From positions 1,116,001 to 1,180,000 of the forward strand of contig NZ_JACSMD010000001.1 in NCBI RefSeq assembly GCF_018618475.1: a stretch of DNA of 64,000 nucleotides, read 5' to 3'. The DNA is from Exiguobacterium sp. s122 (GTDB taxonomy: Bacteria; Bacillota; Bacilli; Exiguobacteriales; Exiguobacteriaceae). Position 1 is the stretch's first letter; each line of letters begins with the position of its first letter. Shown piece after piece: positions 1 to 64,000 of the stretch. The notes beneath the pieces are model-generated. The model had not been told where the DNA came from. It did not search any database and saw nothing but the letters and a program-made list of their open reading frames with translations. A program made the translations under genes and the position numbers.

Positions 1-49
1 TCGTCTTTCAGTGGCTATTCACGTGAAAGAGCAAGGTGCATGGACTTGC

Positions 50-598
50 TCAAATCTTGAACATCCCCCGGAATCCTCGGGCCGCGTAATACGAATCGGC
101 ACCGTTGTGATAAACAAAGGTGTGGTCATAGCGGCGGTCGCAGAACAAGGCGCCGCCTTTTTGACGAATCGTCTCGGGCGTTACAATCCAACTCGACGTC
201 TTCAAGTCGAATGTATCGAGCGTCTGCAAATGGCGATACGTCGCTTCGTCAAGTAGATCAAGCCCCATCTGTTCAGCTAAGGCAACGGCACTCCCGTCCG
301 GCTTGTTCTTCTTCCGCGCCGCTAGCGCCTTCTCATCGTAACAAAGACTTCGGCGTCCGCTCGGACTTTCTGGTGAGCAGTCACAAAAGGCGAGGTCACC
401 GTTTGGAAGTCGAATCACATCCGGTTCGCCGCCGGTCCGTTCCATTTCAGAGAGTGTGAGGAGCTTGTCCGAATTTGTCTCAAGCTTCGTTACCACGTCT
501 GACCAGACGACATCCGGATGTCGCGCCATATGGGTGTCAAAGCGCGATTCGATGATCGCGAATAACTTGTTTTTGTCTTCAGTTGAGAGGTTGGTCAC
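50..598 (-). CDS. DUF4256 family protein
   Basis: Predicted soluble protein of 182 residues with no signal peptide or membrane segment. The C-terminal end, with its HNGADSYYAARGFRG stretch, and the CDCSPESPSGRRSLCYD segment at about residues 72-88 match what I remember of the DUF4256 family, whose function is unknown. Length is normal for the family. It reads away from the next gene, so the 90-base gap at 599-688 holds two divergent starts. The minus-strand ATG at 596-598 is used. No catalytic motif is evident. The family call is from memory of the C-terminal signature and is moderately secure; nothing is known about the role. Confidence 0.7.
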   Translation of the reverse strand: MTNLSTEDKNKLFAIIESRFDTHMARHPDVVWSDVVTKLETNSDKLLTLSEMERTGGEPDVIRLPNGDLAFCDCSPESPSGRRSLCYDEKALAARKKNKPDGSAVALAEQMGLDLLDEATYRHLQTLDTFDLKTSSWIVTPETIRQKGGALFCDRRYDHTFVYHNGADSYYAARGFRGMFKI

Positions 599-688
599 GA
601 TGCTTCACTCCGTTTCAGTAGTTTCTATCAGTATAAGATATTTTTTCGCCATCCATTCATAATTCATTGAGCGAAAGGGGAATGTACG

Positions 689-1504
689 TTGAACTTTGAT
701 GAAGTGAATGTCCAGCAGCTACACGAGCAGACGTTCCAGAATATTGATTTGTTTCAACTCAAAACGATTTGGTCTGATTGTCTGCCGGATGCGTCTTACC
801 GCGTGACCGACTTTTCAGAGCTGAACTTACATGTGACGAAGCCACAATTGCTTCAGCTTCGATGGATTGATTTGACGTTACCGTTCGGCATCTATTTGAA
901 TAAAAATCTCGTATTTTTGTATAATCCGTATGTTCGCACGTTACATACGCAAGTAAAGATTTTGCTCGAGCAACCCCCACAAGACTTGTCGATTATTGAT
1001 TTTTTGATTGCCCAAAGTCAAACGTTTCATGACCCCGATTCGTATTCTCTGAAAATGGAGGATGCATACGATCTTTCACCGAACAGCCAATGGAGAGAGT
1101 TCGGGTTACCGAAAGTGAAAGACCCTGCAGTATTCATGACGGACTTATTCATCACTCTCGGTGTCACCTCATTTCAGGTCGTGACATGTAAAAGTAAATG
1201 TTTAATCGATCACGAGTCTTGGGCGAAGCGGACGGGAATTCATTATACCGTTAAATCTAGTGGAAAATGGTTGGGGTCGAAAACGTATACAGTGACTTAT
1301 GATGTTTTGAAACAATCGGAACAAGCGATCCATCCACTTGTGTCAATCCTGGAACATTACGAAGAGTGGGAAGGGGCCCGCTTCTTCATCGCAACCGAAA
1401 CCGGAATTGTCTCATTGTTTGTCGGAGGAGATTTGAGAGAAGGATATGGGTTTGGAGTATTTCAGTATGAACAGCCTGGAAAGGCAATTCCCAATGAAAG
1501 TTGA
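689..1504 (+). CDS. Hypothetical protein, first gene of an unknown pair
   Basis: A 271-residue protein I do not recognise. It has no signal peptide and no clear membrane segment, many aromatic residues, and reads as a soluble mixed alpha/beta protein. It starts with TTG at 689, preceded by GAAAGGGG at 672-680; no in-frame ATG has a better ribosome site. The coding sequence looks AT-richer than the flanking genes, with more TTT, AAA and ATT codons, which suggests a different origin. It is translationally coupled to the next gene: the last 11 bases overlap the start at 1494. Both members are unknown, so the pair may form one functional unit. Cys196 and Cys200-type residues (CKSKC) are the only obvious motif. 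Confidence 0.75.
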   Translation: MNFDEVNVQQLHEQTFQNIDLFQLKTIWSDCLPDASYRVTDFSELNLHVTKPQLLQLRWIDLTLPFGIYLNKNLVFLYNPYVRTLHTQVKILLEQPPQDLSIIDFLIAQSQTFHDPDSYSLKMEDAYDLSPNSQWREFGLPKVKDPAVFMTDLFITLGVTSFQVVTCKSKCLIDHESWAKRTGIHYTVKSSGKWLGSKTYTVTYDVLKQSEQAIHPLVSILEHYEEWEGARFFIATETGIVSLFVGGDLREGYGFGVFQYEQPGKAIPNES

Positions 1505-1997
1505 AGAGTTGTTTCGTTATTCCGGGATGCACGTGTTTGCTTTCAATTATGACATCGGTCTGAAACGCCTGACGTTCCAGCTGCAACTTCTCGACTATCG
1601 GAAGAAACAGAACGCCTCTTTTCGCGAGCGACTCGAGACGAATGGGGTTCATCCGCAAAGCGAGATGGTGAACGTGAAACTCCGTTTTGAAGACATCATC
1701 TACATGGAAGTCATTGATGAATCGTATGCCGATGGTGTGGTGGTCACGCCTCACGATCAATTTGAAGGAAATCAAATCGTTCGTTATACAAAGTCAGGTT
1801 ATCTCGACCATTTACAAAAGACGCGATTTCAGTTGTGGGAGTTCATCAAACCGGATGATGCCATGTTGTATCACTATCGGATTTACGGTTTGGACACGGT
1901 ACTTGAGATTATCACGCTGTCGGATCCGACTGTCGAGACGGCGATTGGGTTAACTTGTATCCGACGCGGAAGTCCGAGTTTTTACTTTGATTGGTAA
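1494..1997 (+). CDS. Hypothetical protein, second gene of an unknown pair
   Basis: An unrecognised protein of 167 residues, soluble by eye and rich in aromatic and acidic residues. Longer in-frame starts exist at 1446 and 1467. The ATG at 1494 is preferred because TGGAAAGG at 1477-1484 sits nine bases upstream, giving an 11-base overlap with the upstream gene. That arrangement is typical of coupled translation of interacting or sequentially acting proteins. Base composition resembles its AT-richer partner rather than the genes around it. A strong hairpin terminator follows at 2027-2060. No function is proposed; an immunity or accessory role would only be a guess from the two-gene layout. Confidence 0.7.
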   Translation: MKVEELFRYSGMHVFAFNYDIGLKRLTFQLQLLDYRKKQNASFRERLETNGVHPQSEMVNVKLRFEDIIYMEVIDESYADGVVVTPHDQFEGNQIVRYTKSGYLDHLQKTRFQLWEFIKPDDAMLYHYRIYGLDTVLEIITLSDPTVETAIGLTCIRRGSPSFYFDW

Positions 1998-2026
1998 ACT
2001 TATTTGAAGTACGCATGACAGTAAAG

Positions 2027-2060
2027 AGGCGCCTTCTCAGTGAGAGAGGGCGCCTGTTTG
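2027..2060. terminator. Bidirectional terminator
   Basis: The arms AGGCGCC (2027-2033) and GGCGCCT (2049-2055) flank a short partly paired loop. A T-rich run follows on the plus side and AAA precedes it on the other side. It lies between convergent genes ending at 1997 and 2061 and can serve both. Confidence 0.8.
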
Positions 2061-3218
2061 TTAAGTCGAATGCACGACATTGTGCGTTTGATCGATTTGT
2101 CGACCAATCCAGACGAGCGGAACGGTCAACGCTGCGCCCATCAAATAGACGACGGCAATCGGCAATCCGTCCGCCAGCATTCCGAACGTTAAGCTACCGA
2201 TGCTGAAGGCAAAGGTGTAGGCCGTCTGTTGGACACTATAGACGTATGGCAGTCGTGCGGCTGGTGTCGTTTCTTGGAGTACCGTATTCGTCTGGATGAT
2301 CCGGAGCTGTGTGGCGTATCCTTGAATCGCAAGCGCGATGAGGGCGAACACGATGTGAGACGTCACACCAAACAACAAGGCGGTCCCGACCGAAAGCATG
2401 GAGCTGATCCCAAGCGAACTGGTCCGTTGTGACCGATATAGGTATGCACTGGCCAGAATCATACTGACCAAGAAACTCGCGTTCATCGTGCCCCGCCAGC
2501 CGGTATCGATGTGGAGGTGTCGTTCCAAATAGACGAGCAATAGTGCCGAAATCCAGAGTGTGCTGACGAACGATTCGAACGTGACGAACACTGTAAGAGT
2601 GCGAACGAAAGGTGTTGTTCGTACGAAGTCGAGGCTTTCCTTAAAGGACACGTCTAATTCATCACCCTCTACCGTCACGTCAACGTCGAGCGAACGGACA
2701 AACTGAAACGTGACGAACGTCGACAGTGCGAACAACATCAACGCGACGGTTAAAGCTAGATTGCTCGTAAACGAAGTGACCACAATCGTGCCAAGCGGCC
2801 ACATCGCCAGCTGGATGAACTGGTTCGAGCCTTGGACGAGACTGTTCGCTCGTTGACGATTCGTTGTCAATCGGGGGATGAACGACGCTTGGACCGGGCG
2901 GGCGAACCCGTCCAAAAACGCGATGAGTACGACGAGACCAAGGACGAGAATCGACTCCGACCACAGTACGGCCAAGAGCAAGACTGTTTTCAACAGTTGC
3001 GTGACGAGTAACGTTTGCCCAAGCGTAAATCGAGACAAGACACGGGCGAAGAACAGACCGCTCACGGTCATGCCGACTGTAACGGTAATCGGGAAACTGG
3101 CTGCGGCAAGAGCGGAACCGGTCTGTTGATACAACAAAGCAATCAAGGCGACGATATAAAGCACGTCACCGATATTGGCCAGCCATTGACTGACCAAGAG
3201 TGTGTAAAATGACTTCAT
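2061..3218 (-). CDS. MFS transporter, MFS_3-like drug/siderophore exporter type
   Basis: Integral membrane protein of 385 residues with about 12 hydrophobic helices and a hydrophilic central loop at about residues 175-200. This is the pattern of the compact major facilitator family often annotated as MFS_3 or enterobactin-exporter-like. The first helix (QWLANIGDVLYIVAL) and the loop after helix 2 fit that group. It would export a small molecule using the proton gradient; the substrate cannot be read from the sequence. A GTG at 3221 is in frame, but the ATG at 3218 lies nine bases from GGAGG (complement of 3228-3232) and is preferred. Monocistronic, sharing the terminator at 2027-2060 with the converging gene. 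Confidence 0.85.
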   Translation of the reverse strand: MKSFYTLLVSQWLANIGDVLYIVALIALLYQQTGSALAAASFPITVTVGMTVSGLFFARVLSRFTLGQTLLVTQLLKTVLLLAVLWSESILVLGLVVLIAFLDGFARPVQASFIPRLTTNRQRANSLVQGSNQFIQLAMWPLGTIVVTSFTSNLALTVALMLFALSTFVTFQFVRSLDVDVTVEGDELDVSFKESLDFVRTTPFVRTLTVFVTFESFVSTLWISALLLVYLERHLHIDTGWRGTMNASFLVSMILASAYLYRSQRTSSLGISSMLSVGTALLFGVTSHIVFALIALAIQGYATQLRIIQTNTVLQETTPAARLPYVYSVQQTAYTFAFSIGSLTFGMLADGLPIAVVYLMGAALTVPLVWIGRQIDQTHNVVHST

Positions 3219-3362
3219 CACAAATTTCCTCCAAGCCTATTCAATTTTGGATGAGATGGATGAAGCCAGCTTACATATTTTCACCACTTTCAAATTATTT
3301 ACAAATAGTTTACGATATAACAACGAAGAACACAATAACTGGGAGTGGATGGAGGAAACGCC

Positions 3363-3911
3363 ATGTTACGATATGACATTAGTGAGGAACTTTCGCTACG
3401 CATGTTCACCGTCGATGACGCGGACGCGTTGTTCGAATTGACGATGGCGTCTAAGCCATACCTAAGGGAATGGCTCGGTTGGCTCGATTATATCGAGACG
3501 GTCGACGACTCAAAACGAAATATCGAAGGGCGCATCAACGGATTGATCGAGACAGGCGGCTATCCGAAGTCGTTTGCGATTGTATATAAGGGCGAACTTG
3601 CCGGGACGGTCGGCTATAACGAGATCGACCGAGGTGTTCAGTGCGGGACGATCGGCTACTGGCTCGGCGAAGCGTTTCAAGGGAAAGGCATTATGAGCCA
3701 AGCGCTCGAGGCGCTCATCGAATACGGGTTCCGCGAACTGAAGTTGAATAAAATCGAGATTCGGGTCGCGACGGGGAATGTGAAGAGTCGGGCGTTACCA
3801 GAACGACTCGGCTTTAAAGAAGAAGGGGTATTGCGGGAGGCAGAATGGCTATACGACCATTACGTCGACCACATCGTCTACGGGTTATTAAGAAACGAGT
3901 GGGCTCAGTAA
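3363..3911 (+). CDS. GNAT N-acetyltransferase, RimJ/RimL type
   Basis: A 182-residue acetyltransferase of the RimJ/RimL (YdaF-like) branch, which transfers acetyl from acetyl-CoA to a protein or small-molecule amine. The acetyl-CoA loop is clear in IGYWLGEAFQGKGIMSQAL (about residues 99-117), followed by the conserved LNKIEIRVATGNVKSRALPERLGF block near residues 130-153. The ATG at 3363 is chosen because GGAGG at 3351-3355 has ideal spacing; a longer in-frame start at 3345 overlaps that ribosome site. It stands alone, 144 bases from the divergent MFS gene. The natural substrate is unknown; ribosomal-protein acetylation is known for some relatives only. Confidence 0.9.
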   Translation: MLRYDISEELSLRMFTVDDADALFELTMASKPYLREWLGWLDYIETVDDSKRNIEGRINGLIETGGYPKSFAIVYKGELAGTVGYNEIDRGVQCGTIGYWLGEAFQGKGIMSQALEALIEYGFRELKLNKIEIRVATGNVKSRALPERLGFKEEGVLREAEWLYDHYVDHIVYGLLRNEWAQ

Positions 3912-3988
3912 GGGGAGGGTTTCATCCTTCATTGACTAGGAAATAGCAAAGTATGTCGAGGAATTTTTAGTCAAGGAGGGATTGACAG

Positions 3989-4840
3989 ATGAAGAAGAGT
4001 ACTTCCACGAACCGGGCACTTCCGGTCACGTCGACCAAATCTGGAACGACACAACTGGTCGCCGATCACGTCTATTGTTACACGAACCAAATCGTGAACG
4101 CCTATTTCGTTCAAACCGATACAGCTTTAAATGAATGGGTGTTGGTCGATGCGGGCATGCCGGCTTCAGGGGTTAAATTGCTGCAAGTGGCGGAGCAACT
4201 GTTCGGCGTGGATCATCAGTTGAAGGCCATTCTGCTGACACATGGCCACTTCGACCATGTCGGTGGAATCGTCAGCATTTTAGAACGGTTCCCTGTTCCG
4301 GTATACGCGCACCGCTTAGAGATGCCGTATTTGACTGGGCAACAGCATTATCCGGAACCGGATGCGAGTGTCGAAGGTGGCGTGCTCGCAAAAGTATCGT
4401 CCATCTATCCGGTCGAAGCCATTGATATATCAGAACATCTTCATCCGCTTCCGGCAGATGGGACGGTCCCGATTCTCTCGGAGTGGCAATGGCTCCATAC
4501 GCCCGGCCACTCACCGGGACACGTCTCTTTCTATCGGAAACGTGATCGAGTTCTTCTCGCGGGAGATGCGTTCGTGACCGTTAAACAAGATTCTTTGTAT
4601 CGCGTTCTGACCCAACATGAAAGTGTGGAAGGGCCCCCGGTCTACTTGACGACCGATTGGGAGGAGGCAGAGCGCTCGGTTCAACTCTTAGCGGCGTTAC
4701 ATCCTCAGATTGCGGCGGCCGGGCACGGGCAACCGCTGTCTGGGGAGGCGTTGACGACTGGTTTGAGTAAACTGGCTGAGCAGTTCCAAGAACGCGCTGT
4801 CCCGTCCCACGGTCGATATGTCGATGAAGCAGACGAGTGA
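3989..4840 (+). CDS. Metallo-beta-lactamase-fold hydrolase
   Basis: A 283-residue cytosolic hydrolase of the glyoxalase-II-like branch of the metallo-beta-lactamase fold. The metal ligands are complete: THGHFDH gives His85, His87, Asp89 and His90, TPGHSPGH gives His174, AGD gives Asp193, and AAGHG gives His246. An N-terminal tail of about 20 residues precedes the fold. Such proteins hydrolyse thioesters, lactones or phosphoesters; the substrate cannot be assigned. The ATG at 3989 has AAGGAGGGA at 3973-3981. A seven-base inverted repeat, TTGACTA (3932-3938) with TAGTCAA (3968-3974), brackets the leader and touches the ribosome site. The next gene converges from the other strand with only six bases between. 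Confidence 0.88.
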   Translation: MKKSTSTNRALPVTSTKSGTTQLVADHVYCYTNQIVNAYFVQTDTALNEWVLVDAGMPASGVKLLQVAEQLFGVDHQLKAILLTHGHFDHVGGIVSILERFPVPVYAHRLEMPYLTGQQHYPEPDASVEGGVLAKVSSIYPVEAIDISEHLHPLPADGTVPILSEWQWLHTPGHSPGHVSFYRKRDRVLLAGDAFVTVKQDSLYRVLTQHESVEGPPVYLTTDWEEAERSVQLLAALHPQIAAAGHGQPLSGEALTTGLSKLAEQFQERAVPSHGRYVDEADE

Positions 4841-4846
4841 CCACTA

Positions 4847-5245
4847 TCATAACGTTGCACTTAAAATACGTTGAAGCAAACGATCGACTGCAAAAAAGAG
4901 CGTCGCACTGACGAGGCCGATTACCGAGGCGAAATTCAAGACGCCCATCTCAAAAATGGACGGGTCGAATAGGAGACCATATGGTACGACGAACAGCCAT
5001 CCGCCGATCAAGTGATAGAACAAGGACGTCATCCGTTTCGAACGGAATGGCGTCTTTTTACTGAGGTATTCCGATAATAGCGACATCGTCGTTCCGTACA
5101 AAAACACAACGGGTACGGCGAATAGGGCATAGACGAGGACGCTCTGCCAATACGACAATTCGAATGCATCCGGGAGCACGAGCGGTATCACGAACGGAAT
5201 GATGAATAAGCTGAACAATGCGGATTGAATCTTTTGGAACAACAC
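4847..5245 (-). CDS. Small four-helix membrane protein, unknown
   Basis: A 132-residue protein with about four transmembrane helices (near residues 7-27, 33-52, 75-95 and 102-122) and a basic loop around residues 62-72. The YGTTMSLLSEYLSKK segment after helix 2 recalls the UPF0715 group of small Bacillus membrane proteins, but I am not sure of that assignment. No catalytic or binding motif is visible. It converges with the hydrolase gene ending at 4840 and lies upstream, on the same strand, of nothing obviously related. Function unknown. Confidence 0.7.
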   Translation of the reverse strand: MLFQKIQSALFSLFIIPFVIPLVLPDAFELSYWQSVLVYALFAVPVVFLYGTTMSLLSEYLSKKTPFRSKRMTSLFYHLIGGWLFVVPYGLLFDPSIFEMGVLNFASVIGLVSATLFFAVDRLLQRILSATL

Positions 5246-5276
5246 GGCTTCTCCTCCTGACTATTTAATAGGAAAC

Positions 5277-5309
5277 GAACGAGCCGACATCTGTCCATGC
5301 CGGCTCGTT
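5277..5309 (-). terminator. Hairpin terminator of the recombinase-like gene
   Basis: Minus-strand arms AACGAGCCGGCAT and ATGTCGGCTCGTT form a long stem that overlaps the stop codon at 5308-5310. The following T run is weak (CGTTTCCTATT), so termination may be partial. Confidence 0.6.
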
Positions 5310-6303
5310 AGAGAATCGTTTTGGATGCATAGAGCGTCTCACCGAACTCGACATACGCCTGCTCATAGCGACGAAGCGACGACTCTTTATGCATACATGT
5401 GAGATTCATGCGCTCGAGTGGTGTCATGTCTACCGCATACGTCTTTAGAACGTGGGCGTTCCGGAGCATCGACGGGGTGACCGAGCGGGCGAGGCCGCTC
5501 CGTTCGTTCAACTGTCTCATCATCTTCGTGATCATGACGATCGTCAGCTGTTTCGGTTGATTCTTCGCATAAACCCAGCGGAACGTCATTCGAGCGAAAT
5601 CGAACGAGACGAAGACGGGATCATCGGAATACCAACGTGGGCGGACCGGGGTCGGGATGTCCGCGAGGTAATTCATGAGGAGCGACTGGTCTGCTTGGCT
5701 AAGTTTTAACGTAAAGCGGTTGCCGAGACGGTCATAGACGTCGAATTCATGGCTCGCAAGATGTAAATCGTTCATCCGCAGCCGAATGATGTGGTGGACG
5801 CGGAGTCCATATTTATAGAAGAGTGTCACAATCAGTTCGTTCCGATTGACGAGGTAAGGATGGGCTTGGAGCTGATTCTCACTCAACCCTTTCGTCGACC
5901 GGATCGTTCTGACGAGCTGATCGAACTCCGTCTCGAGTGCGATTTGGTCGACAGTGAGCGTATGTGCCGGTTGTGCATAGTGGAGCATCTTTTTACGGAG
6001 CGGGTTCAAAAACGTCGTCAAGCTATTGATGACCGTGACGATTCTAGCGACCGTCGCTTGCTGGTAGAGCTTTTCTTCAATTAGGAAATCGTTGACGAAC
6101 GTTTTCCACGATTCGAGCGGGACGGCGAGCCAGTCCTTAGGTGTGTCGAGTTCGACGTTATGGTCGCGGAAGTATTTATGGACGTCAATCAAGTCGTAGC
6201 GATAGCGTTTCAGCGTCGACGGTTGCCGTCCGCTCGCCCCGAGATGATACAAGTACGTCTCGATATACTCCGGGAGTGGGTAATCTTTCGTTCGTTTCGT
6301 CAT
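5308..6303 (-). CDS. Tyrosine recombinase-like protein with degenerate active site
   Basis: A 331-residue protein with the two-domain layout of phage-type integrases: an N-terminal core-binding domain at about residues 8-105 and a catalytic-type domain at about 130-320. Box I Arg168 (KYGLRVHHIIRL), Lys200, His305 (CMH) and a candidate nucleophile Tyr313 are present. Box II, normally HxLRH, reads SMLRN at residues 278-282: the first His is Ser and the second is Asn, while Arg281 is kept. Strand-exchange chemistry may therefore be impaired. Nothing mobile surrounds it: no att-like repeat, excisionase or cargo is seen, and hflX lies divergently 98 bases away. It may be a domesticated DNA-binding protein or a low-activity recombinase. 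Confidence 0.75.
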   Translation of the reverse strand: MTKRTKDYPLPEYIETYLYHLGASGRQPSTLKRYRYDLIDVHKYFRDHNVELDTPKDWLAVPLESWKTFVNDFLIEEKLYQQATVARIVTVINSLTTFLNPLRKKMLHYAQPAHTLTVDQIALETEFDQLVRTIRSTKGLSENQLQAHPYLVNRNELIVTLFYKYGLRVHHIIRLRMNDLHLASHEFDVYDRLGNRFTLKLSQADQSLLMNYLADIPTPVRPRWYSDDPVFVSFDFARMTFRWVYAKNQPKQLTIVMITKMMRQLNERSGLARSVTPSMLRNAHVLKTYAVDMTPLERMNLTCMHKESSLRRYEQAYVEFGETLYASKTIL

Positions 6304-6401
6304 CGTCGTTCCTCCTTCTATTCTTATCGTACCACAAACGGACGTTCTCCATTCCTTGATTCATGGTAAGATGGGGGATGAGATCTAAATAGGAATGAGG
6401 A

Positions 6402-7652
6402 ATGAATATGGAACGAGAGAAAGTAATCATCGTCGGCTGTCAGCTACCGACAGTCGATGATTGGACATATGAACAATCGATGGGTGAACTCGTCGAACTC
6501 GTCGACACCGCCAAAGGGGAAGTCGTCGCCAGACTCGATCAAAAGCGACAGCAAGTCGACCGCCGTACGTTCATCGGAAAGGGGAAAATCGAAGAGCTCG
6601 CCATGCTCGTCGAACAGTTCGAACCGGATATCGTCATCTTTAACGCCGAGCTGTCTCCAGCCCAGTCGAAGAACATTCGGATTTCGTTGAACGACCCGGA
6701 TGAGATGAAGTTGATTGACCGGACGCAACTCATCCTCGATATTTTCGCGGGACGGGCCCAGTCAAAGGAAGGGAAGCTCCAAGTCGAGCTCGCGCAAATG
6801 AACTATCTATTGCCACGTCTGATCGGGCAAGGAACCCAGTTGTCACGTCTTGGTGGTGGCATCGGGACGCGTGGACCGGGTGAGACGAAACTCGAATCGG
6901 ACCGTCGTCATATCAAACGTCGAATCGATGAAATCACGAAACAGCTCGAAGGGACGGTCGCACACCGTGACCGTTATCGGGAACGCCGGAAAGAGAATCG
7001 TGTCTTCCAAATCGCCCTCGTCGGCTACACGAACGCCGGGAAGTCGACAATCTTTAACCGCTTGACTGAAGGGGACACGTATGAGCAAGACGAACTGTTC
7101 GCGACGCTCGATCCGCTCACGCGTGAGCTCGAATTGCCGCGGGGCGGAAAAGTGCTCATCACCGACACGGTCGGATTTATCCGCGACTTGCCGACCAAAC
7201 TCGTCGCGGCGTTCCGGTCGACACTTGAAGAAGTCGTCGGGGCCGATTTGGTGCTACACGTCATCGACGCGTCGAACCCGCACTATTTGAACCAAATCGA
7301 CACGACGAACGCTGTCCTTTCAGAACTCGGGGCGAGCGAAGTGCCGCAACTCGAGGTGTACAACAAGAAAGACCGGTTGACTGAGGACTTCCTCGGGGGA
7401 CCGCTCCTCATCTCGGCGATTGACCCGAGTGACATCGAGACGCTCATCGGGGCAGTCGAAGATAAAATCTGTGACGTGTTGACGCGCGTCCACGTCGTCT
7501 TGCCGGTTAGCTCGTTCGAGCACTATCATCCGGCAAAAGAGGCGATGTATCGGCTTGAAGAAGCGTTTCAAGACGACGGTTCGGTCGAACTCGTCGGGTA
7601 TATGAGAGAAGACACGCGTCTATATGCGACGCTGAAACAATTTGAGGTGTGA
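6402..7652 (+). CDS. hflX: GTPase HflX
   Basis: Ribosome-associated GTPase that splits stalled or heat-damaged 70S ribosomes in studied species. It has 416 residues: an N-terminal HflX domain with the RLGGGIGTRGPGETKLE block at about residues 149-165, a coiled segment, then the G domain with G1 GYTNAGKS (208-215), G3 DTVGF (255-259) and G4 NKKD (321-324). Either ATG at 6402 or 6408 is possible; AGGAATGAGG at 6391-6400 can serve both, and 6408 has slightly better spacing. It leads into ynbB after three bases, as in B. subtilis (ynbA-ynbB), so the two are co-transcribed. Confidence 0.95.
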   Translation: MNMEREKVIIVGCQLPTVDDWTYEQSMGELVELVDTAKGEVVARLDQKRQQVDRRTFIGKGKIEELAMLVEQFEPDIVIFNAELSPAQSKNIRISLNDPDEMKLIDRTQLILDIFAGRAQSKEGKLQVELAQMNYLLPRLIGQGTQLSRLGGGIGTRGPGETKLESDRRHIKRRIDEITKQLEGTVAHRDRYRERRKENRVFQIALVGYTNAGKSTIFNRLTEGDTYEQDELFATLDPLTRELELPRGGKVLITDTVGFIRDLPTKLVAAFRSTLEEVVGADLVLHVIDASNPHYLNQIDTTNAVLSELGASEVPQLEVYNKKDRLTEDFLGGPLLISAIDPSDIETLIGAVEDKICDVLTRVHVVLPVSSFEHYHPAKEAMYRLEEAFQDDGSVELVGYMREDTRLYATLKQFEV

Positions 7653-7655
7653 TAT

Positions 7656-8951
7656 ATGTGGCAAGACAAGATAGAACATTATGAAGAGATCGCGCCGTTC
7701 GTGAAAGCGGCGGAAGCGCGCATTAAACCATTCGTGGAACGAATCGAGGAGACGGCGGAGTTCAACCAGTTCCGCGTCCTCGAGTCGTTCAAAAAACATA
7801 AAGTGTCGGACTTCCATTTCAATCCGACGACGGGCTACGGCTATGACGACATCGGTCGGGATACGCTCGAATCGATTTATGCGGACGTGTTCGGGGCGGA
7901 GCTCGCCCTCTGTCGACCGCAAATCATCTCGGGAACACACGCCATCGGGATCGCCTTGTTTGGTGTGTTGTTGCCTGGCGACGAATTGCTCTACATTACC
8001 GGGAAACCGTACGACACGCTCGAAGAGATCGTCGGGATTCGAGGCGATGGGCGTGGTTCACTGAAAGAGCTCGGCGTCACGTATGACAAAGTCGAACTGA
8101 AAGACGATCGCATCGACGTCGAGACCGTCATCGCGCGTGTTCGTCCCGAGACGAAGCTCGTCGGCATCCAGCGTTCGAAAGGCTACGCTAACCGACGCAG
8201 CATTCCGGTCGAGGAAATTGGTGAGGCGATTGCAAAAATCAAGGCGGCTCATCCGCATGTACTCGTCTTCGTCGACAACTGTTATGGTGAATTCGTCGAG
8301 ACAATCGAACCGACGCACGTCGGGGCCGACTTGATGGCCGGTTCCCTCATTAAGAACCCGGGAGGCGGTCTCGCGAAGACAGGTGGCTATATCGCCGGGA
8401 CGCGTGAACTCGTGGAACGTTGTTCGTTCCGTATGACGACACCGGGAATCGGTAGCGAGGCCGGCCCGTCGCTCTATTCGCTCCAAGAGATGTACCAAGG
8501 TTTTTACATGGCCTCTCATACGGTTGCCCAGGCGCTCAAAGGGGCACACCTGACCGCAAGCCTGCTCGCGTTGCTCGGTTTTGAGACGACGCCGCACCAT
8601 ACCGAGCGTCGAACGGACTTGATTCAATCGGTGACGTTCCGGGACCGGGATAAAATGATCGCTTTCTGCCAAAGCATCCAGATGGCCTCGCCAGTGAATG
8701 CACATGCGCTCCCCGTGCCGGCGTATATGCCAGGCTATGAGGATGACGTCATCATGGCAGCCGGGACGTTTATTCAAGGCTCGTCCATCGAATTATCCGC
8801 TGACGGACCGCTTCGCGCGCCGTATACGGCTTACGTCCAAGGGGGCTTGACCTACGCCCACGTGAAGGTCGCACTAATGCTCGCCTTGAGCCAATTACGT
8901 ACGAAAGGACTCGTCACGTTTGACCATACTAAACTCACATCTGCATTGTAA
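7656..8951 (+). CDS. ynbB: YnbB, PLP-dependent methionine-gamma-lyase/aluminium-resistance family
   Basis: A 431-residue fold-type-I pyridoxal-phosphate enzyme of the family annotated as aluminium resistance protein or methionine gamma-lyase family. SGTHAI (about residues 89-94) is the phosphate-binding region, VDNCYGEF (207-214) holds the cofactor-facing Asp, and GSLIKNPGGG (228-237) supplies the Schiff-base Lys. The real substrate has not been established as far as I know, and the aluminium name comes from a plant-related screen. It begins three bases after hflX and is followed by the glnR promoter, exactly the B. subtilis order. Confidence 0.9.
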   Translation: MWQDKIEHYEEIAPFVKAAEARIKPFVERIEETAEFNQFRVLESFKKHKVSDFHFNPTTGYGYDDIGRDTLESIYADVFGAELALCRPQIISGTHAIGIALFGVLLPGDELLYITGKPYDTLEEIVGIRGDGRGSLKELGVTYDKVELKDDRIDVETVIARVRPETKLVGIQRSKGYANRRSIPVEEIGEAIAKIKAAHPHVLVFVDNCYGEFVETIEPTHVGADLMAGSLIKNPGGGLAKTGGYIAGTRELVERCSFRMTTPGIGSEAGPSLYSLQEMYQGFYMASHTVAQALKGAHLTASLLALLGFETTPHHTERRTDLIQSVTFRDRDKMIAFCQSIQMASPVNAHALPVPAYMPGYEDDVIMAAGTFIQGSSIELSADGPLRAPYTAYVQGGLTYAHVKVALMLALSQLRTKGLVTFDHTKLTSAL

Positions 8952-8962
8952 CCGAAATGTCA

Positions 8963-8979
8963 TGTTAACTTTCTTAACA
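8963..8979. promoter_or_regulatory. GlnR operator 1 upstream of glnR-glnA
   Basis: TGTTA-N7-TAACA matches the GlnR/TnrA consensus TGTNA-N7-TNACA exactly. It lies just upstream of the glnR -35 box and its centre is 22 bases, about two helical turns, from operator 2. Confidence 0.85.
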
Positions 8980-8983
8980 TCTC

Positions 8984-9012
8984 TTGACAGGAAAAGTGTC
9001 ATGTATTATTCT
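8984..9012 (+). promoter_or_regulatory. glnR-glnA promoter
   Basis: A consensus TTGACA (-35) at 8984-8989 and TATTCT (-10) at 9007-9012 are separated by 17 bases. The -35 box lies inside GlnR operator 2, so bound GlnR would block RNA polymerase. Confidence 0.8.
8985..9001. promoter_or_regulatory. GlnR operator 2 overlapping the -35 box
   Basis: TGACA-N7-TGTCA is a perfect inverted repeat with the seven-base spacing of GlnR sites. The paired arrangement with the site at 8963-8979 matches the two-operator glnRA control region of B. subtilis. Confidence 0.75.
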
Positions 9013-9044
9013 CACAGTGTAAGACAGCAAAGGAGGGGTAAGGG

Positions 9045-9449
9045 ATGGCCGATCAATTTCGTCGCTCCAACCCGTTGTTTCCGATTGGAATCGTCCAAGA
9101 TTTAACGCAACTGACAGGTAGGCAGATTCGGTATTACGAAGAACAGGGTCTGATTTCGCCTAGTCGGACGGAATCGAAACGACGACTTTATTCCTTCAAT
9201 GATGTCGAACGTCTACTCGCGATCAAGGACTTCATCGACCAAGGGTTCAACTTGGCGGCGATTCGCCACATGTTGGACAATGAGCAGCCGAAAGAGGCGG
9301 ATGCCTCCGCCACGCCGGCACCGGTCAGTGACACGCCGAAAATCTCGGAGAAAGAATTGCATCAACTGTTAAAGACACAACTGCAAGAAGCCGGACGCTT
9401 CAATAAAACGTCGCTCATCCAAGGTGAGCTTTCACGTTTTTATCGCTGA
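9045..9449 (+). CDS. glnR: Nitrogen-response repressor GlnR
   Basis: MerR-family repressor of 134 residues that, with feedback-inhibited glutamine synthetase, represses glnRA when nitrogen is plentiful. The winged-helix HTH is at about residues 18-80 ([14 protein letters not shown]), and the C-terminal tail (about 110-134, with [20 protein letters not shown]) is the segment that senses glutamine synthetase in B. subtilis GlnR. Start ATG at 9045 with AGGAGGGG at 9030-9037. It is the first gene of the operon with glnA, 46 bases apart, and its own promoter carries two GlnR-type sites, so it is autoregulated. Confidence 0.95.
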
Positions 9450-9495
9450 CGGCAACACATCAACCATTACACAATGTGAGAGGGGACATTTCACC

Positions 9496-10836
9496 ATGGC
9501 CAGAAAAACGTTCACGAAAGAAGACATTAAACGGATCGCACAAGAAGAGGACGTACGCTTTATTCGTCTTCAATTCACAGACATCCTCGGAACAATCAAA
9601 AACGTCGAAGTGCCAATCAGTCAATTGGACAAAGCGCTCGACAACAAGATGATGTTCGACGGTTCTTCAATCGAAGGGTTCGTTCGCATCGAGGAGTCAG
9701 ATATGTACCTTTATCCAGACCTTAACACGTGGGTTGTCTTCCCGTGGACTGATGGCAGCGGAAAAGTCGCTCGCTTGATTTGTGATATTTATAACCCGGA
9801 CGGTACACCGTTCAGTGGTGACCCGCGCGGTACGCTCAAGCGGAACCTTGAGCACATGCAAAAGCTCGGCTTCACGGCATTCAACGTCGGGCCAGAGCCA
9901 GAGTTCTTCCTCTTCAAGAAAGACTTGAACGGCAAACCGACGCTTGAACTGAACGACCAAGGCGGTTACTTCGACTTGGCGCCAGTCGACCTCGGCGAGA
10001 ACTGCCGTAAAGAGATCGTCATCGAACTCGAAAACATGGGCTTTGAAATCGAAGCGTCGCACCACGAAGTTGCACCAGGCCAACACGAGATCGACTTCAA
10101 ATATGCGGATGCGGTGACGACAGCCGACAACATCCAAACGTTCAAACTCGTCGTGAAGACGATTGCGGCGAAATATGGTCTTCACGCGACGTTCATGCCG
10201 AAACCACTTTTCGGTGTCAACGGTTCTGGGATGCACGCGAACATGTCGCTCTTCAAAGGGGACACGAACGTCTTCTACGACCCGAACGGCGACATGGAAC
10301 TCTCGGATACGGCACGCGCTTTCACTGCTGGAATCCTTGAGCATGCTCGTGCATTCACGGCTGTCTGTAACCCGACAGTCAACTCGTACAAGCGACTCGT
10401 TCCTGGTTACGAAGCACCTTGCTACGTAGCGTGGAGCGCGCGCAACCGTTCACCGCTCGTGCGTGTACCGGCGGCCCGTGGCCTCTCGACACGTATCGAA
10501 GTCCGTTCGGTTGACCCGGCGGCGAACCCGTACCTTGCCCTCTCGGCGCTCTTGGCTTCAGGCCTTGACGGGATTGAAAAAGACATGGCTGCACCAAAGC
10601 CAATTGACAGCAACATCTACGTGATGGACAAGCCTGAGCGTGTCGCGAACGGAATCGACGATCTCCCAGCGACGCTCTTCGATGCACTCGAAGTGCTCCG
10701 TGCCGACAAAGTTGTCATGGACTCACTCGGCGAGCATATCGGCGAACACTTCCTCGAGTTGAAAGAAATCGAGTGGGACATGTTCCGTATGCAAGTGACA
10801 GAGTGGGAGCGCGATCAGTACATGACGCTTTACTAA
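9496..10836 (+). CDS. glnA: Glutamine synthetase type I
   Basis: Makes glutamine from glutamate, ammonia and ATP in the cytosol and is the key nitrogen-assimilation enzyme. It has 446 residues, the usual size of the GSI-alpha enzymes of Firmicutes. FDGSSIEGF lies at about residues 54-62, the ATP and metal-binding GPEPEFFLF near 135-143, the [17 protein letters not shown] flap near 293-309 and NRSPLVRVP near 316-324. No adenylylation-type signature is expected in this subtype; control is by feedback and GlnR. An upstream in-frame ATG at 9424 overlaps glnR; the ATG at 9496 with GAGAGGGG at 9478-9485 is the real start. A strong terminator follows. Confidence 0.97.
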
Positions 10837-10843
10837 TTTAACT

Positions 10844-10887
10844 AAAAAAGCGCTCGTGCCTTCTTCGGAAAGCACGAGCGCTTTTTT
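10844..10887 (+). terminator. Terminator of glnR-glnA
   Basis: Arms AAGCGCTCGTGC and GCACGAGCGCTT pair around an eleven-base loop and are followed by TTTTTT. Confidence 0.9.
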
Positions 10888-10896
10888 GCGTGTTAA

Positions 10897-10921
10897 AAAG
10901 AACGTCTCCATTTGGAGACGT
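10897..10921 (-). terminator. Terminator of the DUF2227-lexA unit
   Basis: The minus strand reads ACGTCTCC-AAAT-GGAGACGT followed by TCTTTTT, just past the stop at 10927. Confidence 0.8.
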
Positions 10922-10926
10922 CCTCA

Positions 10927-11367
10927 TTAGAACGCACGTTTGAAAAACGTGGATGTATAATCGAGCGTCGTATGGAGCGTCGTCGCAAACGTTAGGCCGA
11001 GGAAGAACGATAGACCGAACTCGTCGAGCCAAGCGATTGCCGCCGCCTCATATGACGTAAACGTAAGGAGGATGACGATTGGAAAACCGAGATAGATGAC
11101 GCGAATCATGTCGCTCAGTACCGGTAAATGCGAAAACAACGACCGGTGCGGCATGAGTTTTACGTAAGGCAACCAAAAGCCACGAAGCGGCCCCCAGCGG
11201 AAATAGGCGTCTGATTTCAAGTCGAGGTCCGGGGAGAGCCAGAGCGTCCCGATGATGGCGCCTAAGAGTAGCGCGAACGGGACATCGAGTTCAATAAAAG
11301 GCGTGGCAATCGCTAAAGCACCGATTGCCACGAAATTCGTACGCGTATGCGTCTTACCACTCGCCAT
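10927..11367 (-). CDS. DUF2227 family putative metal-binding membrane protein
   Basis: A 146-residue membrane protein with three to four hydrophobic segments. The start [11 protein letters not shown], the SPDLDLKSDAYFRWG stretch, and PHRSLFSH match the DUF2227 pattern known from cyanobacteria and Firmicutes. The His and Asp residues (His7, Asp47, Asp49, His74, His79) are likely metal ligands, similar in spirit to the YdjM-type membrane-bound hydrolases. Its ATG overlaps the lexA stop by one base (TAATG on the minus strand), so it should be translated with lexA and respond to DNA damage. The activity is unknown. Confidence 0.8.
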   Translation of the reverse strand: MASGKTHTRTNFVAIGALAIATPFIELDVPFALLLGAIIGTLWLSPDLDLKSDAYFRWGPLRGFWLPYVKLMPHRSLFSHLPVLSDMIRVIYLGFPIVILLTFTSYEAAAIAWLDEFGLSFFLGLTFATTLHTTLDYTSTFFKRAF

Positions 11368-11987
11368 TAATGAATCGTCCGGTATACACCGATGACCTTC
11401 CCTAAAATCGACACGTTATCAAAATACATCGCCTCAAGCTCATCGTTCTCAGGTTGGAGTCTGATTTTCGAAGCTTCTTTGTAGATCCGTTTGACGGTCG
11501 CTTCGCCTTCGTCGGTCATCGCGACGACAATCTCTCCATTGTCGGCCGTGCTCTGTTGACGTACGAGTACCCGGTCTCCATCTAAGATTCCGGCGTTCAC
11601 CATCGAATCTCCCGATACCGAGAGCATGTAGACGTTATCGGCGCCGACCATGTGTGTCGGGAGCGGGAAATGCTCTTCCACGTTCTCGATTGCAGTGATC
11701 GGTGTACCAGCCGTGACTTTCCCGATGACCGGGACGTACGTGACGGCCTCATGGTCTTCGATGACGACCGCATCCTCACTTAAAATTTCGATCGCACGTG
11801 GTTTCGTCTTGTCGCGACGAATTAACCCGCGCTTTTCAAGACGGTCCAAATGACCGTGCACCGTCGAGCTCGATGCCAAACCGACGGCTTCGCCGATTTC
11901 ACGAACAGAAGGCGGATAACCTTTGGCACGTACCTCGCCTTTTATGAAATCAAGTATCTGTTGTTGTCTTGCTGACATTTTTTTCAT
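11367..11987 (-). CDS. lexA: LexA repressor
   Basis: SOS repressor of 206 residues, of normal length. The N-terminal winged helix (about 1-65, [15 protein letters not shown]) binds SOS boxes. The C-terminal S24 peptidase domain has the Ala93-Gly94 cleavage bond (KVTAGTP), Ser128 in SGDSM and Lys166 in ATVKR, so RecA-stimulated self-cleavage is intact. A GTG at 11996 is in frame but lies inside the ribosome site; the ATG at 11987 has GAGGTGA eight bases upstream. It is divergent from the yneA-like gene, as in B. subtilis, with three SOS-box matches between them, so it controls itself and its neighbours. Confidence 0.97.
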
Positions 11988-12071
11988 GGAAGTCACCTCG
12001 ATTATGTCGAATATCCTGCGAACGCATCCTATTCTTTATGATCTAAGTTTAACATAGAACACATGAGCGCA

Positions 12072-12085
12072 CAAACATTCGTTCG
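12072..12085. promoter_or_regulatory. SOS box 1 (lexA side)
   Basis: On the minus strand this reads CGAAC-GAAT-GTTTG, one base off the Gram-positive SOS consensus CGAAC-N4-GTTCG. It touches a candidate lexA -35 box (TTGTGC), so it probably mediates lexA autorepression. Confidence 0.7.
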
Positions 12086-12096
12086 TTATTTTTATC

Positions 12097-12126
12097 TTGA
12101 CCGAACAGAAGTTCTTGTTTTATGAT
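12097..12126 (+). promoter_or_regulatory. Promoter of the yneA-like operon
   Basis: TTGACC at 12097-12102 and TATGAT at 12121-12126 are separated by 18 bases. SOS box 2 occupies most of the spacer. Confidence 0.65.
12102..12115. promoter_or_regulatory. SOS box 2
   Basis: CGAAC-AGAA-GTTCT, one base off consensus, placed between the -35 and -10 of the yneA-like promoter. Confidence 0.8.
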
Positions 12127-12139
12127 GAGAACAGATAAA

Positions 12140-12153
12140 CGAACAAACGTTCT
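12140..12153. promoter_or_regulatory. SOS box 3
   Basis: CGAAC-AAAC-GTTCT, one base off consensus, downstream of the -10 and upstream of the yneA-like ribosome site. Its centre is 38 bases from that of SOS box 2. Confidence 0.75.
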
Positions 12154-12191
12154 TGGGAACGTGTATTCCTATGATGCGGAGGCGAAATTTA

Positions 12192-12425
12192 ATGAAAGAT
12201 ACAGTTAACGGAATCATTTTAGTCGGATTGTTGGTAGTAGGGATGTTCGCATTTTTTATGGTCGGAGAAATGAGACAAGTGGACGTGGCGGCGCCGGTCG
12301 TCGAAGATACGCGTAGCATCGAGGCGGAAGTTGCCAAGACGGAAGCGGAGACGCTCGAAGCGCGCATCATCGCTGAGCGAGCTGAAAAGCAAGAGCGCAA
12401 GACGACTTGGTTCGCTTCAGAATAA
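12192..12425 (+). CDS. Small SOS-controlled membrane protein at the yneA position
   Basis: A 77-residue protein with one transmembrane helix (about residues 7-25, GIILVGLLVVGMFAFFMVG) and a charged Glu/Ala/Arg-rich tail that should form a helix or coiled coil. It occupies the place of B. subtilis yneA, an SOS-induced division suppressor, divergent from lexA and first in the yneB-ynzC operon. YneA proteins carry a LysM domain after the membrane helix; none is visible here. It is therefore a positional and probably functional analogue rather than a clear orthologue. The ATG at 12192 has GGAGG at 12178-12182; a TTG at 12153 overlaps SOS box 3 and is unlikely. Confidence 0.75.
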   Translation: MKDTVNGIILVGLLVVGMFAFFMVGEMRQVDVAAPVVEDTRSIEAEVAKTEAETLEARIIAERAEKQERKTTWFASE

Positions 12426-12467
12426 TCGTTTCTCATTGCGAAACGCCCCCGTTCCTGTGTATCGTAG

Positions 12468-13142
<675 letters not shown>

Positions 13143-13202
13143 TTCCTCGGCGCTGATTTTGTACAGTAGAAGGACAAATTCAGTAGAGAGGGGGCGAGCC
13201 TG

Positions 13203-13436
13203 ATGCTAGCACCTGAACAGTTGGAGCGAATCAATTTCCTCGCCAACAAAGCAAAGACAGACGGATTGTCACAACAAGAGATGGATGAGCAACAAGCGCT
13301 TCGTCAGCAATATTTACAAGCGTTTCGTCAATCGTTTAAGTCCCAAATGATGGGCATGAAAGTAGTCGATCCGGAAGGGAACGACGTGACACCGCAAAAA
13401 CTAAAAGAAGAGCAAGATCGACAACGCTCTGAGTGA
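13203..13436 (+). CDS. ynzC: DUF896 family protein YnzC
   Basis: A 77-residue soluble helical protein. The opening MLAPEQLERINFLANKAK and the segment LSQQEMDEQQALRQQYLQ are characteristic of DUF896 (B. subtilis YnzC), a small family of two or three helices with unknown biochemical role. It is third in the SOS operon after yneB, 60 bases downstream, and is followed by a strong terminator. Its retention in the SOS operon implies a link to the damage response, but no activity is established. Confidence 0.92.
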   Translation: MLAPEQLERINFLANKAKTDGLSQQEMDEQQALRQQYLQAFRQSFKSQMMGMKVVDPEGNDVTPQKLKEEQDRQRSE

Positions 13437-13442
13437 CTTCGA

Positions 13443-13480
13443 ATGCACATCCTATTTGCCATAGGATGTGCATGTTTGTT
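13443..13480 (+). terminator. Terminator of the yneA-like/yneB/ynzC operon
   Basis: Arms ATGCACATCCTAT (13443-13455) and ATAGGATGTGCAT (13461-13473) pair perfectly over a five-base loop, followed by GTTTGTT. Confidence 0.9.
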
Positions 13481-13550
13481 ATACGCGAACTCGGATAAGG
13501 TTCGACGATTGACCGCGAAACAAAGCGAAGGAAGTAAACGATTTCAGTAA

Positions 13551-13562
13551 ATGTGTTATACT
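13551..13562 (+). promoter_or_regulatory. Extended -10 promoter candidate for tkt
   Basis: TGT-TATACT at 13554-13562 is an extended -10 element about 80 bases upstream of tkt. No good -35 is visible at 17 bases, which is common for extended -10 promoters. Confidence 0.45.
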
Positions 13563-13643
13563 AATTAATTAGTTGTGACACACGAATGAGTGTGCTAAAA
13601 TATGACGGGTAGAAACTTTGTAACAACAGAGAGGATGAAATTA

Positions 13644-15626
13644 GTGGAAACAACTACTAAAGAATTATTAGCGATTAACTCGATTCGGACGCTCTCGATT
13701 GATGCGGTCCAAAAAGCGAACTCTGGTCACCCGGGGATGCCGATGGGTGCGGCTCCGATGGCGTTCACACTTTGGACAGACAAGATGCGTCACAACCCGA
13801 AAAACCCGAACTGGTTCAACCGTGACCGGTTCGTCCTTTCAGCGGGACACGGTTCGATGCTCTTGTACTCGCTTCTTCACTTATCTGGTTACGACCTTTC
13901 ACTCGACGATCTCAAATCGTTCCGTCAAATGGATTCAAAGACGCCTGGACATCCAGAGTATCGTCACACGGCTGGTGTCGACGCAACGACTGGACCGCTC
14001 GGCCAAGGGATTGCCATGGCTGTCGGGATGGCGATGGCGGAGAAACATTTGGAAGCAACGTACAACCGTGATGAGTTCAAAGTGGTTGATCACTTCACAT
14101 ACGGGATTTGTGGAGACGGTGACTTGATGGAAGGCGTGTCGGCAGAAGCTGCCTCACTCGCTGGTCACTTGAAGCTCGGCAAGCTCGTCGTCCTTTATGA
14201 TTCAAACGACATCTCACTCGATGGCGACCTTCACAAATCGTTCTCAGAAAGCGTCGAAGATCGTTTCAACGCTTACGGATGGCAAGTGATCCGCGTTGAA
14301 GACGGTACGGATATCGATACGATTGCGAAAGCCATCGACGAAGCGAAAGCGGAAACGTCGAAACCGACCCTCATCGAAGTGAAGACGGTCATCGGTTTCG
14401 GTTCACCGAACAAGTCAGGGAAATCGGCCTCACACGGCGCGCCACTCGGCGAAGCTGAAATCGAGCTCACGAAGCAGTTTTACAAGTGGGAAGGCGAGAA
14501 CTTCTACGTTCCAACTGAAGTGTATGACTTGTTCAACGAGAAAGTCGTTGAGCCAGGCGCGAAGTATGAGTCGGACTGGAACGAACTCGTCGAGGCGTAC
14601 AAATCAGCTCATCCAGAACTCGGTGCCCAATTCGAGCGCGCAATGAACAACGAACTCCCAGAAGGTTGGGACAGTGAATTGCCGACGTTTGAAGTCGGAT
14701 CGAAGAAGGCGACACGCCAGACGAGCGGGGAAGTATTGAACGCGCTCGCGAAAACAGTCCCGACACTCTTCGGTGGATCGGCTGATCTTGCCGGCTCGAA
14801 CAACTCGATGATTAAAGGGGCGGCGGACTTCGACGAAGATCCGGCTGGCCGTAACATCTGGTTCGGTGTCCGTGAGTTCGCGATGGCGGCTGCCGTAAAC
14901 GGAATGGCCCTCCACGGCGGAGTCCTTCCTTACGGTGCAACGTTCTTCGTGTTCTCGGACTATCTCCGTCCGGCGGTCCGTTTAGCTGCCCTCATGGGGA
15001 TTCCATCGACGTTCATCTTGACGCACGATTCGATTGCGGTCGGTGAAGATGGTCCGACGCATGAACCGGTCGAGCATTTGATGAGCTTCCGTGCGATGCC
15101 GAACGTTTCAGTTCTCCGCCCAGCGGATGGGAAAGAAACGATCGCAGCTTGGAAACAAGCGGTGACGACGACTTCGGCGCCATCACTTCTCGTCTTGACG
15201 CGTCAAGCGCTTCCTGAGCTTGAAGGAACGTCAGTCGAGCAAGCGGCTAAAGGTGCATACGTCGTCGCGGGCGATTCGAACGGCGCGGACGTACTTCTCC
15301 TCGGTACGGGCTCTGAAGTTCATGTGCTCGTCGAAGCGCGCGAACAACTCGCTTCTGAAGGCGTGAACGCAGCTGTCGTATCAATGCCTTCGTGGGAACT
15401 GTTCGAAGCACAGTCGACGGAATACAAAGAGTCTGTCCTTCCATCTTCTGTGACGAAGCGCGTCTCGCTCGAAGCGGGCTCGACACTCGGATGGTACAAA
15501 TACGTCGGCTTCGGCGGTAAAGTACTCGGAATCGACAAGTTCGGGGCTTCAGCTCCTGGGGACCTACTCATGAAAGAGTACGGCATGTCGGTCGAGAACG
15601 TCATCGACGCTGTCAAATCGCTTTAA
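13644..15626 (+). CDS. tkt: Transketolase
   Basis: Thiamine-diphosphate enzyme of the non-oxidative pentose phosphate pathway that moves two-carbon units between sugar phosphates. It has 660 residues. The N-terminal part has the substrate motif [13 protein letters not shown] (about residues 23-35), GPLGQG near 111-116 and the cofactor motif GDGDLMEG near 151-158; the C-terminal part has the [15 protein letters not shown] region. Longer starts exist (13602, 13635), but GTG at 13644 lies nine bases from AGAGAGG at 13628-13634 and matches where the family begins. It follows ynzC as in B. subtilis, with its own promoter and terminator. Confidence 0.97.
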
Positions 15627-15636
15627 ATCAAGAATT

Positions 15637-15680
15637 ATCGTGATGTCGTCCGTCTCCGGAGGGCATCACGATTTTTTTTC
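15637..15680 (+). terminator. Terminator of tkt
   Basis: ATCGTGATG (15637-15645) pairs with CATCACGAT (15664-15672), with inner CTCCGGAG pairing and a run of eight T. Confidence 0.85.
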
Positions 15681-15754
15681 TGACGACTAGCGAATTAGCG
15701 TAATATAGTGTATAGTAAAAAACGATGTTTCATATGGTAGAGGAGGTAAAAACC

Positions 15755-15988
15755 TTGAGTACATTGTTCTGGATTCTTATCGTCGTAGCAGCACTCATCG
15801 GAGGTATCGCGATCGGTTTCTTCATCGCTCGTAAATACATGATGAACTACCTCGAACAAAACCCGCCAATCAATGAAGATATGATTCGTACGTTGATGAT
15901 GCAAATGGGTCAAAAACCGTCACAGAAGAAAGTCAACCAAGTGATGCGTGCCATGAACGTTCAAATGAAGAACGAAAAGAAATCATAA
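15755..15988 (+). CDS. yneF: UPF0154 membrane protein YneF
   Basis: A 77-residue single-pass membrane protein. One N-terminal helix (about residues 4-24) is followed by the strictly conserved [18 protein letters not shown] and [12 protein letters not shown] segments of UPF0154 (B. subtilis YneF, 72 residues). Function is unknown despite wide conservation in Firmicutes. TTG at 15755 is the start, eight bases from a perfect AGGAGG at 15741-15746; the in-frame codon at 15725 lacks a ribosome site. It follows tkt as in B. subtilis and is terminated at 16003-16031. Confidence 0.93.
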
Positions 15989-16002
15989 TGTATGTGTTTT
16001 GG

Positions 16003-16031
16003 ACACTCCGCCGTGGCGGGGTGTTTTTTTG
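16003..16031 (+). terminator. Terminator of yneF
   Basis: ACACTCCGCC (16003-16012) pairs with GGCGGGGTGT (16015-16024), then seven T. Confidence 0.88.
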
Positions 16032-16113
16032 TACCCATATTTTGTTAGACAATCGAACAAACTTTCGCTACCATAAATGAATAGTCTTATTTCAAGATAA
16101 GGGGGCGATTCAC

Positions 16114-17868
16114 ATTCGTGTATTTAAACAATTATCGTGGTTTTTCAAGCTTGAATGGCGAACGTATGCGCTCGGAATCGTGCTGCTCATGTTTGTCGCC
16201 GCACTCGAACTCGTACCACCGCGTATCATCGGCCGCATCGTCGATGAGATGAACGAGGGATCGCTTGAGCAGAATTTATTATGGCTCCTTCTCGGCGGAC
16301 TCGCAGCCGTTGGGATTGGCAATTATGTCGCTCGCTTCTTTTGGCGCTATTTCATCTTCGGTGCCTCGATTCGGCTCGGGCGATTGCTCCGGAGCCAACT
16401 CTATCGACACTTCACCGACTTGGATCAACGGTTTTACAAAAAGTCTCGTGTCGGCGATTTGATGGCCCACGCGACGAACGACGTACAAGCCGTCTCGATG
16501 ACGGCCGGCGCCGGGATTTTGACGCTTGTCGACAGTGTGACGATGGGAACGTTCGTCATCATCACGATGGTGACGACGATCAGTTGGAAGTTGACGGTCG
16601 TCGCGCTCTTACCGTTACCGGTGATGGTCGCCTTGACGACGCGTTACGGAAAGTTATTACATAGCCGCTTCGGCGTCGCTCAGGCGGCGTTCTCGGAGCT
16701 AAACGATAAAGTTCAAGAGAGCGTCAGTGGCGTCCGTGTCTTGAAGTCGACCGGGGAAGTCGGACGTGACGTCGATTCGTTTGAGAATCTCTCGGACGAG
16801 GTCATGGCAAAAAACGTCCGCGTCGCGAAAATCGACGCCCTTTACGACCCGACCATCTTTGGAATCGTGGGATTATCGTACATCCTATCCATCGGATACG
16901 GAGCATATCTCATTGAACAAGGGGAGTTGACGATTGGACAAATCGTCAGTTTTACCGCATACCTTAGTTTACTCACGTGGCCGATGCTTGCCTTCGGCTG
17001 GTTATTTAATATCGTCGAACGAGGGCGCGCTTCTTATGACCGAATCGAGCGCATGCTCGCCGTCAAACCGGAGATTCAAGACGATCCGGTCGCGGCGACG
17101 AAGCTCGCACATTCGGAAATCGAAGCCGACATCCATTCGTTCGCCTATGACGAACACACTGTTCTTCAAGACGTCACGTTCCGGCTTGAGCGAGGGGAGA
17201 CGCTCGGCGTGGTCGGTCGGACCGGTTCTGGGAAGACGACACTCGTCCGCCTATTGACCCGCGAGTACGATGTGAGCGAAGGGAAAGTCAAAATCGGGGG
17301 TATCAATATCCGACAAGTGCAAAAATCGGTCCTCCTCGAGCGGGTCGCGCTCGTCCCGCAAGACCACTTCTTATTCTCGGACTCGATTGCAAGCAACATC
17401 GCATTCGGTCGCCCGGACGCAAAAATGGATGAAATTATGGAGGCGGCGAAAATCGCAGAAGTCCATGATGACATCATGCGTTTGCCGGACGGGTATGCGA
17501 CGCTTGTCGGGGAACGTGGCGTCACGCTGTCTGGGGGACAGAAGCAACGAATCTCGATTGCGCGGGCGCTCATGGTGGAGGCGGATGTACTCATCCTCGA
17601 TGATGCGTTGTCTGCCGTCGATGCGAAGACGGAGGAAGCAATCATCGACCATTTCCGAACTGGCAATCCAGATCAGTCATGTCTCATCGTGGCGCATCGC
17701 CTTTCCGCCGTCGAGCATGCGGATGAGATTCTCGTTCTTGAAGACGGTCGCGTGATCCAGCGCGGCAGCCATGCCGAATTGATTCGACAAGCGGGCTGGT
17801 ACAAAGACACGTATGATCGCCAACAGCTCGAGGCGATTGTGGAAGGAGGGGGCCATCATGAAGCATGA
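16114..17868 (+). CDS. Heterodimeric ABC exporter, degenerate-site subunit (YheI/BmrC-like), apparent ATT start
   Basis: Half-transporter of 584 residues: six membrane helices (about 1-300) fused to an ATPase domain. Walker A is GRTGSGKTT and the signature is LSGGQKQR, but Walker B reads LILDDALSAVD, with Asp where the catalytic Glu is expected. That is the pattern of the inactive-site partner in BmrC/BmrD and TM287/288-type exporters. No ATG, GTG or TTG opens the conserved N-terminus. The frame is open from ATT at 16114, eight bases after GGGGG (16101-16105), and from there the length equals the roughly 585 residues of YheI. The first ATG, at 16180, and a GTG at 16171 would cut into helix 1. 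It overlaps its partner by 11 bases. Confidence 0.88.
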   Translation: MRVFKQLSWFFKLEWRTYALGIVLLMFVAALELVPPRIIGRIVDEMNEGSLEQNLLWLLLGGLAAVGIGNYVARFFWRYFIFGASIRLGRLLRSQLYRHFTDLDQRFYKKSRVGDLMAHATNDVQAVSMTAGAGILTLVDSVTMGTFVIITMVTTISWKLTVVALLPLPVMVALTTRYGKLLHSRFGVAQAAFSELNDKVQESVSGVRVLKSTGEVGRDVDSFENLSDEVMAKNVRVAKIDALYDPTIFGIVGLSYILSIGYGAYLIEQGELTIGQIVSFTAYLSLLTWPMLAFGWLFNIVERGRASYDRIERMLAVKPEIQDDPVAATKLAHSEIEADIHSFAYDEHTVLQDVTFRLERGETLGVVGRTGSGKTTLVRLLTREYDVSEGKVKIGGINIRQVQKSVLLERVALVPQDHFLFSDSIASNIAFGRPDAKMDEIMEAAKIAEVHDDIMRLPDGYATLVGERGVTLSGGQKQRISIARALMVEADVLILDDALSAVDAKTEEAIIDHFRTGNPDQSCLIVAHRLSAVEHADEILVLEDGRVIQRGSHAELIRQAGWYKDTYDRQQLEAIVEGGGHHEA

Positions 17869-19621
17869 TATTCAAGAATGGGCGGTCATCAAACGACTGC
17901 TCGGCTATGCGACACGTTATGGTCGCTCGCTCAGCATCGCATTCGTGTTTTTATTACTCGCGACAGGGGCAAAGCTCGCCGGCCCGTTTTTAATCAAAGT
18001 GTTCATCGATGAATTCGTCACGCCAGGTGTCTATCCGACGAACTGGGTCGTCACGCTTTTCGTCGTCTATATGGTGCTCCATGTCTCAGCGATTGTATTC
18101 GATTATTTACAGTCGATCTCGTTTCAAAAGATTGCGTTAAAAATCGTCCAAAACATTCGAATCGACATTTTCAAACACGTGATGGGGATGCGACTCGCCT
18201 ACTTCGACCGAACCCCGGCCGGCGTGCTCGTCTCCCGAATCACGAACGATACGGAAGCCGTGAAAGAGCTCTATGTTGGGGTCATGAGTACGTTCGTCCA
18301 ATCAGGCGTCCAATTGCTTGGGACGTATATCTTCCTCTACATCCTCGAGCCGACGCTCGCGACGATGGGACTTGTACTCGTCCCACTCTTTTGGCTCATC
18401 ATTTGGGCGTACCGTCGTTATTCGACGAAGTATTTCGCCCAAGTGCGCGATTTATTATCCCAATTGAACGCCCAATTGAACGAGTCGATTAACGGGATGG
18501 GCATCGTGCAACAGTTCCGTCAAGAAGAGCGGTTGATTCGCCAGTTTGAAGAGACGAACGAAGCGCATCAAGAGGCACGTTACCGCAACTTGAAGCTCGA
18601 CAGCATGTTGCTGCGCCCGATCATCGAACTGCTCCTCGCCTTCTCGATTATCGGTCTTCTCGGTTACTACGGTGTCTTGTCGACGACCGAACAAGTCCAA
18701 GTCGGGGTTGTGTATGCGTTTATCAGCTATATCGAACGCATCTTCCGGCCCGTGCTTGATATTATGCAACGATTGAGCGAGTTCCAACAGGCCGTCGTCT
18801 CGGCCGACCGCGTCTTTAAAATACTCGATACGGACGAGCCCGCCCCTGGGAAGAACCTCTCAGGTGAGGCGGACGTCGTGGCAGGAGAGGTCCGGTTCGA
18901 CGACGTCACGTTCAGTTACGACGGAGAAGTCGACGTGCTGAAGAACATCTCGTTTGTCGCAAAGCCAGGCGAAACCGTCGCCCTCGTCGGCCACACCGGC
19001 AGTGGGAAGAGCTCGATCATCAACTTGCTGACGCGGTTCTATCCGTATCAATCTGGTCAAATCACGATTGACGGGCAACCGATTGAACAGTTTGAAGAGG
19101 CGGAACTACGCGACAAGGTCGGCCTCGTCCTTCAAGACCCGTTCTTGTTCACGGGAACGATTGAAGACAACTTGAAGCTGTTCAATCCGTCGATTGATTC
19201 GGATCGGGTGCGTGAGGCAGCTGAGTTTGTCCAAGCGCATACGTTTATCGAAAAATTAGATGCCGGCTACGGCCATCAAGTCGGAGAACGCGGTGCGACG
19301 TTCTCGAGTGGGGAGCGGCAGTTGCTCGCGTTCGCGCGTACCGTCGCCCGCGATCCGAAAATCCTGATTCTCGATGAAGCGACGAGCTCGATTGATACCG
19401 AGACGGAAGAACGCGTCCAGCTTGCGCTCGACCGGATGCGGCGCGGCCGCACGACGATCGCCATCGCGCACCGGCTTTCGACCATCCAGGATGCGGATTT
19501 GATTCTCGTCCTGCATCGCGGCGAAATTGTCGAGCGCGGGAATCATCAGGCGCTACTTCGTCAAGACGGTCTTTATAAGAAGATGTATGAATTACAGTCG
19601 GGTCAACGTCTGATGTCATAA
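17858..19621 (+). CDS. Heterodimeric ABC exporter, catalytic subunit (YheH/BmrD-like)
   Basis: Partner half-transporter of 587 residues, with membrane domain at about 1-320 and ATPase domain at about 340-580. Walker A is GHTGSGKSS, Walker B LILDEATSSID keeps the catalytic Glu, while the signature is weakened to FSSGERQ. Paired with the upstream subunit this gives one competent and one degenerate ATP site, the hallmark of asymmetric multidrug exporters. ATG at 17858 has AGGAGGGGG upstream; the longer frame from 17813 lies inside the preceding gene. It is shorter than B. subtilis YheH (673 as I recall) because it lacks extra residues in the membrane domain. Substrate unknown, probably amphipathic drugs or lipids. 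Confidence 0.92.
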   Translation: MKHDIQEWAVIKRLLGYATRYGRSLSIAFVFLLLATGAKLAGPFLIKVFIDEFVTPGVYPTNWVVTLFVVYMVLHVSAIVFDYLQSISFQKIALKIVQNIRIDIFKHVMGMRLAYFDRTPAGVLVSRITNDTEAVKELYVGVMSTFVQSGVQLLGTYIFLYILEPTLATMGLVLVPLFWLIIWAYRRYSTKYFAQVRDLLSQLNAQLNESINGMGIVQQFRQEERLIRQFEETNEAHQEARYRNLKLDSMLLRPIIELLLAFSIIGLLGYYGVLSTTEQVQVGVVYAFISYIERIFRPVLDIMQRLSEFQQAVVSADRVFKILDTDEPAPGKNLSGEADVVAGEVRFDDVTFSYDGEVDVLKNISFVAKPGETVALVGHTGSGKSSIINLLTRFYPYQSGQITIDGQPIEQFEEAELRDKVGLVLQDPFLFTGTIEDNLKLFNPSIDSDRVREAAEFVQAHTFIEKLDAGYGHQVGERGATFSSGERQLLAFARTVARDPKILILDEATSSIDTETEERVQLALDRMRRGRTTIAIAHRLSTIQDADLILVLHRGEIVERGNHQALLRQDGLYKKMYELQSGQRLMS

Positions 19622-19660
19622 TTTTGAAAGATTGGCGTAAACAAATCGGAATTACCAAAA

Positions 19661-19692
19661 AAAGCTCGCCACGAGATGTGGCGAGCTTTACT
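19661..19692. terminator. Bidirectional terminator
   Basis: AAAGCTCGCCAC (19661-19672) pairs with GTGGCGAGCTTT (19678-19689), flanked by A and T runs. It serves the ABC operon and the convergent Spo0E-like gene. Confidence 0.88.
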
Positions 19693-19694
19693 AT

Positions 19695-19877
19695 TTAGGA
19701 CGTCAATTGTTCGTCTGGATGTTTCAAGAGAACGTGACGCGTGATTAATTTGTCTAGCTCCTGGCTGATGTGAATCACTTCAGGAGAGGTCCAACTATAC
19801 TGTGACGCGACTTTGTACAGCTCATCGCGCTTTCGTTCAATGGCATGGTGTAAGGTTTCAGCTGTGATGACCGCCAC
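19695..19877 (-). CDS. ynzD: Spo0E-like aspartyl-phosphate phosphatase (YnzD position)
   Basis: A 60-residue, two-helix protein of the Spo0E family, which removes phosphate from response regulators, classically Spo0A. The family signature SQELDKLI is at about residues 38-45, preceded by IERKRDELY in helix 1. GTG at 19877 is the start, seven bases from GGGGG (complement of 19885-19889); longer frames extend upstream without ribosome sites. In B. subtilis ynzD lies between yneF and ccdA, the same position as here, so this is probably its orthologue. Its survival in a lineage that appears not to sporulate implies a different target or a non-sporulation role. Confidence 0.82.
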   Translation of the reverse strand: MAVITAETLHHAIERKRDELYKVASQYSWTSPEVIHISQELDKLITRHVLLKHPDEQLTS

Positions 19878-20069
19878 GGTGTTTCCCCCATCGTTGTAAA
19901 ATAGAAACTGACGTACTTGAATATCCAAATGTTAGCATCTAACTTTACATATGACAAGTTTCATTTCCATGTCAAACATTACAAAAAAGTGTGACGCTTC
20001 CAACAAACAAAAGATGCGAGCATTTTGAAAAGGTTTTCGCTATAATGGGGCTGAAAGGTGGAAGATCGC

Positions 20070-20768
20070 ATGGAAGTCACACTTTGGCTCGCTTTTGGGG
20101 CGGGCGTCTTATCATTTTTATCTCCGTGTACACTCCCGCTCTATCCTGTCTTCTTGTCATATATTACAGGGGTTTCGGTCTCGGACTTGAAGAACGAGGG
20201 ATTGCGGCAACGGAAAGCTTGGTTTCATACATTTGCATTTTTGTTCGGGTTCTCGATTGTCTTTCTCGTTCTCGGGTTGTCGACCTCACTGATCGCCGAC
20301 GTGTTCATCCAATATAAAGATAGCTTGCGCATGTTCGGTGCCATTCTCATCTTCGTCTTCGGTGTTTTCCTGGCGGGAATTTGGCAACCGAGTTTCATGA
20401 TGCGGGAGAAGAAACTATCGCTTGGGGAACGGAAGAGCGGCTATTTCGGTACGGTCCTGATTGGGATTGGATTCGCTGCAGGGTGGACGCCGTGCACGGG
20501 ACCGATTCTTGCCGGGGTCATCGCGCTCGCGGCCTCGAACCCGAGTCAAGGGATGGGTTATATGCTCGCTTACGTCATCGGGTTTGCGATTCCGTTTCTT
20601 GTAATGGCGAGCTTTGTCGGAAAGATTAAATATTTGGCAAGAAACAGCGCGCAAGTCGCCAAGTTCGGCGGTTATTTGATGATGGCGTTCGGTGTCTTGC
20701 TCTACTTTGATGGGATGAACCGATTCGCTGCATGGATGAGCGACCTCGTCGGCTTCACCGGATTTTAA
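20070..20768 (+). CDS. ccdA: Cytochrome c biogenesis protein CcdA
   Basis: A 232-residue membrane protein with six helices that carries electrons from cytosolic thioredoxin to the outer face of the membrane, where they keep apocytochrome c cysteines reduced. The two redox cysteines are in FLSPCTLPLYP (Cys20) and GWTPCTGPI (Cys142), both within membrane helices as in the DsbD/CcdA family. ATG at 20070 follows AAGGTGG at 20055-20061. It forms an operon with ccdC 14 bases downstream, matching the B. subtilis order, though the CheY-like yneI that separates them there is absent. Confidence 0.95.
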   Translation: MEVTLWLAFGAGVLSFLSPCTLPLYPVFLSYITGVSVSDLKNEGLRQRKAWFHTFAFLFGFSIVFLVLGLSTSLIADVFIQYKDSLRMFGAILIFVFGVFLAGIWQPSFMMREKKLSLGERKSGYFGTVLIGIGFAAGWTPCTGPILAGVIALAASNPSQGMGYMLAYVIGFAIPFLVMASFVGKIKYLARNSAQVAKFGGYLMMAFGVLLYFDGMNRFAAWMSDLVGFTGF

Positions 20769-20782
20769 AAGGGGTTGACCAT

Positions 20783-21241
20783 ATGTCGATATTTTGGGGA
20801 TCGACCATCGTCGCAGTGTTGATGGGAGTTGTCGCAAGTTTTGTACGCGTGAAAGCCTCAGCCCATCCGACCAATGCGAAGAAGATATTACTACCGCCTT
20901 TGGCGATGTCGACCGGAATGCTGCAGTTTCTTGTCCCTGCGTTTCGCCTCACGTGGCTCGAGGTCGGGGAAGCCCTCCTCGTCGGTTTGATTTTCAGCAT
21001 TTTTTTAATCAAGACGTCAAACTTTGAGAAGCGGGATGGGGAAGTGTATCTGTCCCGCTCGAAAGCCTTTTTTATCGTCGTTTTCGTCCTTCTCGCTATC
21101 CGGACCGCAATGAAGGCGTTTATCGGAGGAGAAGTGAACGTCTTTGCGACGGGCGGATTGTTCTACTTAATCGCCTGGGGCATGATTGTGCCGTGGCGAA
21201 TCGCGATGTATCAAAAGTACAAACAGATCATGGCCACATGA
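20783..21241 (+). CDS. ccdC: CcdC family membrane protein (YneJ)
   Basis: A 152-residue protein with about four to five membrane helices, matching CcdC/YneJ of B. subtilis (about 160 residues). The segments VRVKASAHPTNAKKILLPPLAMSTG split by loops, and SNFEKRDGEVYLSRSKAF, are family features. CcdC is linked to cytochrome c maturation by position beside ccdA, although in B. subtilis it is dispensable for that process. ATG at 20783 has AAAAGGGG at 20767-20774. Last gene of the ccdA operon; terminator at 21243-21276. Confidence 0.9.
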   Translation: MSIFWGSTIVAVLMGVVASFVRVKASAHPTNAKKILLPPLAMSTGMLQFLVPAFRLTWLEVGEALLVGLIFSIFLIKTSNFEKRDGEVYLSRSKAFFIVVFVLLAIRTAMKAFIGGEVNVFATGGLFYLIAWGMIVPWRIAMYQKYKQIMAT

Positions 21242-21242
21242 A

Positions 21243-21276
21243 AAGCGTACCTGATAAACAAATCAGGTACGCTTTC
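21243..21276. terminator. Bidirectional terminator
   Basis: AAAGCGTACCTGAT and ATCAGGTACGCTTT pair perfectly over a six-base loop between two convergent units. Confidence 0.9.
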
Positions 21277-21278
21277 TT

Positions 21279-22838
21279 TTAGTCTACTCTCGAGGCGGCA
21301 GCTTCTGTCTCGGCATCGATGCCGGTGTTGGCTTTTACGAGAATCCGTTCATAGTTCCCAATCGCTTCGTCTGACTTGGTTACATACGTCCCGACGATAG
21401 CGGCGAGGAAACCGAGCGGAATCGACACGATCCCTGGATTCGTGAGTGGGAAGAGCGCTTCACCGATGAAGATGGCAGACCCGTCCGGCGCCCAAATGTT
21501 CGGGCTGATGGCGACGAGGAACAAGGAAGAAAATAGACCGACGACCATCCCGAAGATGGCGCCACCTGTGTTGAAGCGTCGCCAGAAAATCGTGAAGAGG
21601 ATGACCGGCAAGTTCGCACTCGCCGCGACGGCGAACGCGAGCGATACGAGGAACGCCACGTTCATCGACTGGGCGAAGAAAGCGAGTCCCATCGAGACGA
21701 CAGCCACGGCCACAGAGGCGATGCGAGCTGCAAGCACTTGTTCTTTCTCGGTCGCTTCCCCTTTCCGGATGATGTGACCGTAGAAATCGTGTGCGAACGC
21801 GGACGCGGCCGACAAGACGAGACCGGCGACGACGGCGAGAATCGTCGCGAAAGCGATGGCAGCGACGAAGGCGAACAAGAGGTCCCCACCGAGCACTTGA
21901 GCAAGGAGCGGCGCGGCCATGTTTCCGGCCGGGTTGGCTGCGATGATGGCGTCTGAGCCGACGAAGGCGGCCGCACCAAAACCGAGGAAGATGGTCAATA
22001 TGTAAAACGCACCGATGACCCACGTCGCATAGACGACGGATTGACGCGCAGTCGGCGCATCTTTGACCGTAAAGAAACGAATCAAAATATGTGGAAGACC
22101 GGCCGTCCCGAGCACGAGTGCCAAGTTGAGGGAAATCGTATCGAGCGGCAGTTTGAACTTGTTGCCCGGATTCAAGAAACTCTCACCGAGCGGAGTCGCG
22201 TTGCTCACTTCCGAGAACATTTTGAAAACCGAGAAGTCAAACTTTGCGAAGACGAGGAACGAGATGATGGCCGTCCCGATCATCAAGAGCACCGCCTTCG
22301 TGATTTGCACCCACGACGTGGCCGTCATCCCGCCAAAGACGACGTACACCGTCATCAAGATCCCGACGACGACGACGCTTGTCGTGTAAGGAATGCCGAG
22401 CAATAGCTCGATGAGTGCGCCGGCACCGACGAGTTGGGCGATCATGTAGAAGATGGAGATGACGATGGCATTCATCGCGGCGACGCCCCGGACGCGCGGT
22501 TTATTGAAGCGAGCGGCAATCATGTCCGCCATTGTGTATTTGCCGAGGTTTCGGAGCGGCTCGGCGACGAGATATAACACGACTAAGTAAGCAACGAGAA
22601 ATCCGATTGAATAGAAGAATCCATCGAAGCCGGCGAGGGCAATCATTCCGGCAATCCCGAGGAACGAGGCGGCGGACATATAGTCCCCGGCGATCGCGAG
22701 ACCGTTTTGGAAACCGGTCAATCCACCGTCGGCCGTATAAAAATCACTGGCCGTCTTCGTTTTGCGGGCAGCGAAAAACGTAATGACGAGCGTCAATCCG
22801 ACAATTGCGAGAAACAAGAGCACAGCGGTCAAATTCAT
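21279..22838 (-). CDS. actP: Cation/acetate symporter family protein (ActP/YwcA-like)
   Basis: Sodium:solute symporter of 519 residues with about 13 membrane helices. The ADGGLTGFQNGLAIAGDYMSAASFLG opening (residues 36-61, read in parts) and the DUF485 partner encoded just upstream identify the ActP/YwcA branch, which takes up acetate and related short monocarboxylates. The start overlaps the end of the DUF485 gene by four bases (ATGA), so translation is coupled. A catabolite-response element lies 120 bases upstream of the pair. Acetate is the likely substrate; pyruvate or propionate are possible for relatives. Confidence 0.9.
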   Translation of the reverse strand: MNLTAVLLFLAIVGLTLVITFFAARKTKTASDFYTADGGLTGFQNGLAIAGDYMSAASFLGIAGMIALAGFDGFFYSIGFLVAYLVVLYLVAEPLRNLGKYTMADMIAARFNKPRVRGVAAMNAIVISIFYMIAQLVGAGALIELLLGIPYTTSVVVVGILMTVYVVFGGMTATSWVQITKAVLLMIGTAIISFLVFAKFDFSVFKMFSEVSNATPLGESFLNPGNKFKLPLDTISLNLALVLGTAGLPHILIRFFTVKDAPTARQSVVYATWVIGAFYILTIFLGFGAAAFVGSDAIIAANPAGNMAAPLLAQVLGGDLLFAFVAAIAFATILAVVAGLVLSAASAFAHDFYGHIIRKGEATEKEQVLAARIASVAVAVVSMGLAFFAQSMNVAFLVSLAFAVAASANLPVILFTIFWRRFNTGGAIFGMVVGLFSSLFLVAISPNIWAPDGSAIFIGEALFPLTNPGIVSIPLGFLAAIVGTYVTKSDEAIGNYERILVKANTGIDAETEAAASRVD

Positions 22839-23164
22839 CGTGTTTCCTCCTGCTTGATTTTTTCGACGAGCTCATCGAACCGACGGGCGCGTCGGCTGTA
22901 GAGGACGCAGAACGTCCATGTCATGAAGAATTGGGCAAATGCGAGCACCCACGCCCACGTGATATTGCCAGCCACTTGATTGTTCAAAAAAGTGAAATAG
23001 CTTGTCGAGACAGGCAACGTAAAATAGAAAATGAGTGAAAAGATAATGGACGGAACGATGAAGCGGTTTTTCTCGCGCATGAGCTGGATGAACGTCGGGC
23101 TTTCGACAATCGACTCGGCAGAACGATTACTTTCGGTCGTGGTCACTTGTGTAACGTCATGCAT
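22835..23164 (-). CDS. DUF485 membrane protein, symporter partner (YwcB-like)
   Basis: A 109-residue protein with two membrane helices (about 37-57 and 71-92) and a charged C-terminus. DUF485 proteins (E. coli YjcH, B. subtilis YwcB) are almost always encoded immediately before an acetate-type symporter, as here, and are presumed accessory subunits. Start ATG at 23164 with AAGGAGGTAT on the minus strand close upstream. The four-base overlap with the symporter supports equal expression. Confidence 0.9.
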   Translation of the reverse strand: MHDVTQVTTTESNRSAESIVESPTFIQLMREKNRFIVPSIIFSLIFYFTLPVSTSYFTFLNNQVAGNITWAWVLAFAQFFMTWTFCVLYSRRARRFDELVEKIKQEETR

Positions 23165-23254
23165 ACATATACCTCCTTGGCGTTCAAGATACGTACATTA
23201 TAGAAACGTCAAGAAAGGAAAAGCTATCCATTTTTTATATGTCAAAATCCAATC

Positions 23255-23298
23255 ATTATACTAATATTGGTCATACCAATTTACTGTAAGCGTTTTCA
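23255..23298 (-). promoter_or_regulatory. cre site and promoter region of the acetate symporter operon
   Basis: TGTAAGCGTTTTCA at 23285-23298 matches the CcpA consensus TGWAANCGNTNWCA at every position. A minus-strand TATAAT at 23255-23260 lies 24 bases downstream of it, so the cre overlaps the expected -35 region. The cre match is clear; the promoter itself is weakly supported because no good -35 hexamer is visible. Confidence 0.65.
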
Positions 23299-23403
23299 AT
23301 ATTGTCTAAATGTTGAACGTTATTCAGGGATAATTAAAAGACGAAAAAATAGATCTTTGGACCTACTAGTCGTATGGCACAATTCATTCATGATGCCATA
23401 CAA

Positions 23404-23425
23404 AAAGTCCTCGAAGTCGAGGACT
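23404..23425 (-). terminator. Terminator of yneK
   Basis: Minus-strand AGTCCTCGA-CT-TCGAGGACT is followed by TTTTTG and overlaps the stop codon of yneK. Confidence 0.8.
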
Positions 23426-23855
23426 ATTGTTGAAAATAGTGTTTGTATCGTGTCCAGTCGATTTGTTCTTGCTCGAGTGCTTTCTTCAAAAACTTATGAT
23501 CGCGTTTTGGCGTTGCTGCGATATACCCTTTCACGACGAGTTCGGTCGTCATCTCGTTCGCACGGGATTCAAGTGCGAATTGCCCGATTTTACCGGCGAT
23601 CTTTCGAATTGCGACGTCACGGAACAGTTCCGGCACCGGTGTGACCAATCGGTCCAAAAGCGTGCGCGTTTCTGGCGTCCACATATGTCGGGTACGGTCA
23701 ATATAATCGTCTTCGATATCGAGCAGTGACAACCCGTCCTCTTTTGGCATCCGTTTTAAAAATTTGCGGAACATGAAAAATCCACCGATCGACATTAGAC
23801 CGATCATCACGAAACCCCAAAAGACAATGAAATACATGACCAGACTCTCTGGCAT
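23424..23855 (-). CDS. yneK: DUF2621 membrane protein YneK
   Basis: A 143-residue protein with one N-terminal membrane helix (about residues 8-29, FIVFWGFVMIGLMSIGGFF) and a cytosolic helical domain. The FWGFxMIGLMxIGGFFMFRKFLKRxPK start is the DUF2621 signature I recall for B. subtilis YneK, which lies after ccdA-yneI-ccdC there. Here it is on the opposite strand and separated from ccdC by the acetate symporter pair, so the local order has been rearranged. GGGGGAAAG precedes the ATG at 23855. Function unknown. Confidence 0.85.
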   Translation of the reverse strand: MPESLVMYFIVFWGFVMIGLMSIGGFFMFRKFLKRMPKEDGLSLLDIEDDYIDRTRHMWTPETRTLLDRLVTPVPELFRDVAIRKIAGKIGQFALESRANEMTTELVVKGYIAATPKRDHKFLKKALEQEQIDWTRYKHYFQQ

Positions 23856-24028
23856 CGTCTTTCCCCCGTTCTATTTACAGTCATTCAAACTTAGTATACA
23901 AAAAACAATCCGATTACAAAAGTATCCGCTTTGACTCAGGATGGACGAACGGGACACATTTCGTTAAAATAGATAGCGTTGCAAATTGAACGAATCAGGA
24001 ACGTCTTGAAACAGAAAGGACCACATAA

Positions 24029-25624
24029 ATGAGCCAATTGAAACACGAAGTAGAGAAACGTCGTATTTTCGGTATCATCTCTCACCCGGATGCCGGTAAG
24101 ACGACTTTAACAGAAAAACTCCTCCTGCACGGTGGCGCCATCCGTGAAGCGGGGACCGTCAAGGCCCGCAAAAACTCAAAACACGCCAAATCTGACTGGA
24201 TGGAAATCGAGAAGCAGCGTGGCATCTCGGTCACGTCGTCGGTTATGCAGTTCGTCTATCAAGACAAAGTCGTCTCAATCATGGATACGCCGGGACACAA
24301 CGACTTCGGTGAGGACACGTATCGCGTCTTGACGTCTGTCGACAGCGCCGTCATGGTCATCGATGCCGCGAAGGGGATTGAGACGCAAACGAAGAAACTG
24401 TTCCAAGTTTGTCGCATGCGTGGAATCCCAATCTTCACGTTCATGAACAAACTCGACCGTCAGGCGAAAGATCCGCTCGAATTGATGGAAGAACTAGAAG
24501 AAGTACTCGGTATGCCTTCGGTCGCCGTCACTTGGCCGATCGGAAGCGGGATGCAGTTTGAAGGGGTATACGACCGTATCAAGAACGAAGTCCATTTATT
24601 CCGGGGTGACAAGTCGACGCTCACGTTGAACGAAGACGGCGTAAATGACCCGGTTCTTGCCGACTACTTGACGGAAGAGAACTTGACGAACTTACGTGAC
24701 GAGATTGACCTGTTAGACGGTGCCGGCAACGAGATTGACGTCGACGCGATCCAACACGGGAAGTTGACGCCGGTCTTCTTCGGGACGGCACTCGTCGATT
24801 TCGGGGTCACGTCATTCCTTAACCACTATCTCGACATGTCACCAGCACCGGAAGCTCGGAAATCGAACGTCGGTCCAATCGACCCGACGTCAGAAGAGTT
24901 CAGTGGTTTCGTCTTCAAAATCCAGGCGAACATGAACCCGGCCCACCGCGACCGCATCGCCTTCGTACGCATCTGTTCAGGCGTGTTCGAGCGTGGTATG
25001 GATGTGACGCTTACGCGGACGGGTAAGAAAATCAAGCTCAGCCAATCGACACAGCTCATGGCGAACGATCGAGAGACGGTCGACAAAGCTTTCGCCGGAG
25101 ACGTCATCGGGATTTATGATTCAGGCACGTACCAAATCGGGGACACGATCACGACGGCGAAGCAAAAGATTGCGTTCGAGGCGTTGCCGACGTTTCCGCC
25201 AGAATTGTTCATGCGCGTATCACCAATCAACTCCCTCAAATCGAAGCACTTCCATAAAGGGGTCGAGCAACTCGCGCAAGAAGGGGCAATCCAAGTATAT
25301 CGTAACGAATACAATGAGATTTACCTCGGCGCGGTCGGACAGCTTCAGTTCGAGGTGTTCGAGTACCGCTTGAACAACGAGTACGGTGTCGACATCCGTA
25401 TGGAGCCAGTCTCGTACAGTGTCGCCCGTTGGGTGAAGGACAAAGAGTTGAAGGCGCTCAAGCCGTTCCAGGACTCACGGAACATGCTCGTAACAGACCG
25501 CTGGGAACGTCCGGTATTCTTGTTCGCCAACGAATTTACGTTCGATCGCTTCAAAGAGCGTTACGAAGACGAACTGACGCTCGTCGACGCGCTTGATGTG
25601 AATGCAGAAATCGGCGTGGAATAA
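24029..25624 (+). CDS. prfC: Peptide chain release factor 3
   Basis: Translational GTPase of 531 residues that recycles class-I release factors from the ribosome. G1 SHPDAGKTT (about residues 18-26), switch [10 protein letters not shown] (90-97) and the NKLD guanine motif are intact, followed by the domain II and III regions typical of RF3. Length is as in other bacteria. ATG at 24029 has AAAGGACC upstream. It is a stand-alone gene between yneK and aconitase, with its own terminator; it is not part of the shared B. subtilis order at this locus. Confidence 0.96.
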
Positions 25625-25636
25625 AATGAGATTGTC

Positions 25637-25672
25637 AAAGCGATTCCTTTTTGGAATCGCTTTTTTTTTTGC
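25637..25672 (+). terminator. Terminator of prfC
   Basis: AAAGCGATTCC and GGAATCGCTTT pair over a short T-rich loop, followed by a long T run. Confidence 0.9.
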
Positions 25673-25695
25673 AATCAGTAGCTATAGCGGTTTTG

Positions 25696-25710
25696 ATAAG
25701 TTTTACTTAT
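25696..25710. promoter_or_regulatory. CcpC-type operator upstream of aconitase
   Basis: ATAA-N7-TTAT matches the dyad bound by CcpC, the citrate-responsive regulator of citB and citZ in Bacillus. It lies 24 bases upstream of a plausible -35 (TTTACG, 25734-25739) with -10 TATGAT at 25757-25762; a second ATAA half-site overlaps the -10 at 25761-25764, as at B. subtilis citB. Confidence 0.65.
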
Positions 25711-25829
25711 GACTAATTTGTGACGGAATGTATTTTACGTCACGCGGTCGTTGTATTATGATAAACATGTGATAAGTAAGCGATTACGGCAATTGCCTGC
25801 GTCGCCGCTTTCAAAAAGGGGGAAATCGT

Positions 25830-28544
25830 ATGGAACAAACGAACGTGTTAGACGCTTTTTCATCGCGGACGAAGTTCGAGGTGAACGGTCAAGCATATGA
25901 CTATTATCGACTTAGAAAACTTGAAGAAGATGGAGTGACTGAACTCAGTCGTCTCCCGTACTCGATTCGCGTCTTGCTCGAATCGGTGCTCCGCCAACAA
26001 GATGGCCGGGGGATCACGAAAGAGCACGTCGAGAACTTGGCTAAATGGGGTACAGCCGAGGTATCAAAAGATATCGACGTCCCGTTCAAACCGGCCCGCG
26101 TCGTCTTACAAGACTTCACAGGCGTCCCGACGGTCGTCGATCTTGCCTCGCTTCGAAAAGCGATGGCGGACCTTGGGGGAGACCCGAATAAAATCAACCC
26201 GGAAATCCCGGTTGACCTCGTCGTCGACCACTCGGTTCAAGTCGATGCATACGGCTTTGCCGGCGCACTCATGAAGAACATGGACATCGAGTTCGAGCGG
26301 AACGAGGAGCGTTACAAGTTCTTGCGCTGGGCACAAACGGCGTTTGACAACTATCGTGCCGTCCCGCCAGCCACTGGGATCGTCCACCAAGTCAACCTCG
26401 AGTATTTGGCTTCTGTCGTCCTCGAGAAACAAGATGGCACAGGCAACGTCGCGTATCCGGATTCACTCGTCGGAACGGATTCGCACACGACAATGATTAA
26501 CGGTCTCGGTGTCCTCGGCTGGGGCGTCGGTGGGATTGAAGCCGAAGCGAGCATGCTCGGTCAACCGTCTTACTTCCCAGTACCGGACGTCGTCGGCGTC
26601 AAAATTATTGGAGAAGTCAACCCAGGTGTTACGGCGACAGACGTTGCTCTCGTCGTCACAGAAATGCTCCGGAACGAGAAAGTCGTCGGCAAGTTCGTCG
26701 AATTCTTCGGTCCATCGCTTCACACGATGCCACTCTCAGACCGTGCGACGATTGCCAACATGGCGCCTGAATACGGTGCGACGTGTGGATTCTTCCCGGT
26801 CGACACAGAGACGCTCAACTACATGCGCACAACAGGTCGTTCAGAAGAGTTGATCGACCTCGTCGAAGCGTACTCAAAAGCGAACGACTTGTTCTACACA
26901 CCAGATCAAGCCGACCCGGCGTTCACGAAAGTGCTCACGCTCGACTTGTCGAAAGTTGAACCGTCGCTTGCAGGACCGAAACGTCCGCAAGACCGAATCA
27001 ACCTTTCAGACGTACAGACGTCATTCGTCGACAGCTTGAGCGCGCCAAACGGGAATAGCGGTTTCGGTCTCGATCGTAGCGAACTTGAGAAGTCAGCGAC
27101 TGTGAACTACACAGACGGTGCCGTCGACATGCGCACGGGTGACGTTGCCATTGCAGCGATCACGAGCTGTACGAACACGTCGAACCCGTACGTTATGGTC
27201 GGTGCAGGTCTCGTCGCGAAGAAAGCGATTGAACGCGGACTTACAGTACCAAAATACGTGAAGACGTCACTCGCACCAGGTTCAAAAGTCGTTACGGACT
27301 ATCTTGACAAAGCGGGACTCACACCGTATCTCGATCAACTCGGATTCAATACGGTCGGTTATGGTTGTACGACATGTATCGGGAACTCGGGTCCACTCGA
27401 CCGCGAAGTCGAAGATGCCATTACGTCGAACGATTTGCTCGTCTCGTCGGTGCTATCAGGGAACCGTAACTTCGAAGGTCGCGTCCATCCGCTCGTCAAA
27501 GCGAACTTCTTGGCATCACCACCGCTCGTCGTTGCGTACGCGCTCGCCGGGTCGGTCAACTTCGACATCATGAACGAATCGTTCGGGACGGACAATGAAG
27601 GAAACGAAGTGTTCTTCAAAGACATCTGGCCGTCAAACGACGAGATTAAGATGGTCGTTCAAGACGTCGTCTCACCGGAAGCGTTCCGTAAAGAATACGA
27701 AACGGTGTTCACAGGGAACGAACGTTGGAACGCGTTGTCAGTTCCAGAAGGTAACTTGTATGACTTCTCGGATGAGTCGACATACATCCAAAACCCGCCG
27801 TTCTTCGAAAACCTCGAGCCAGAAGCAGGAGAAGTTCACGCGTTGAACGGTCTTCGCGTCATCGGGAAGTTTGGGGACTCGGTCACGACCGACCACATTT
27901 CACCAGCCGGTGCGTTCTCGAAAACGACACCAGCCGGTCAGTATTTGCAATCAAAAGGCGTAGAGCCAATCGACTTTAACTCATACGGTTCGCGTCGTGG
28001 GAACCATGAAGTGATGATGCGTGGAACGTTCGCCAACATCCGGATTCGTAACCAAGTCGCACCAGGGACTGAAGGTGGCTTCACGACGTACTGGCCGACT
28101 GGTGAAATCATGCCAATGTATGATGCGGCGATGAAGTACAAAGAACAAGGCACAGGTCTTATCGTGCTCGCCGGCAACGATTACGGAATGGGCTCATCAC
28201 GTGACTGGGCAGCAAAAGGGACGAACCTTCTCGGCATCCGTGCCGTCATCGCCCAAAGCTTTGAGCGGATTCACCGTTCAAACCTCGTCATGATGGGTGT
28301 GCTTCCACTCCAATTCATGGAAGGCGAATCAGCAGAATCACTCGGTCTTACGGGTGAGGAAGCGCTCGACATTCAAGTCGACGAGTCGGTCCGCCCACGC
28401 GACATCTTAGACGTGAAAGCGACGCATGAGAACGGTACGGTGACAGAATTCAAAGTCATCGCCCGCTTCGACTCTGAAATCGAAATTGACTACTACCGTC
28501 ACGGCGGGATCCTTCAAATGGTCCTTCGTGATAAATTGAAGTAA
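25830..28544 (+). CDS. acnA: Aconitate hydratase
   Basis: Iron-sulphur enzyme of the TCA cycle that isomerises citrate to isocitrate, 904 residues, AcnA/IRP type (citB of B. subtilis). Cluster cysteines are in SCTNTSNP (about residues 448-455) and [10 protein letters not shown] (about 514-523). VGTDSHTTM, and the swivelling-domain motifs [11 protein letters not shown] and [16 protein letters not shown], are intact. Proteins of this type can also bind RNA when the cluster is lost. ATG at 25830 follows AAGGGGGAAA. A CcpC-type operator upstream suggests citrate and carbon control. Its position relative to yneP and plsY follows B. subtilis. Confidence 0.97.
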
Positions 28545-28550
28545 ACATGT

Positions 28551-28582
28551 TCACCTTCCTTTGAAAAAAGGAAGGTTTTTTT
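28551..28582 (+). terminator. Terminator of acnA
   Basis: ACCTTCCTTT and AAAGGAAGGT pair over a four-base loop, followed by seven T. Confidence 0.88.
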
Positions 28583-28651
28583 GCGAATGTGCGGAATTGA
28601 GGTGAGAGGCACCTCGATATCGGGAACAGAATGGGGAGAGGGGGGGAGTGT

Positions 28652-29140
28652 ATGGAACGACAGACGAAATCAGGAAAGAACTGGTGGCAACGATTGCTCC
28701 AAAAAGAAGAGGTCGTGGAACACGACGTCGATATCACGCTACCGGAACTGAGGCGAGCGATTCATGAGTATGAACAGACGCTGCCAAAGGGAGTGAACCG
28801 GACCGTTTTACTAGATGACACGCAAGAGATCGACTTGTCACGGTTGAAACGACATCTTCCGGGAAAACCGAGACAGCGCTTCTTCATGTCAAAAGAGACG
28901 TTTCATATCGTCTCCGAAGAAGAGCGAGAGATCATTTATGAAATGGATCAAGTGCAGCGGGCACTCGATTTATTCATGGAACAAGAGCAAAAGTTACCAC
29001 TTCGTAAATTCCAACAGACGATGCAACTTGATCTGACACGATTACGAGAAGGTGGCTATTTGAAAACGCTTCCGAAACGTCCGTATTATGTCGTCGACGA
29101 GACGCTTATCGTTTCGCTCGAACCGAAAACACCTGAGTGA
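28652..29140 (+). CDS. Hypothetical protein, possibly DUF3939
   Basis: A 162-residue soluble protein, highly charged, with no membrane segment. The segments ITLPELRRAIHEYEQTLPKGV (in part) and PRQRFFMSKETFHI followed by DQVQRALDLF recall the DUF3939 family of Bacillaceae from memory; the assignment is tentative. It seems to contain two related helical blocks, each ending in a proline-lysine-arginine strand (LPGKPRQRFFM near residue 69 and LPKRPYYV near 140), which could be an internal repeat. ATG at 28652 follows a purine-rich GGGGAGAGGGGGGAG stretch. Single gene; function unknown. Confidence 0.75.
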   Translation: MERQTKSGKNWWQRLLQKEEVVEHDVDITLPELRRAIHEYEQTLPKGVNRTVLLDDTQEIDLSRLKRHLPGKPRQRFFMSKETFHIVSEEEREIIYEMDQVQRALDLFMEQEQKLPLRKFQQTMQLDLTRLREGGYLKTLPKRPYYVVDETLIVSLEPKTPE

Positions 29141-29166
29141 CGTCACGGCTTCGTCACTCTTTTTCG
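29135..29166 (+). terminator. Terminator overlapping a stop codon
   Basis: GAGTGACG (29135-29142) pairs with CGTCACTC (29152-29159), then TTTTT. The upstream arm contains the TGA stop codon of the preceding gene. Confidence 0.75.
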
Positions 29167-29265
29167 ATTCACAAAAGACAGGTTGAGCGGTTGTGAATGG
29201 TTTATAAAGTATGTTACGGTGGAAAACGTATATGAAAATAAGAAAACTTAATAGGAGTGAATCGT

Positions 29266-30831
29266 ATGAAAAGGAAAAGCCAAGTGACGACCGTGTTTAC
29301 CGTTTCAGCTATCATTACGGTCTTGTTTACCATTTGGGGAATCTTCTCTGAAGAATTGCTCGGTAGGGCAAGTCTTCTTAATGTCACGACAAAAGTGCAA
29401 GGGTGGCTCTCGAACGGCATGGGATGGTTTTATTTATTCAGTGCGACCGGGATCTTGCTCGTTGCCGTCTTTTTAATTTTTTCGCGCTTCGGCTCGATTC
29501 GACTCGGAAAAGATTCCGATCGTCCCGACTTTGGGTATTTGACATGGTTCGCCATGCTCTTCAGTGCCGGGATGGGAATCGGTCTCATCTTCTGGGGTGC
29601 AGCCGAACCGCTCCTCCATTTCCACAGCCCTCCCTTTGAGTCTCCTACACCAGAAGGCGATGCCCGGACAGCTATGCGCTACGCATTCTTCCACTGGGGT
29701 TTCCATCCGTGGGCGATTTATGCAATGATCGCGCTCGCCATCGCTTACTCGACGTTCCGTAAAGGAAGACCGGCAACGATCGGTGAAACGATTGGCTCAA
29801 TCGTCAATGACCGCTATGAACAACCTGTGAAACAGACGGTCGACATTCTTGCCGTCATTGCGACCGCATTCGGTGTGGCGACGTCGCTCGGTTTTGGGGC
29901 ACAACAAATTGCAGGCGGGTTACATTACTTGATACCGAGCGTACCGAACGCCTTCTCGACACAACTCATCATCATCGCCGTCGTCACCGTCCTCTATATG
30001 ATCAGTGCCTCGACTGGCCTTGAAAAAGGGATTCGAATTTTAAGTAATACGAACATCTTTCTTGCCGTTGTCTTGCTCGTCGCGACACTTATTGCGGGTC
30101 CGAGCGCATTCATTCTCGATTTGTTCACCCAGACGATTGGAACGTATCTTCAACAGTTACCGTCGATGAGTTTCCGGACGGCCGCGCTTGAACCGGTCGA
30201 ACGAGAGTGGATTAACGGATGGACGATTTTTTATTGGGCATGGTGGATTTCATGGTCACCGTTCGTCGGAACCTTCATCGCCCGTGTCTCAAAAGGACGG
30301 ACGATTCGCGAGTTCATTATCGGGATTTTACTCGTACCGACGTCATTCGGGTTGCTTTGGTTCTCTGTGTTCGGCGGGTCAGCCATCTGGGCAGACTTAT
30401 TCGGTGGACAGAACTTGATTACGGCCGTCAATGAGATTGGAACGGAAGTCGGATTGTTCGCCTTGTTTGAAACGTTCGGCGGATTCGGTACGGTGCTCAG
30501 CATCATCGCCATCTTCCTCATCTCGACGTTCTTCATCACCTCTGCCGATTCGGCCACATACGTACTCGGGATGTTGACGACGAACGGAAAGTTGATTCCT
30601 CCGATGCGTATCAAATTGACGTGGGGCTTCATCCAGTCATCTATCGCAGCCGTGCTTCTATATGCCGGTGGACTAAGCGCCTTACAAGCAGTCGCGATTC
30701 TCGTCGCGTTCCCGTTCATTTTCGTACTGATCTTCATGATCATCGCATTGTTCAAAGATTTGTCAGATGAACCGGATGAACGTGACAAATGGATCGATGC
30801 ATATAAAAAAGAAGAAGATAAACTGAGTTGA
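29266..30831 (+). CDS. BCCT family osmolyte transporter
   Basis: Sodium-coupled betaine/choline/carnitine transporter of 521 residues with 12 membrane helices, used for glycine betaine or related osmolytes. The glycine-rich helix FSAGMGIGLIFWGAAEP (about residues 100-116) and the aromatic substrate box in YWAWWISWSPFVGTFIARVSKG (about 325-346, in part) are the family signatures. The C-terminal tail is short, so an osmosensing extension of the BetP kind is not evident. A GTG at 29257 is in frame but lies within the ribosome site AGGAGTGA; ATG at 29266 is preferred. OpuD is the closest B. subtilis type; the exact substrate is not readable. Confidence 0.92.
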   Translation: MKRKSQVTTVFTVSAIITVLFTIWGIFSEELLGRASLLNVTTKVQGWLSNGMGWFYLFSATGILLVAVFLIFSRFGSIRLGKDSDRPDFGYLTWFAMLFSAGMGIGLIFWGAAEPLLHFHSPPFESPTPEGDARTAMRYAFFHWGFHPWAIYAMIALAIAYSTFRKGRPATIGETIGSIVNDRYEQPVKQTVDILAVIATAFGVATSLGFGAQQIAGGLHYLIPSVPNAFSTQLIIIAVVTVLYMISASTGLEKGIRILSNTNIFLAVVLLVATLIAGPSAFILDLFTQTIGTYLQQLPSMSFRTAALEPVEREWINGWTIFYWAWWISWSPFVGTFIARVSKGRTIREFIIGILLVPTSFGLLWFSVFGGSAIWADLFGGQNLITAVNEIGTEVGLFALFETFGGFGTVLSIIAIFLISTFFITSADSATYVLGMLTTNGKLIPPMRIKLTWGFIQSSIAAVLLYAGGLSALQAVAILVAFPFIFVLIFMIIALFKDLSDEPDERDKWIDAYKKEEDKLS

Positions 30832-30838
30832 TGCAACA

Positions 30839-30866
30839 GGGGTCTCGAATGAGGCCCTTTTTTGGT
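30839..30866 (+). terminator. Terminator of the BCCT gene
   Basis: AGGGGTCTCG and GAGGCCCT form an imperfect stem followed by TTTTTT. Confidence 0.7.
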
Positions 30867-30934
30867 CGTAAATATTTTGCATGACCTCCACGCTAGTGTA
30901 GGATAGTAAGTGAAGCATAATGGGAGGGCATGAG

Positions 30935-31618
30935 ATGAAACAACAAATGAAAAAACGTCTGAGCTGGGTGATTGGAGCCGGGATTCTCATCATCGGTGCC
31001 TTGCTCATCTACAACCTTTATTCATTATTCAACTTTACGGATGACGAAGGCAGAGAGAACCGCACGGAGCCATTCTACACGTCAGTCATCATCGGCTATG
31101 AAGAGAAAAAGCTACCGACTGAAGGCGAGACACTAGAGGTACGCGACTACCTCGTCACATATGATGAAAACGGACACTTCGTTTCGGAAGTCGTCTCAGG
31201 TCCGAACGTCGGAGCGAAGGCGGAATGGGACGGCTTGATCTACCGCGAGTTGAACCCAGAAGGGGAAGAGACGATTCGTCAAGAGACGACGTCAGGCGCG
31301 GTCGCGCCACATCCGTTCCTGTCACGGGCGACGAACGAACAGATCCGGCGATGGCTCGATGACGGCTCACTCGGTTCGAGTGAAGGCGATGTCGAGATAA
31401 TCGGGCGTACCGCGCAAGCGTTCGTGAAGACGCAAACGGCGGAATCCGTGCCGGCTGAGTGGATCGAGAAGTACCCTTCCATCTTCAGCGAAGAAGAGAA
31501 CGAGGAAGCGGTCACGTATTACATCGATGCGAACGAACGAATCTTACTCGCCGCAGAATCTCGAAATAACGGTAACTTGTTCCACTCGATTCGCATGACG
31601 TCTTTTGAATCACGATAA
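30935..31618 (+). CDS. Membrane-anchored extracellular protein, unknown
   Basis: A 227-residue protein with one N-terminal membrane anchor (about residues 10-30) and a largely acidic domain expected outside the cell. There is no lipobox and no recognisable catalytic motif. The C-terminal half (YYIDANERILLAAESR) looks like a small beta-rich domain. ATG at 30935 is six bases from GGGAGGG at 30922-30928. It lies between the BCCT transporter and the AAA+ protein and is in the same direction; a weak AGGAGC...GCTCCT hairpin at about 31626-31651 separates it from the latter. I do not recognise it. Confidence 0.75.
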   Translation: MKQQMKKRLSWVIGAGILIIGALLIYNLYSLFNFTDDEGRENRTEPFYTSVIIGYEEKKLPTEGETLEVRDYLVTYDENGHFVSEVVSGPNVGAKAEWDGLIYRELNPEGEETIRQETTSGAVAPHPFLSRATNEQIRRWLDDGSLGSSEGDVEIIGRTAQAFVKTQTAESVPAEWIEKYPSIFSEEENEEAVTYYIDANERILLAAESRNNGNLFHSIRMTSFESR

Positions 31619-31675
31619 ATCGGCTAGGAGCAGACTCATACGTCCGCTCCTTTGTCGTCTGAAAGGAAGAATAGA

Positions 31676-33937
31676 ATGAAACAAATCAACTTGGACCAGG
31701 TACAAGCGGACTTATCGCGTTGGGAGACTGGCGAAACCGTCGACGAGGCCGCTTTATTATCTTACGCCCATTGGTCGCGGGCCACTGGACAACGTGACGA
31801 GTTGGTTCGTACGTTGACGCTCCTCGCGACGAGACGATTTCGGGAGACGGAGACGATGGACCCGCTCCTTAACCGTTGGATGAAAGAACTAGAATCGATG
31901 CACGCGTTGCCTGCAGAGCTCCGTGTCAGTCAATTGAATGAAAAGTTACGTCGTTTCCGGCAAACGCTCCAAATCGAGTGGCCGACACTTCGTGAGGCGG
32001 ATTACGCCTCCATGAAAGTGCAAATCTTGACGGACTATGAAGCGAAAACAACGAGTCTACTTGAACAGCTAGATCAACTCCACGAAGAAATCGAACGGGC
32101 AAAGTCGGACTTGCGCGATTCAGAGTTCAAGCATCAGCTCGAGCAATTGTCCGACGCTGTCGTCGACGCGACACAGGAAGTCGCAGCGCTCGAGGACGAT
32201 ACGGCATCGCTTCTCGCTTCGATGCAAGGCAACTATTTCAGTCGCGAGGCGTTCCGTCGCTTCAATGAGCGCGTCACGACCGTAAAGTCGAGAATCGGGA
32301 CGATTGTCGGGCTATTGCCGGAACAAAAGCGTGAAACGAAGTCGAGCGGGATTGAGAAGTTAGAGACGATGATCGGCTTAACCGACATTAAAGCCCGGGT
32401 CAAATCGTGGTATCGCTTTTTACTGTTTCAACAGGAGCGAGAAAAAGCCGGCTTCTCATCGGTTCATCAACCGTCGCTCCATCTCGTCTTCACCGGGAAT
32501 CCAGGGACGGGCAAGACGACGCTCGCTCGGTTGATGGCTGAGATTTACTTTGAACTCGGACTTCTCAGCCGTCCTGACGTGATTGAAGCCGATCGCTCGA
32601 GCCTTGTCGGTGCGTTCGTCGGCCAGACGGAAGAACAAGTCATGAATAAAGTGAAAGAAGCGGAAGGGGGCGTCTTATTCATCGATGAGGCATACGCACT
32701 GAAGCGACAAGATGCGAGCGGGAGCGACTATGGACAAGCCGCAATCGATACACTTGTCGCCGCGATGACGAGTGGCGAATATGCCGGGAAATTTGTCGTT
32801 ATCCTCGCCGGGTATCCGGAAGAGATGCGTCACTTCCTCCTCGCCAACCCTGGCCTCCGGTCCCGGTTTCCAGAGTCGAACCATTACGAGCTACCGAACT
32901 ATTCCGACGAAGAGCTTATCGCGATCGGTGAAAAAGTGGCTGATGAGAACAATTACGTCCTTACGGCCGAAGCAAAACGGGCGCTGCTTGCGAGACTAGA
33001 TCGACAGCGTGTCGATGCGACGTTCGGGAACGCGCGCACGGTTCATAACATCTTGCTCGATGCGATGTTCCAAAAAGGATCTCGCTTCGGTGCGAACGCA
33101 CCACTTGATGAGATGGCGATATTGACCGAACTTGATTTCGTTGAGCCTCAGTCTGAAGAGGACCGTGCGCTTTCTGTTGATGACCTTGTCGGCATGGCGG
33201 AAGCAAAACGACAGCTTCAGGAAATCGAGGCGCTCATCACCGTTCAAAAACGCCGACGTGAGCTCGGACTGAAGACGGCGCCAGTCGAACTTCACGCGAC
33301 ACTCGTCGGCAACAGCGGGACCGGAAAGACGACGTTCGCCCATTTATACGCGCAGTTGCTGAAGAAAGCGGGCTATCTGAAGCGTGGTCATTTGAAAGTC
33401 GTCAGCCGAGCCGACCTCGTCAGTGGGTACGTCGGTCAGACGGCTCAGAAGACGAAAGCCGCAATTCGTGACGCGCTCGGTGGTGTGTTGCTCATCGATG
33501 AGGCGTATAGTTTAAGTGGGGGCCCGAACGATTATGGCAAAGAGGCGATTGACACGCTCGTGGACGAGATGCCGAAACACGGGGAGAACTTGGTCGTCGT
33601 GCTAGCCGGTTATGAGGCACCGATGCGTCGATTGATTGAGTCGAACCCGGGCCTTAGCAGTCGGATTAAACGGAGCATTCACTTCGAGGACTATTCGATT
33701 GCCGAGCTTGTCGAGATTGCAATCCGCTACGCTGAGAAGTTCGGCTATGTGTTGGACGAGGAGGCACGTCGAGAAATCGAGAACCGAATTACACAAATGG
33801 ACCGCCCGAACGCCCGAATGGCGTTATCACTGATTGACGAGGCCATTGCCAGACAGTCGTATCGACTCATTGCTCAAGACGTGGCAGAAAGTGACTTCAA
33901 TCAATTATTAGCAGTAGATATTAGTACCAAGTTATAA
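31676..33937 (+). CDS. Tandem CbbX/SpoVK-type AAA+ ATPase
   Basis: A 753-residue protein with an N-terminal helical region (about 1-220, with a probable coiled coil near 110-180) and two full AAA+ modules. Module 1 has Walker A GNPGTGKTT (274-282), Walker B LFIDEAYA and a tyrosine-rich pore region; module 2 has Walker A GNSGTGKTT (545-553) and Walker B LLIDEAYS. Both share the CbbX/SpoVK/EccA pattern, including GQT and DYGQAAIDTLV or DYGKEAIDTLV. Both appear catalytically complete. B. subtilis SpoVK is a single-module sporulation protein; this architecture in a lineage that seems asporogenous points to another remodelling task. ATG at 31676 after AAAGGAAGA. It is followed by yneP after 31 bases. 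Confidence 0.9.
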   Translation: MKQINLDQVQADLSRWETGETVDEAALLSYAHWSRATGQRDELVRTLTLLATRRFRETETMDPLLNRWMKELESMHALPAELRVSQLNEKLRRFRQTLQIEWPTLREADYASMKVQILTDYEAKTTSLLEQLDQLHEEIERAKSDLRDSEFKHQLEQLSDAVVDATQEVAALEDDTASLLASMQGNYFSREAFRRFNERVTTVKSRIGTIVGLLPEQKRETKSSGIEKLETMIGLTDIKARVKSWYRFLLFQQEREKAGFSSVHQPSLHLVFTGNPGTGKTTLARLMAEIYFELGLLSRPDVIEADRSSLVGAFVGQTEEQVMNKVKEAEGGVLFIDEAYALKRQDASGSDYGQAAIDTLVAAMTSGEYAGKFVVILAGYPEEMRHFLLANPGLRSRFPESNHYELPNYSDEELIAIGEKVADENNYVLTAEAKRALLARLDRQRVDATFGNARTVHNILLDAMFQKGSRFGANAPLDEMAILTELDFVEPQSEEDRALSVDDLVGMAEAKRQLQEIEALITVQKRRRELGLKTAPVELHATLVGNSGTGKTTFAHLYAQLLKKAGYLKRGHLKVVSRADLVSGYVGQTAQKTKAAIRDALGGVLLIDEAYSLSGGPNDYGKEAIDTLVDEMPKHGENLVVVLAGYEAPMRRLIESNPGLSSRIKRSIHFEDYSIAELVEIAIRYAEKFGYVLDEEARREIENRITQMDRPNARMALSLIDEAIARQSYRLIAQDVAESDFNQLLAVDISTKL

Positions 33938-33968
33938 TACAATGGAATGGAAAGCGAGGACGATACTG

Positions 33969-34388
33969 ATGCATACGATTCAAATTCCGGTTCGTTACCA
34001 AGAGACTGACATGATGGGAATCGTTTATCATGCGAACTATCTCGTCTATTTAGAGATAGCAAGAACCGAGCTCCTGCGAGAACTTGGTGTCGAATATAAA
34101 GACATGGAACAGGCAGGATTTGTCTCACCGGTCACGAACGTATCGGTCGATTACAAGAAGAGCGTGACGTTCGGCGACACGGTCCACGTCCGAGTGTGGG
34201 TCGACACGTACTCTAAAATTCGTACCGTTTACGGCTATGAATTAACAGATCAGGACGGTCATTTGGTCGGGACTGCGAAAACGACACATGTCGTCGTCAA
34301 ACAAGGCGATTTTAAACCGGTCCGCCTTGACCGAGAGTTTCCAGAATGGCATGAGATGTATATGCGTGTCATGAGCCCCGTCTCATAA
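33969..34388 (+). CDS. yneP: Acyl-CoA thioesterase YneP (YbgC type)
   Basis: Hotdog-fold thioesterase of 139 residues. The 4HBT active-site block RYQETDMMGIVYHANYL has Asp14 and His21, matching YbgC/YneP proteins that hydrolyse acyl-CoA or acyl-ACP thioesters. The start at ATG 33969 follows GAGGACG; a longer frame from 33942 lacks support. In B. subtilis yneP lies between aconitase and plsY, and the same two neighbours flank it here, although other genes are inserted. A linked role in phospholipid or acyl metabolism with PlsY is plausible but is inference. Confidence 0.92.
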   Translation: MHTIQIPVRYQETDMMGIVYHANYLVYLEIARTELLRELGVEYKDMEQAGFVSPVTNVSVDYKKSVTFGDTVHVRVWVDTYSKIRTVYGYELTDQDGHLVGTAKTTHVVVKQGDFKPVRLDREFPEWHEMYMRVMSPVS

Positions 34389-34402
34389 CAGTGCTTCTTT
34401 TG

Positions 34403-34441
34403 TACCGTCAGTATGGTATCATATCTTGACGGTATTTTTTT
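34403..34441 (+). terminator. Terminator of yneP
   Basis: TACCGTCA (34403-34410) pairs with TGACGGTA (34427-34434), followed by TTTTTTT. The 16-base loop is long, so strength is uncertain. Confidence 0.7.
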
Positions 34442-34464
34442 GTATATAGAAAGGGGAAGATCGC

Positions 34465-35355
34465 ATGCGAAAACCATCGCAATGGATGGTGTGCTGCGCC
34501 TTGACGCTCACGTTGGTGGGCTGTAATCCGAATGAACAACCTCCAACGAATGAACCGACGGAACAACCGGTCGTGACGGAGGAAGAACCAATGACGCCTC
34601 CAGTAGAAGCACCGGAGTCGAACGATGAAGAATCTGATACACCAGATACAGAAGTGACAGAAGAGCCGCCTACCGAAGAGGAACCGCCAGCGGAAACACC
34701 AGAAACGACGCCTGAAGAAGAGGCACCTCCGGTTGAACTCGTACCGAAAGAGCCGCTGCAAACGAACGGTCAGGCAAATTTGGCCCTCGATACCCTCATT
34801 CTCGTGAATAAACAAATCGCGCTCCCGAGTAACTATAAACCGCAAGACCTCGTGACCCCGAACATCGACTTCGTCGATTCGGCCACAGGGGACCGACGCA
34901 TGCTCCGTCAAGAGGCGGCGTCTGGCATCGAGGCACTCATGACTGCCGCGAAAACGGCAGGGATTGATTTAAGAGGTACGAGCGCCTTTCGTTCTTACGA
35001 CTATCAAGTTCAGCTCTTTAATGCATACGTCGCGCGCGATGGAAAAGAACAAGCGATGAAGTATTCAGCGCCGCCGGGTCATTCGGAACATCAGACCGGA
35101 CTCGCGATTGATGTGTCGAGCGCCTCGGTCGGTTATCAATTGACGCAAGGGCTCGAACAGACAAAAGAAGGCAAGTGGCTGGCCGATAACGCCCACAAAT
35201 TCGGATTCATCGTCCGTTATCAACGGGCATTTGAAGATGAGACGGGTTATATGTATGAGCCGTGGCATTTACGTTACATTGGGGTAGAGCATGCGACGAA
35301 CGTCAAACAGATGAACGTCCCGTTCGAAGAATACCTCAAGCAATTAATGGACTAA
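34465..35355 (+). CDS. D-alanyl-D-alanine carboxypeptidase lipoprotein, VanY/M15B type
   Basis: Cell-wall peptidase of 296 residues, probably anchored to the outer membrane face as a lipoprotein. The signal peptide ends in the lipobox LVGC with Cys20. Residues about 22-95 are a Pro/Glu/Thr linker likely to span the wall. The M15 zinc peptidase domain (about 105-290) has SEHQTGLAID with the zinc His and Asp, and EPWHLRY with the catalytic Glu and third zinc His. It should trim the terminal D-Ala of muropeptides. It is not next to vancomycin genes, so this is a housekeeping enzyme. The ATG at 34465 follows AAAGGGGAAGA. plsY starts 11 bases downstream. Confidence 0.9.
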   Translation: MRKPSQWMVCCALTLTLVGCNPNEQPPTNEPTEQPVVTEEEPMTPPVEAPESNDEESDTPDTEVTEEPPTEEEPPAETPETTPEEEAPPVELVPKEPLQTNGQANLALDTLILVNKQIALPSNYKPQDLVTPNIDFVDSATGDRRMLRQEAASGIEALMTAAKTAGIDLRGTSAFRSYDYQVQLFNAYVARDGKEQAMKYSAPPGHSEHQTGLAIDVSSASVGYQLTQGLEQTKEGKWLADNAHKFGFIVRYQRAFEDETGYMYEPWHLRYIGVEHATNVKQMNVPFEEYLKQLMD

Positions 35356-35366
35356 GGGGATTTGCG

Positions 35367-35981
35367 ATGCCTTATTTAACAGAGATTTTCATTGTATTGA
35401 TTAGCTATTTACTCGGGGCTGTCCCGTTCGCGCTCATCATCGGCAAACTCGGATACCGGGTCGATGTCCGTGAGCATGGAAGTGGCAACTTGGGCACGAC
35501 GAACACGTTCCGTGTGCTCGGCAAACGGGCCGGAACGCTCGTCTTGCTCGGGGATATGGGGAAAGGGCTCCTCGCCGCATTGCTCCCGCTTCTGTTCGGA
35601 AGTGACATGAGCTTGCTTTTAGCCGGAATCCCGGCCATCATCGGCCATTCGTACCCGATCTTTGCGAAATTCAAAGGTGGCAAGTCGGTTGCGACGAGCG
35701 CTGGCGTCTTGCTAGCGGCGTTCCCATGGTTTTTCCTCGTTGTCGTCGCGACGTTCCTATTGACGCTTATGATTTCAAAGATGGTCTCACTCTCGTCGAT
35801 GGCGGCATCCGCAGTCGGACTCGTGACCGTGACCGTATATGGATTGATGACGAGAGACTGGTTACCGCTCGTCGTCATCGTTCCGCTCGCCTTGTTCATC
35901 ATCATTAAACATCGCGCAAACTGGCAACGCATCCGTTCTGGGACCGAGCCGAAAGTGCCATTGTTTCAAAAGCGAAAATAA
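35367..35981 (+). CDS. plsY: Glycerol-3-phosphate acyltransferase PlsY
   Basis: Membrane enzyme of 204 residues that transfers an acyl group from acyl-phosphate to glycerol-3-phosphate, the first step of phospholipid synthesis. Five hydrophobic helices and the three cytosolic motifs are visible: GSGNLGTTNTFR (about 37-48), GHSYPIFAKFKGGKSVAT (about 93-110) and the later MVSLSSMAAS loop. Length fits. ATG at 35367 with AAGGGGA upstream. It follows the peptidase gene closely, so the two may be co-transcribed; in B. subtilis it lies just before parE-parC, which are not in this window. Confidence 0.96.
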   Translation: MPYLTEIFIVLISYLLGAVPFALIIGKLGYRVDVREHGSGNLGTTNTFRVLGKRAGTLVLLGDMGKGLLAALLPLLFGSDMSLLLAGIPAIIGHSYPIFAKFKGGKSVATSAGVLLAAFPWFFLVVVATFLLTLMISKMVSLSSMAASAVGLVTVTVYGLMTRDWLPLVVIVPLALFIIIKHRANWQRIRSGTEPKVPLFQKRK

Positions 35982-36039
35982 TGCGAATACGGAGATGGAT
36001 CGTTCAATGACCTCCATCTCTCGCGTCCTCGATTCTTAG

Positions 36040-36066
36040 AGCCAAGCTTAACAAGCTTGGCTTTTT
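36040..36066 (+). terminator. Terminator of plsY
   Basis: AGCCAAGCTT and AAGCTTGGCT pair over a three-base loop and are followed by TTTTT. A second, weaker inverted repeat (GAGATGGA...TCCATCTC) lies at about 35992-36021. Confidence 0.88.
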
Positions 36067-36204
36067 TGTGGATTTCTGTTGATTTTAACGAAAATTCACG
36101 AAAAACATGTTGGATTTGCCCGTTCTTTACTTTCCGTTTACGTTAAATTTACATCCGTTCGCTACACTAAGAAAGGAAACGAATATTGCGGAGGAGGCAG
36201 GCTT

Positions 36205-36975
36205 GTGTCTTTAATAGGAGAAGAGCGTAAACAAAAGATTGTCGAATGGATTGAACGGGAAGGAAAAGTGAAGACGAGTGAACTGATTGAACGATTGAAC
36301 GTCTCGGGGGAGTCGATTCGTCGTTATTTGGAGGAGCTCGAGAAAGAGCATCGGATTAAACGGGTCTACGGTGGCGCCGTTTTGCATCAAAGCGTCTCGT
36401 TCCAGCCGATGATGATCTCCAACATGGATGGGATTCGTCGCATCGCCTATACGGCGTTCCAACTTGTGGAGGATGACGCCCTTCTCTATATCGGTCACGG
36501 GGTTGCACCGGAGCAAGTCGCGGCGCGGATGCGAGGACGGAACTTGACGGTCGTCACGCCATCGCTCACGGTCGCGAAAGCACTGTTCGAACAGCGGGCA
36601 AAAGGCGTCTTCACAGGAGACATCCAACTGCTCGGCGGCACCATCGATACGAAGCATCTCGTTGCGGTCGGGGAACAAGTGTTACAACAGCTGAAGGCGT
36701 ATGTGTTCGATGCGGCCTTCCTCTCCGTCGAAGGGGTCGACCCTACGCTCGGGTTGACGTGTGACGCCCACGGTCTCGCGACAGTGTCACAAGCGGTCAT
36801 GCAACAGAGCCGCACGTGTTACTTGCTCGTCGACCATACCCAGTTCAATCAACAGAAACGGTACCGGGTCTCGGACTTTTCAAAGGTGACGACTGTCATC
36901 TCCGACTTCCCGGAACCGACGGATTGGAAGCGCGACCTCGCCATCCATGAGGTCGATTGGCGCTTTGCTCCATAA
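36205..36975 (+). CDS. DeoR family transcriptional regulator
   Basis: Sugar-type repressor of 256 residues. The DeoR winged helix (about residues 6-60, ERKQKIVEWIEREGKVKTSELIERLNVS in parts) precedes a DeoRC sensor domain (about 75-235) that normally binds a phosphorylated sugar. GTG at 36205 is seven bases after GGAGGAGG (36190-36197) and is the best start; the open frame upstream to 36079 has no ribosome site. It is 17 bases before cutC and should be co-transcribed with it. The gene it controls is not obvious; no sugar kinase or transporter is adjacent. Confidence 0.9.
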   Translation: MSLIGEERKQKIVEWIEREGKVKTSELIERLNVSGESIRRYLEELEKEHRIKRVYGGAVLHQSVSFQPMMISNMDGIRRIAYTAFQLVEDDALLYIGHGVAPEQVAARMRGRNLTVVTPSLTVAKALFEQRAKGVFTGDIQLLGGTIDTKHLVAVGEQVLQQLKAYVFDAAFLSVEGVDPTLGLTCDAHGLATVSQAVMQQSRTCYLLVDHTQFNQQKRYRVSDFSKVTTVISDFPEPTDWKRDLAIHEVDWRFAP

Positions 36976-36992
36976 TAAAAGGAGGCGTTTGA

Positions 36993-37655
36993 ATGATTGA
37001 AGTGATTGCCACTACACTACAGGAAGCAAAACAAGCAGAACGTTTTGGGGCGGATCGGCTCGAATTGATTGCCGATATGCCTTCTGGCGGGACGACACCG
37101 AGCTTTGGGACGATTCGAAACGTGATCGAGCATGTAGCGATCCCTGTTCATGTCATGATTCGTCCGCATGCAAACTCGTTCGTCTACAACGAGGACGATG
37201 AGGAGACGTTACTTGCGGACGTCGGGCTTTGTCGGGAACTCGGAGCTGCAGGTATCGTCTTCGGTGCGTTGACCGTTGACGGAAAAATCGATGAACGGCT
37301 TCTCGGTGAAGTCATTAAACATAAAGGCGACATGGCGCTCACGTTCCATCGTGCCATCGATGAGGTAAGAGACATCATCGCCGCCGTCGAGGTATTAAAC
37401 GATTTTCCTGAAGTCGATCACGTGCTGACGTCTGGAGGAGCCGCGACGGCACGAGAAGGAATCGATTTGCTCAAGGCGATGCGCGAGGTAGCGGAGATGA
37501 ACATCTTACCCGGAGCCGGCATCGATGCTGACAACGTACGCGAATTGATGGACACACTAGACGTCACGTACGTCCATGTCGGGTTAGGGGTCCGGACGGA
37601 TGGTGCGCTAGATGAATCAAAGTTCCAGCGATTCCATGAACAGACGAAGCGATAA
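36993..37655 (+). CDS. cutC: CutC family protein
   Basis: TIM-barrel protein of 220 residues with the full CutC pattern: ERFGADRLELIADMPSGGTTPS (about 17-38, in parts), HVMIRPHANSFVYN, and AGIVFGALTVDGKID followed by LTFHRAID. CutC was named for copper tolerance, but the copper role has been questioned and the enzymatic activity is not settled. It shares a unit with the preceding DeoR regulator, which suggests a metabolite-related function. A copper-storage-type protein is encoded elsewhere in the window (63407-63739) but is unlinked. Followed by a strong terminator. Confidence 0.92.
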   Translation: MIEVIATTLQEAKQAERFGADRLELIADMPSGGTTPSFGTIRNVIEHVAIPVHVMIRPHANSFVYNEDDEETLLADVGLCRELGAAGIVFGALTVDGKIDERLLGEVIKHKGDMALTFHRAIDEVRDIIAAVEVLNDFPEVDHVLTSGGAATAREGIDLLKAMREVAEMNILPGAGIDADNVRELMDTLDVTYVHVGLGVRTDGALDESKFQRFHEQTKR

Positions 37656-37657
37656 AA

Positions 37658-37680
37658 CAGTCGATTGACTGTTTTTTTGC
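37658..37680 (+). terminator. Terminator of cutC
   Basis: AACAGTC and GACTGTT pair over a four-base loop, then seven T. Confidence 0.82.
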
Positions 37681-37715
37681 TATAATGAAAAAAACGAAAC
37701 AATGTAGGTGACGTT

Positions 37716-38369
37716 ATGCAAGCTTCCGTTTATAAACAATTTGCTCTTCGGATGCTCTCTGGAAACTGGGGCATCGCCATCTTTGCCGCCATCGCGACGA
37801 TGCTCGTGCAGACTGTCGTCACGTCGCAACTCAACTTGTCTACTGATGCACCGACTGACGTGTTGTTCATATCGATTCTATTATTGTACAGTTCGCTCGT
37901 CCTGCTCGCTCCGCTCGAACTGGGTCGGAATTGGATTTACCTCGATATCGCGAAGGAAGATAAACCGACACTCGGTCTCCTCTTCGATTCGTTCGGGTCG
38001 CTCAAACAGTATGTGAAGGCCGTCTTCTATTATGGGCTGTTCTATCTCGGTTTAAACGCCCTCATGTTACTTTTGATCGTTCCAGGTGTATGGTTTTATT
38101 TGACGTTTCGAATGGTGCCGTTCATTTTACGCGACCAGCCCGACCTATCCGTTCTCGCCGCCATGAAAGCGAGCAAGCGGCTCATGGATGGTAAAAAGCT
38201 TGTCCTGCTCAAACTGCTCGCAAGTTTTATCGGCTGGTACGTGCTCGTCTTAGTGACAGGCGGGCTTGCCTTAATTTTCGTCCAACCTTATCTTGAGACA
38301 GCACTTGCAGGACTCTATTTAGAAATCAAGGCAGAAAAAGAGGCGGAGCACGTAAAAACAGTCAGCTGA
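37716..38369 (+). CDS. DUF975 family membrane protein
   Basis: A 217-residue membrane protein with about five helices. DUF975 features are present: a short polar N-terminus, an internal AMKASKRLMDGKKLVLLKLL segment, the SFIGWYVL helix and a final PYLETALAGLYLEI. These proteins are common in Firmicutes and have no established role. ATG at 37716 with GGTGACG upstream. The last two codons and the stop lie inside the upstream arm of the terminator at 38355-38392. It is convergent with a small minus-strand gene that begins directly after. Confidence 0.8.
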   Translation: MQASVYKQFALRMLSGNWGIAIFAAIATMLVQTVVTSQLNLSTDAPTDVLFISILLLYSSLVLLAPLELGRNWIYLDIAKEDKPTLGLLFDSFGSLKQYVKAVFYYGLFYLGLNALMLLLIVPGVWFYLTFRMVPFILRDQPDLSVLAAMKASKRLMDGKKLVLLKLLASFIGWYVLVLVTGGLALIFVQPYLETALAGLYLEIKAEKEAEHVKTVS

Positions 38370-38392
38370 GCATACTCAGCTGACTGTTTTTC
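38355..38392. terminator. Bidirectional terminator overlapping a stop codon
   Basis: AAAACAGTCAGCTGAG (38355-38370) and CTCAGCTGACTGTTTT (38375-38390) pair perfectly over four bases. The stop TGA at 38367-38369 lies inside the stem. Confidence 0.88.
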
Positions 38393-38624
38393 ATGTGTCA
38401 TGACGATCTGATTTTTGGGGGTCAGGTGCCTCATCGAACGCTTTCCGCTCTTCGCTCGATGCTTCCGCATGCCACTTTTTCGCTTGTTCTGTGGCGATTG
38501 GAATGGCTTTTTTCGGAGAGTACCCTTGAGCGAGCAAGGCGTTGGCGATATCGATGGCTTTCTTTTTGACGAGTGGGTCAAAGTTTTTCAACGATTGCGG
38601 ATAGTCCTTCATGTTCCATGGCAT
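38391..38624 (-). CDS. YdaT-like small protein
   Basis: A 77-residue soluble, basic protein. The start MPWNMKDYPQSLKN and the segment KAIDIANALLAQGYSPKKAIPIAT match B. subtilis YdaT, a small protein reported in the general stress group as I recall. No catalytic residues are apparent. ATG at 38624 is nine bases after AAGGAGGCGA; the in-frame extension to 38657 overlaps the ribosome site. Single gene. Function unknown. Confidence 0.8.
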   Translation of the reverse strand: MPWNMKDYPQSLKNFDPLVKKKAIDIANALLAQGYSPKKAIPIATEQAKKWHAEASSEERKAFDEAPDPQKSDRHDT

Positions 38625-38669
38625 GGACAATCGCCTCCTTCCTTCACCTAATTCCACGCACGACTAGTT

Positions 38670-39542
38670 TCAAACTTCTTGATGTAAATAGTACTCAATC
38701 AACGCTTGCGTCCCATTGTCGCCGTACCCATTCTCTTGAAGAATCGTATAGAGCTTCGAGGCGAGTTCAAGGCTTGGTAGCTTCACGTTCAGTTGTTCGG
38801 CACTCTCTAAAGCGAGACCCATGTCTTTAATGAAATGCTTGATGAAGAACCCAGGCGAGTAATCCTCCTGAATCATCCGAGGGACGAGGTTCTCAAGCGT
38901 CCAACTGCCGGCCGCACCGCCGCGAATCGTCTGACGCAACTGCTCGGCGTCCAGACCGGCCCGTTTCGCAAAGGCGAGCATCTCCGCATTGCCCATCATG
39001 ATGCCGGCAATGGCGATTTGGTTTGCAAGTTTCGCATATTGACCGCTACCGGCATAACCCATCCGCTCGATGGCTTGGCCCATCGCTTCAAACAAAGGAC
39101 GCGCTTTCGTGAACGCAAATTCTCCGCCGCCGACGAGGATCGAGAGCGTCCCATTTTTTGCGCCGACGTCACCACCCGTGACCGGCGCATCAAGCGGAAG
39201 CAAGCTCCGGTCGATGGCCGCTTCAGCGATGCGTTCAGCGAGGATAGGAGAAGACGTCGTCATATCGATGACAATCGTACCAGGATCGGCGGATTGGAGG
39301 ATCATGCCGTCACCGAAATAAATCTGCTCGACGTCAGACGGATATCCGACAATCGTGATGACAGCATCGGCCCCGGCACAAACATCAGCGATGGTGTCAC
39401 ACCACGTGACGCCCTCATGGAGTAAGTCGATTGCTTTCTCTTTTGTTCGCGTGTGGGCTTGAACGTGGAATCCGGCTTTCATTAAATTCCTGACCATCGA
39501 TTGCCCCATGACACCGAGTCCGATAAATCCGATTGTCTTCAT
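38670..39542 (-). CDS. 3-hydroxyisobutyrate dehydrogenase family oxidoreductase (YkwC-like)
   Basis: NAD(P)-dependent beta-hydroxyacid dehydrogenase of 290 residues. The dinucleotide motif GFIGLGVMGQSM is at residues 5-16, the substrate motif DAPVTGGDVGAKNGTL at about 117-132, and the catalytic Lys in the GSGQYAKLANQ segment near residue 171. The family covers 3-hydroxyisobutyrate, tartronate semialdehyde and related substrates; YkwC of B. subtilis is the nearest type I recall. The ATG overlaps the end of the upstream ABC exporter gene by four bases, so the two are translationally coupled although their link is not obvious. Confidence 0.9.
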   Translation of the reverse strand: MKTIGFIGLGVMGQSMVRNLMKAGFHVQAHTRTKEKAIDLLHEGVTWCDTIADVCAGADAVITIVGYPSDVEQIYFGDGMILQSADPGTIVIDMTTSSPILAERIAEAAIDRSLLPLDAPVTGGDVGAKNGTLSILVGGGEFAFTKARPLFEAMGQAIERMGYAGSGQYAKLANQIAIAGIMMGNAEMLAFAKRAGLDAEQLRQTIRGGAAGSWTLENLVPRMIQEDYSPGFFIKHFIKDMGLALESAEQLNVKLPSLELASKLYTILQENGYGDNGTQALIEYYLHQEV

Positions 39543-41272
39543 ATTGATTGACCTCCTAATTGTTGTTGCGTGACCAGTTTTTCATATAGTTCGTTTTCAT
39601 GTAACAGTTGCTGATGCGTCCCGCGTCCGCTAATCGCCCCGTCCTCGAGGACGATAATCTGTTCGGCATGTTGCACCGTCGAGAGGCGATGGGCGATGAC
39701 GAGCGTCGTTCGACCGCGCATAAGCCGATCGAGCGCTTCTTGAACGAGACGTTCCGATTCAGAATCAAGGCTTGACGTAGCTTCGTCAAGAAGCAAGATT
39801 TGCGGATCGCGGAGAAGGGCGCGGGCGATGGCGAGTCGTTGGCGTTGCCCGCCCGACAGACGGACACCGCGCTCTCCGATTTCAGTATCGAGCCCATCCG
39901 CCATCCCCTCGATAAATTGTCTGGCGTTTGCCATCTCACACGCCGCCAAAATCTCATCTTCTGTCGCATCACGCTTCAAGCCGTACAAAATGTTGTCGCG
40001 GACCGTGCCGGACAAGACGGGTGAGTCTTGCGCCACATAGCCGATGATTTGGCGCCACGCGTTTCTGCCGTACGTATGGATGTCTCGGTCGCCATAGAGG
40101 ATTTTCCCTGACGTCGGGCGATAGAACTGTTCGACGAGCGCGAAGAGCGTCGTCTTCCCAGCTCCACTCGGCCCGACGATGGCCGTTGTGGCTCCGAACG
40201 GTACCGTCATCGACAACTGCTTAATCACAGGTGCCTCACCATATTGGAACGTCACCTCTTCGAATGAAAGAGAAGCTTGTTGAATCGGCTCGGATGCGTC
40301 TTCATACGGTTCTGTTTCAACAAGAAGCAGCTCAGAAATACGTTCGGTCGCGCCACGGGCTTTTTGAAGACGTGTCAAAAATTCGGACATCGTAATGAGT
40401 GGCGTGATGATTTGAAACAAGTACAGCATGAACGCGAGCAGAGACCCCGTCGAGAGAGCACCGGTCGAGACGCGGTACGCTCCGAAGCCTAGGATAGCGA
40501 TGAGCATCGCCGTCAGCGTCACGTTCAGGAGCGGAATCAATAGCGCTTGGATGCGTCCTTCCCGCACACCGTAGTCGAATAACCGTTCAATCCGACGTTT
40601 TCCTTCGGTCACTTCCTCGGGTTCGGTCGCTTGCGACTTCACGAGTCGAATCTCGCCGAGTAGTTCCGCAAAGAATCCGGACAAAGCACCGAGCTCGTGT
40701 TGTGTCTTTTTGGCGATGACGCGCAACCGGCGACCGAGCGGGATGACGATCAATAGTGTCGTCGGTACCGAAAACAAGATGACGAGCGTCATCTGCCAAT
40801 CGAGCGTGAACAAAATGCCGACCGCCCCGATGATTGAGACGACAGACGTCAACAAGCGGACGCTCTGCTCGGACAACAGTTGTTGGAGTGTCGTCGTATC
40901 ATTATTGAGGCGTGAGACGAGCTCACCCGATTTGATCCCGTCATAAAACGGGATCGGGAGCGCGACGAGCCGTTCCCATAACGTCGTCCTTAAGTTCGCG
41001 ACGACGCGCTGGCCAACGATATGTAGCCAATAGATTGAAATCGCGCTCGAGATAACTTGGACTAAAAACGCCACGATGAAAATGGTGATGAGCCGTGCGT
41101 CGAGCATGGCGACGCTCCAGTTGTCCACGACTCGTTGCAAGATGAGTGGGATGGCAAGCGAAGCCACCGCCTGAATGAGTGAGATGAGGATTGCCCCGAT
41201 AAATAACGCTTTCGGAGGCTTGGCGATTCGAAACAGTTGAATGAATGATCGCCATGTGGTCGTAGCTTCCAT
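39539..41272 (-). CDS. Homodimer-type multidrug ABC exporter (BmrA/LmrA-like)
   Basis: Half-transporter of 577 residues, with six membrane helices (about 20-310) and an ATPase domain (about 335-570). Walker A GPSGAGKTT, signature LSGGQRQR, Walker B LLLDEATSSLD with catalytic Glu, and the AHRLSTV switch are all intact, so a homodimer would have two competent sites, unlike the pair at 16114-19621. The size and sequence fit BmrA/LmrA-type exporters. ATG at 41272 is seven bases from AAAGGGGG; GTG at 41275 and the upstream frame are less likely. Transcribed divergently from sbcD with about 100 bases between. Confidence 0.92.
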   Translation of the reverse strand: MEATTTWRSFIQLFRIAKPPKALFIGAILISLIQAVASLAIPLILQRVVDNWSVAMLDARLITIFIVAFLVQVISSAISIYWLHIVGQRVVANLRTTLWERLVALPIPFYDGIKSGELVSRLNNDTTTLQQLLSEQSVRLLTSVVSIIGAVGILFTLDWQMTLVILFSVPTTLLIVIPLGRRLRVIAKKTQHELGALSGFFAELLGEIRLVKSQATEPEEVTEGKRRIERLFDYGVREGRIQALLIPLLNVTLTAMLIAILGFGAYRVSTGALSTGSLLAFMLYLFQIITPLITMSEFLTRLQKARGATERISELLLVETEPYEDASEPIQQASLSFEEVTFQYGEAPVIKQLSMTVPFGATTAIVGPSGAGKTTLFALVEQFYRPTSGKILYGDRDIHTYGRNAWRQIIGYVAQDSPVLSGTVRDNILYGLKRDATEDEILAACEMANARQFIEGMADGLDTEIGERGVRLSGGQRQRLAIARALLRDPQILLLDEATSSLDSESERLVQEALDRLMRGRTTLVIAHRLSTVQHAEQIIVLEDGAISGRGTHQQLLHENELYEKLVTQQQLGGQSI

Positions 41273-41376
41273 CACACGACCCCCTTTCCATTTAACTTTC
41301 GCTGTTTCGAAATGAAGTGTCAAGACGTCGAACTAGTTTGCAGAATAATGATAGAATGAAGATGAGGTGAAGTGAC

Positions 41377-42483
41377 ATGAAATGGATACATACGGCCGAT
41401 TGGCATTTAGGAAAGATTGTCCACGGTCGCCATATGACAGAAGATCAACGAATCGTCTTGTTCGATTCGTTTTTAAACATCGTTGATGAAGAGAAACCGG
41501 ACGCCATCATCGTCGCAGGTGACTTGTACGATCGTGCCGTCCCACCGGTCGAGGCCGTCGATTTACTCGACGAGATGTGGAAAGCGCTCGTTTTAGAGCG
41601 GAACATCCCGGTCGTCGCCATTGCCGGTAACCATGACTCGGCAGAACGATTGCAGTATAGCTCGAAACTGTTGACGAAAGTCGGGCTCCATATCGTCGGG
41701 AAGCTTGAGCCGGACGCAGGACCGCTTGAAATCGGCGGCGTCCCGTTTTATTTAATGCCGTTCCTAGAACCGGCGCGGGTTCGTTACGCTTTTCATGACG
41801 ACTCGATTCGGACGCACCACGATGCACTCGCTGCGGTCGTCGACGCTTACGGCGCCATCGATTCGAACGCGGTCGCAGTCGGGCATAGTTTTGTCGCAGG
41901 TGGGCTTGAGACCGATTCAGAGCGTCAGTTATCTGTCGGGACGGCCGGACAAGTCGCGAAAGGGTTGTACGCCCCGTTCGGCTATACGGCACTCGGTCAT
42001 TTACACAACCGGGACGCGATTCAAGATGAACGCATCGCATACAGCGGATCACTCATGAAATATTCTTTTTCTGAGGCGAACCATGTGAAATCGGTCGACA
42101 TCATGGAGTGGGACGGGACGTGGACACGCCGACGTCGCCCGCTCGAGGCGCGCCGCGACTTACGTATTTTAACCGGGACGTTAGACGAGCTGCTCGACCC
42201 GTCATTTTATCAAGACGAGGCTGTGGAGGATTATTTGAAGATTGTGTTGACGGATGAGCGCGCCTTGTTCGACCCGATGGCGAAGCTGCGCACGGTTTAT
42301 CCGAACATTCTCCATCTCGAGCTCGAGCTGTTACGACGTCAAGAAGAGACGTCACGAGTCGAACGGGAGCAGCTCGACCGTCGCTCAATCGAAGACGTCT
42401 ACCTTGATTTCTTTAAAGCGGTTCATGGGAAAGATGCCGACGCGTATGTCCAGGAACTCATCGAAGGAGGTGACGTGAAGTGA
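41377..42483 (+). CDS. sbcD: Exonuclease subunit SbcD
   Basis: Mre11-type nuclease of 368 residues that pairs with SbcC to open and degrade DNA hairpins and protein-blocked ends. Metal-binding motifs are complete: HTADWHLGK (about residues 4-12), VAGDLYDR (47-54), GNHDS (86-90) and GHLHNRD (206-212). Start ATG at 41377 after GAGGTGA. Its end overlaps the sbcC start by four bases (GTGA), preceded by an AGGAGGTGA ribosome site, so the subunits are made together. First gene of a probable four-gene operon. Confidence 0.96.
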   Translation: MKWIHTADWHLGKIVHGRHMTEDQRIVLFDSFLNIVDEEKPDAIIVAGDLYDRAVPPVEAVDLLDEMWKALVLERNIPVVAIAGNHDSAERLQYSSKLLTKVGLHIVGKLEPDAGPLEIGGVPFYLMPFLEPARVRYAFHDDSIRTHHDALAAVVDAYGAIDSNAVAVGHSFVAGGLETDSERQLSVGTAGQVAKGLYAPFGYTALGHLHNRDAIQDERIAYSGSLMKYSFSEANHVKSVDIMEWDGTWTRRRRPLEARRDLRILTGTLDELLDPSFYQDEAVEDYLKIVLTDERALFDPMAKLRTVYPNILHLELELLRRQEETSRVEREQLDRRSIEDVYLDFFKAVHGKDADAYVQELIEGGDVK

Positions 42484-45400
42484 GACCTGTCAACTTGACC
42501 ATCACTGCCTTCGGTCCCTACGCCGAGACCGAGACGATTGACTTCACGAAACTCGAAGGACGCTCGATGTTCGTCATCAGCGGACGCACAGGCGCCGGCA
42601 AGACGACCATCTTTGATGCGATGACGTTCGCCCTGTACGGCCGAGCGAGCGGCTTGCTTCGAAACGCGAGCGATTTTAGGAGTCAGTATGCAGAACCGGA
42701 GCGGAAGACCGAAATCGACTTCTCGTTCACGATTCGAGACGAGCGGTACCGCATCGTCCGTCAGCCGCAACAACCGCATCCGAAAAACAAGACACCGATT
42801 CCACACGAGGCGGTACTCTATGAGTGGAAAGACACGTGGAAGCCAATCGCGACGAAAGTGAACGACGTCGAACAGACAATCGAGTCGTTGCTCCAGCTCA
42901 ATTACGAACAGTTCAGTCAAATCTTACTGCTCCCTCAAAATCAGTTCCGTCAATTACTCGATTCGGATTCTGTCAAGAAACAACAGATTTTACAGTCGAT
43001 TTTCAAGACAGAAGCGTATCGGGCGTTCCAAGAGGATTGGGTCGAGAAACATGGGAAATATCGTAAGCGCGTCGAGTGGGCCATCGAGACGACGCGGTTG
43101 AAACTGTTGGAACTCGAAGACGAGGAAATCGAAACGGTCGCGACACGGAACGTACCGGACATTGTCACTTGGCTTGAGGATAGAGAAGAACGTCTGGTAC
43201 AAACGAAAGACACGGTGCAGCTAGAGAAACGGGCGGCCGAGATTCGACTCGAAGAGGCACGGGTGCACTTGAATGAGGCGACGGCACTACTTGCGTTAAT
43301 GGAAGAGCGGGATACGTACCGTAATGCGCTCAACACGTTCCAAGATGCGGAAGAGGATCGCGTGAGACGACGTGCCTTGATTGAGCGGCTCGAGAAAGTC
43401 GTGACCATCCAACCGCACTATGAACGGTTCGAGACGCTACGGCACGATACCGAGCGCATCAAAAAAGACCGCATCGAATCTCAAAAGCGTGACGAGATGT
43501 ATGCGGCACAGCTTGAGACGTTACATGAACAGTCCGACAAGATGACAGAGCTCCGTCAAGAAGCCGAACGGACGAATAACCGATTGAATGAGATTGCTGA
43601 ATGGCTTCCATATGTCGAGGAATGGCAGCAAGCGACAGAGAAACGGACGGTGTTGAAGCGCCAAGTCGATGAACTTGCTGTGTTTCCGGAAGAGGCCCGT
43701 TTAGTGGAGCTCCGTGACATCGAACAGACACTCGCGAAACAACTTGAAGACAAGCCCGCGACTGAAGAACTCGTCGAAGCGGAGCGCCGCTACAGTCAGC
43801 TCGAGCATCATAGCCGGCTCGTCGAAAAAATCGAGCGTGTCGCTGGCGAACTCGCCGCTTGTGAGCGAAACGGAAAAGACGTGCAACGTCAACATGCGGC
43901 CCAGGCCATACGTGTCGAGCGTTTCGTTGAAGCCGAGCATGCGCTCATGGCGGACACGCTCCGAGACCGGCTCAAGGCGGGCGACCCGTGCCCGGTTTGT
44001 GGATCGCGAACACATGAACGGGTCGAACGTTCTACCGGTCAGGCGAATGAAAGTGAGCATCAATTAGCCATCGAAACGCTTCGGCGGCTCGACACCGCGC
44101 TCCATGAGGCCCGCGCCGACTATCGGGCGCTCAAGCGTCAATATGATGAACTCGTCGCAGAGCGCGACGTCGCTACGAAATCGTTACAACTCGTCGGTCC
44201 GGCGAGCGAGGCGCTCCATCAACAGGCGTCGCTCGTCCAAACACTCCGAAACGACGTCGAAGAGCGAAAACGTGTCGAGGCGACATTTCGGACGACCACG
44301 CAGGCGGTTAGGAAACTTGAGACCGCCAAGCGGGAACAGGCGGAGAAGCGGCAATCCTTATTCGAAGCGTTGCAGGCGATTCAAGAAACGTTACAGACGA
44401 TGCGACAAGTCGATGGGATGACACGCAGCACGTTGACGACAGAACGTGACCAGCTGACGTTACGACTCCAAACCATTATGCGCGAGGTCACGGAATATGA
44501 GCGGCGAACGGAAGAAGTCAACCGTCTGAAGTGGGGGGAGGCTGAACGGTTCCGACTGCTCACGGAACAGCTCGAATTCGAGGAACGCCGGTTAAACGAA
44601 GCGCGAGCGCAACTCGACGAGGCACTTCAGAAAATCGAGTTGACAGAAGATGCATTCTTACAGGACCGGACGCTTGTCGATACGTTGCCGACGTTAAAAG
44701 AACGTCTCGCCAAAGAGCTTGAAGAAGCAGGGCGAATCGAGCACGCTCTTCAAACAGTTGAAGCGAAAATCGGAGGACGACCTCGTCCTGAAGTCGAAGC
44801 GCTTAAAGAACGACTCCAAGTGGCACAGGAGGAGAGCGAGTCGCTCTCCGAACGTCTCGTCACCGCTGACGTCCACTTAAAGCGTCACCGCCAGACGGTC
44901 CGCGAGTGGCATGCGCTTCGTGAAAAAACGGATGCCGACGTCAGACGGCTCGAGACAATCAAGTTGATTGCCGATACAGGTCGCGGCGTGAACCCGCAGA
45001 AACTGACGTTTGAGACGTACGTGCAAACGGCGTTCTTCGATCAAATCTTACATGCGGCGAATATCCATCTCGATCAAATGACGAGCGGGCAGTTCCAACT
45101 TGAACGAAAAATCGAGACGGCGAAAGGAAATGCGAAGTCCGGTCTCGAATTATTAGTCTTTGACGCCTATACGGGTCAATCCCGACGCGTGCAAAACTTA
45201 TCCGGCGGTGAAGGATTCAAAGCTTCCTTGTCACTCGCACTCGGCTTAGCTGAAGTCGTACAGCAACTGAGTGGTGGTGTCAGCCTCGAGACGATGCTCA
45301 TTGACGAAGGGTTCGGGACGCTTGATGCGGAATCGCTCGACCAGGCAATCGAGTTACTCATGTCGCTCCAATCGAGCGGTCGGCTCGTCGGTGTAATCAG

Positions 45401-45491
45401 TCACGTGCAAGAGTTGAAAGACCGCGTCGATGCCCGGATTGAAGTGAAGAAAACAAGGAGCGGGTCGACGATCCAGCTCGTCGTGGAGTGA
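42480..45491 (+). CDS. sbcC: Exonuclease subunit SbcC
   Basis: Rad50/SMC-type ATPase of 1003 residues. Walker A is SGRTGAGKTTIFDAM (about residues 35-49), the long coiled coils run from about 180 to 860, and the zinc hook is CPVC at about residues 504-507, exactly mid-coil. The C-terminal lobe has the signature NLSGGEGFKASL and Walker B MLIDEGFGTLD. Starts at GTG 42480 coupled to sbcD. Works with SbcD on DNA hairpins and ends. The protein is a little shorter than the B. subtilis form (about 1130 as I recall), with the difference in the coiled coil. Confidence 0.95.
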   Translation: MRPVNLTITAFGPYAETETIDFTKLEGRSMFVISGRTGAGKTTIFDAMTFALYGRASGLLRNASDFRSQYAEPERKTEIDFSFTIRDERYRIVRQPQQPHPKNKTPIPHEAVLYEWKDTWKPIATKVNDVEQTIESLLQLNYEQFSQILLLPQNQFRQLLDSDSVKKQQILQSIFKTEAYRAFQEDWVEKHGKYRKRVEWAIETTRLKLLELEDEEIETVATRNVPDIVTWLEDREERLVQTKDTVQLEKRAAEIRLEEARVHLNEATALLALMEERDTYRNALNTFQDAEEDRVRRRALIERLEKVVTIQPHYERFETLRHDTERIKKDRIESQKRDEMYAAQLETLHEQSDKMTELRQEAERTNNRLNEIAEWLPYVEEWQQATEKRTVLKRQVDELAVFPEEARLVELRDIEQTLAKQLEDKPATEELVEAERRYSQLEHHSRLVEKIERVAGELAACERNGKDVQRQHAAQAIRVERFVEAEHALMADTLRDRLKAGDPCPVCGSRTHERVERSTGQANESEHQLAIETLRRLDTALHEARADYRALKRQYDELVAERDVATKSLQLVGPASEALHQQASLVQTLRNDVEERKRVEATFRTTTQAVRKLETAKREQAEKRQSLFEALQAIQETLQTMRQVDGMTRSTLTTERDQLTLRLQTIMREVTEYERRTEEVNRLKWGEAERFRLLTEQLEFEERRLNEARAQLDEALQKIELTEDAFLQDRTLVDTLPTLKERLAKELEEAGRIEHALQTVEAKIGGRPRPEVEALKERLQVAQEESESLSERLVTADVHLKRHRQTVREWHALREKTDADVRRLETIKLIADTGRGVNPQKLTFETYVQTAFFDQILHAANIHLDQMTSGQFQLERKIETAKGNAKSGLELLVFDAYTGQSRRVQNLSGGEGFKASLSLALGLAEVVQQLSGGVSLETMLIDEGFGTLDAESLDQAIELLMSLQSSGRLVGVISHVQELKDRVDARIEVKKTRSGSTIQLVVE

Positions 45492-45494
45492 GAG

Positions 45495-46283
45495 ATGATG
45501 AAACATATCGAAACAAAGACAAGTTTAATAAGCCAGTTGCAAGAAAACGGAATTCAACGAGGGGACGCCCTGTTCGTCCATACGTCACTCTCGAAGCTTG
45601 GATGGGTATGCGGTGGAGCCCAGACTATCATTGAGGCGTTACAAGAGACGGTCGGACCGGAAGGGCTACTCATGATGGCGACTCAGACAGGGGACAACTC
45701 GGACCCGGCAGGCTGGGAAGCGCCACCGGTTCCGGTCGAATGGTGGGAGACAATCCGGGAGACGATGCCGCCGTACGACCCTGAAAAGACGGCGACCCGT
45801 GGAATGGGTCGTGTTCCAGAACTATTCAGGTCGTATCCGGGTGTGTATCGCAGCCAACATCCGATGTGGTCGGTCGCGGCTTGGGGGAAAGACGCCGAAC
45901 AGGTCGTTGCCAATCATACGCTCAAAGTGGGGTTCGGACCGGGCTCGCCGATTGAGAAGATGATTGAGCGGAACGCAAAAGTTCTCCACCTCGGCTCACC
46001 ACTTGATGCGACGACCCTTTGGCATTATGCCGAGTATGGGATTGACGGTCCGATGAAGCCGTTCGGTTGTGCGATGGTCGAGTCGGGGGAACGGGTATGG
46101 AAGACGTTCGAACATGTCGACGTCAACAGTGACCCGTTCGGTCCAATTGGCGAGAATATCGTCAAACGAAAAGACGTCAAGACGTTCACGATTCACGAGG
46201 CGACATGCTACGTCATCCCTTCGGAGACGTGGGAACCTGTCCAACACGCACTCGTCGCGTTGCGCAGCTGGCTATCTGACTAA
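45495..46283 (+). CDS. AAC(3)-family N-acetyltransferase
   Basis: A 262-residue member of the Antibiotic_NAT fold. Family landmarks include ALFVHTSLSKLGWVCGGAQTII (residues 24-45, in parts), RGMGRVPELFRSYPGVYRSQHPMWSVAAWG and the LHLGSPLDATTLWHYAEY segment. Family enzymes acetylate the 3-amine of aminoglycosides or other amines, and chromosomal members such as B. subtilis YokD are not established resistance factors. It begins three bases after sbcC, so it belongs to that operon. Substrate and any resistance phenotype are unproven from sequence. Confidence 0.88.
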   Translation: MMKHIETKTSLISQLQENGIQRGDALFVHTSLSKLGWVCGGAQTIIEALQETVGPEGLLMMATQTGDNSDPAGWEAPPVPVEWWETIRETMPPYDPEKTATRGMGRVPELFRSYPGVYRSQHPMWSVAAWGKDAEQVVANHTLKVGFGPGSPIEKMIERNAKVLHLGSPLDATTLWHYAEYGIDGPMKPFGCAMVESGERVWKTFEHVDVNSDPFGPIGENIVKRKDVKTFTIHEATCYVIPSETWEPVQHALVALRSWLSD

Positions 46284-46303
46284 CAATGAAGAGGGGAAAT
46301 TGG

Positions 46304-47191
46304 ATGAATCGTTTTGTGAAATTTACAGGAATCGCGCTTGCCGTCATCGTGCTCGTCGCGTTTCTCGCAGTCGTCGGCATCTCGGCTCATATCGGCGATC
46401 AGTTGACGTCACCGGTCCGGGAGACGTTGACGTTCACCCCGAAAGCGCTCGACATCAAATATGAGAACGTGACGATTCAAGCAGAGGATGGTAGCGACTT
46501 ATACGGCTGGTGGATTCCGCACCCGACGCCGCGCGCGACGATCGTGTTCGCCCACGGGTACGGGAAAAACCGGGAACAGTCGGATTTGCCATTGAAAGAA
46601 CTGATTCCAGAGTTCCATAAACAAGGCTATCAGTTCTTGACGTTCGATTTTCGAGCGTCAGGCATCTCCGAAGGCGATCGTGTGACGGTCGGGGCGAAAG
46701 AACAGTCCGATTTGCAAGCGGCCATCGCCTTCGCGAAGGAGCGGACAGATGGACCAATCGTGTTATACGGTGTCTCGATGGGAGCGGCGACGGCGCTCTC
46801 GACGGCAGATGAGACAGAAGTCGCTGCCGTCATCGCCGACAGCCCGTTCAGCGATTTACGTGCTTACCTCGAGACGAACTTGCCGGTATGGAGCGATTTA
46901 CCGAACTTCCCGTTCACTCCGGTCATCATGACGGTGACGCCATGGTTTACCGGCCTTGATGCGGATCTCGTCAAACCGATTGACGACGTCGAAAACATCG
47001 ATGCACCGATTCTGTTGATTCACGGAAGAGGAGACGACGCCATCCCGGTGTCAGAGAGCGAACAGCTCGCCGAACGAAACAACCAAATCGAGTTGTGGGT
47101 GACCGAAAACAACGGTCACGTCGCCTCCCATAAGACGTTCCAAGCTGAATACCGGCAGCAACTGTTCGACTTTTTAGAGCGGGTGCTCTGA
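46304..47191 (+). CDS. Membrane-anchored alpha/beta hydrolase (YqkD-like)
   Basis: A 295-residue hydrolase with an N-terminal membrane helix (about residues 5-27). The fold has FAHGYGKNREQ (oxyanion region), the nucleophile elbow YGVSMGAAT with Ser at about residue 156, an Asp in LIHGRGDDAIPV near 248-259, and His in NNGHVASH near 278. The domain order resembles the B. subtilis YqkD type. The catalytic domain probably faces outside, but the topology is not certain. ATG at 46304 is seven bases after GAGGGG; an upstream ATG at 46286 overlaps that site. Last gene of the sbcDC unit before a terminator. Confidence 0.88.
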   Translation: MNRFVKFTGIALAVIVLVAFLAVVGISAHIGDQLTSPVRETLTFTPKALDIKYENVTIQAEDGSDLYGWWIPHPTPRATIVFAHGYGKNREQSDLPLKELIPEFHKQGYQFLTFDFRASGISEGDRVTVGAKEQSDLQAAIAFAKERTDGPIVLYGVSMGAATALSTADETEVAAVIADSPFSDLRAYLETNLPVWSDLPNFPFTPVIMTVTPWFTGLDADLVKPIDDVENIDAPILLIHGRGDDAIPVSESEQLAERNNQIELWVTENNGHVASHKTFQAEYRQQLFDFLERVL

Positions 47192-47195
47192 ACGT

Positions 47196-47222
47196 GGAGT
47201 CTAGGGTAGCCTAGACTCTTTT
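47196..47222 (+). terminator. Terminator of the sbcDC operon
   Basis: GAGTCTAGG and CCTAGACTC pair over a four-base loop, followed by TTTT. Confidence 0.8.
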
Positions 47223-47295
47223 CGGTGAACTAGCCGTCTACGTATTGTAGCAATGAACGTTTTGGGCATCGATAGAATGGAAGGGAGGACAATAG

Positions 47296-47652
47296 ATGAG
47301 TGAGAAGATCGATATATTCGTGAAGGCTATGTATGAGACTGTCGTACAGGAAGGGCTTCAAACATATAAAGAAATGTACGAAGAAGAACGCTCTTCTTCA
47401 GAGGTTGACTCATACAGTCAAGCGATTCATATGTATCAGCAGATGAATCCGGAGCAACAAAAGTTGATGATGCATCTGATTGAAGTCGTCATGGTGGACA
47501 CCGTGTCCCATGTGTTCGGCGCGCTTGATGGGACGTCTTCTTTGACGAATTCTGAGATTGAAGCGACGGTATGGCTTGACGGGACCGACACAGAAATGGA
47601 ACTGCAAGATACTTTCCTTGGCTATTTGCAAGACGAAGACTTGTATCCGTAA
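47296..47652 (+). CDS. Hypothetical acidic protein
   Basis: A 118-residue acidic soluble protein, mostly helical by eye, without a signal peptide. It has methionine-rich stretches (YQQMNPEQQKLMMHLIEVVMVD) and no motif I know. It has an AAGGGAGGACAA ribosome site at 47281-47292, its own terminator at 47662-47688 and about 100 bases upstream free for a promoter, so it looks like an independent gene. Coding bias resembles its neighbours. Function unknown. Confidence 0.7.
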   Translation: MSEKIDIFVKAMYETVVQEGLQTYKEMYEEERSSSEVDSYSQAIHMYQQMNPEQQKLMMHLIEVVMVDTVSHVFGALDGTSSLTNSEIEATVWLDGTDTEMELQDTFLGYLQDEDLYP

Positions 47653-47661
47653 TATTTCGTC

Positions 47662-47688
47662 AGAGGCGCAGGATGCGTCTCTTTTTGT
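47662..47688 (+). terminator. Terminator of the 47296-47652 gene
   Basis: AGAGGCGCA and TGCGTCTCT pair over three bases, followed by TTTTTGTT. Confidence 0.78.
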
Positions 47689-47727
47689 TATGATTGCTAA
47701 CGAGAAGGAAAGAAAGAAGGGACCCAA

Positions 47728-48579
47728 ATGGACATCATGGCATTACTCTCGTTTCTACTGCTCGGGACGCTCATCGGGATATTGAGCGGATTCTTCGGCA
47801 TCGGGGGCGGAATCTTACTCACGCCGCTTTTGCTCGTCTTCGGCTACGAGGCGAGTGCGGCCATCGCGCTCAGTCTCATGCTCACGCTCGGATCGACGAC
47901 AGCGGGGACGATTTCGCACATCAAACTGAAGAACGTCAACCGAAAGCACGCGCTCTTGATTGGCGGATTCGGGGTCATCGGGACGTGGGTGGCGACGCCG
48001 CTCGTCTTCTACTTAGAGACGCTCGACGGGGCGAAACCGGTCATTTCGCTCGCCTATATCGCGCTCTTGACGTATTTCGCGATTTCGTTTTTCCGTTCGA
48101 AACAACACGTCGAAGGGAGTGTCGGCTCCGAGTCGGTACCTCGTATCGGATTCATCGGACTGTTCGGCGGCTTCATCTCGTCCCTTATGGGTGTTAGTGG
48201 TGGCTTCGTCTTGACTCCGCTCCAAGTGAAACTGCTCAACACGGAGATGAAGCGGGCTGTTGGTACAAGTATCGCGGCGGCACTTTTCATCGTCGTGTCC
48301 GGTGTCGTCAGTTACGCAATTGCCGGAGCCGATACAAACTATTGGCACGGCCTCGCGCTCATCGTCGGCGCGATGATCGGGTCACCGATTGGGGCGAAGC
48401 AGCTGCAACGGTTCAGCTCGCAACTCGTGAAAAAAGCGCTCGGCGGCTTTTATGTTGCCGTCGCGCTCAGTGTGGCGTTGAACTTGCTCGGTTTCAATGA
48501 CATCTCGCTCGGGCTGCTCGTCGTCCTCGCAATCACGTTTATCGTGGCGCTATTCATTCGACCGAAAAAGAGAGACTAA
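47728..48579 (+). CDS. TauE/SafE family permease
   Basis: A 283-residue membrane protein with about eight helices and two homologous halves, each opening with the family motif (GILSGFFGIGGGILLTP at residues 17-33, and the second copy GGFISSLMGVSGGFVLTP at about 147-164). TauE/SafE proteins export sulphite, sulphoacetate or related organic anions, but many members have unknown substrates. No sulphur gene is adjacent. ATG at 47728 with AGAAGGGAC upstream. Terminator at 48587-48614 is shared with the convergent small gene. Confidence 0.88.
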   Translation: MDIMALLSFLLLGTLIGILSGFFGIGGGILLTPLLLVFGYEASAAIALSLMLTLGSTTAGTISHIKLKNVNRKHALLIGGFGVIGTWVATPLVFYLETLDGAKPVISLAYIALLTYFAISFFRSKQHVEGSVGSESVPRIGFIGLFGGFISSLMGVSGGFVLTPLQVKLLNTEMKRAVGTSIAAALFIVVSGVVSYAIAGADTNYWHGLALIVGAMIGSPIGAKQLQRFSSQLVKKALGGFYVAVALSVALNLLGFNDISLGLLVVLAITFIVALFIRPKKRD

Positions 48580-48586
48580 CGTAAAG

Positions 48587-48614
48587 AAAAACCCCGTCAA
48601 CCGACGGGGTTTTA
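48587..48614. terminator. Bidirectional terminator
   Basis: AAAACCCCGTC and GACGGGGTTTT pair over five bases between convergent genes; it touches the stop of the small minus-strand gene. Confidence 0.9.
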
Positions 48615-48806
48615 TCGTCTAGAAATATGGTCGATGTTTTCTTGAATCTGGCCGACCTTACTCTTCGCTTCGCGCAATCGGCGTTCAAACGCATCCGTAT
48701 CTCGTTTCTCGTGCTGTCGCGCTTCTTTCCCACGACGTTGTCCTTCGCTCGAGCGATGGAGATGGGTCGCTTTCATCAACCGCTTCTTAAACGATGAATC
48801 GCTCAT
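48612..48806 (-). CDS. Small charged protein, unknown
   Basis: A 64-residue, very charged protein dominated by Arg, Lys, Glu and Ser, with no membrane segment, likely helical or coiled coil (AFERRLREAKSKVGQIQENI). The ATG at 48806 follows GGAAGGGGGTGTCC on the minus strand; the frame extends further up to 48842 without support. It resembles small cytosolic helical proteins of unknown role found in other Bacillales, but I cannot name a family. It is convergent with the permease gene. Confidence 0.6.
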   Translation of the reverse strand: MSDSSFKKRLMKATHLHRSSEGQRRGKEARQHEKRDTDAFERRLREAKSKVGQIQENIDHISRR

Positions 48807-48870
48807 AAGGACACCCCCTTCCATAGTAATATGTTCCACCAAGGAAAGGGGGTGAAACGCCAGGATATGC

Positions 48871-49401
48871 TTATGAGGCGAGGGAGCGTTGCACCTGTTT
48901 GTTGGCAGTCACCTTAACGGCAAGGAATGCCGCGAGCAGCGCTTTTAACGTATCTCCGATAATAAACGGAATATTCACGGTCAAGGCGTCTAGGAAGGAC
49001 AACCCGAGCATAACTTGCAACCCGAAACTACCGAGCAGATAGACGAGGCCAAGACCGAAGACCAAGTTGTACGTGACGAGCGATGGGAAGGAGCGGTGTT
49101 TCTCGGAGAAATAGCCAATCAAATAGGCCGCGATCGGGAACGAGAGTAAATAACCGACCGTCGGGCCGACGAACGGGGCGAGGCCGCCTGAGCCGCTCAA
49201 CACCGGAAGGCCGATCATGCCGAGCAGCAAATAGACGATAACGGCGAGCGACCCTTTTCTCGCGCCAAGGATGGAGGCGACGGTCATGATGCCAAGCATT
49301 TGAAGCGTGATGGGTACCGGACCGATCGGAATGGCGATTGAACCGATGCTCGCAAGCAGGGCCGCCCCGATGGCGATTTGTGTAATGTCTTTAATTTTCA
49401 T
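48871..49401 (-). CDS. bioY: Biotin transporter BioY
   Basis: Substrate-binding S component of the biotin ECF transporter, 176 residues with six membrane helices. The AIPIGPVPITLQMLGIM segment (residues 23-39) and GMIGLPVLSGSGGLAPFVGPTVGYL region are the BioY signature; the latter lines the biotin site. It works alone or with the EcfA/A'/T module, which is not encoded here. A GTTAAC-N15-GTTAAC dyad just upstream matches a BirA operator, so expression should fall when biotin is plentiful. Monocistronic. Confidence 0.95.
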   Translation of the reverse strand: MKIKDITQIAIGAALLASIGSIAIPIGPVPITLQMLGIMTVASILGARKGSLAVIVYLLLGMIGLPVLSGSGGLAPFVGPTVGYLLSFPIAAYLIGYFSEKHRSFPSLVTYNLVFGLGLVYLLGSFGLQVMLGLSFLDALTVNIPFIIGDTLKALLAAFLAVKVTANKQVQRSLAS

Positions 49402-49415
49402 ATGTAAACCCCTTT

Positions 49416-49448
49416 TCTGTTAACGTTGACTAAAATCAGGTTAACACG
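49416..49448. promoter_or_regulatory. BirA operator upstream of bioY
   Basis: GTTAAC at 49419-49424 and GTTAAC at 49440-49445, with flanking CT/AG and CG bases, form the spaced dyad (15-base gap) typical of biotin repressor sites in Firmicutes. It ends 18 bases before the bioY start. Confidence 0.7.
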
Positions 49449-49469
49449 GTTTTTGGAGTTGGACAAGCA

Positions 49470-49508
49470 AAAAATGAAGACCAGGTCATAAATGATCTGG
49501 TCTTCATT
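49470..49508 (-). terminator. Terminator of argG-argH
   Basis: AATGAAGACCAG and CTGGTCTTCATT pair over 12 bases; on the minus strand it is followed by TTTTTTGC. Confidence 0.85.
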
Positions 49509-49511
49509 GAA

Positions 49512-50894
49512 TTAGGCGTGTGTCGGTAATTTTTGTTTCGCTTCGTCTAGTTGCGTTCGAACCGCATCGAAGCCAGTGCCACCATAGCTGTTTCGGCGGG
49601 CGACGGCCGTCACAGGGGACAGGGCCTCATATAAATCTTCTGTGATCAGTGCGCTATGGGCTTGATACGTCTCAAGCGGAAGCTCGGACAAGTAGAGCCG
49701 CTCTTCGATACAGTGACGGACGAGCGTGCCTGTCACTTCATGGGCTTCACGGAACGGCATTCCTTTCGCTGACAAGTAATCGGCAAGCTCGGTCGCATTG
49801 GAGAAGTCACGTTCCGTTGCTTGTTTCATCGTCTCTGCGTGGAACGTCATATGCTGAATCATTCCGGCCATGATGCTGAGGCTGCCTTGAACCGTCTTGA
49901 CGGTGTCGAACATGCCTTCTTTGTCTTCTTGCAAATCCTTATTATAGGCAAGTGGAAGTCCTTTCATGATCGTGAGAAGTCCCATCAAGTTACCGATGAC
50001 CCGTCCTGATTTGCCACGTACGAGTTCGGCCATGTCCGGGTTCTTCTTCTGCGGCATCATGCTCGAACCAGTCGAGAACACGTCCGAGATCGTGATGAAC
50101 TTAAACTCTTCACTGCTCCATAAGATTAACTCTTCGCAGAAACGCGACAAGTGCATCATGAGGAGCGACGCGTTCGACAAATATTCGAGGATGAAATCCC
50201 GATCACTGACGGCGTCGAGGCTGTTCGGATAGACACGGCTAAAGCCGAGCAGTTCCGCTGAACGGTGGCGGTCGATTGGGAACGTCGTCCCGGCAAGCGC
50301 CCCGGCGCCGAGCGGACTCATGTCGATTCGTTTTAAACTGTCATGGAAACGCTCCTTGTCACGCTCGAGCATCCAAAAGTAAGCAAGCAAATGATGGGCG
50401 AGCGAGACCGGTTGGGCCCGTTGTAAATGTGTATAGCCTGGCATGACCGTCTCGACGTTTATAGACGCGTGTGAGACGAGTGCTTGCTGCACCGATTCGA
50501 TGCCCGCAATCGTCTCGGTGACGCGGTTTTTTAAATATAAGTGCATGTCGGTCGCGACTTGGTCGTTTCGACTCCGGGCCGTATGCATCTTACCGGCGAC
50601 GGGACCGATTTCTTCATGAAGAAGTGCCTCAAGGTTCATATGAATGTCTTCATGAAAGACGTTGAACGTCAGGGCATCCTGTTTCGCTTTTTTTGCGAGC
50701 GTATGGAGGCCACCGACGATTTGATCGACTTCAGTTGAAGACAAAATCCCTTGTTCCCCGAGCATCGTCACATGAGCGATGCTCCCTTCGATGTCTTCGA
50801 GGACGAGCGCTTGGTCGAAGTGAATCGATGCCCCGAACTCGTCGACCCATTCGCTGGCCGTCTGTTCGAACCGACCACCCCATAGTTTACTCAT
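49512..50894 (-). CDS. argH: Argininosuccinate lyase
   Basis: Last enzyme of arginine synthesis; cleaves argininosuccinate to arginine and fumarate. It has 460 residues. Motifs include the start [21 protein letters not shown] (about 110-121), [10 protein letters not shown] near 156-165 and the fumarase-superfamily signature [11 protein letters not shown] near 278-288 with the flexible catalytic loop. The true ATG is at 50894 and overlaps the end of argG by eight bases (ATGAGTAA); the frame upstream to 51023 lies within argG. The two genes form a coupled operon ended by the terminator at 49470-49508. Confidence 0.97.
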
Positions 50895-52101
50895 GCACCA
50901 TCGTTCCTTTCTCTGCGAGCACTTCTGCTTGTACTTTTGTCGGCAGTCCCCATAACTTGATGAAACCGACGGCAGCCTGTTGGTCGAACGTGTCGGCCGA
51001 CGTATACGTCGCGAGTTCTTCATCGTAAAGCGAGATGGGTGATTTCCGTCCGTCGACGATCGCTTGTCCTTTAAAGAGCTTCATCCGTACGGTTCCGGTC
51101 ACCGTTTGTTGTGTTTCATCGATGAAGGCGAGAAGCGCCTTCGTGAGCGGTGAGAACCAGAGACCGTTGTAAATCGTTTCTGTCAATTTTTGCTCGACGA
51201 TTGGTTTGAAGTGGGCGACTTCGCGAACAAGCGTCAACGCCTCAAGCGCTTGGTGAGCAGTGATGAGCGTCATCGCACCTGGTGCCTCATATACTTCACG
51301 TGATTTGATTCCGACGACCCGGTTCTCGATATGGTCGATTTTTCCGATGCCGTGGGCGCCAGCGACAATGTTCAACTCTTCTAAAATCGATGTGAACGAG
51401 GCCGACTTGCCGTCGATGGCGACCGGGACTCCTTGCTTGAATTCGATTTCGACGAGAGTCGGTTCGTTCGGCGTGTCTTCAAGTTGAGCCGTCAGTTCGT
51501 ATGCGCTTGCCGGAGGAGCCGCCCAAGGGTCTTCGAGGATGCCACACTCGACGGCACGTCCCCAGATGTTTTGGTCGATCGAGAACGGCTCTTCTTGAAC
51601 GATTGGAATCGGAATCCCATGCTCTGCTGCGTAGGCGATCTCTTCTTCACGAGACCATTTCCATTCCCGGACTGGAGCCATGATTTCAAGTGACGGGTCG
51701 AGCGCATGAATCGAAACTTCGAACCGGACTTGGTCGTTTCCTTTCCCTGTGCAGCCGTGTGCGACCGCGACCGCACCTTCTGCTTGGGCCACCTCGACTA
51801 ATTTTTTCGAAATGAGCGGGCGTGACAGTGCTGAGACGAGCGGGTAAACACCTTCATACATCGTATGGGCTTGCATCGAGTACCGGGCGAAGTCGTTCAC
51901 GAATTCATCGACCGCGTCGATGACGACTGATTTCACAGCGCCGACCTTTAGCGCTTTCTGTTGAATTTGATCCAAGTTCTTTCCTTCGCCGACGTTCAAG
52001 CAACAGGCGATGACGTCATAACCTTGTTCATCTAACCATTTAATTGCAACCGATGTATCCAAACCACCAGAGTATGCGAGTACGAGTTTTTGTTTCATCA
52101 T
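50887..52101 (-). CDS. argG: Argininosuccinate synthase
   Basis: Joins citrulline and aspartate using ATP to form argininosuccinate, 404 residues. The PP-loop ATP motif AYSGGLDTS is at residues 9-17, [14 protein letters not shown] at about 115-128, and the citrulline/aspartate-binding region follows. ATG at 52101 is seven bases from GGGG (complement of 52109-52112); a second ATG three bases later is also possible. First gene of the argG-argH operon. The upstream region contains an AhrC/ArgR-type half-palindrome, consistent with arginine repression. Confidence 0.97.
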
Positions 52102-52114
52102 CTATACACCCCTT

Positions 52115-52130
52115 ATACATAATTATTCAT
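52115..52130. promoter_or_regulatory. Candidate ARG box upstream of argG
   Basis: The minus strand reads ATGAATAATTATGTAT, close to the ArgR/AhrC box (TGAAT-N4-ATTCA type): one half matches fully, the other at three of five bases. An AT-rich imperfect second copy lies at about 52131-52150. Confidence 0.5.
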
Positions 52131-52191
52131 CTTTATTTATAAATATACGAATTACTTTAACGGATGCTTTCACGGAAAGCAACCCTTTTTC

Positions 52192-52228
52192 CATAAAAAA
52201 AAGAATCACTTGAAAAAGTGACTCTTCT
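52192..52228 (-). terminator. Terminator of the CapA-type gene
   Basis: AAGAGTCACTT and AAGTGATTCTT on the minus strand form a near-perfect stem over four bases, followed by a run of eight T. Confidence 0.85.
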
Positions 52229-52230
52229 TT

Positions 52231-53379
52231 TCATTGCATAATGTCGAGTTCCCCCATCCATTGTGAGACATGTTCGCTCGTCGACGTGAACAGTTCTGGC
52301 TTTGCTTGCTTCAACGGGACGACTTCGAAATGACCTTCGCTTGAGCGACGGGTGAACGTCGGATAAAACATCGGATTGGCGAGTTCGAACGTCGTCTCGT
52401 CGTCGAGCGTCGTCTTGACGACCTCAATCCCGACAATGCCACCGATATTCCGTTCATCGCCTTGTTGCCCTGATAAGAAGTTGCCGAGCGAGTAGGCGAC
52501 GAACGTCCGGTTGCCGTTCACCCCGTCCACCCAGGTGACCGGTTGCAACACGTGCGGGTGATGGCCGATGATGATGTCGACGCCGAGGTCGGCCAATTCT
52601 TGGACGAGCGATTCTTGTGACGCGTTCGGGAGCGGCTCGTACTCGTTACCGAAATGGAGCGAGACGACGGTCATGTCGGCAACGCTTTCCGCTTTCTCGA
52701 CGTCTGAGCGAATCAAGTCTAGATCGATGTAGTTGACATGGTACGGCTGTTTCGGAACGACGCCGTTCGTCCCATACGTATAGGCGAGGAAGGCGAAAGA
52801 GATCTCATTCTCCGTCAACGTCCGAATATTTGCTTTATCTTCTTCGGAGATGAAGGAACCGGTATACGGCATCCCGATCGTGTTCCAATGGTTGATCGAG
52901 TTCTCAATCGCCTTTACGCCACGGTCGAGCGTATGGTTGTTCGCCGTCGTCACAAGGTCGATCCCAGCTTCTTGTAACGCGTCGCCAATTTCGTACGGGC
53001 TGTTGAACGCGGGATAACTCGACAGACCGATCTCACTGCCCCCGATCATGCTCTCTTGGTTGGCGATGGCAATGTCCGCCCGTTGAAGGATCGGGGCGAC
53101 CTCCTCGAATCCGGGATTGAAGTCGAACCCATCATCGGTCGCGGCGGCGTTATATACCGAGTCGTGTAATAAAATATCGCCAATCGCATACAAGGAGGCG
53201 GTCGACATGACCGGCTCCGGCTCAGCCGGCGGGGCCGGTTCTGGCGGCTGTTCGGTCTCGACCGGCGGCGTCTCGGCTTGGTCCCCGACGCTAGGTTCGA
53301 CCTCGGCTGTGGCACAGCCGGCTAATAGAAAGATCGATAATGGCACGACGAGCCTCAAAGAAATAGGGATTCGTTTCAA
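52231..53379 (-). CDS. CapA-type lipoprotein (poly-gamma-glutamate capsule/metallophosphatase fold)
   Basis: A 382-residue exported protein. The signal peptide ends in lipobox LAGC (Cys22), followed by a Pro/Glu-rich linker (about 24-60). The CapA/PgsA-type calcineurin-like fold has AIGDILLHDSV (metal Asp), ANQESMIGG, TTANNHTLDRG, SLHFGNEY and IGHHPHVLQPV, giving the usual Asp/Asn/His ligands. CapA helps polymerise or export poly-gamma-glutamate in Bacillus, but no capB or capC is nearby, so a stand-alone surface hydrolase role is equally possible. The start is uncertain: TTG at 53379 gives a normal signal peptide but its AAAGGA is 13 bases away; GTG at 53391 is adjacent to that site. Confidence 0.85.
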   Translation of the reverse strand: MKRIPISLRLVVPLSIFLLAGCATAEVEPSVGDQAETPPVETEQPPEPAPPAEPEPVMSTASLYAIGDILLHDSVYNAAATDDGFDFNPGFEEVAPILQRADIAIANQESMIGGSEIGLSSYPAFNSPYEIGDALQEAGIDLVTTANNHTLDRGVKAIENSINHWNTIGMPYTGSFISEEDKANIRTLTENEISFAFLAYTYGTNGVVPKQPYHVNYIDLDLIRSDVEKAESVADMTVVSLHFGNEYEPLPNASQESLVQELADLGVDIIIGHHPHVLQPVTWVDGVNGNRTFVAYSLGNFLSGQQGDERNIGGIVGIEVVKTTLDDETTFELANPMFYPTFTRRSSEGHFEVVPLKQAKPELFTSTSEHVSQWMGELDIMQ

Positions 53380-53477
53380 CTGACAAGTCACGTCCTTTCG
53401 ATAGGTTCCACGAAGATGCAATATTTTATTTCTTCTTTTCGACGGGAATGTCACGAATTCCTCGTCACGACGTAAAA

Positions 53478-53509
53478 AAATGTACCAGGCGTAAAGCACC
53501 TGGTACATC
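53478..53509 (-). terminator. Terminator of putP
   Basis: Minus-strand ATGTACCAGGTG and CCTGGTACAT arms are followed by TTTTTTTACG. Confidence 0.85.
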
Positions 53510-53512
53510 GCG

Positions 53513-55000
53513 TTATACTTGCTCACGTTTTAAAATATGTTCCATTTCCTCGAACTCGCTCGTAATCGTCTGACTCGGCGGTGGTGTCATCAAGCTGACG
53601 ACATAAATCGCAAGAGCCGACAAGAAGAACGCCGGAATCATTTCATAAAGCTCACCGATGGTCCCGAACCAATCGGCGGCGTAGTTCTTCCAGACGATGA
53701 CGATGATGGCACCGGTCAACATACCGGCGAGAGCGCCTTGACGCGTCGTCCGTTTCCAGAACAAGCTGAACAAGATGAGCGGGCCGAACGATGAACCGAA
53801 GCCGGCCCATGCGTACCCGACGAGGTTAAGAATCGAATCGTCCGCACCGAGTGCGAGCCAAATCGAGACGGCCGAGACGAGGATGACCGTGATTCGCCCG
53901 ACCATGACGAGCTCGCGGTCACCCGCACCTTTCCGGAAGAACTTTTGATAGAAGTCCGTCGTCGCGGCACTCGATGATACGAGAAGCTGCGACGAGATTG
54001 TCGACATGATCGCCGCAAGGAGGGCCGCTAACAAGACACCGGTGACCAAGTCGACGAACAATAAGTCCGACAAGTTGATGAAGATATTCTCCGGGTTGTC
54101 GATCTCTAACCCTTGTTGCGTGTAGTAAGCAAGGCCGAACAATCCGGTCGCCATCGCTCCGACGACGGTGAACACCATCCAAGAGATGCCGATGCGGCGT
54201 GCCGTTTTAATGTCTTTTAACTTTTCAATCGCCATGAAGCGAACGATGATATGCGGCTGCCCGAAGTAGCCGAGACCCCAAGCGAACAAGGAGACGATTC
54301 CGATCAACGATTGTCCTGTCCATGGGTCAAGGAGTGCCGGATCGATGTCGCCAATCGTTTGGAACGCGTTCGAGACGCCGTCCGTTGCCGTGATGGCGAT
54401 TGCTGGAACGAAGATGAGTGCGAACAACATGATGAGTCCTTGGACAAAATCGGTCCAACTGACGGCCAAAAAGCCGCCGATAAACGTATAAATGATAATG
54501 ATGGAAGCTAAAATTAAGACGCCGGTGACAAACTCGATTCCAAAGACGGCGTTGAACAAGCGGCCGCCGGCGACGAACCCGCTCGTCGCATACAGCGTGA
54601 AGAAGACGAGGGTGACCGCAGCAGAGAACGTACGCAGTGTCCCTCGCGTGTCTTTAAATCGCTTCTCGAAGTAGTCTGGAATCGTGATCGCATCTTCCGC
54701 TAAATACGAATACGTCCGAAGACGAGGAGCGACGAGCAACCAGTTCAAGTACGCGCCAATCGTCAACCCGATGACGATCCACCCGCTTGAAAGTCCTGAT
54801 GCGAACATCGCACCAGGCAGCCCCATTAAGAGCCATCCGCTCATGTCCGAGGCACCGGCTGACAAGGCCGCCACACCCGGTCCGAGCGCCCGCCCGCCGA
54901 GCATGTAATCGCCGATGCTACTCGTTCGGCGATAGGCGACGATGCCGATAAGCACCATGAGCGCCATGTAAATCGTGATTGAAATTAAAATACCGTTCAT
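53513..55000 (-). CDS. putP: Sodium/proline symporter (PutP/OpuE type)
   Basis: Sodium:solute symporter of 495 residues with about 13 helices. The ASDMSGWLLMGLPGAMFASG region (residues 50-69) and GYFGQPHIIVRFMAI (about 252-266) are typical of the proline branch PutP/OpuE. It could import proline for catabolism or osmoprotection; no put dehydrogenase is adjacent, so the role is open. A perfect cre site at 55027-55040 suggests CcpA control, which favours a catabolic role. A perfect 16-bp palindrome at 55060-55075 may bind another regulator. Start ATG at 55000 with GGGGGAAAG upstream on the minus strand. Confidence 0.92.
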   Translation of the reverse strand: MNGILISITIYMALMVLIGIVAYRRTSSIGDYMLGGRALGPGVAALSAGASDMSGWLLMGLPGAMFASGLSSGWIVIGLTIGAYLNWLLVAPRLRTYSYLAEDAITIPDYFEKRFKDTRGTLRTFSAAVTLVFFTLYATSGFVAGGRLFNAVFGIEFVTGVLILASIIIIYTFIGGFLAVSWTDFVQGLIMLFALIFVPAIAITATDGVSNAFQTIGDIDPALLDPWTGQSLIGIVSLFAWGLGYFGQPHIIVRFMAIEKLKDIKTARRIGISWMVFTVVGAMATGLFGLAYYTQQGLEIDNPENIFINLSDLLFVDLVTGVLLAALLAAIMSTISSQLLVSSSAATTDFYQKFFRKGAGDRELVMVGRITVILVSAVSIWLALGADDSILNLVGYAWAGFGSSFGPLILFSLFWKRTTRQGALAGMLTGAIIVIVWKNYAADWFGTIGELYEMIPAFFLSALAIYVVSLMTPPPSQTITSEFEEMEHILKREQV

Positions 55001-55026
55001 TCTCTTTCCCCCTACTGTTCATTAAT

Positions 55027-55040
55027 TGAAAACGCTTACA
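55027..55040. promoter_or_regulatory. cre site upstream of putP
   Basis: TGAAAACGCTTACA matches the CcpA consensus TGWAANCGNTNWCA at every position. It lies 27 bases upstream of the putP start, downstream of any likely promoter, so it should repress. Confidence 0.75.
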
Positions 55041-55059
55041 AACTATATATATCATGTCT

Positions 55060-55075
55060 TGACAAAATTTTGTCA
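55060..55075. repeat. Perfect 16-bp palindrome, candidate operator
   Basis: TGACAAAATTTTGTCA is a perfect inverted repeat in the 130-base gap between putP and tag. It contains TTGACA- and TTGTCA-like -35 elements on either strand, so a protein bound here could control one or both directions. Confidence 0.5.
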
Positions 55076-55130
55076 CAAAAATGAATAGCTTGCACGTCTT
55101 ACTTTCATGATTGACCAAAAAAATAAAAAA

Positions 55131-55688
55131 TTATTTAGCGGAACATGTTGAGAGATGGTCGTTAACGAGGCCGGTCGCCTGCAGATGGGCATAGACGGTC
55201 GTCGGGCCGAGAAACTTGAAACCGCGACGTTTCAAGTCTTTACTGAGGCGCTCGGATCGTTCGGTCACAGCCGGGATTTCTTCGGCCGATCGCCATTCAT
55301 TGCGGATGACTTGCCCATCGACGAATGACCAAATGTACGAATCGAACGAACCGAACTCGGCTTGGATTTCAAGGAAGCGCTTGGCGTTATTGATGGACGC
55401 TTCGATTTTACGCCGATTTTTAACGATGCCAGCGTCTCGCATCAATCGTTCGACATCGTCCGGCGTGAACGCGGCAACCCGCTTGACGTCAAAATCCACA
55501 TAGGCCGCACGATAGTGCTCGCGCTTTCGCAAGATGGTCAGCCAACTTAGGCCGGCTTGAGCGCTCTCGAGCGTCAAACATTCAAAATGTTTCTTGTCGT
55601 CATGGACCGGTTTTCCCCATTCTTCGTCATGGTACCGGACGTAGAGCGGGTCAGTCCCACACCACGGGCAGCGTGTCGTTTCATTCAT
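55131..55688 (-). CDS. tag: DNA-3-methyladenine glycosylase I
   Basis: Base-excision repair enzyme of 185 residues that removes 3-methyladenine from alkylated DNA. It has the family start RCPWCG (Cys zinc ligand), YHDEEWG (about 19-25), the LTLESAQAGLSWLTIL helix, and the C-terminal GPTTVYAHLQATGLVNDH followed by Cys, which completes the zinc snap. ATG at 55688 lies after AAAGGACTGAG; the frame continues to 55709 without a better site. Single gene between putP (same strand) and the divergent DedA gene. Confidence 0.95.
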   Translation of the reverse strand: MNETTRCPWCGTDPLYVRYHDEEWGKPVHDDKKHFECLTLESAQAGLSWLTILRKREHYRAAYVDFDVKRVAAFTPDDVERLMRDAGIVKNRRKIEASINNAKRFLEIQAEFGSFDSYIWSFVDGQVIRNEWRSAEEIPAVTERSERLSKDLKRRGFKFLGPTTVYAHLQATGLVNDHLSTCSAK

Positions 55689-55730
55689 TCGGCTCAGTCC
55701 TTTTTTCACTTATTGTAACACGTCAAGCTG

Positions 55731-55755
55731 GTTTTCGAATTAAACAGCAGGGTAT
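55731..55755 (+). promoter_or_regulatory. Candidate sigma-B promoter of the DedA gene
   Basis: GTTTTC at 55731-55736 and GGGTAT at 55750-55755, spaced by 13 bases, resemble the sigma-B pattern GTTT-N-GGGTAT. It lies 26 bases upstream of the ATG. TATACT overlapping at 55753-55758 could instead be a sigma-A -10. Confidence 0.4.
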
Positions 55756-55781
55756 ACTAGCGAAGAGTGGAGGTTGATCAC

Positions 55782-56411
55782 ATGCGTGATTGGATGATTG
55801 GTATCATTGAACAGTTCGGCTACATCGGCATCGCGTTCATGATTTTTATCGAGAACGTGTTTCCGCCGATTCCATCAGAAGTCGTGCTCTTATTCGGAGG
55901 ATTCTTCGCCGTGAAGACCGACTTGATGATTTGGCTCGTCATTGTCGCTGCGACGGCCGGGGCGATTGCTGGTGCCGTCCTCTTATATGCAATCGGACTT
56001 TATTTGGATGTCGAGCAGATTGAGAAGTGGACAAAAAAGTACGGGAAATGGATTCGTCTCGATCTCGATGACGTGCATAAGGCGGATGCCTGGTTCGACC
56101 GTTACGGGGGCTGGATGGTCTTTTTCGGCCGACTCATGCCTGTCGTCCGCAGTTTAATTTCGCTTCCGGCGGGCATGTCGAACATGCCGTTCGTTAAATT
56201 CTTATTGCTCAGTACGGCCGGGACGCTCATCTGGAACTCCATTCTCATCTTCATCGGGATTCGAGTTGGAGAGAATTGGGAGTCGATTCTTCGTTATTTG
56301 GATGTGTATTCATATGTCATCTATGCGCTACTCGCTGTCGCCTTGATTGTATATGTCATTTGGCGAAAGCGGCGGAAGCAAAAGAAATCGAAACGAGCCT
56401 CTTCCTTTTGA
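55782..56411 (+). CDS. DedA family (VTT domain) membrane protein
   Basis: A 209-residue membrane protein with about five hydrophobic segments including two re-entrant ones. The DedA signature ENVFPPIPSEVVLLFGGFF (in parts, residues 28-46) and FFGRLMPVVRSLISLPAGMSNM (about 118-139) with the conserved Arg and Gly residues are clear. DedA proteins flip or transport lipids such as undecaprenyl phosphate or phosphatidylethanolamine and affect envelope homeostasis. ATG at 55782 is eight bases from GGAGG at 55769-55773. A bidirectional terminator follows. Confidence 0.92.
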   Translation: MRDWMIGIIEQFGYIGIAFMIFIENVFPPIPSEVVLLFGGFFAVKTDLMIWLVIVAATAGAIAGAVLLYAIGLYLDVEQIEKWTKKYGKWIRLDLDDVHKADAWFDRYGGWMVFFGRLMPVVRSLISLPAGMSNMPFVKFLLLSTAGTLIWNSILIFIGIRVGENWESILRYLDVYSYVIYALLAVALIVYVIWRKRRKQKKSKRASSF

Positions 56412-56418
56412 AGACTAA

Positions 56419-56458
56419 AAAGACGACTAAGCCGGACGATTCCGGTTTAGTCGTCTTT
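56419..56458. terminator. Bidirectional terminator
   Basis: AAAGACGACTAA (56419-56430) pairs with TTAGTCGTCTTT (56447-56458), with an inner CCGG...CCGG pair. It overlaps the stop codon of the antiporter gene on the minus strand. Confidence 0.85.
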
Positions 56459-57619
56459 CTTTTGATTCGGCCTCATCTTATCAAGCGTCTGTTCGGTCTT
56501 TTCCGCTAACCGCTCAGAAAAACGGAATAAGACGATGCCGATGATGGCCGAGACAAAGATATAGAGACCAACAAATAAATTGATGGCACCGTTTGATAGC
56601 GTCGTGAACAAAATCGAGAATTCCCCGCGTGGCGCTAGCGAGAATCCGGCCTCGTTCGCTTTGACCCGACTCAGTCCATACATGCGGCCGCCAATCCGTC
56701 CGACGATCCACTTCGACAAAACTCCACAGACGATCAAGACGAAGAACAAGGCGTTGATAATCACACCTTGATCGAGATTGATAGAAATCCCAAACGAGAT
56801 GAAGAAAATCGGTAAAAACAAGTCTCGAACCGGCACGGTCAATCGTTTCAGTGGACGAATGTCGTGGATGCCTGCAAGCATAATGCCAGCGATGAACGCT
56901 CCGAGAATCTCGGATAAGCCGAACACCATCCCGATTCCGGCAAAGAAGAGAATCAACCCGATCAGTCCAATGCTCGCATCATCTTGCCGCAACAAATGTT
57001 TGACGGCACGAGGATTGCGTGTGACGAACTTGATGCCTATAAACAAGAGGACACCAAAGACGAGAAAGCCGACGAACACTTTTCCGATATCACTAAATGC
57101 AACGGGTTCATCTTGAATGATGAACGGCGCAATCGTCAATAAGAGCGGGGCAAAGATATCTTCAAAAATAAGTAATGCCAGAACGAACTCTTTAATGTTC
57201 TCATGCTTATACTGATGGCGCTCGAGTAGCCGCGCGGAAATCGATGAACTCGTCGCATATAGCACCGCACCAATCAGAAACGACTGGGTTACATCAAGAC
57301 CGAATGCGAGCGCAATCAACATCGACACCCCGAAGGCGAGCACGATATCAAGCACACCGGCCTTCCACACTTGCCGCATCCGTTTGGTCAACTCGTTAAT
57401 TGGGAATTTTAAGCCGAGTAAGAAAAAGAGCAGAACAATCCCGATCTCACCCGCGATTTTGAACACTTCGTTGCCGTCCCAAAAAAAAACCGACGATGAC
57501 GCCGATTGCGATGAACGCGAGAATACTTGGGAAGAAGAGGCGCTCAATCAATAGACTGACAATCGAGATGAGGGCAAGGGCCCCCCGAGAAAAATGATAA
57601 TATTGATGTCTAAATTCAT
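56447..57619 (-). pseudogene. CPA2 family monovalent cation/proton antiporter, broken by two homopolymer indels
   Basis: Homologue of KefB/YhaU-type antiporters; intact it would be about 390 residues with 12 helices. Translation from ATG 57619 (after GGAGGTGGCGC) reads MNLDINIIIFLGG and then meets a stop after 23 codons. Adding one G to the G6 run at 57581-57586 restores ALALISIVSLLIE and the next helix. Removing one T from the T9 run at 57481-57489 restores FFWDGNEVFKIAGE and the rest, which is open to 56447. The two shifts cancel, so start and end share a frame. The downstream part keeps the antiporter core (LGLKFP, DDASIGLIGLILFF). Either two sequencing errors, a decayed gene or phase-variable tracts. 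Confidence 0.8.
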
Positions 57620-57656
57620 GCGCCACCTCCTTCAAGGGAGAACAGAAGAGTCCGGT

Positions 57657-58076
57657 TTACTTGTCTGGCCATTGATATTCCATCCCGACCGATTCCGGGC
57701 GCGAATAGTCGAAACCGAAATGACGATACAAGCCATCGGCCGGGATATCCGCAATCAAACTGATGATGGCGGTCTCATCGGCTTCTCGTAAAATCCATTC
57801 CATCAGATGCTCCATAATGAGTTTACCGAGTCCGAGTCCTTGGCAGTCGGGGTCGACGACGATATCGACGAGGTGAAACACCATCCCGCCATCGCCAACG
57901 ACACGTCCCATGCCTACAATCTCGTCGTTTACATAAAGACATACGCCGAACAATGTATTGGCGAGGCCTTTTTCTGTCGAATTGTCCGATCGTTTGGGCA
58001 TACCGGCTTTGACCCGCAAACGCTGATGTTCTTTTGGAGACGGCGTCTCGTGCTTGACGTTGACTTCATTGACCAT
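57657..58076 (-). CDS. GNAT N-acetyltransferase
   Basis: A 139-residue acetyltransferase. The acetyl-CoA region LVDIVVDPDCQGLGLGKLIMEHLM (about 66-89, in parts) has the Q/RxxGxG/A loop, followed by the beta-bulge and a YRHFGFDY block near 119-126. ATG at 58076 lies seven bases after AAGGGGA; the frame upstream to 58163 lacks a ribosome site. It is 38 bases upstream of the broken antiporter gene on the same strand. Substrate unknown; small single-domain GNATs of this kind act on varied amines. Confidence 0.88.
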   Translation of the reverse strand: MVNEVNVKHETPSPKEHQRLRVKAGMPKRSDNSTEKGLANTLFGVCLYVNDEIVGMGRVVGDGGMVFHLVDIVVDPDCQGLGLGKLIMEHLMEWILREADETAIISLIADIPADGLYRHFGFDYSRPESVGMEYQWPDK

Positions 58077-58196
58077 AGTTAAATCCCCTTCCACACTAGT
58101 TGAAAATATTTTCCCGATATATTGACTTGATAAACCTTGATTTGTGAAGGAATACATCTTCATAATGAGACCGTATGGTACTGAAGGAGGGGTACA

Positions 58197-58757
58197 ATGT
58201 TAGAGCGACAATCGATACTACCCGCAATTCGAGATATGCGTGATTTAGAAGTGTTTTTGACGAGCGAGTTTGCGATCGGCGTTTTACTTGAAATTCACAT
58301 CGCAAGACTCGACGCCGTCTTTCGACTTTTGTCCGAGCACGACAAGAACGTCTTCATCCACTTGGATTTGATTCAAGGCTTGAAGGCGGATGAATATGCG
58401 ACCGAGTACGTCTGCCAGACGTATCGTCCGTACGGCATCATCTCGACGAAAGGAAGCGTCATCGTGAAAGCGAAACAAAAACAAGTGAAGACGGTACAGC
58501 GACTGTTTCTCATTGATTCGAGCTCGCTCGAGCGAAGCTACCGGATGATCGAGCGGACTCGCCCTGATTACATCGAAGTGCTACCTGGACTCGTTCCAAA
58601 GTACATTCAGGAGGTAAAGGCGCGCACCGGTATCCCGGTGTTCGCCGGAGGCTTGATTTCGACTCCTGACGAGGTTGAGTCGGCTCTCGAAGCCGGTGCA
58701 TCTGTCATCACGACGTCAAATCGCACACTTTGGGATGCACGATACGTCTCAAAATGA
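58197..58757 (+). CDS. glpP: GlpP-type antiterminator regulator, orphan
   Basis: A 186-residue TIM-barrel-like protein of the glycerol-uptake antiterminator family. The segments SILPAIRDMRDLEVFLTSE, HLDLIQGLKADEYATEYV, IISTKGSVIVKAKQ and VFAGGLISTPDEVESALEAGA are characteristic (given in parts). GlpP binds glycerol-3-phosphate and mRNA leaders to prevent termination before glp genes. No glpF, glpK or glpD follows; the next gene is a dehydrogenase 37 bases away with no leader terminator between. It must act at a distance or on another target. ATG at 58197 after AAGGAGGGG. Confidence 0.88.
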   Translation: MLERQSILPAIRDMRDLEVFLTSEFAIGVLLEIHIARLDAVFRLLSEHDKNVFIHLDLIQGLKADEYATEYVCQTYRPYGIISTKGSVIVKAKQKQVKTVQRLFLIDSSSLERSYRMIERTRPDYIEVLPGLVPKYIQEVKARTGIPVFAGGLISTPDEVESALEAGASVITTSNRTLWDARYVSK

Positions 58758-58794
58758 ATCTGACGGGTATAGACAGGGGAAGGAGGGGACGAAC

Positions 58795-59499
58795 ATGAAA
58801 GAGACGATGATCATTACAGGTGTCAGTCAAGGGATTGGGGAAGTTTTAGCGCGTGCGTTTTCAAAAACGTATCGCGTGGTTGGACTGGATGTGAAAGAGG
58901 ATCCGAAACTGGATGGTGTGACGTACATGCAATTGGATTTAGGGGATCATGAGGCGGTAGCGGAGACGTTCGATTTGATCGGTGAACAGTTCGGGACAGC
59001 CCACGTTTTGATTAACAACGGAGGGGTGTCCTCGCTTGAGAAACCGATGACCGAGCTCGATGTGGAGACATTTAAACATGTGATTGATGTGAATCTCGTC
59101 GGGACGTTCGCTTGCGCCAAAGCCTTTTTGGCGCTGAACGAGAATGCCGAATATGGACGCATCGTCAACGTCGCCTCGACTCGGGCGCTTCAGAACGAAC
59201 CGGATTGGGAGGCGTACGGGGCCTCAAAAGGTGGTATCGTCGCGCTCACACACTCGATGGCCGTCTCGCTCGCGGAACGTCCCATCACGGTGAATGCGGT
59301 CAGTCCCGGGTGGATTCACACGTCGGAAGAGGCGCTACGTGACATCGACCACCGTCAGCATCCGTCCGGCCGGGTCGGCAAGCCGACGGATATCGTCCGA
59401 GCCGTCACGTATTTGATTGACCGTGATAACGATTTCGTGAACGGACATAACTTGATCGTCGACGGGGGCATGACAAAAAAGATGATTTACGAACCATAA
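58795..59499 (+). CDS. SDR family oxidoreductase
   Basis: Short-chain dehydrogenase of 234 residues. The Rossmann motif TGVSQGIGE is at residues 8-16, NNGG near 74-77, the catalytic Ser in NVASTRA, and YxxxK as YGASKGG near 138-144, with PGW after it. All catalytic residues are present. ATG at 58795 lies after AAGGAGGGG; an in-frame upstream start falls inside glpP. It follows the GlpP-like gene closely, so both are probably one operon, but glycerol metabolism is not obviously served by an SDR. Substrate unknown. Confidence 0.9.
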   Translation: MKETMIITGVSQGIGEVLARAFSKTYRVVGLDVKEDPKLDGVTYMQLDLGDHEAVAETFDLIGEQFGTAHVLINNGGVSSLEKPMTELDVETFKHVIDVNLVGTFACAKAFLALNENAEYGRIVNVASTRALQNEPDWEAYGASKGGIVALTHSMAVSLAERPITVNAVSPGWIHTSEEALRDIDHRQHPSGRVGKPTDIVRAVTYLIDRDNDFVNGHNLIVDGGMTKKMIYEP

Positions 59500-59525
59500 A
59501 TAACTAGGACTATTACCCTAACTTT

Positions 59526-59588
59526 TAAAGCGCGACATGCGTGAATGTACCTAACGACGGGTACATTACGGATGAAGCGCTTTTTATC
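59526..59588 (+). terminator. Terminator of the glpP-SDR unit
   Basis: Outer arms AAAGCGC and GCGCTTT enclose an inner stem AATGTACC...GGGTACATT and are followed by TTTTATC. Confidence 0.8.
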
Positions 59589-59604
59589 ATAAGGAGGGGT
59601 CCTG

Positions 59605-60393
59605 ATGCATCGATTGGTTGAGGAAGCACTCAGATTCGCGGCTACGCGCCATGACGGGCAATTTCGTAAAGGATCACGCATTCCATATGTCACGCACCCG
59701 GTCGCGGTGGCGATGATCTTGACGGAAGACCATCAGCCGGTGCCGGTCGTCGCGGCAGGACTGTTACATGATGTGCTCGAAGACACGTTCACGACGAAGG
59801 AAGAACTGGTTGAAGCGTTCGGACCTGAAGTTGCCCGTCTCGTTGAAGCCGTTTCTGAGCCGGATAAGAGCTTGTCTTGGGAGGAACGAAAGCAGACGAT
59901 GCTCACCCGCATCCCTTCCCTCGAATACGATGAGATTGCGTTGCTCGTAGCGGACAAGCTTCATAATCTCCGCTCGATTCGGCTTGATATCGAGCAAGTG
60001 GGGAAAGGGGTCTGGTCGCGATTCCGCCGACCGCTCCGCGATCAGTCATGGTACTACCACGAGCTGCTCGAAGCACTCCAGCCATTTCGATCGACGTCCG
60101 GTCTGATTGAGGTGTTTGAACAGGAACTGAATCGATTGTTCTATGGGACAGAGGTTGACCGCGAGCATAAGCTTCAAAAACTGTCCACCGTCGTCACGGT
60201 CGGCTTTCAAGAAGAGGACTGGGTGCAAGAGGCGCCGACACTCTATCAGACCGCATGCGAGTTGGACGAGACGATGAGGGCGAACGATCGTAACGGTACA
60301 GGTGGCCGAAATGAATCCGTCTTAATCGGGTTGACCGAGTTGTCTTATCGGACAGCGCTCACGAGTGACGACGTCTTGAGTTTAATGAAGTGA
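59605..60393 (+). CDS. Stand-alone HD-domain hydrolase (RelA/SpoT hydrolase-like)
   Basis: A 262-residue protein whose first 150 residues form an HD domain like the hydrolase half of RelA/SpoT and MESH1. Metal and catalytic motifs are RHDGQFRKGSRIPYVTHP (His15 and His31), LLHDVLEDT (HD and ED, about 53-61) and LVADKLHNLRSI (Asp, about 117-127). No synthetase, TGS or ACT domain follows. The C-terminal part (about 160-262) is unrecognised. It could hydrolyse (p)ppGpp or another nucleotide; this is inferred from the fold. ATG at 59605 after AAGGAGGGG. Monocistronic. Confidence 0.82.
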   Translation: MHRLVEEALRFAATRHDGQFRKGSRIPYVTHPVAVAMILTEDHQPVPVVAAGLLHDVLEDTFTTKEELVEAFGPEVARLVEAVSEPDKSLSWEERKQTMLTRIPSLEYDEIALLVADKLHNLRSIRLDIEQVGKGVWSRFRRPLRDQSWYYHELLEALQPFRSTSGLIEVFEQELNRLFYGTEVDREHKLQKLSTVVTVGFQEEDWVQEAPTLYQTACELDETMRANDRNGTGGRNESVLIGLTELSYRTALTSDDVLSLMK

Positions 60394-60398
60394 AACGA

Positions 60399-60427
60399 TT
60401 GTCATCTCGAACGAACCGTGCTATAGT
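60399..60427 (+). promoter_or_regulatory. Promoter of the riboswitch-antiporter unit
   Basis: TTGTCA at 60399-60404 and TATAGT at 60422-60427 are separated by 17 bases, just upstream of the riboswitch. Confidence 0.75.
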
Positions 60428-60439
60428 CGGGTTGAGCAT

Positions 60440-60577
60440 AAGAAGGGGAGTAGCGACCACGTTCGTGGTCGGTGGGTCGTCATTACAGTGCATTGCACTC
60501 GGTCCATCGAGCTTCTTTTAGTCCGCAAGACCTTTTTATGGATGCTTCTTTGGCGTCCGTAAAAAGGTCTTTTTTGA
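60440..60577 (+). ncRNA. yybP-ykoY manganese riboswitch with terminator
   Basis: The leader begins with AAGGGGAGTAGC (60443-60454) and has the conserved GCAAGACC (60525-60532). Between them are a first stem (CGACCACG-TTCG-TGGTCG) and a conserved GGTCGTC stretch. This is the yybP-ykoY consensus layout as I remember it. Its last part doubles as a terminator: AGACCTTTTTATGGA pairs with TCCGTAAAAAGGTCT and is followed by TTTTTT. The next gene is a cation/calcium-type antiporter, a known class downstream of this element. Mn2+ binding would stabilise the aptamer and allow readthrough. Confidence 0.85.
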
Positions 60578-60604
60578 CGTTTAAAAACGAGGGGAGATTG
60601 ATTT

Positions 60605-61597
60605 ATGGTATTCATTTATTTTTTACTCGCAGCCGCCATTACGGTATATGCAGCGATCAAACTGTCGACATATGCTGACGTCATCAGTGAAAAGTCATCG
60701 ATGGGGGGCGTCCTTGTCGGAACGATTCTACTCGCAGGCGCGACGTCGCTCCCAGAAGTGACGACGAGTATCTCCGCGGTCATGATCAACAACCCGGATA
60801 TTGCCATCGGCAACATGCTCGGCTCAAATTTGTTCAATATTTTCATCTTGGCGATGTTCGACCTGTATTTCCGGCAAAAACGCCTATTCAATGAGGCGAG
60901 CCGGGATCACTTGTATACGGCCGGGCTCGGTCTCTTATTGACGGTGCTCACCATGGTCGCCCTCGTCGTCCGTGTCGATTTGACATTCCTCGGTATCGGG
61001 GTCGACGCGTTACTAATCGCGGCATTGTATGGAATCGGGATTTACTATATCGGGAAACGTCCAAAAGAGCCGACCACGACATCGGAAGTCGAGAAAGAAG
61101 TCGTCGTCAGCACGACCGAGTCGATGACCGTGAAACGAGCCGTCATCGGTTTCGCCGTCGCCGCCCTCGTCATCATGGCAGCCGGAACGGCACTTTCTGT
61201 CTCGGGTGACCGGATTGCCGTCGTGACGGGTCTTGGATCAAGCTTTGTCGGAAGTTTCTTGATTGCCGCTTCAACTTCGCTACCGGAAGCGGTGGCCGTG
61301 TTCGTTGCCTTGAAACTTCGGAACGTGAACTTGGCGTTCGGGTCGATTTTAGGAAGTAATATCTTCAACATGGTGATCATCGCCATGTCGGACATCTTCT
61401 ATCAGAACGGGTCGATTTTGGCAGACGTCTCGGCGTCTCACTTAGTCACGGCCGTCGGCATCACCATCTTGTCGGTGCTTGTCATGTATAGTGTGTTACG
61501 AAAAGACGTCACATCGAAGGTGCGTTATATCGTCCCGTCTATGCTCGTCGTTCTCGTGTACTTTGTTTCGTCTTACTTGATTTTCATCGGTTCATGA
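60605..61597 (+). CDS. CaCA-family cation antiporter
   Basis: A 330-residue membrane protein with about ten helices and the two inverted alpha-repeats of the Ca2+:cation antiporter superfamily: TSLPEVTTSISAVMI with GNMLGSNLFNI (first half) and TSLPEAVAVFVAL with GSILGSNIFNM (second half). The nominal substrate is Ca2+, but the Mn2+-type riboswitch in its leader suggests Mn2+ export. ATG at 60605 with GAGGGGAGA upstream. The central loop (about 145-180) is charged, of moderate length. Terminator at 61598-61627. Confidence 0.92.
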   Translation: MVFIYFLLAAAITVYAAIKLSTYADVISEKSSMGGVLVGTILLAGATSLPEVTTSISAVMINNPDIAIGNMLGSNLFNIFILAMFDLYFRQKRLFNEASRDHLYTAGLGLLLTVLTMVALVVRVDLTFLGIGVDALLIAALYGIGIYYIGKRPKEPTTTSEVEKEVVVSTTESMTVKRAVIGFAVAALVIMAAGTALSVSGDRIAVVTGLGSSFVGSFLIAASTSLPEAVAVFVALKLRNVNLAFGSILGSNIFNMVIIAMSDIFYQNGSILADVSASHLVTAVGITILSVLVMYSVLRKDVTSKVRYIVPSMLVVLVYFVSSYLIFIGS

Positions 61598-61627
61598 CAC
61601 GATCGCCTTCGCGGTCGTGTTTTTTTC
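61598..61627 (+). terminator. Terminator of the antiporter gene
   Basis: ACACGATCGC and GCGGTCGTGT pair (one G-T) and are followed by seven T. Confidence 0.85.
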
Positions 61628-61683
61628 ATTCAGGCGTGACCGTGCTTTCCTATGGGTATAGTAGGAGGGAAGGAGGGGTGACG

Positions 61684-62745
61684 ATGCAAATGCATTCCGT
61701 TGAGCGGTTGAGTGAGTACGTGCTATTGATTCCCGCCTATAATCCCGATCAAGCGTTAATCGAATTGGTCCAATCGTTAAAACAGGAAGGATTCCTCCAT
61801 ATCGTCGTCGTCAATGATGGGAGTGCCGATACGAGTCGTCCGGTATTTGAGGCGATTGAGCCGCACGTGTCGAAACTTCTCGTCCACGAGAAGAACGCTG
61901 GGAAGGGGGCCGCTTTGAAAACCGGATTGCGTTATATCGTGGACCGCTATCCGGAGACGTTAGGCGCGATTACGGTCGACGCCGATGGCCAGCATTTATC
62001 GGCAGACGTGCATCACGTCTATAGCCAAGGTGTCATTTGGCCGCATCATCTCATCATGGGTTGTCGTGATTTCTCAGGAGAGGCGATTCCGTTTCGAAGC
62101 CGGTTCGGCAATCAAGTGACGCGTCTCGTCATGACGATTGGTAGCGGGCTCCGATTAAAAGACACACAGACGGGTTTACGCGCGATCCCGGTCCGCTATG
62201 CGAGACAGTTGCTCGATGTGCCGGGCAACCGCTACGAGTTCGAGATGAACATGTTGACGTTCACGAAGCGGATGCACGTGCCGATTCATCAGACGCCGAT
62301 TCAAACCGTCTATGTGGATGAGAACGCCTCGTCACATTTCCGCCCTGTCATCGACTCGATTTTGATTTATCGCATGTTTCTGGCTTATTCGTTATCATCC
62401 GTCGCATCCTTTTTAATGGATATCGGCGTATACGCCCTCTTAATCTTCTTATTGAATCCTTGGTTCGATACGGCACACGTCATCGTGGCCACGGTCCTCG
62501 CCCGTGTCGTCTCGTCGCTGTTCAACTATTTCATCAACCGGAAAATCGTTTTCAAGTCGAAGGCGAGACGGGCACTAATCAAATATTTTGGTCTCGTTGT
62601 GGCCCAAATGGCGCTCTCGGCGGCGCTCGTCTATGCGCTCTTCTTTCTTTTACGCGACGGTGAGGTCGTCTTGAAAGTCGCTGTAGATAGCTTCTTGTTC
62701 ATCGTCAGTTACTACGTTCAAAAACGCTGGATTTTTAAACGATAA
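61684..62745 (+). CDS. Glycosyltransferase family 2 fused to a GtrA membrane domain
   Basis: A 353-residue fusion. Residues about 10-225 form a GT2 domain of the polyprenyl-phosphate sugar transferase type: LIPAYNPDQ, VVVNDGSADTS, EKNAGKGAALKTGL and VDADGQH with the metal Asp pair. Residues about 235-352 form a GtrA domain with four helices (SSVASFLMDIGVYALL and SSLFNYFINRKIVF). GtrA proteins move or support lipid-linked sugars, so the fusion probably attaches a sugar to a lipid carrier for cell-surface polymer decoration. ATG at 61684 follows AAGGAGGGG. Single gene; acceptor and sugar unknown. Confidence 0.92.
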   Translation: MQMHSVERLSEYVLLIPAYNPDQALIELVQSLKQEGFLHIVVVNDGSADTSRPVFEAIEPHVSKLLVHEKNAGKGAALKTGLRYIVDRYPETLGAITVDADGQHLSADVHHVYSQGVIWPHHLIMGCRDFSGEAIPFRSRFGNQVTRLVMTIGSGLRLKDTQTGLRAIPVRYARQLLDVPGNRYEFEMNMLTFTKRMHVPIHQTPIQTVYVDENASSHFRPVIDSILIYRMFLAYSLSSVASFLMDIGVYALLIFLLNPWFDTAHVIVATVLARVVSSLFNYFINRKIVFKSKARRALIKYFGLVVAQMALSAALVYALFFLLRDGEVVLKVAVDSFLFIVSYYVQKRWIFKR

Positions 62746-62772
62746 AGGCCCGACAGGTGTCGGGCCTTTATC
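62746..62772. terminator. Bidirectional terminator
   Basis: AAAGGCCCGACA and GTCGGGCCTTT pair over three bases between convergent genes. Confidence 0.9.
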
Positions 62773-63337
62773 AATAGGCGAGCTTGCCGATTTTTACGGA
62801 CGTGAAGCGATGTAACTCGCGCGGGTCCGCGATGCCGGTCTTGATCATCATGTCACGCATGAGGAGCGCACACACCCGTGCGTCTTCTGCGGCGTTGTGG
62901 TGGATAAATGGCTCGTTCAAGTACTCGGCCATCGTGTTTAGCTTATGGTTCGAGAGCTGAGGGTACAACTTACGGGACAACTTGACCGTACAGCCATACT
63001 CGAGGCTCGGGAATGTATACAGGTCATATTTGGCGATCGCTTTTTTTAGCGCACACATGTCGAACGAGGCGTTATGGGCCATGACAAGGTCGACCGTCTG
63101 GAGCGTCGGGTAGAGGTGCTCAAGCACTTCAGGCAATGTCGGCGCATCCCACACATCGCTCGGTCGAATCCCATGGACGCGAATGTTGCCTTGATCGAAG
63201 TCTTCTTCCGGATTGACGAGCAGTTGATTCGTCTCGACGATCTCCCCGGCGTGTAAGAGACTCCAGCCAACCGAGCAAATGCTTCGGCTGTCCCGATTCG
63301 CCGTCTCGACATCGATCGCTAATATTGAATGTGACAT
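62771..63337 (-). CDS. DEDDh 3'-5' exonuclease (DnaQ-like)
   Basis: A 188-residue nuclease of the DnaQ-like fold. Exo I is AIDVETA (Asp8, Glu10), Exo II is MAHNASFDMCALKKA with Asp near residue 91, and Exo III is HHNAAEDARV with the catalytic His and Asp. It degrades DNA or RNA 3' ends. Similar short proteins are separate epsilon-like or repair exonucleases, not the DNA polymerase III proofreading subunit fused to PolC. ATG at 63337 follows AAAGGAACG; the longer frame from 63370 lacks a site. Confidence 0.88.
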   Translation of the reverse strand: MSHSILAIDVETANRDSRSICSVGWSLLHAGEIVETNQLLVNPEEDFDQGNIRVHGIRPSDVWDAPTLPEVLEHLYPTLQTVDLVMAHNASFDMCALKKAIAKYDLYTFPSLEYGCTVKLSRKLYPQLSNHKLNTMAEYLNEPFIHHNAAEDARVCALLMRDMMIKTGIADPRELHRFTSVKIGKLAY

Positions 63338-63370
63338 AATCGTTCCTTTCTTATTACGTATTGAATCCAT

Positions 63371-63397
63371 AAAAAAAGTCTAACATAACGTTAGACT
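63371..63397 (-). terminator. Terminator of the copper-storage-type gene
   Basis: Minus-strand AGTCTAAC and GTTAGACT pair over four bases and are followed by TTTTTTT. Confidence 0.8.
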
Positions 63398-63406
63398 AAA
63401 AAGCGA

Positions 63407-63739
63407 TTAGGCCGCTGCCAAGTTCCGACACGCTTCGGCGCAGCGGAGACACGCCTCGGCACAACGTTGGCAATGTTCCATTTGATGACGCCCACATTCG
63501 ACGGCGCACGTGTCGCACACTTGCGCACAAAGGGCGCCGATCGGTTTCGCGAACGCTGAATCGGTTTCAAGTGCGTTCAAGGCGAGGGCACAGACGTCGG
63601 CGCATTCCCGCGTCAAACGGATGCACTCTTTTACTAGCAACACGTCTTCTTCTTGAAGGCTTTTTGAAAAACAATGATTGCTCGCCCGCATGCAGTCGAT
63701 AATCGCTGAAATTGTCTCTTCGATTGATTCCCGGTCCAT
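63407..63739 (-). CDS. Cys-rich four-helix protein, cytosolic copper storage type (Csp3/DUF326)
   Basis: A 110-residue protein with 13 Cys residues spaced along four helices (for example CADVCALAL, CAQVCDTCAVECGRHQ, HCQRCAEACLRCAEAC). This is the pattern of DUF326 and Csp3-type proteins (B. subtilis YhjQ), which bind many Cu(I) ions inside a four-helix bundle. It has no signal peptide, so it should be cytosolic. ATG at 63739 with GGGGGACTTCC-type site upstream. It lies alone between an exonuclease gene and a tRNA. No copper regulator or pump is adjacent. Confidence 0.9.
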   Translation of the reverse strand: MDRESIEETISAIIDCMRASNHCFSKSLQEEDVLLVKECIRLTRECADVCALALNALETDSAFAKPIGALCAQVCDTCAVECGRHQMEHCQRCAEACLRCAEACRNLAAA

Positions 63740-63819
63740 CGGAAGTCCCCCTTAGCAAAATAATGTATCTTCCAATCATTACCCGATACCGTATCGCTTA
63801 AACCGCGCCGAGACGACAA

Positions 63820-63848
63820 AAAAGCCACTTCACATGAGTGAAGTGACC
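63820..63848 (-). terminator. Terminator of tRNA-Ala
   Basis: On the minus strand GTCACTTCAC-TCAT-GTGAAGTGGC forms the stem and is followed by TTTTTTGTCG. Confidence 0.8.
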
Positions 63849-63854
63849 AAGTAA

Positions 63855-63927
63855 TGGAGCATAGCGGGCTCGAACCGCTGACCTCCACGCTGCCAGCGTG
63901 GCGCTCTCCCAGCTGAGCTAATGCCCC
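63855..63927 (-). tRNA. tRNA-Ala (anticodon GGC)
   Basis: The 73-base minus-strand sequence folds as a tRNA. It has an acceptor stem GGGGCAT with ATGCTCC, the D-arm AGCTCAGCTGGGAGAGC, an anticodon arm CACGCTGGCAGCGTG with GGC at the centre, and a TTCGAGCC T-arm. The discriminator base is A and no CCA is encoded. GGC reads Ala GCC and GCU codons. Consensus promoter and a terminator flank it. Confidence 0.95.
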
Positions 63928-63938
63928 GTTCGAAAATT

Positions 63939-63968
63939 ATTATATCATCCAAGTAAAACGTTTGGCAA
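63939..63968 (-). promoter_or_regulatory. Promoter of tRNA-Ala
   Basis: On the minus strand TTGCCA (63963-63968) and TATAAT (63939-63944) are separated by 18 bases; the tRNA begins 11 bases beyond the -10. The remaining bases to the end of the window show a T-rich hairpin-like stretch and no gene. Confidence 0.8.
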
Positions 63969-64000
63969 TGGCCTTTTTTGAAAAAAGTTCAAAAGTTTAA

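Follow-up and report, generated by a model that had tools for sequence, protein, structure and literature searches.

A LysM-less membrane protein in the place of YneA beside lexA in Exiguobacterium, a probable SOS-induced division inhibitor

In Exiguobacterium the position divergent from lexA, which is that of the division inhibitor YneA in Bacillus subtilis, is held by a gene for a 77-aa protein with one membrane helix and no LysM domain, whose promoter carries three conserved SOS-box matches. It is quite probable that the product is an SOS-induced division inhibitor. The full reading, in which it inhibits septum formation in the way of YneA and SosA, is given a probability of about 0.7, and both statements are built on sequence comparison. 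The closest known thing is SosA of Staphylococcus aureus, to which the protein shows no relation in sequence. The window referred to below is the whole stretch of 64,000 nucleotides that was analysed, from Exiguobacterium sp. s122.

The gene and its promoter

The arrangement of the locus is as follows, with lexA reading away from the gene and yneB and the ynzC-type gene following it in its own direction.

11367..11996, minus strand: lexA, divergent (TIGR00498, E 8.5e-75)
12072..12085, no strand: SOS box 1, on the lexA side, 0 mismatches, in 38/38 genomes
12097..12102, plus strand: -35 element TTGACC, conserved promoter layout
12102..12115, no strand: SOS box 2, within the spacer between -35 and -10, 1 mismatch, in 38/38 genomes
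12121..12126, plus strand: -10 element TATGAT, conserved promoter layout
12140..12153, no strand: SOS box 3, downstream of -10, 1 mismatch, in 38/38 genomes
12178..12182, plus strand: Shine-Dalgarno sequence GGAGG, ahead of the start in 19/19 genomes of the genus
12192..12425, plus strand: gene of the 77-aa single-helix protein (SosA/YneA-position gene), open reading frame with ATG start
12498..13142, plus strand: yneB, resolvase-like (NCBIfam YneB NF049883, E 2.5e-96)
13203..13436, plus strand: ynzC-type DUF896 protein gene (PF05979, E 3.8e-30)

The family matches of the neighbours and the reading frame itself bear out the initial annotation in placing a one-helix protein of 77 aa opposite lexA and ahead of yneB and ynzC, and these neighbours together with the LexA boxes identify the place as that of YneA. 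The start is the common M[KR]DT behind GGAGG, and a 90-aa version of the frame from an upstream TTG was rejected. An antisense frame of 139 aa over the gene (12092-12511, minus strand) was attributed to chance, being open for at least 120 codons in only 4 of the 19 genomes. Directly 3' of the gene and before yneB lies a small inverted repeat (12427-12445) with a terminator-like score on the minus strand only. On the other side of the locus a DUF2227 membrane protein gene (10927-11367, minus strand) shares the strand of lexA and separates it from glnA.

The three SOS-box matches reported initially are kept in all 19 genomes of the genus, at about 119, 90 and 52 bases ahead of the start, and in all 19 of the sister genus, at 114-125, 84-96 and 50-63 bases. 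Only 15 positions in the 64-kb window show at most one mismatch to the SOS box, each counted once, and three of them fall within the 195-base gap next to lexA; three boxes occurred in none of 20,000 first-order Markov sequences of equal length and composition. The case for a LexA target rests on this clustering and on conservation, because searches at larger scale were not enriched: with two mismatches 205 places were found in the whole window against 212 expected, and a genome-wide search for the exact palindrome was uninformative, with 4 places where the control gave 3. Similarly, the promoter call rests on conservation because the scan by itself is at chance level (1 found, 0.8 expected). 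The layout of -35, 18-base spacer and -10 is present in 18/19 genomes of the genus and in 19/19 of the sister genus, where the -10 has four variants. The promoter of the 77-aa gene thus looks like a LexA target, from which we infer induction by DNA damage, and the earlier proposal of SOS control is supported by sequence and conservation. Elsewhere in the window, 16054-16067 also matches the SOS box with one mismatch, ahead of a pair of ABC transporter genes (from 16180).

A conserved protein of one genus

The protein was present in all 19 genomes of the window's genus, in none of 18 of the sister genus and in none of 24 from other families of the class (61 genomes searched). A search of 299 genomes of the class with a profile of the 18 distinct proteins returned full-length matches exclusively within the genus, in 14 genomes; two weak partial matches to the tail region outside it (G108, E 0.001; G284, E 0.006) were judged compositional. 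The 14 loci found in a collection of named genomes with two peptide patterns, which could miss distant relatives, all belong to Exiguobacterium, and the protein of E. alkaliphilum 12/1 is identical to that of the window. No family matched above its curated cut-off in Pfam or NCBIfam, and matches to YidC, Meg, ATP-synt_G and other families were at chance level, far below the cut-offs. Solved structures gave no match to the protein profile at E up to 1.

Given its shortness and the lack of a family match above cut-off, the frame could be regarded as a dead remnant or a chance product under lexA's promoter. This is very improbable, considering that the frame is uninterrupted in 19/19 genomes, that 27 of the 79 alignment columns are invariant among the 18 distinct proteins and that the Shine-Dalgarno sequence is conserved. 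The mean pN/pS is 0.32 (153 pairs), with 0.20 in the N-terminus and membrane helix (columns 1-28), 0.65 in the linker and 0.28 in the tail, ratios that are rough because the mean pS of 0.62 is near saturation. By these values the gene is under purifying selection.

From a short N-terminus the protein runs through its single membrane helix and a loose linker into a tail rich in glutamate, the last residues of which are WFASE. Its parts are encoded as follows.

12213..12266, plus strand: codons of the membrane helix, residues about 8-25 (hydropathy, flank charges; N-terminus predicted inside)
12318..12419, plus strand: codons 43-76, acidic C-terminal helix where YneA has LysM (low-confidence model)
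12408..12422, plus strand: conserved C-terminal end W[FY]A[AS]E, possibly a protease tag (last residues conserved in 19/19)

The structure model contains helices at 2-28 and 43-76 and no strands, and is weak (mean pLDDT 66.5, pTM 0.29). The N flank of the membrane helix is more positive than the C flank in 19/19 proteins of the genus, which favours an orientation with the N-terminus inside and the C-terminus outside; the rule is a weak one, holding in only 2 of the 4 YneA proteins of family f15. The last residues are TWFAAE, KWYAAE, TWFASE, KWFAAE or EWYAAE in every one of the 19 proteins.

Different products in the two sister genera

The absence of LysM that the initial annotation had noted was borne out by two profiles. 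None of the 18 distinct proteins matches Pfam LysM at E up to 1, and a LysM profile built from 70 YneA-type frames of other Bacilli gave E 2.4 or worse for all 19 proteins of the genus. Nor does the protein match the YneA family NCBIfam NF010723 at E up to 1. In the sister genus, YneB is present in 19/19 genomes and a YneA of about 95 aa lies between lexA and yneB in 19/19. NF010723 matches this YneA in all 19 genomes, over the curated cut-off in 15; four of the proteins were scanned, with E 3e-15 to 6e-17, three of them over the cut-off. Its LysM was found with the YneA-derived profile in 19/19 (E 6.2e-7 or better), and must be called divergent because Pfam LysM matched none of the four scanned proteins and solved structures gave no match to the sister-genus YneA profile at E up to 1.

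The initial annotation had held a clear LysM domain in orthologues at this locus to speak against its reading. Such a domain is found, in divergent form, in YneA of the sister genus and in 0/19 proteins of the window's genus, and the change is therefore placed between the two genera. The proposal that the protein replaced or shrank from YneA is supported, the sister genus still having YneA in the same slot. As judged from the sequences, one damage promoter has two products without detectable similarity in two sister genera.

A survey of lexA loci across the class places the change in a wider frame. Among 180 genomes, 171 had a lexA match, 14 in the family and 157 outside it, and 127 loci outside the family were read. 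The survey left out 22 outside-family genomes that were not among the matches listed, G063, G109, G132, G152, G162, G172 and G201 as near-duplicate genera, and G100; for G070 a second lexA, and for G136 the additional copies, were set aside. A LysM-type frame stood upstream of lexA in 79 of the 127 loci, in 24 of 35 families. The 48 loci without it comprise 12 with clear LysM-less small membrane proteins, 2 doubtful ones and 34 with none by the hydrophobicity filter, which had flagged 14 LysM-less small frames, the doubtful pair (one each in f41 and f12) lying outside the 12. LysM being the commonest state at lexA, the simplest reading of the LysM-less locus in the window's genus is a derived change.

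The clear LysM-less proteins belong to two families, f10 (10/10, SosA-type) and f42 (2/2). Family f10 is taken to be Staphylococcaceae because of the motif EQTYEMTDH, present in 8 of its 10 proteins, and of the residue numbers, since E37, Q38, Y40, E41, D44 and H45 of locus L178 are numbered as in S. aureus SosA according to the excerpted text of PMC6851548. The two f42 genomes (L182, L192; oriented position about 261-265) form a third such group, with an 82-aa LysM-less membrane protein divergent from lexA and lacking EQTYEMTDH. The doubtful frame of f41 (L164) is a possible, very short hydrophobic one beside lexA, of 51 aa from its first start and perhaps of about 31 aa.

Whether the 77-aa protein descends from YneA and has diverged past recognition, its LysM decayed and its C-terminus turned into an acidic helix behind the old promoter, concerns origin only and leaves the function unchanged. 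The slot, the promoter, the reading direction and the single membrane helix are common to both proteins, and the LysM of the sister genus already escapes Pfam. However, comparison of the two profiles gave a probability of 1%, with no likeness beyond the hydrophobic stretch, a six-frame search of the 19 loci up to E 1 turned up no LysM remnant, and no intermediate exists among the 19 + 19 proteins of the two genera. The membrane helix, when measured against 80 background segments from the window, resembled that of sister-genus YneA at a background fraction of 0.09 (0.025 for the best of 20 YneA families), which is not convincing. Descent from YneA is hence a serious possibility, held at somewhat less than even odds.

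Comparison with SosA and other inhibitors

SosA of S. aureus is a LysM-less protein of 77 aa, divergent from lexA and proven by experiment to inhibit division (PMC6851548, in excerpt). According to the same excerpt it blocks septum completion, membrane-proximal D44 and H45 being essential, and its turnover is governed by the last ten residues, apparently via CtpA. The 77-aa protein resembles SosA, as described in those excerpts, in length, place, SOS control (here putative), a single N-terminal membrane helix, the absence of LysM, a conserved extreme C-terminus and the presence of CtpA in the genome, and may resemble it in an outer C-terminal tail, which the flank charges weakly favour. It differs in having no EQTYEMTDH, the motif that contains SosA's essential residues, and in the location of its conserved block, which is the distal acidic helix and not the region next to the membrane. 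Profile comparison gave a probability of 0.3%, with no detectable homology, and the likeness of the membrane helices (background fraction 0.125) was no more than chance. With YneA of B. subtilis and its relatives (NF010723; PMC13396833, in excerpt) the protein has in common the slot within lexA/yneA/yneB/ynzC, the kind of SOS promoter and one membrane helix, here predicted to have the N-terminus inside, whereas it has neither LysM nor NF010723 match, nor profile similarity even to YneA of the sister genus.

SidA and DidA of Caulobacter, DivS of Corynebacterium and ChiZ of Mycobacterium, so far as excerpted descriptions go, are likewise single-helix membrane proteins, damage-induced and able to stop division; they come from other phyla, have other tails, with LysM in ChiZ, and are likened here by description and not by sequence. 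Since a LysM-less division inhibitor of 77 aa was shown by experiment in SosA, which the initial annotation had overlooked, the kind is already known, and its description of the gene as a candidate for an undescribed function was too strong on the excerpted evidence of PMC6851548. What does seem to be new is the protein family, together with the switch within a single bacterial family. A literature search with subscription papers and preprints outside its scope found no paper joining Exiguobacterium, YneA and LexA, and papers on Exiguobacterium, the SOS response and cell division included none on this protein, judging by title and start of abstract.

Proposed mode of action

RecA-triggered cleavage of LexA would switch the gene on, and the protein would insert in the membrane with its N-terminus inside. 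The conserved membrane helix would dock on the septal synthase, for which FtsW is the likeliest candidate, and the acidic outer helix (43-76) would sterically hinder septal wall synthesis, as proposed for the extended helix of SosA, standing in for LysM without a grip on peptidoglycan. Once the damage is repaired, the W[FY]A[AS]E end would act as the signal for removal by CtpA. The parts for a SosA mode seem to be present, namely a conserved helix whose flank charges favour the N-terminus inside, a predicted outer helix, a conserved end and CtpA.

YneA binds to TM7 of FtsW through its membrane helix, and in B. subtilis it is inactive without LysM (PMC13396833, in excerpt), so that another inhibitory part must be assumed here. 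AlphaFold 3 models, not of high confidence, place SosA at TM7 of FtsW too, and the authors suggest that its extended helix may interfere with the FtsW cavity (same excerpt). The SosA motif is missing from the 77-aa protein, whose conserved block sits distally, so that any inhibitory surface would have to be peculiar to it. FtsW was located in 38/38 genomes, all matches below the model's cut-off, and by analogy it may be the target, at a little under an even chance. Clearance by CtpA, likewise argued by analogy, is an evenly balanced proposal: CtpA is found in 38/38 genomes together with a SepM/YlbL-type protease, and its presence is only permissive. The latter protease we take to be DdcP.

An unlikely alternative is that the gene encodes another SOS-induced membrane protein, for instance a depolarising peptide like TisB or a partner of YneB, with division checked some other way. 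It would explain why no sequence link to a proven inhibitor is seen, and it agrees with the loss of YneA activity without LysM in B. subtilis (PMC13396833, in excerpt). Nevertheless, the long conserved acidic tail is ill-suited to a pore peptide, the LysM-less proteins at lexA include the proven inhibitor SosA, and no short YneA was found elsewhere in the genus among the matches listed (in the window's genome five of six are listed, all in frames of at least 270 aa). A division inhibitor is the preferred reading.

Implications

A broader and tentative proposal, less probable than its negation, is that the SOS promoter constitutes a fixed socket, in which YneA was exchanged in one family for an unrelated protein that would halt septal synthesis through an acidic outer helix, without a grip on peptidoglycan. 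If this is true, LysM-less inhibitors would, SosA included, have had more than one origin at lexA, needing only a docking helix and a tail. In B. subtilis YneA depends on its LysM, and SosA does without one. The occurrence of LysM and LysM-less forms behind a common promoter in sister genera makes swaps of helix and tail possible between close relatives, and these could reveal the part played by the tail and test FtsW as a shared target. The comparison of the two genera suggests that a regulatory slot can outlast the protein that it drives.
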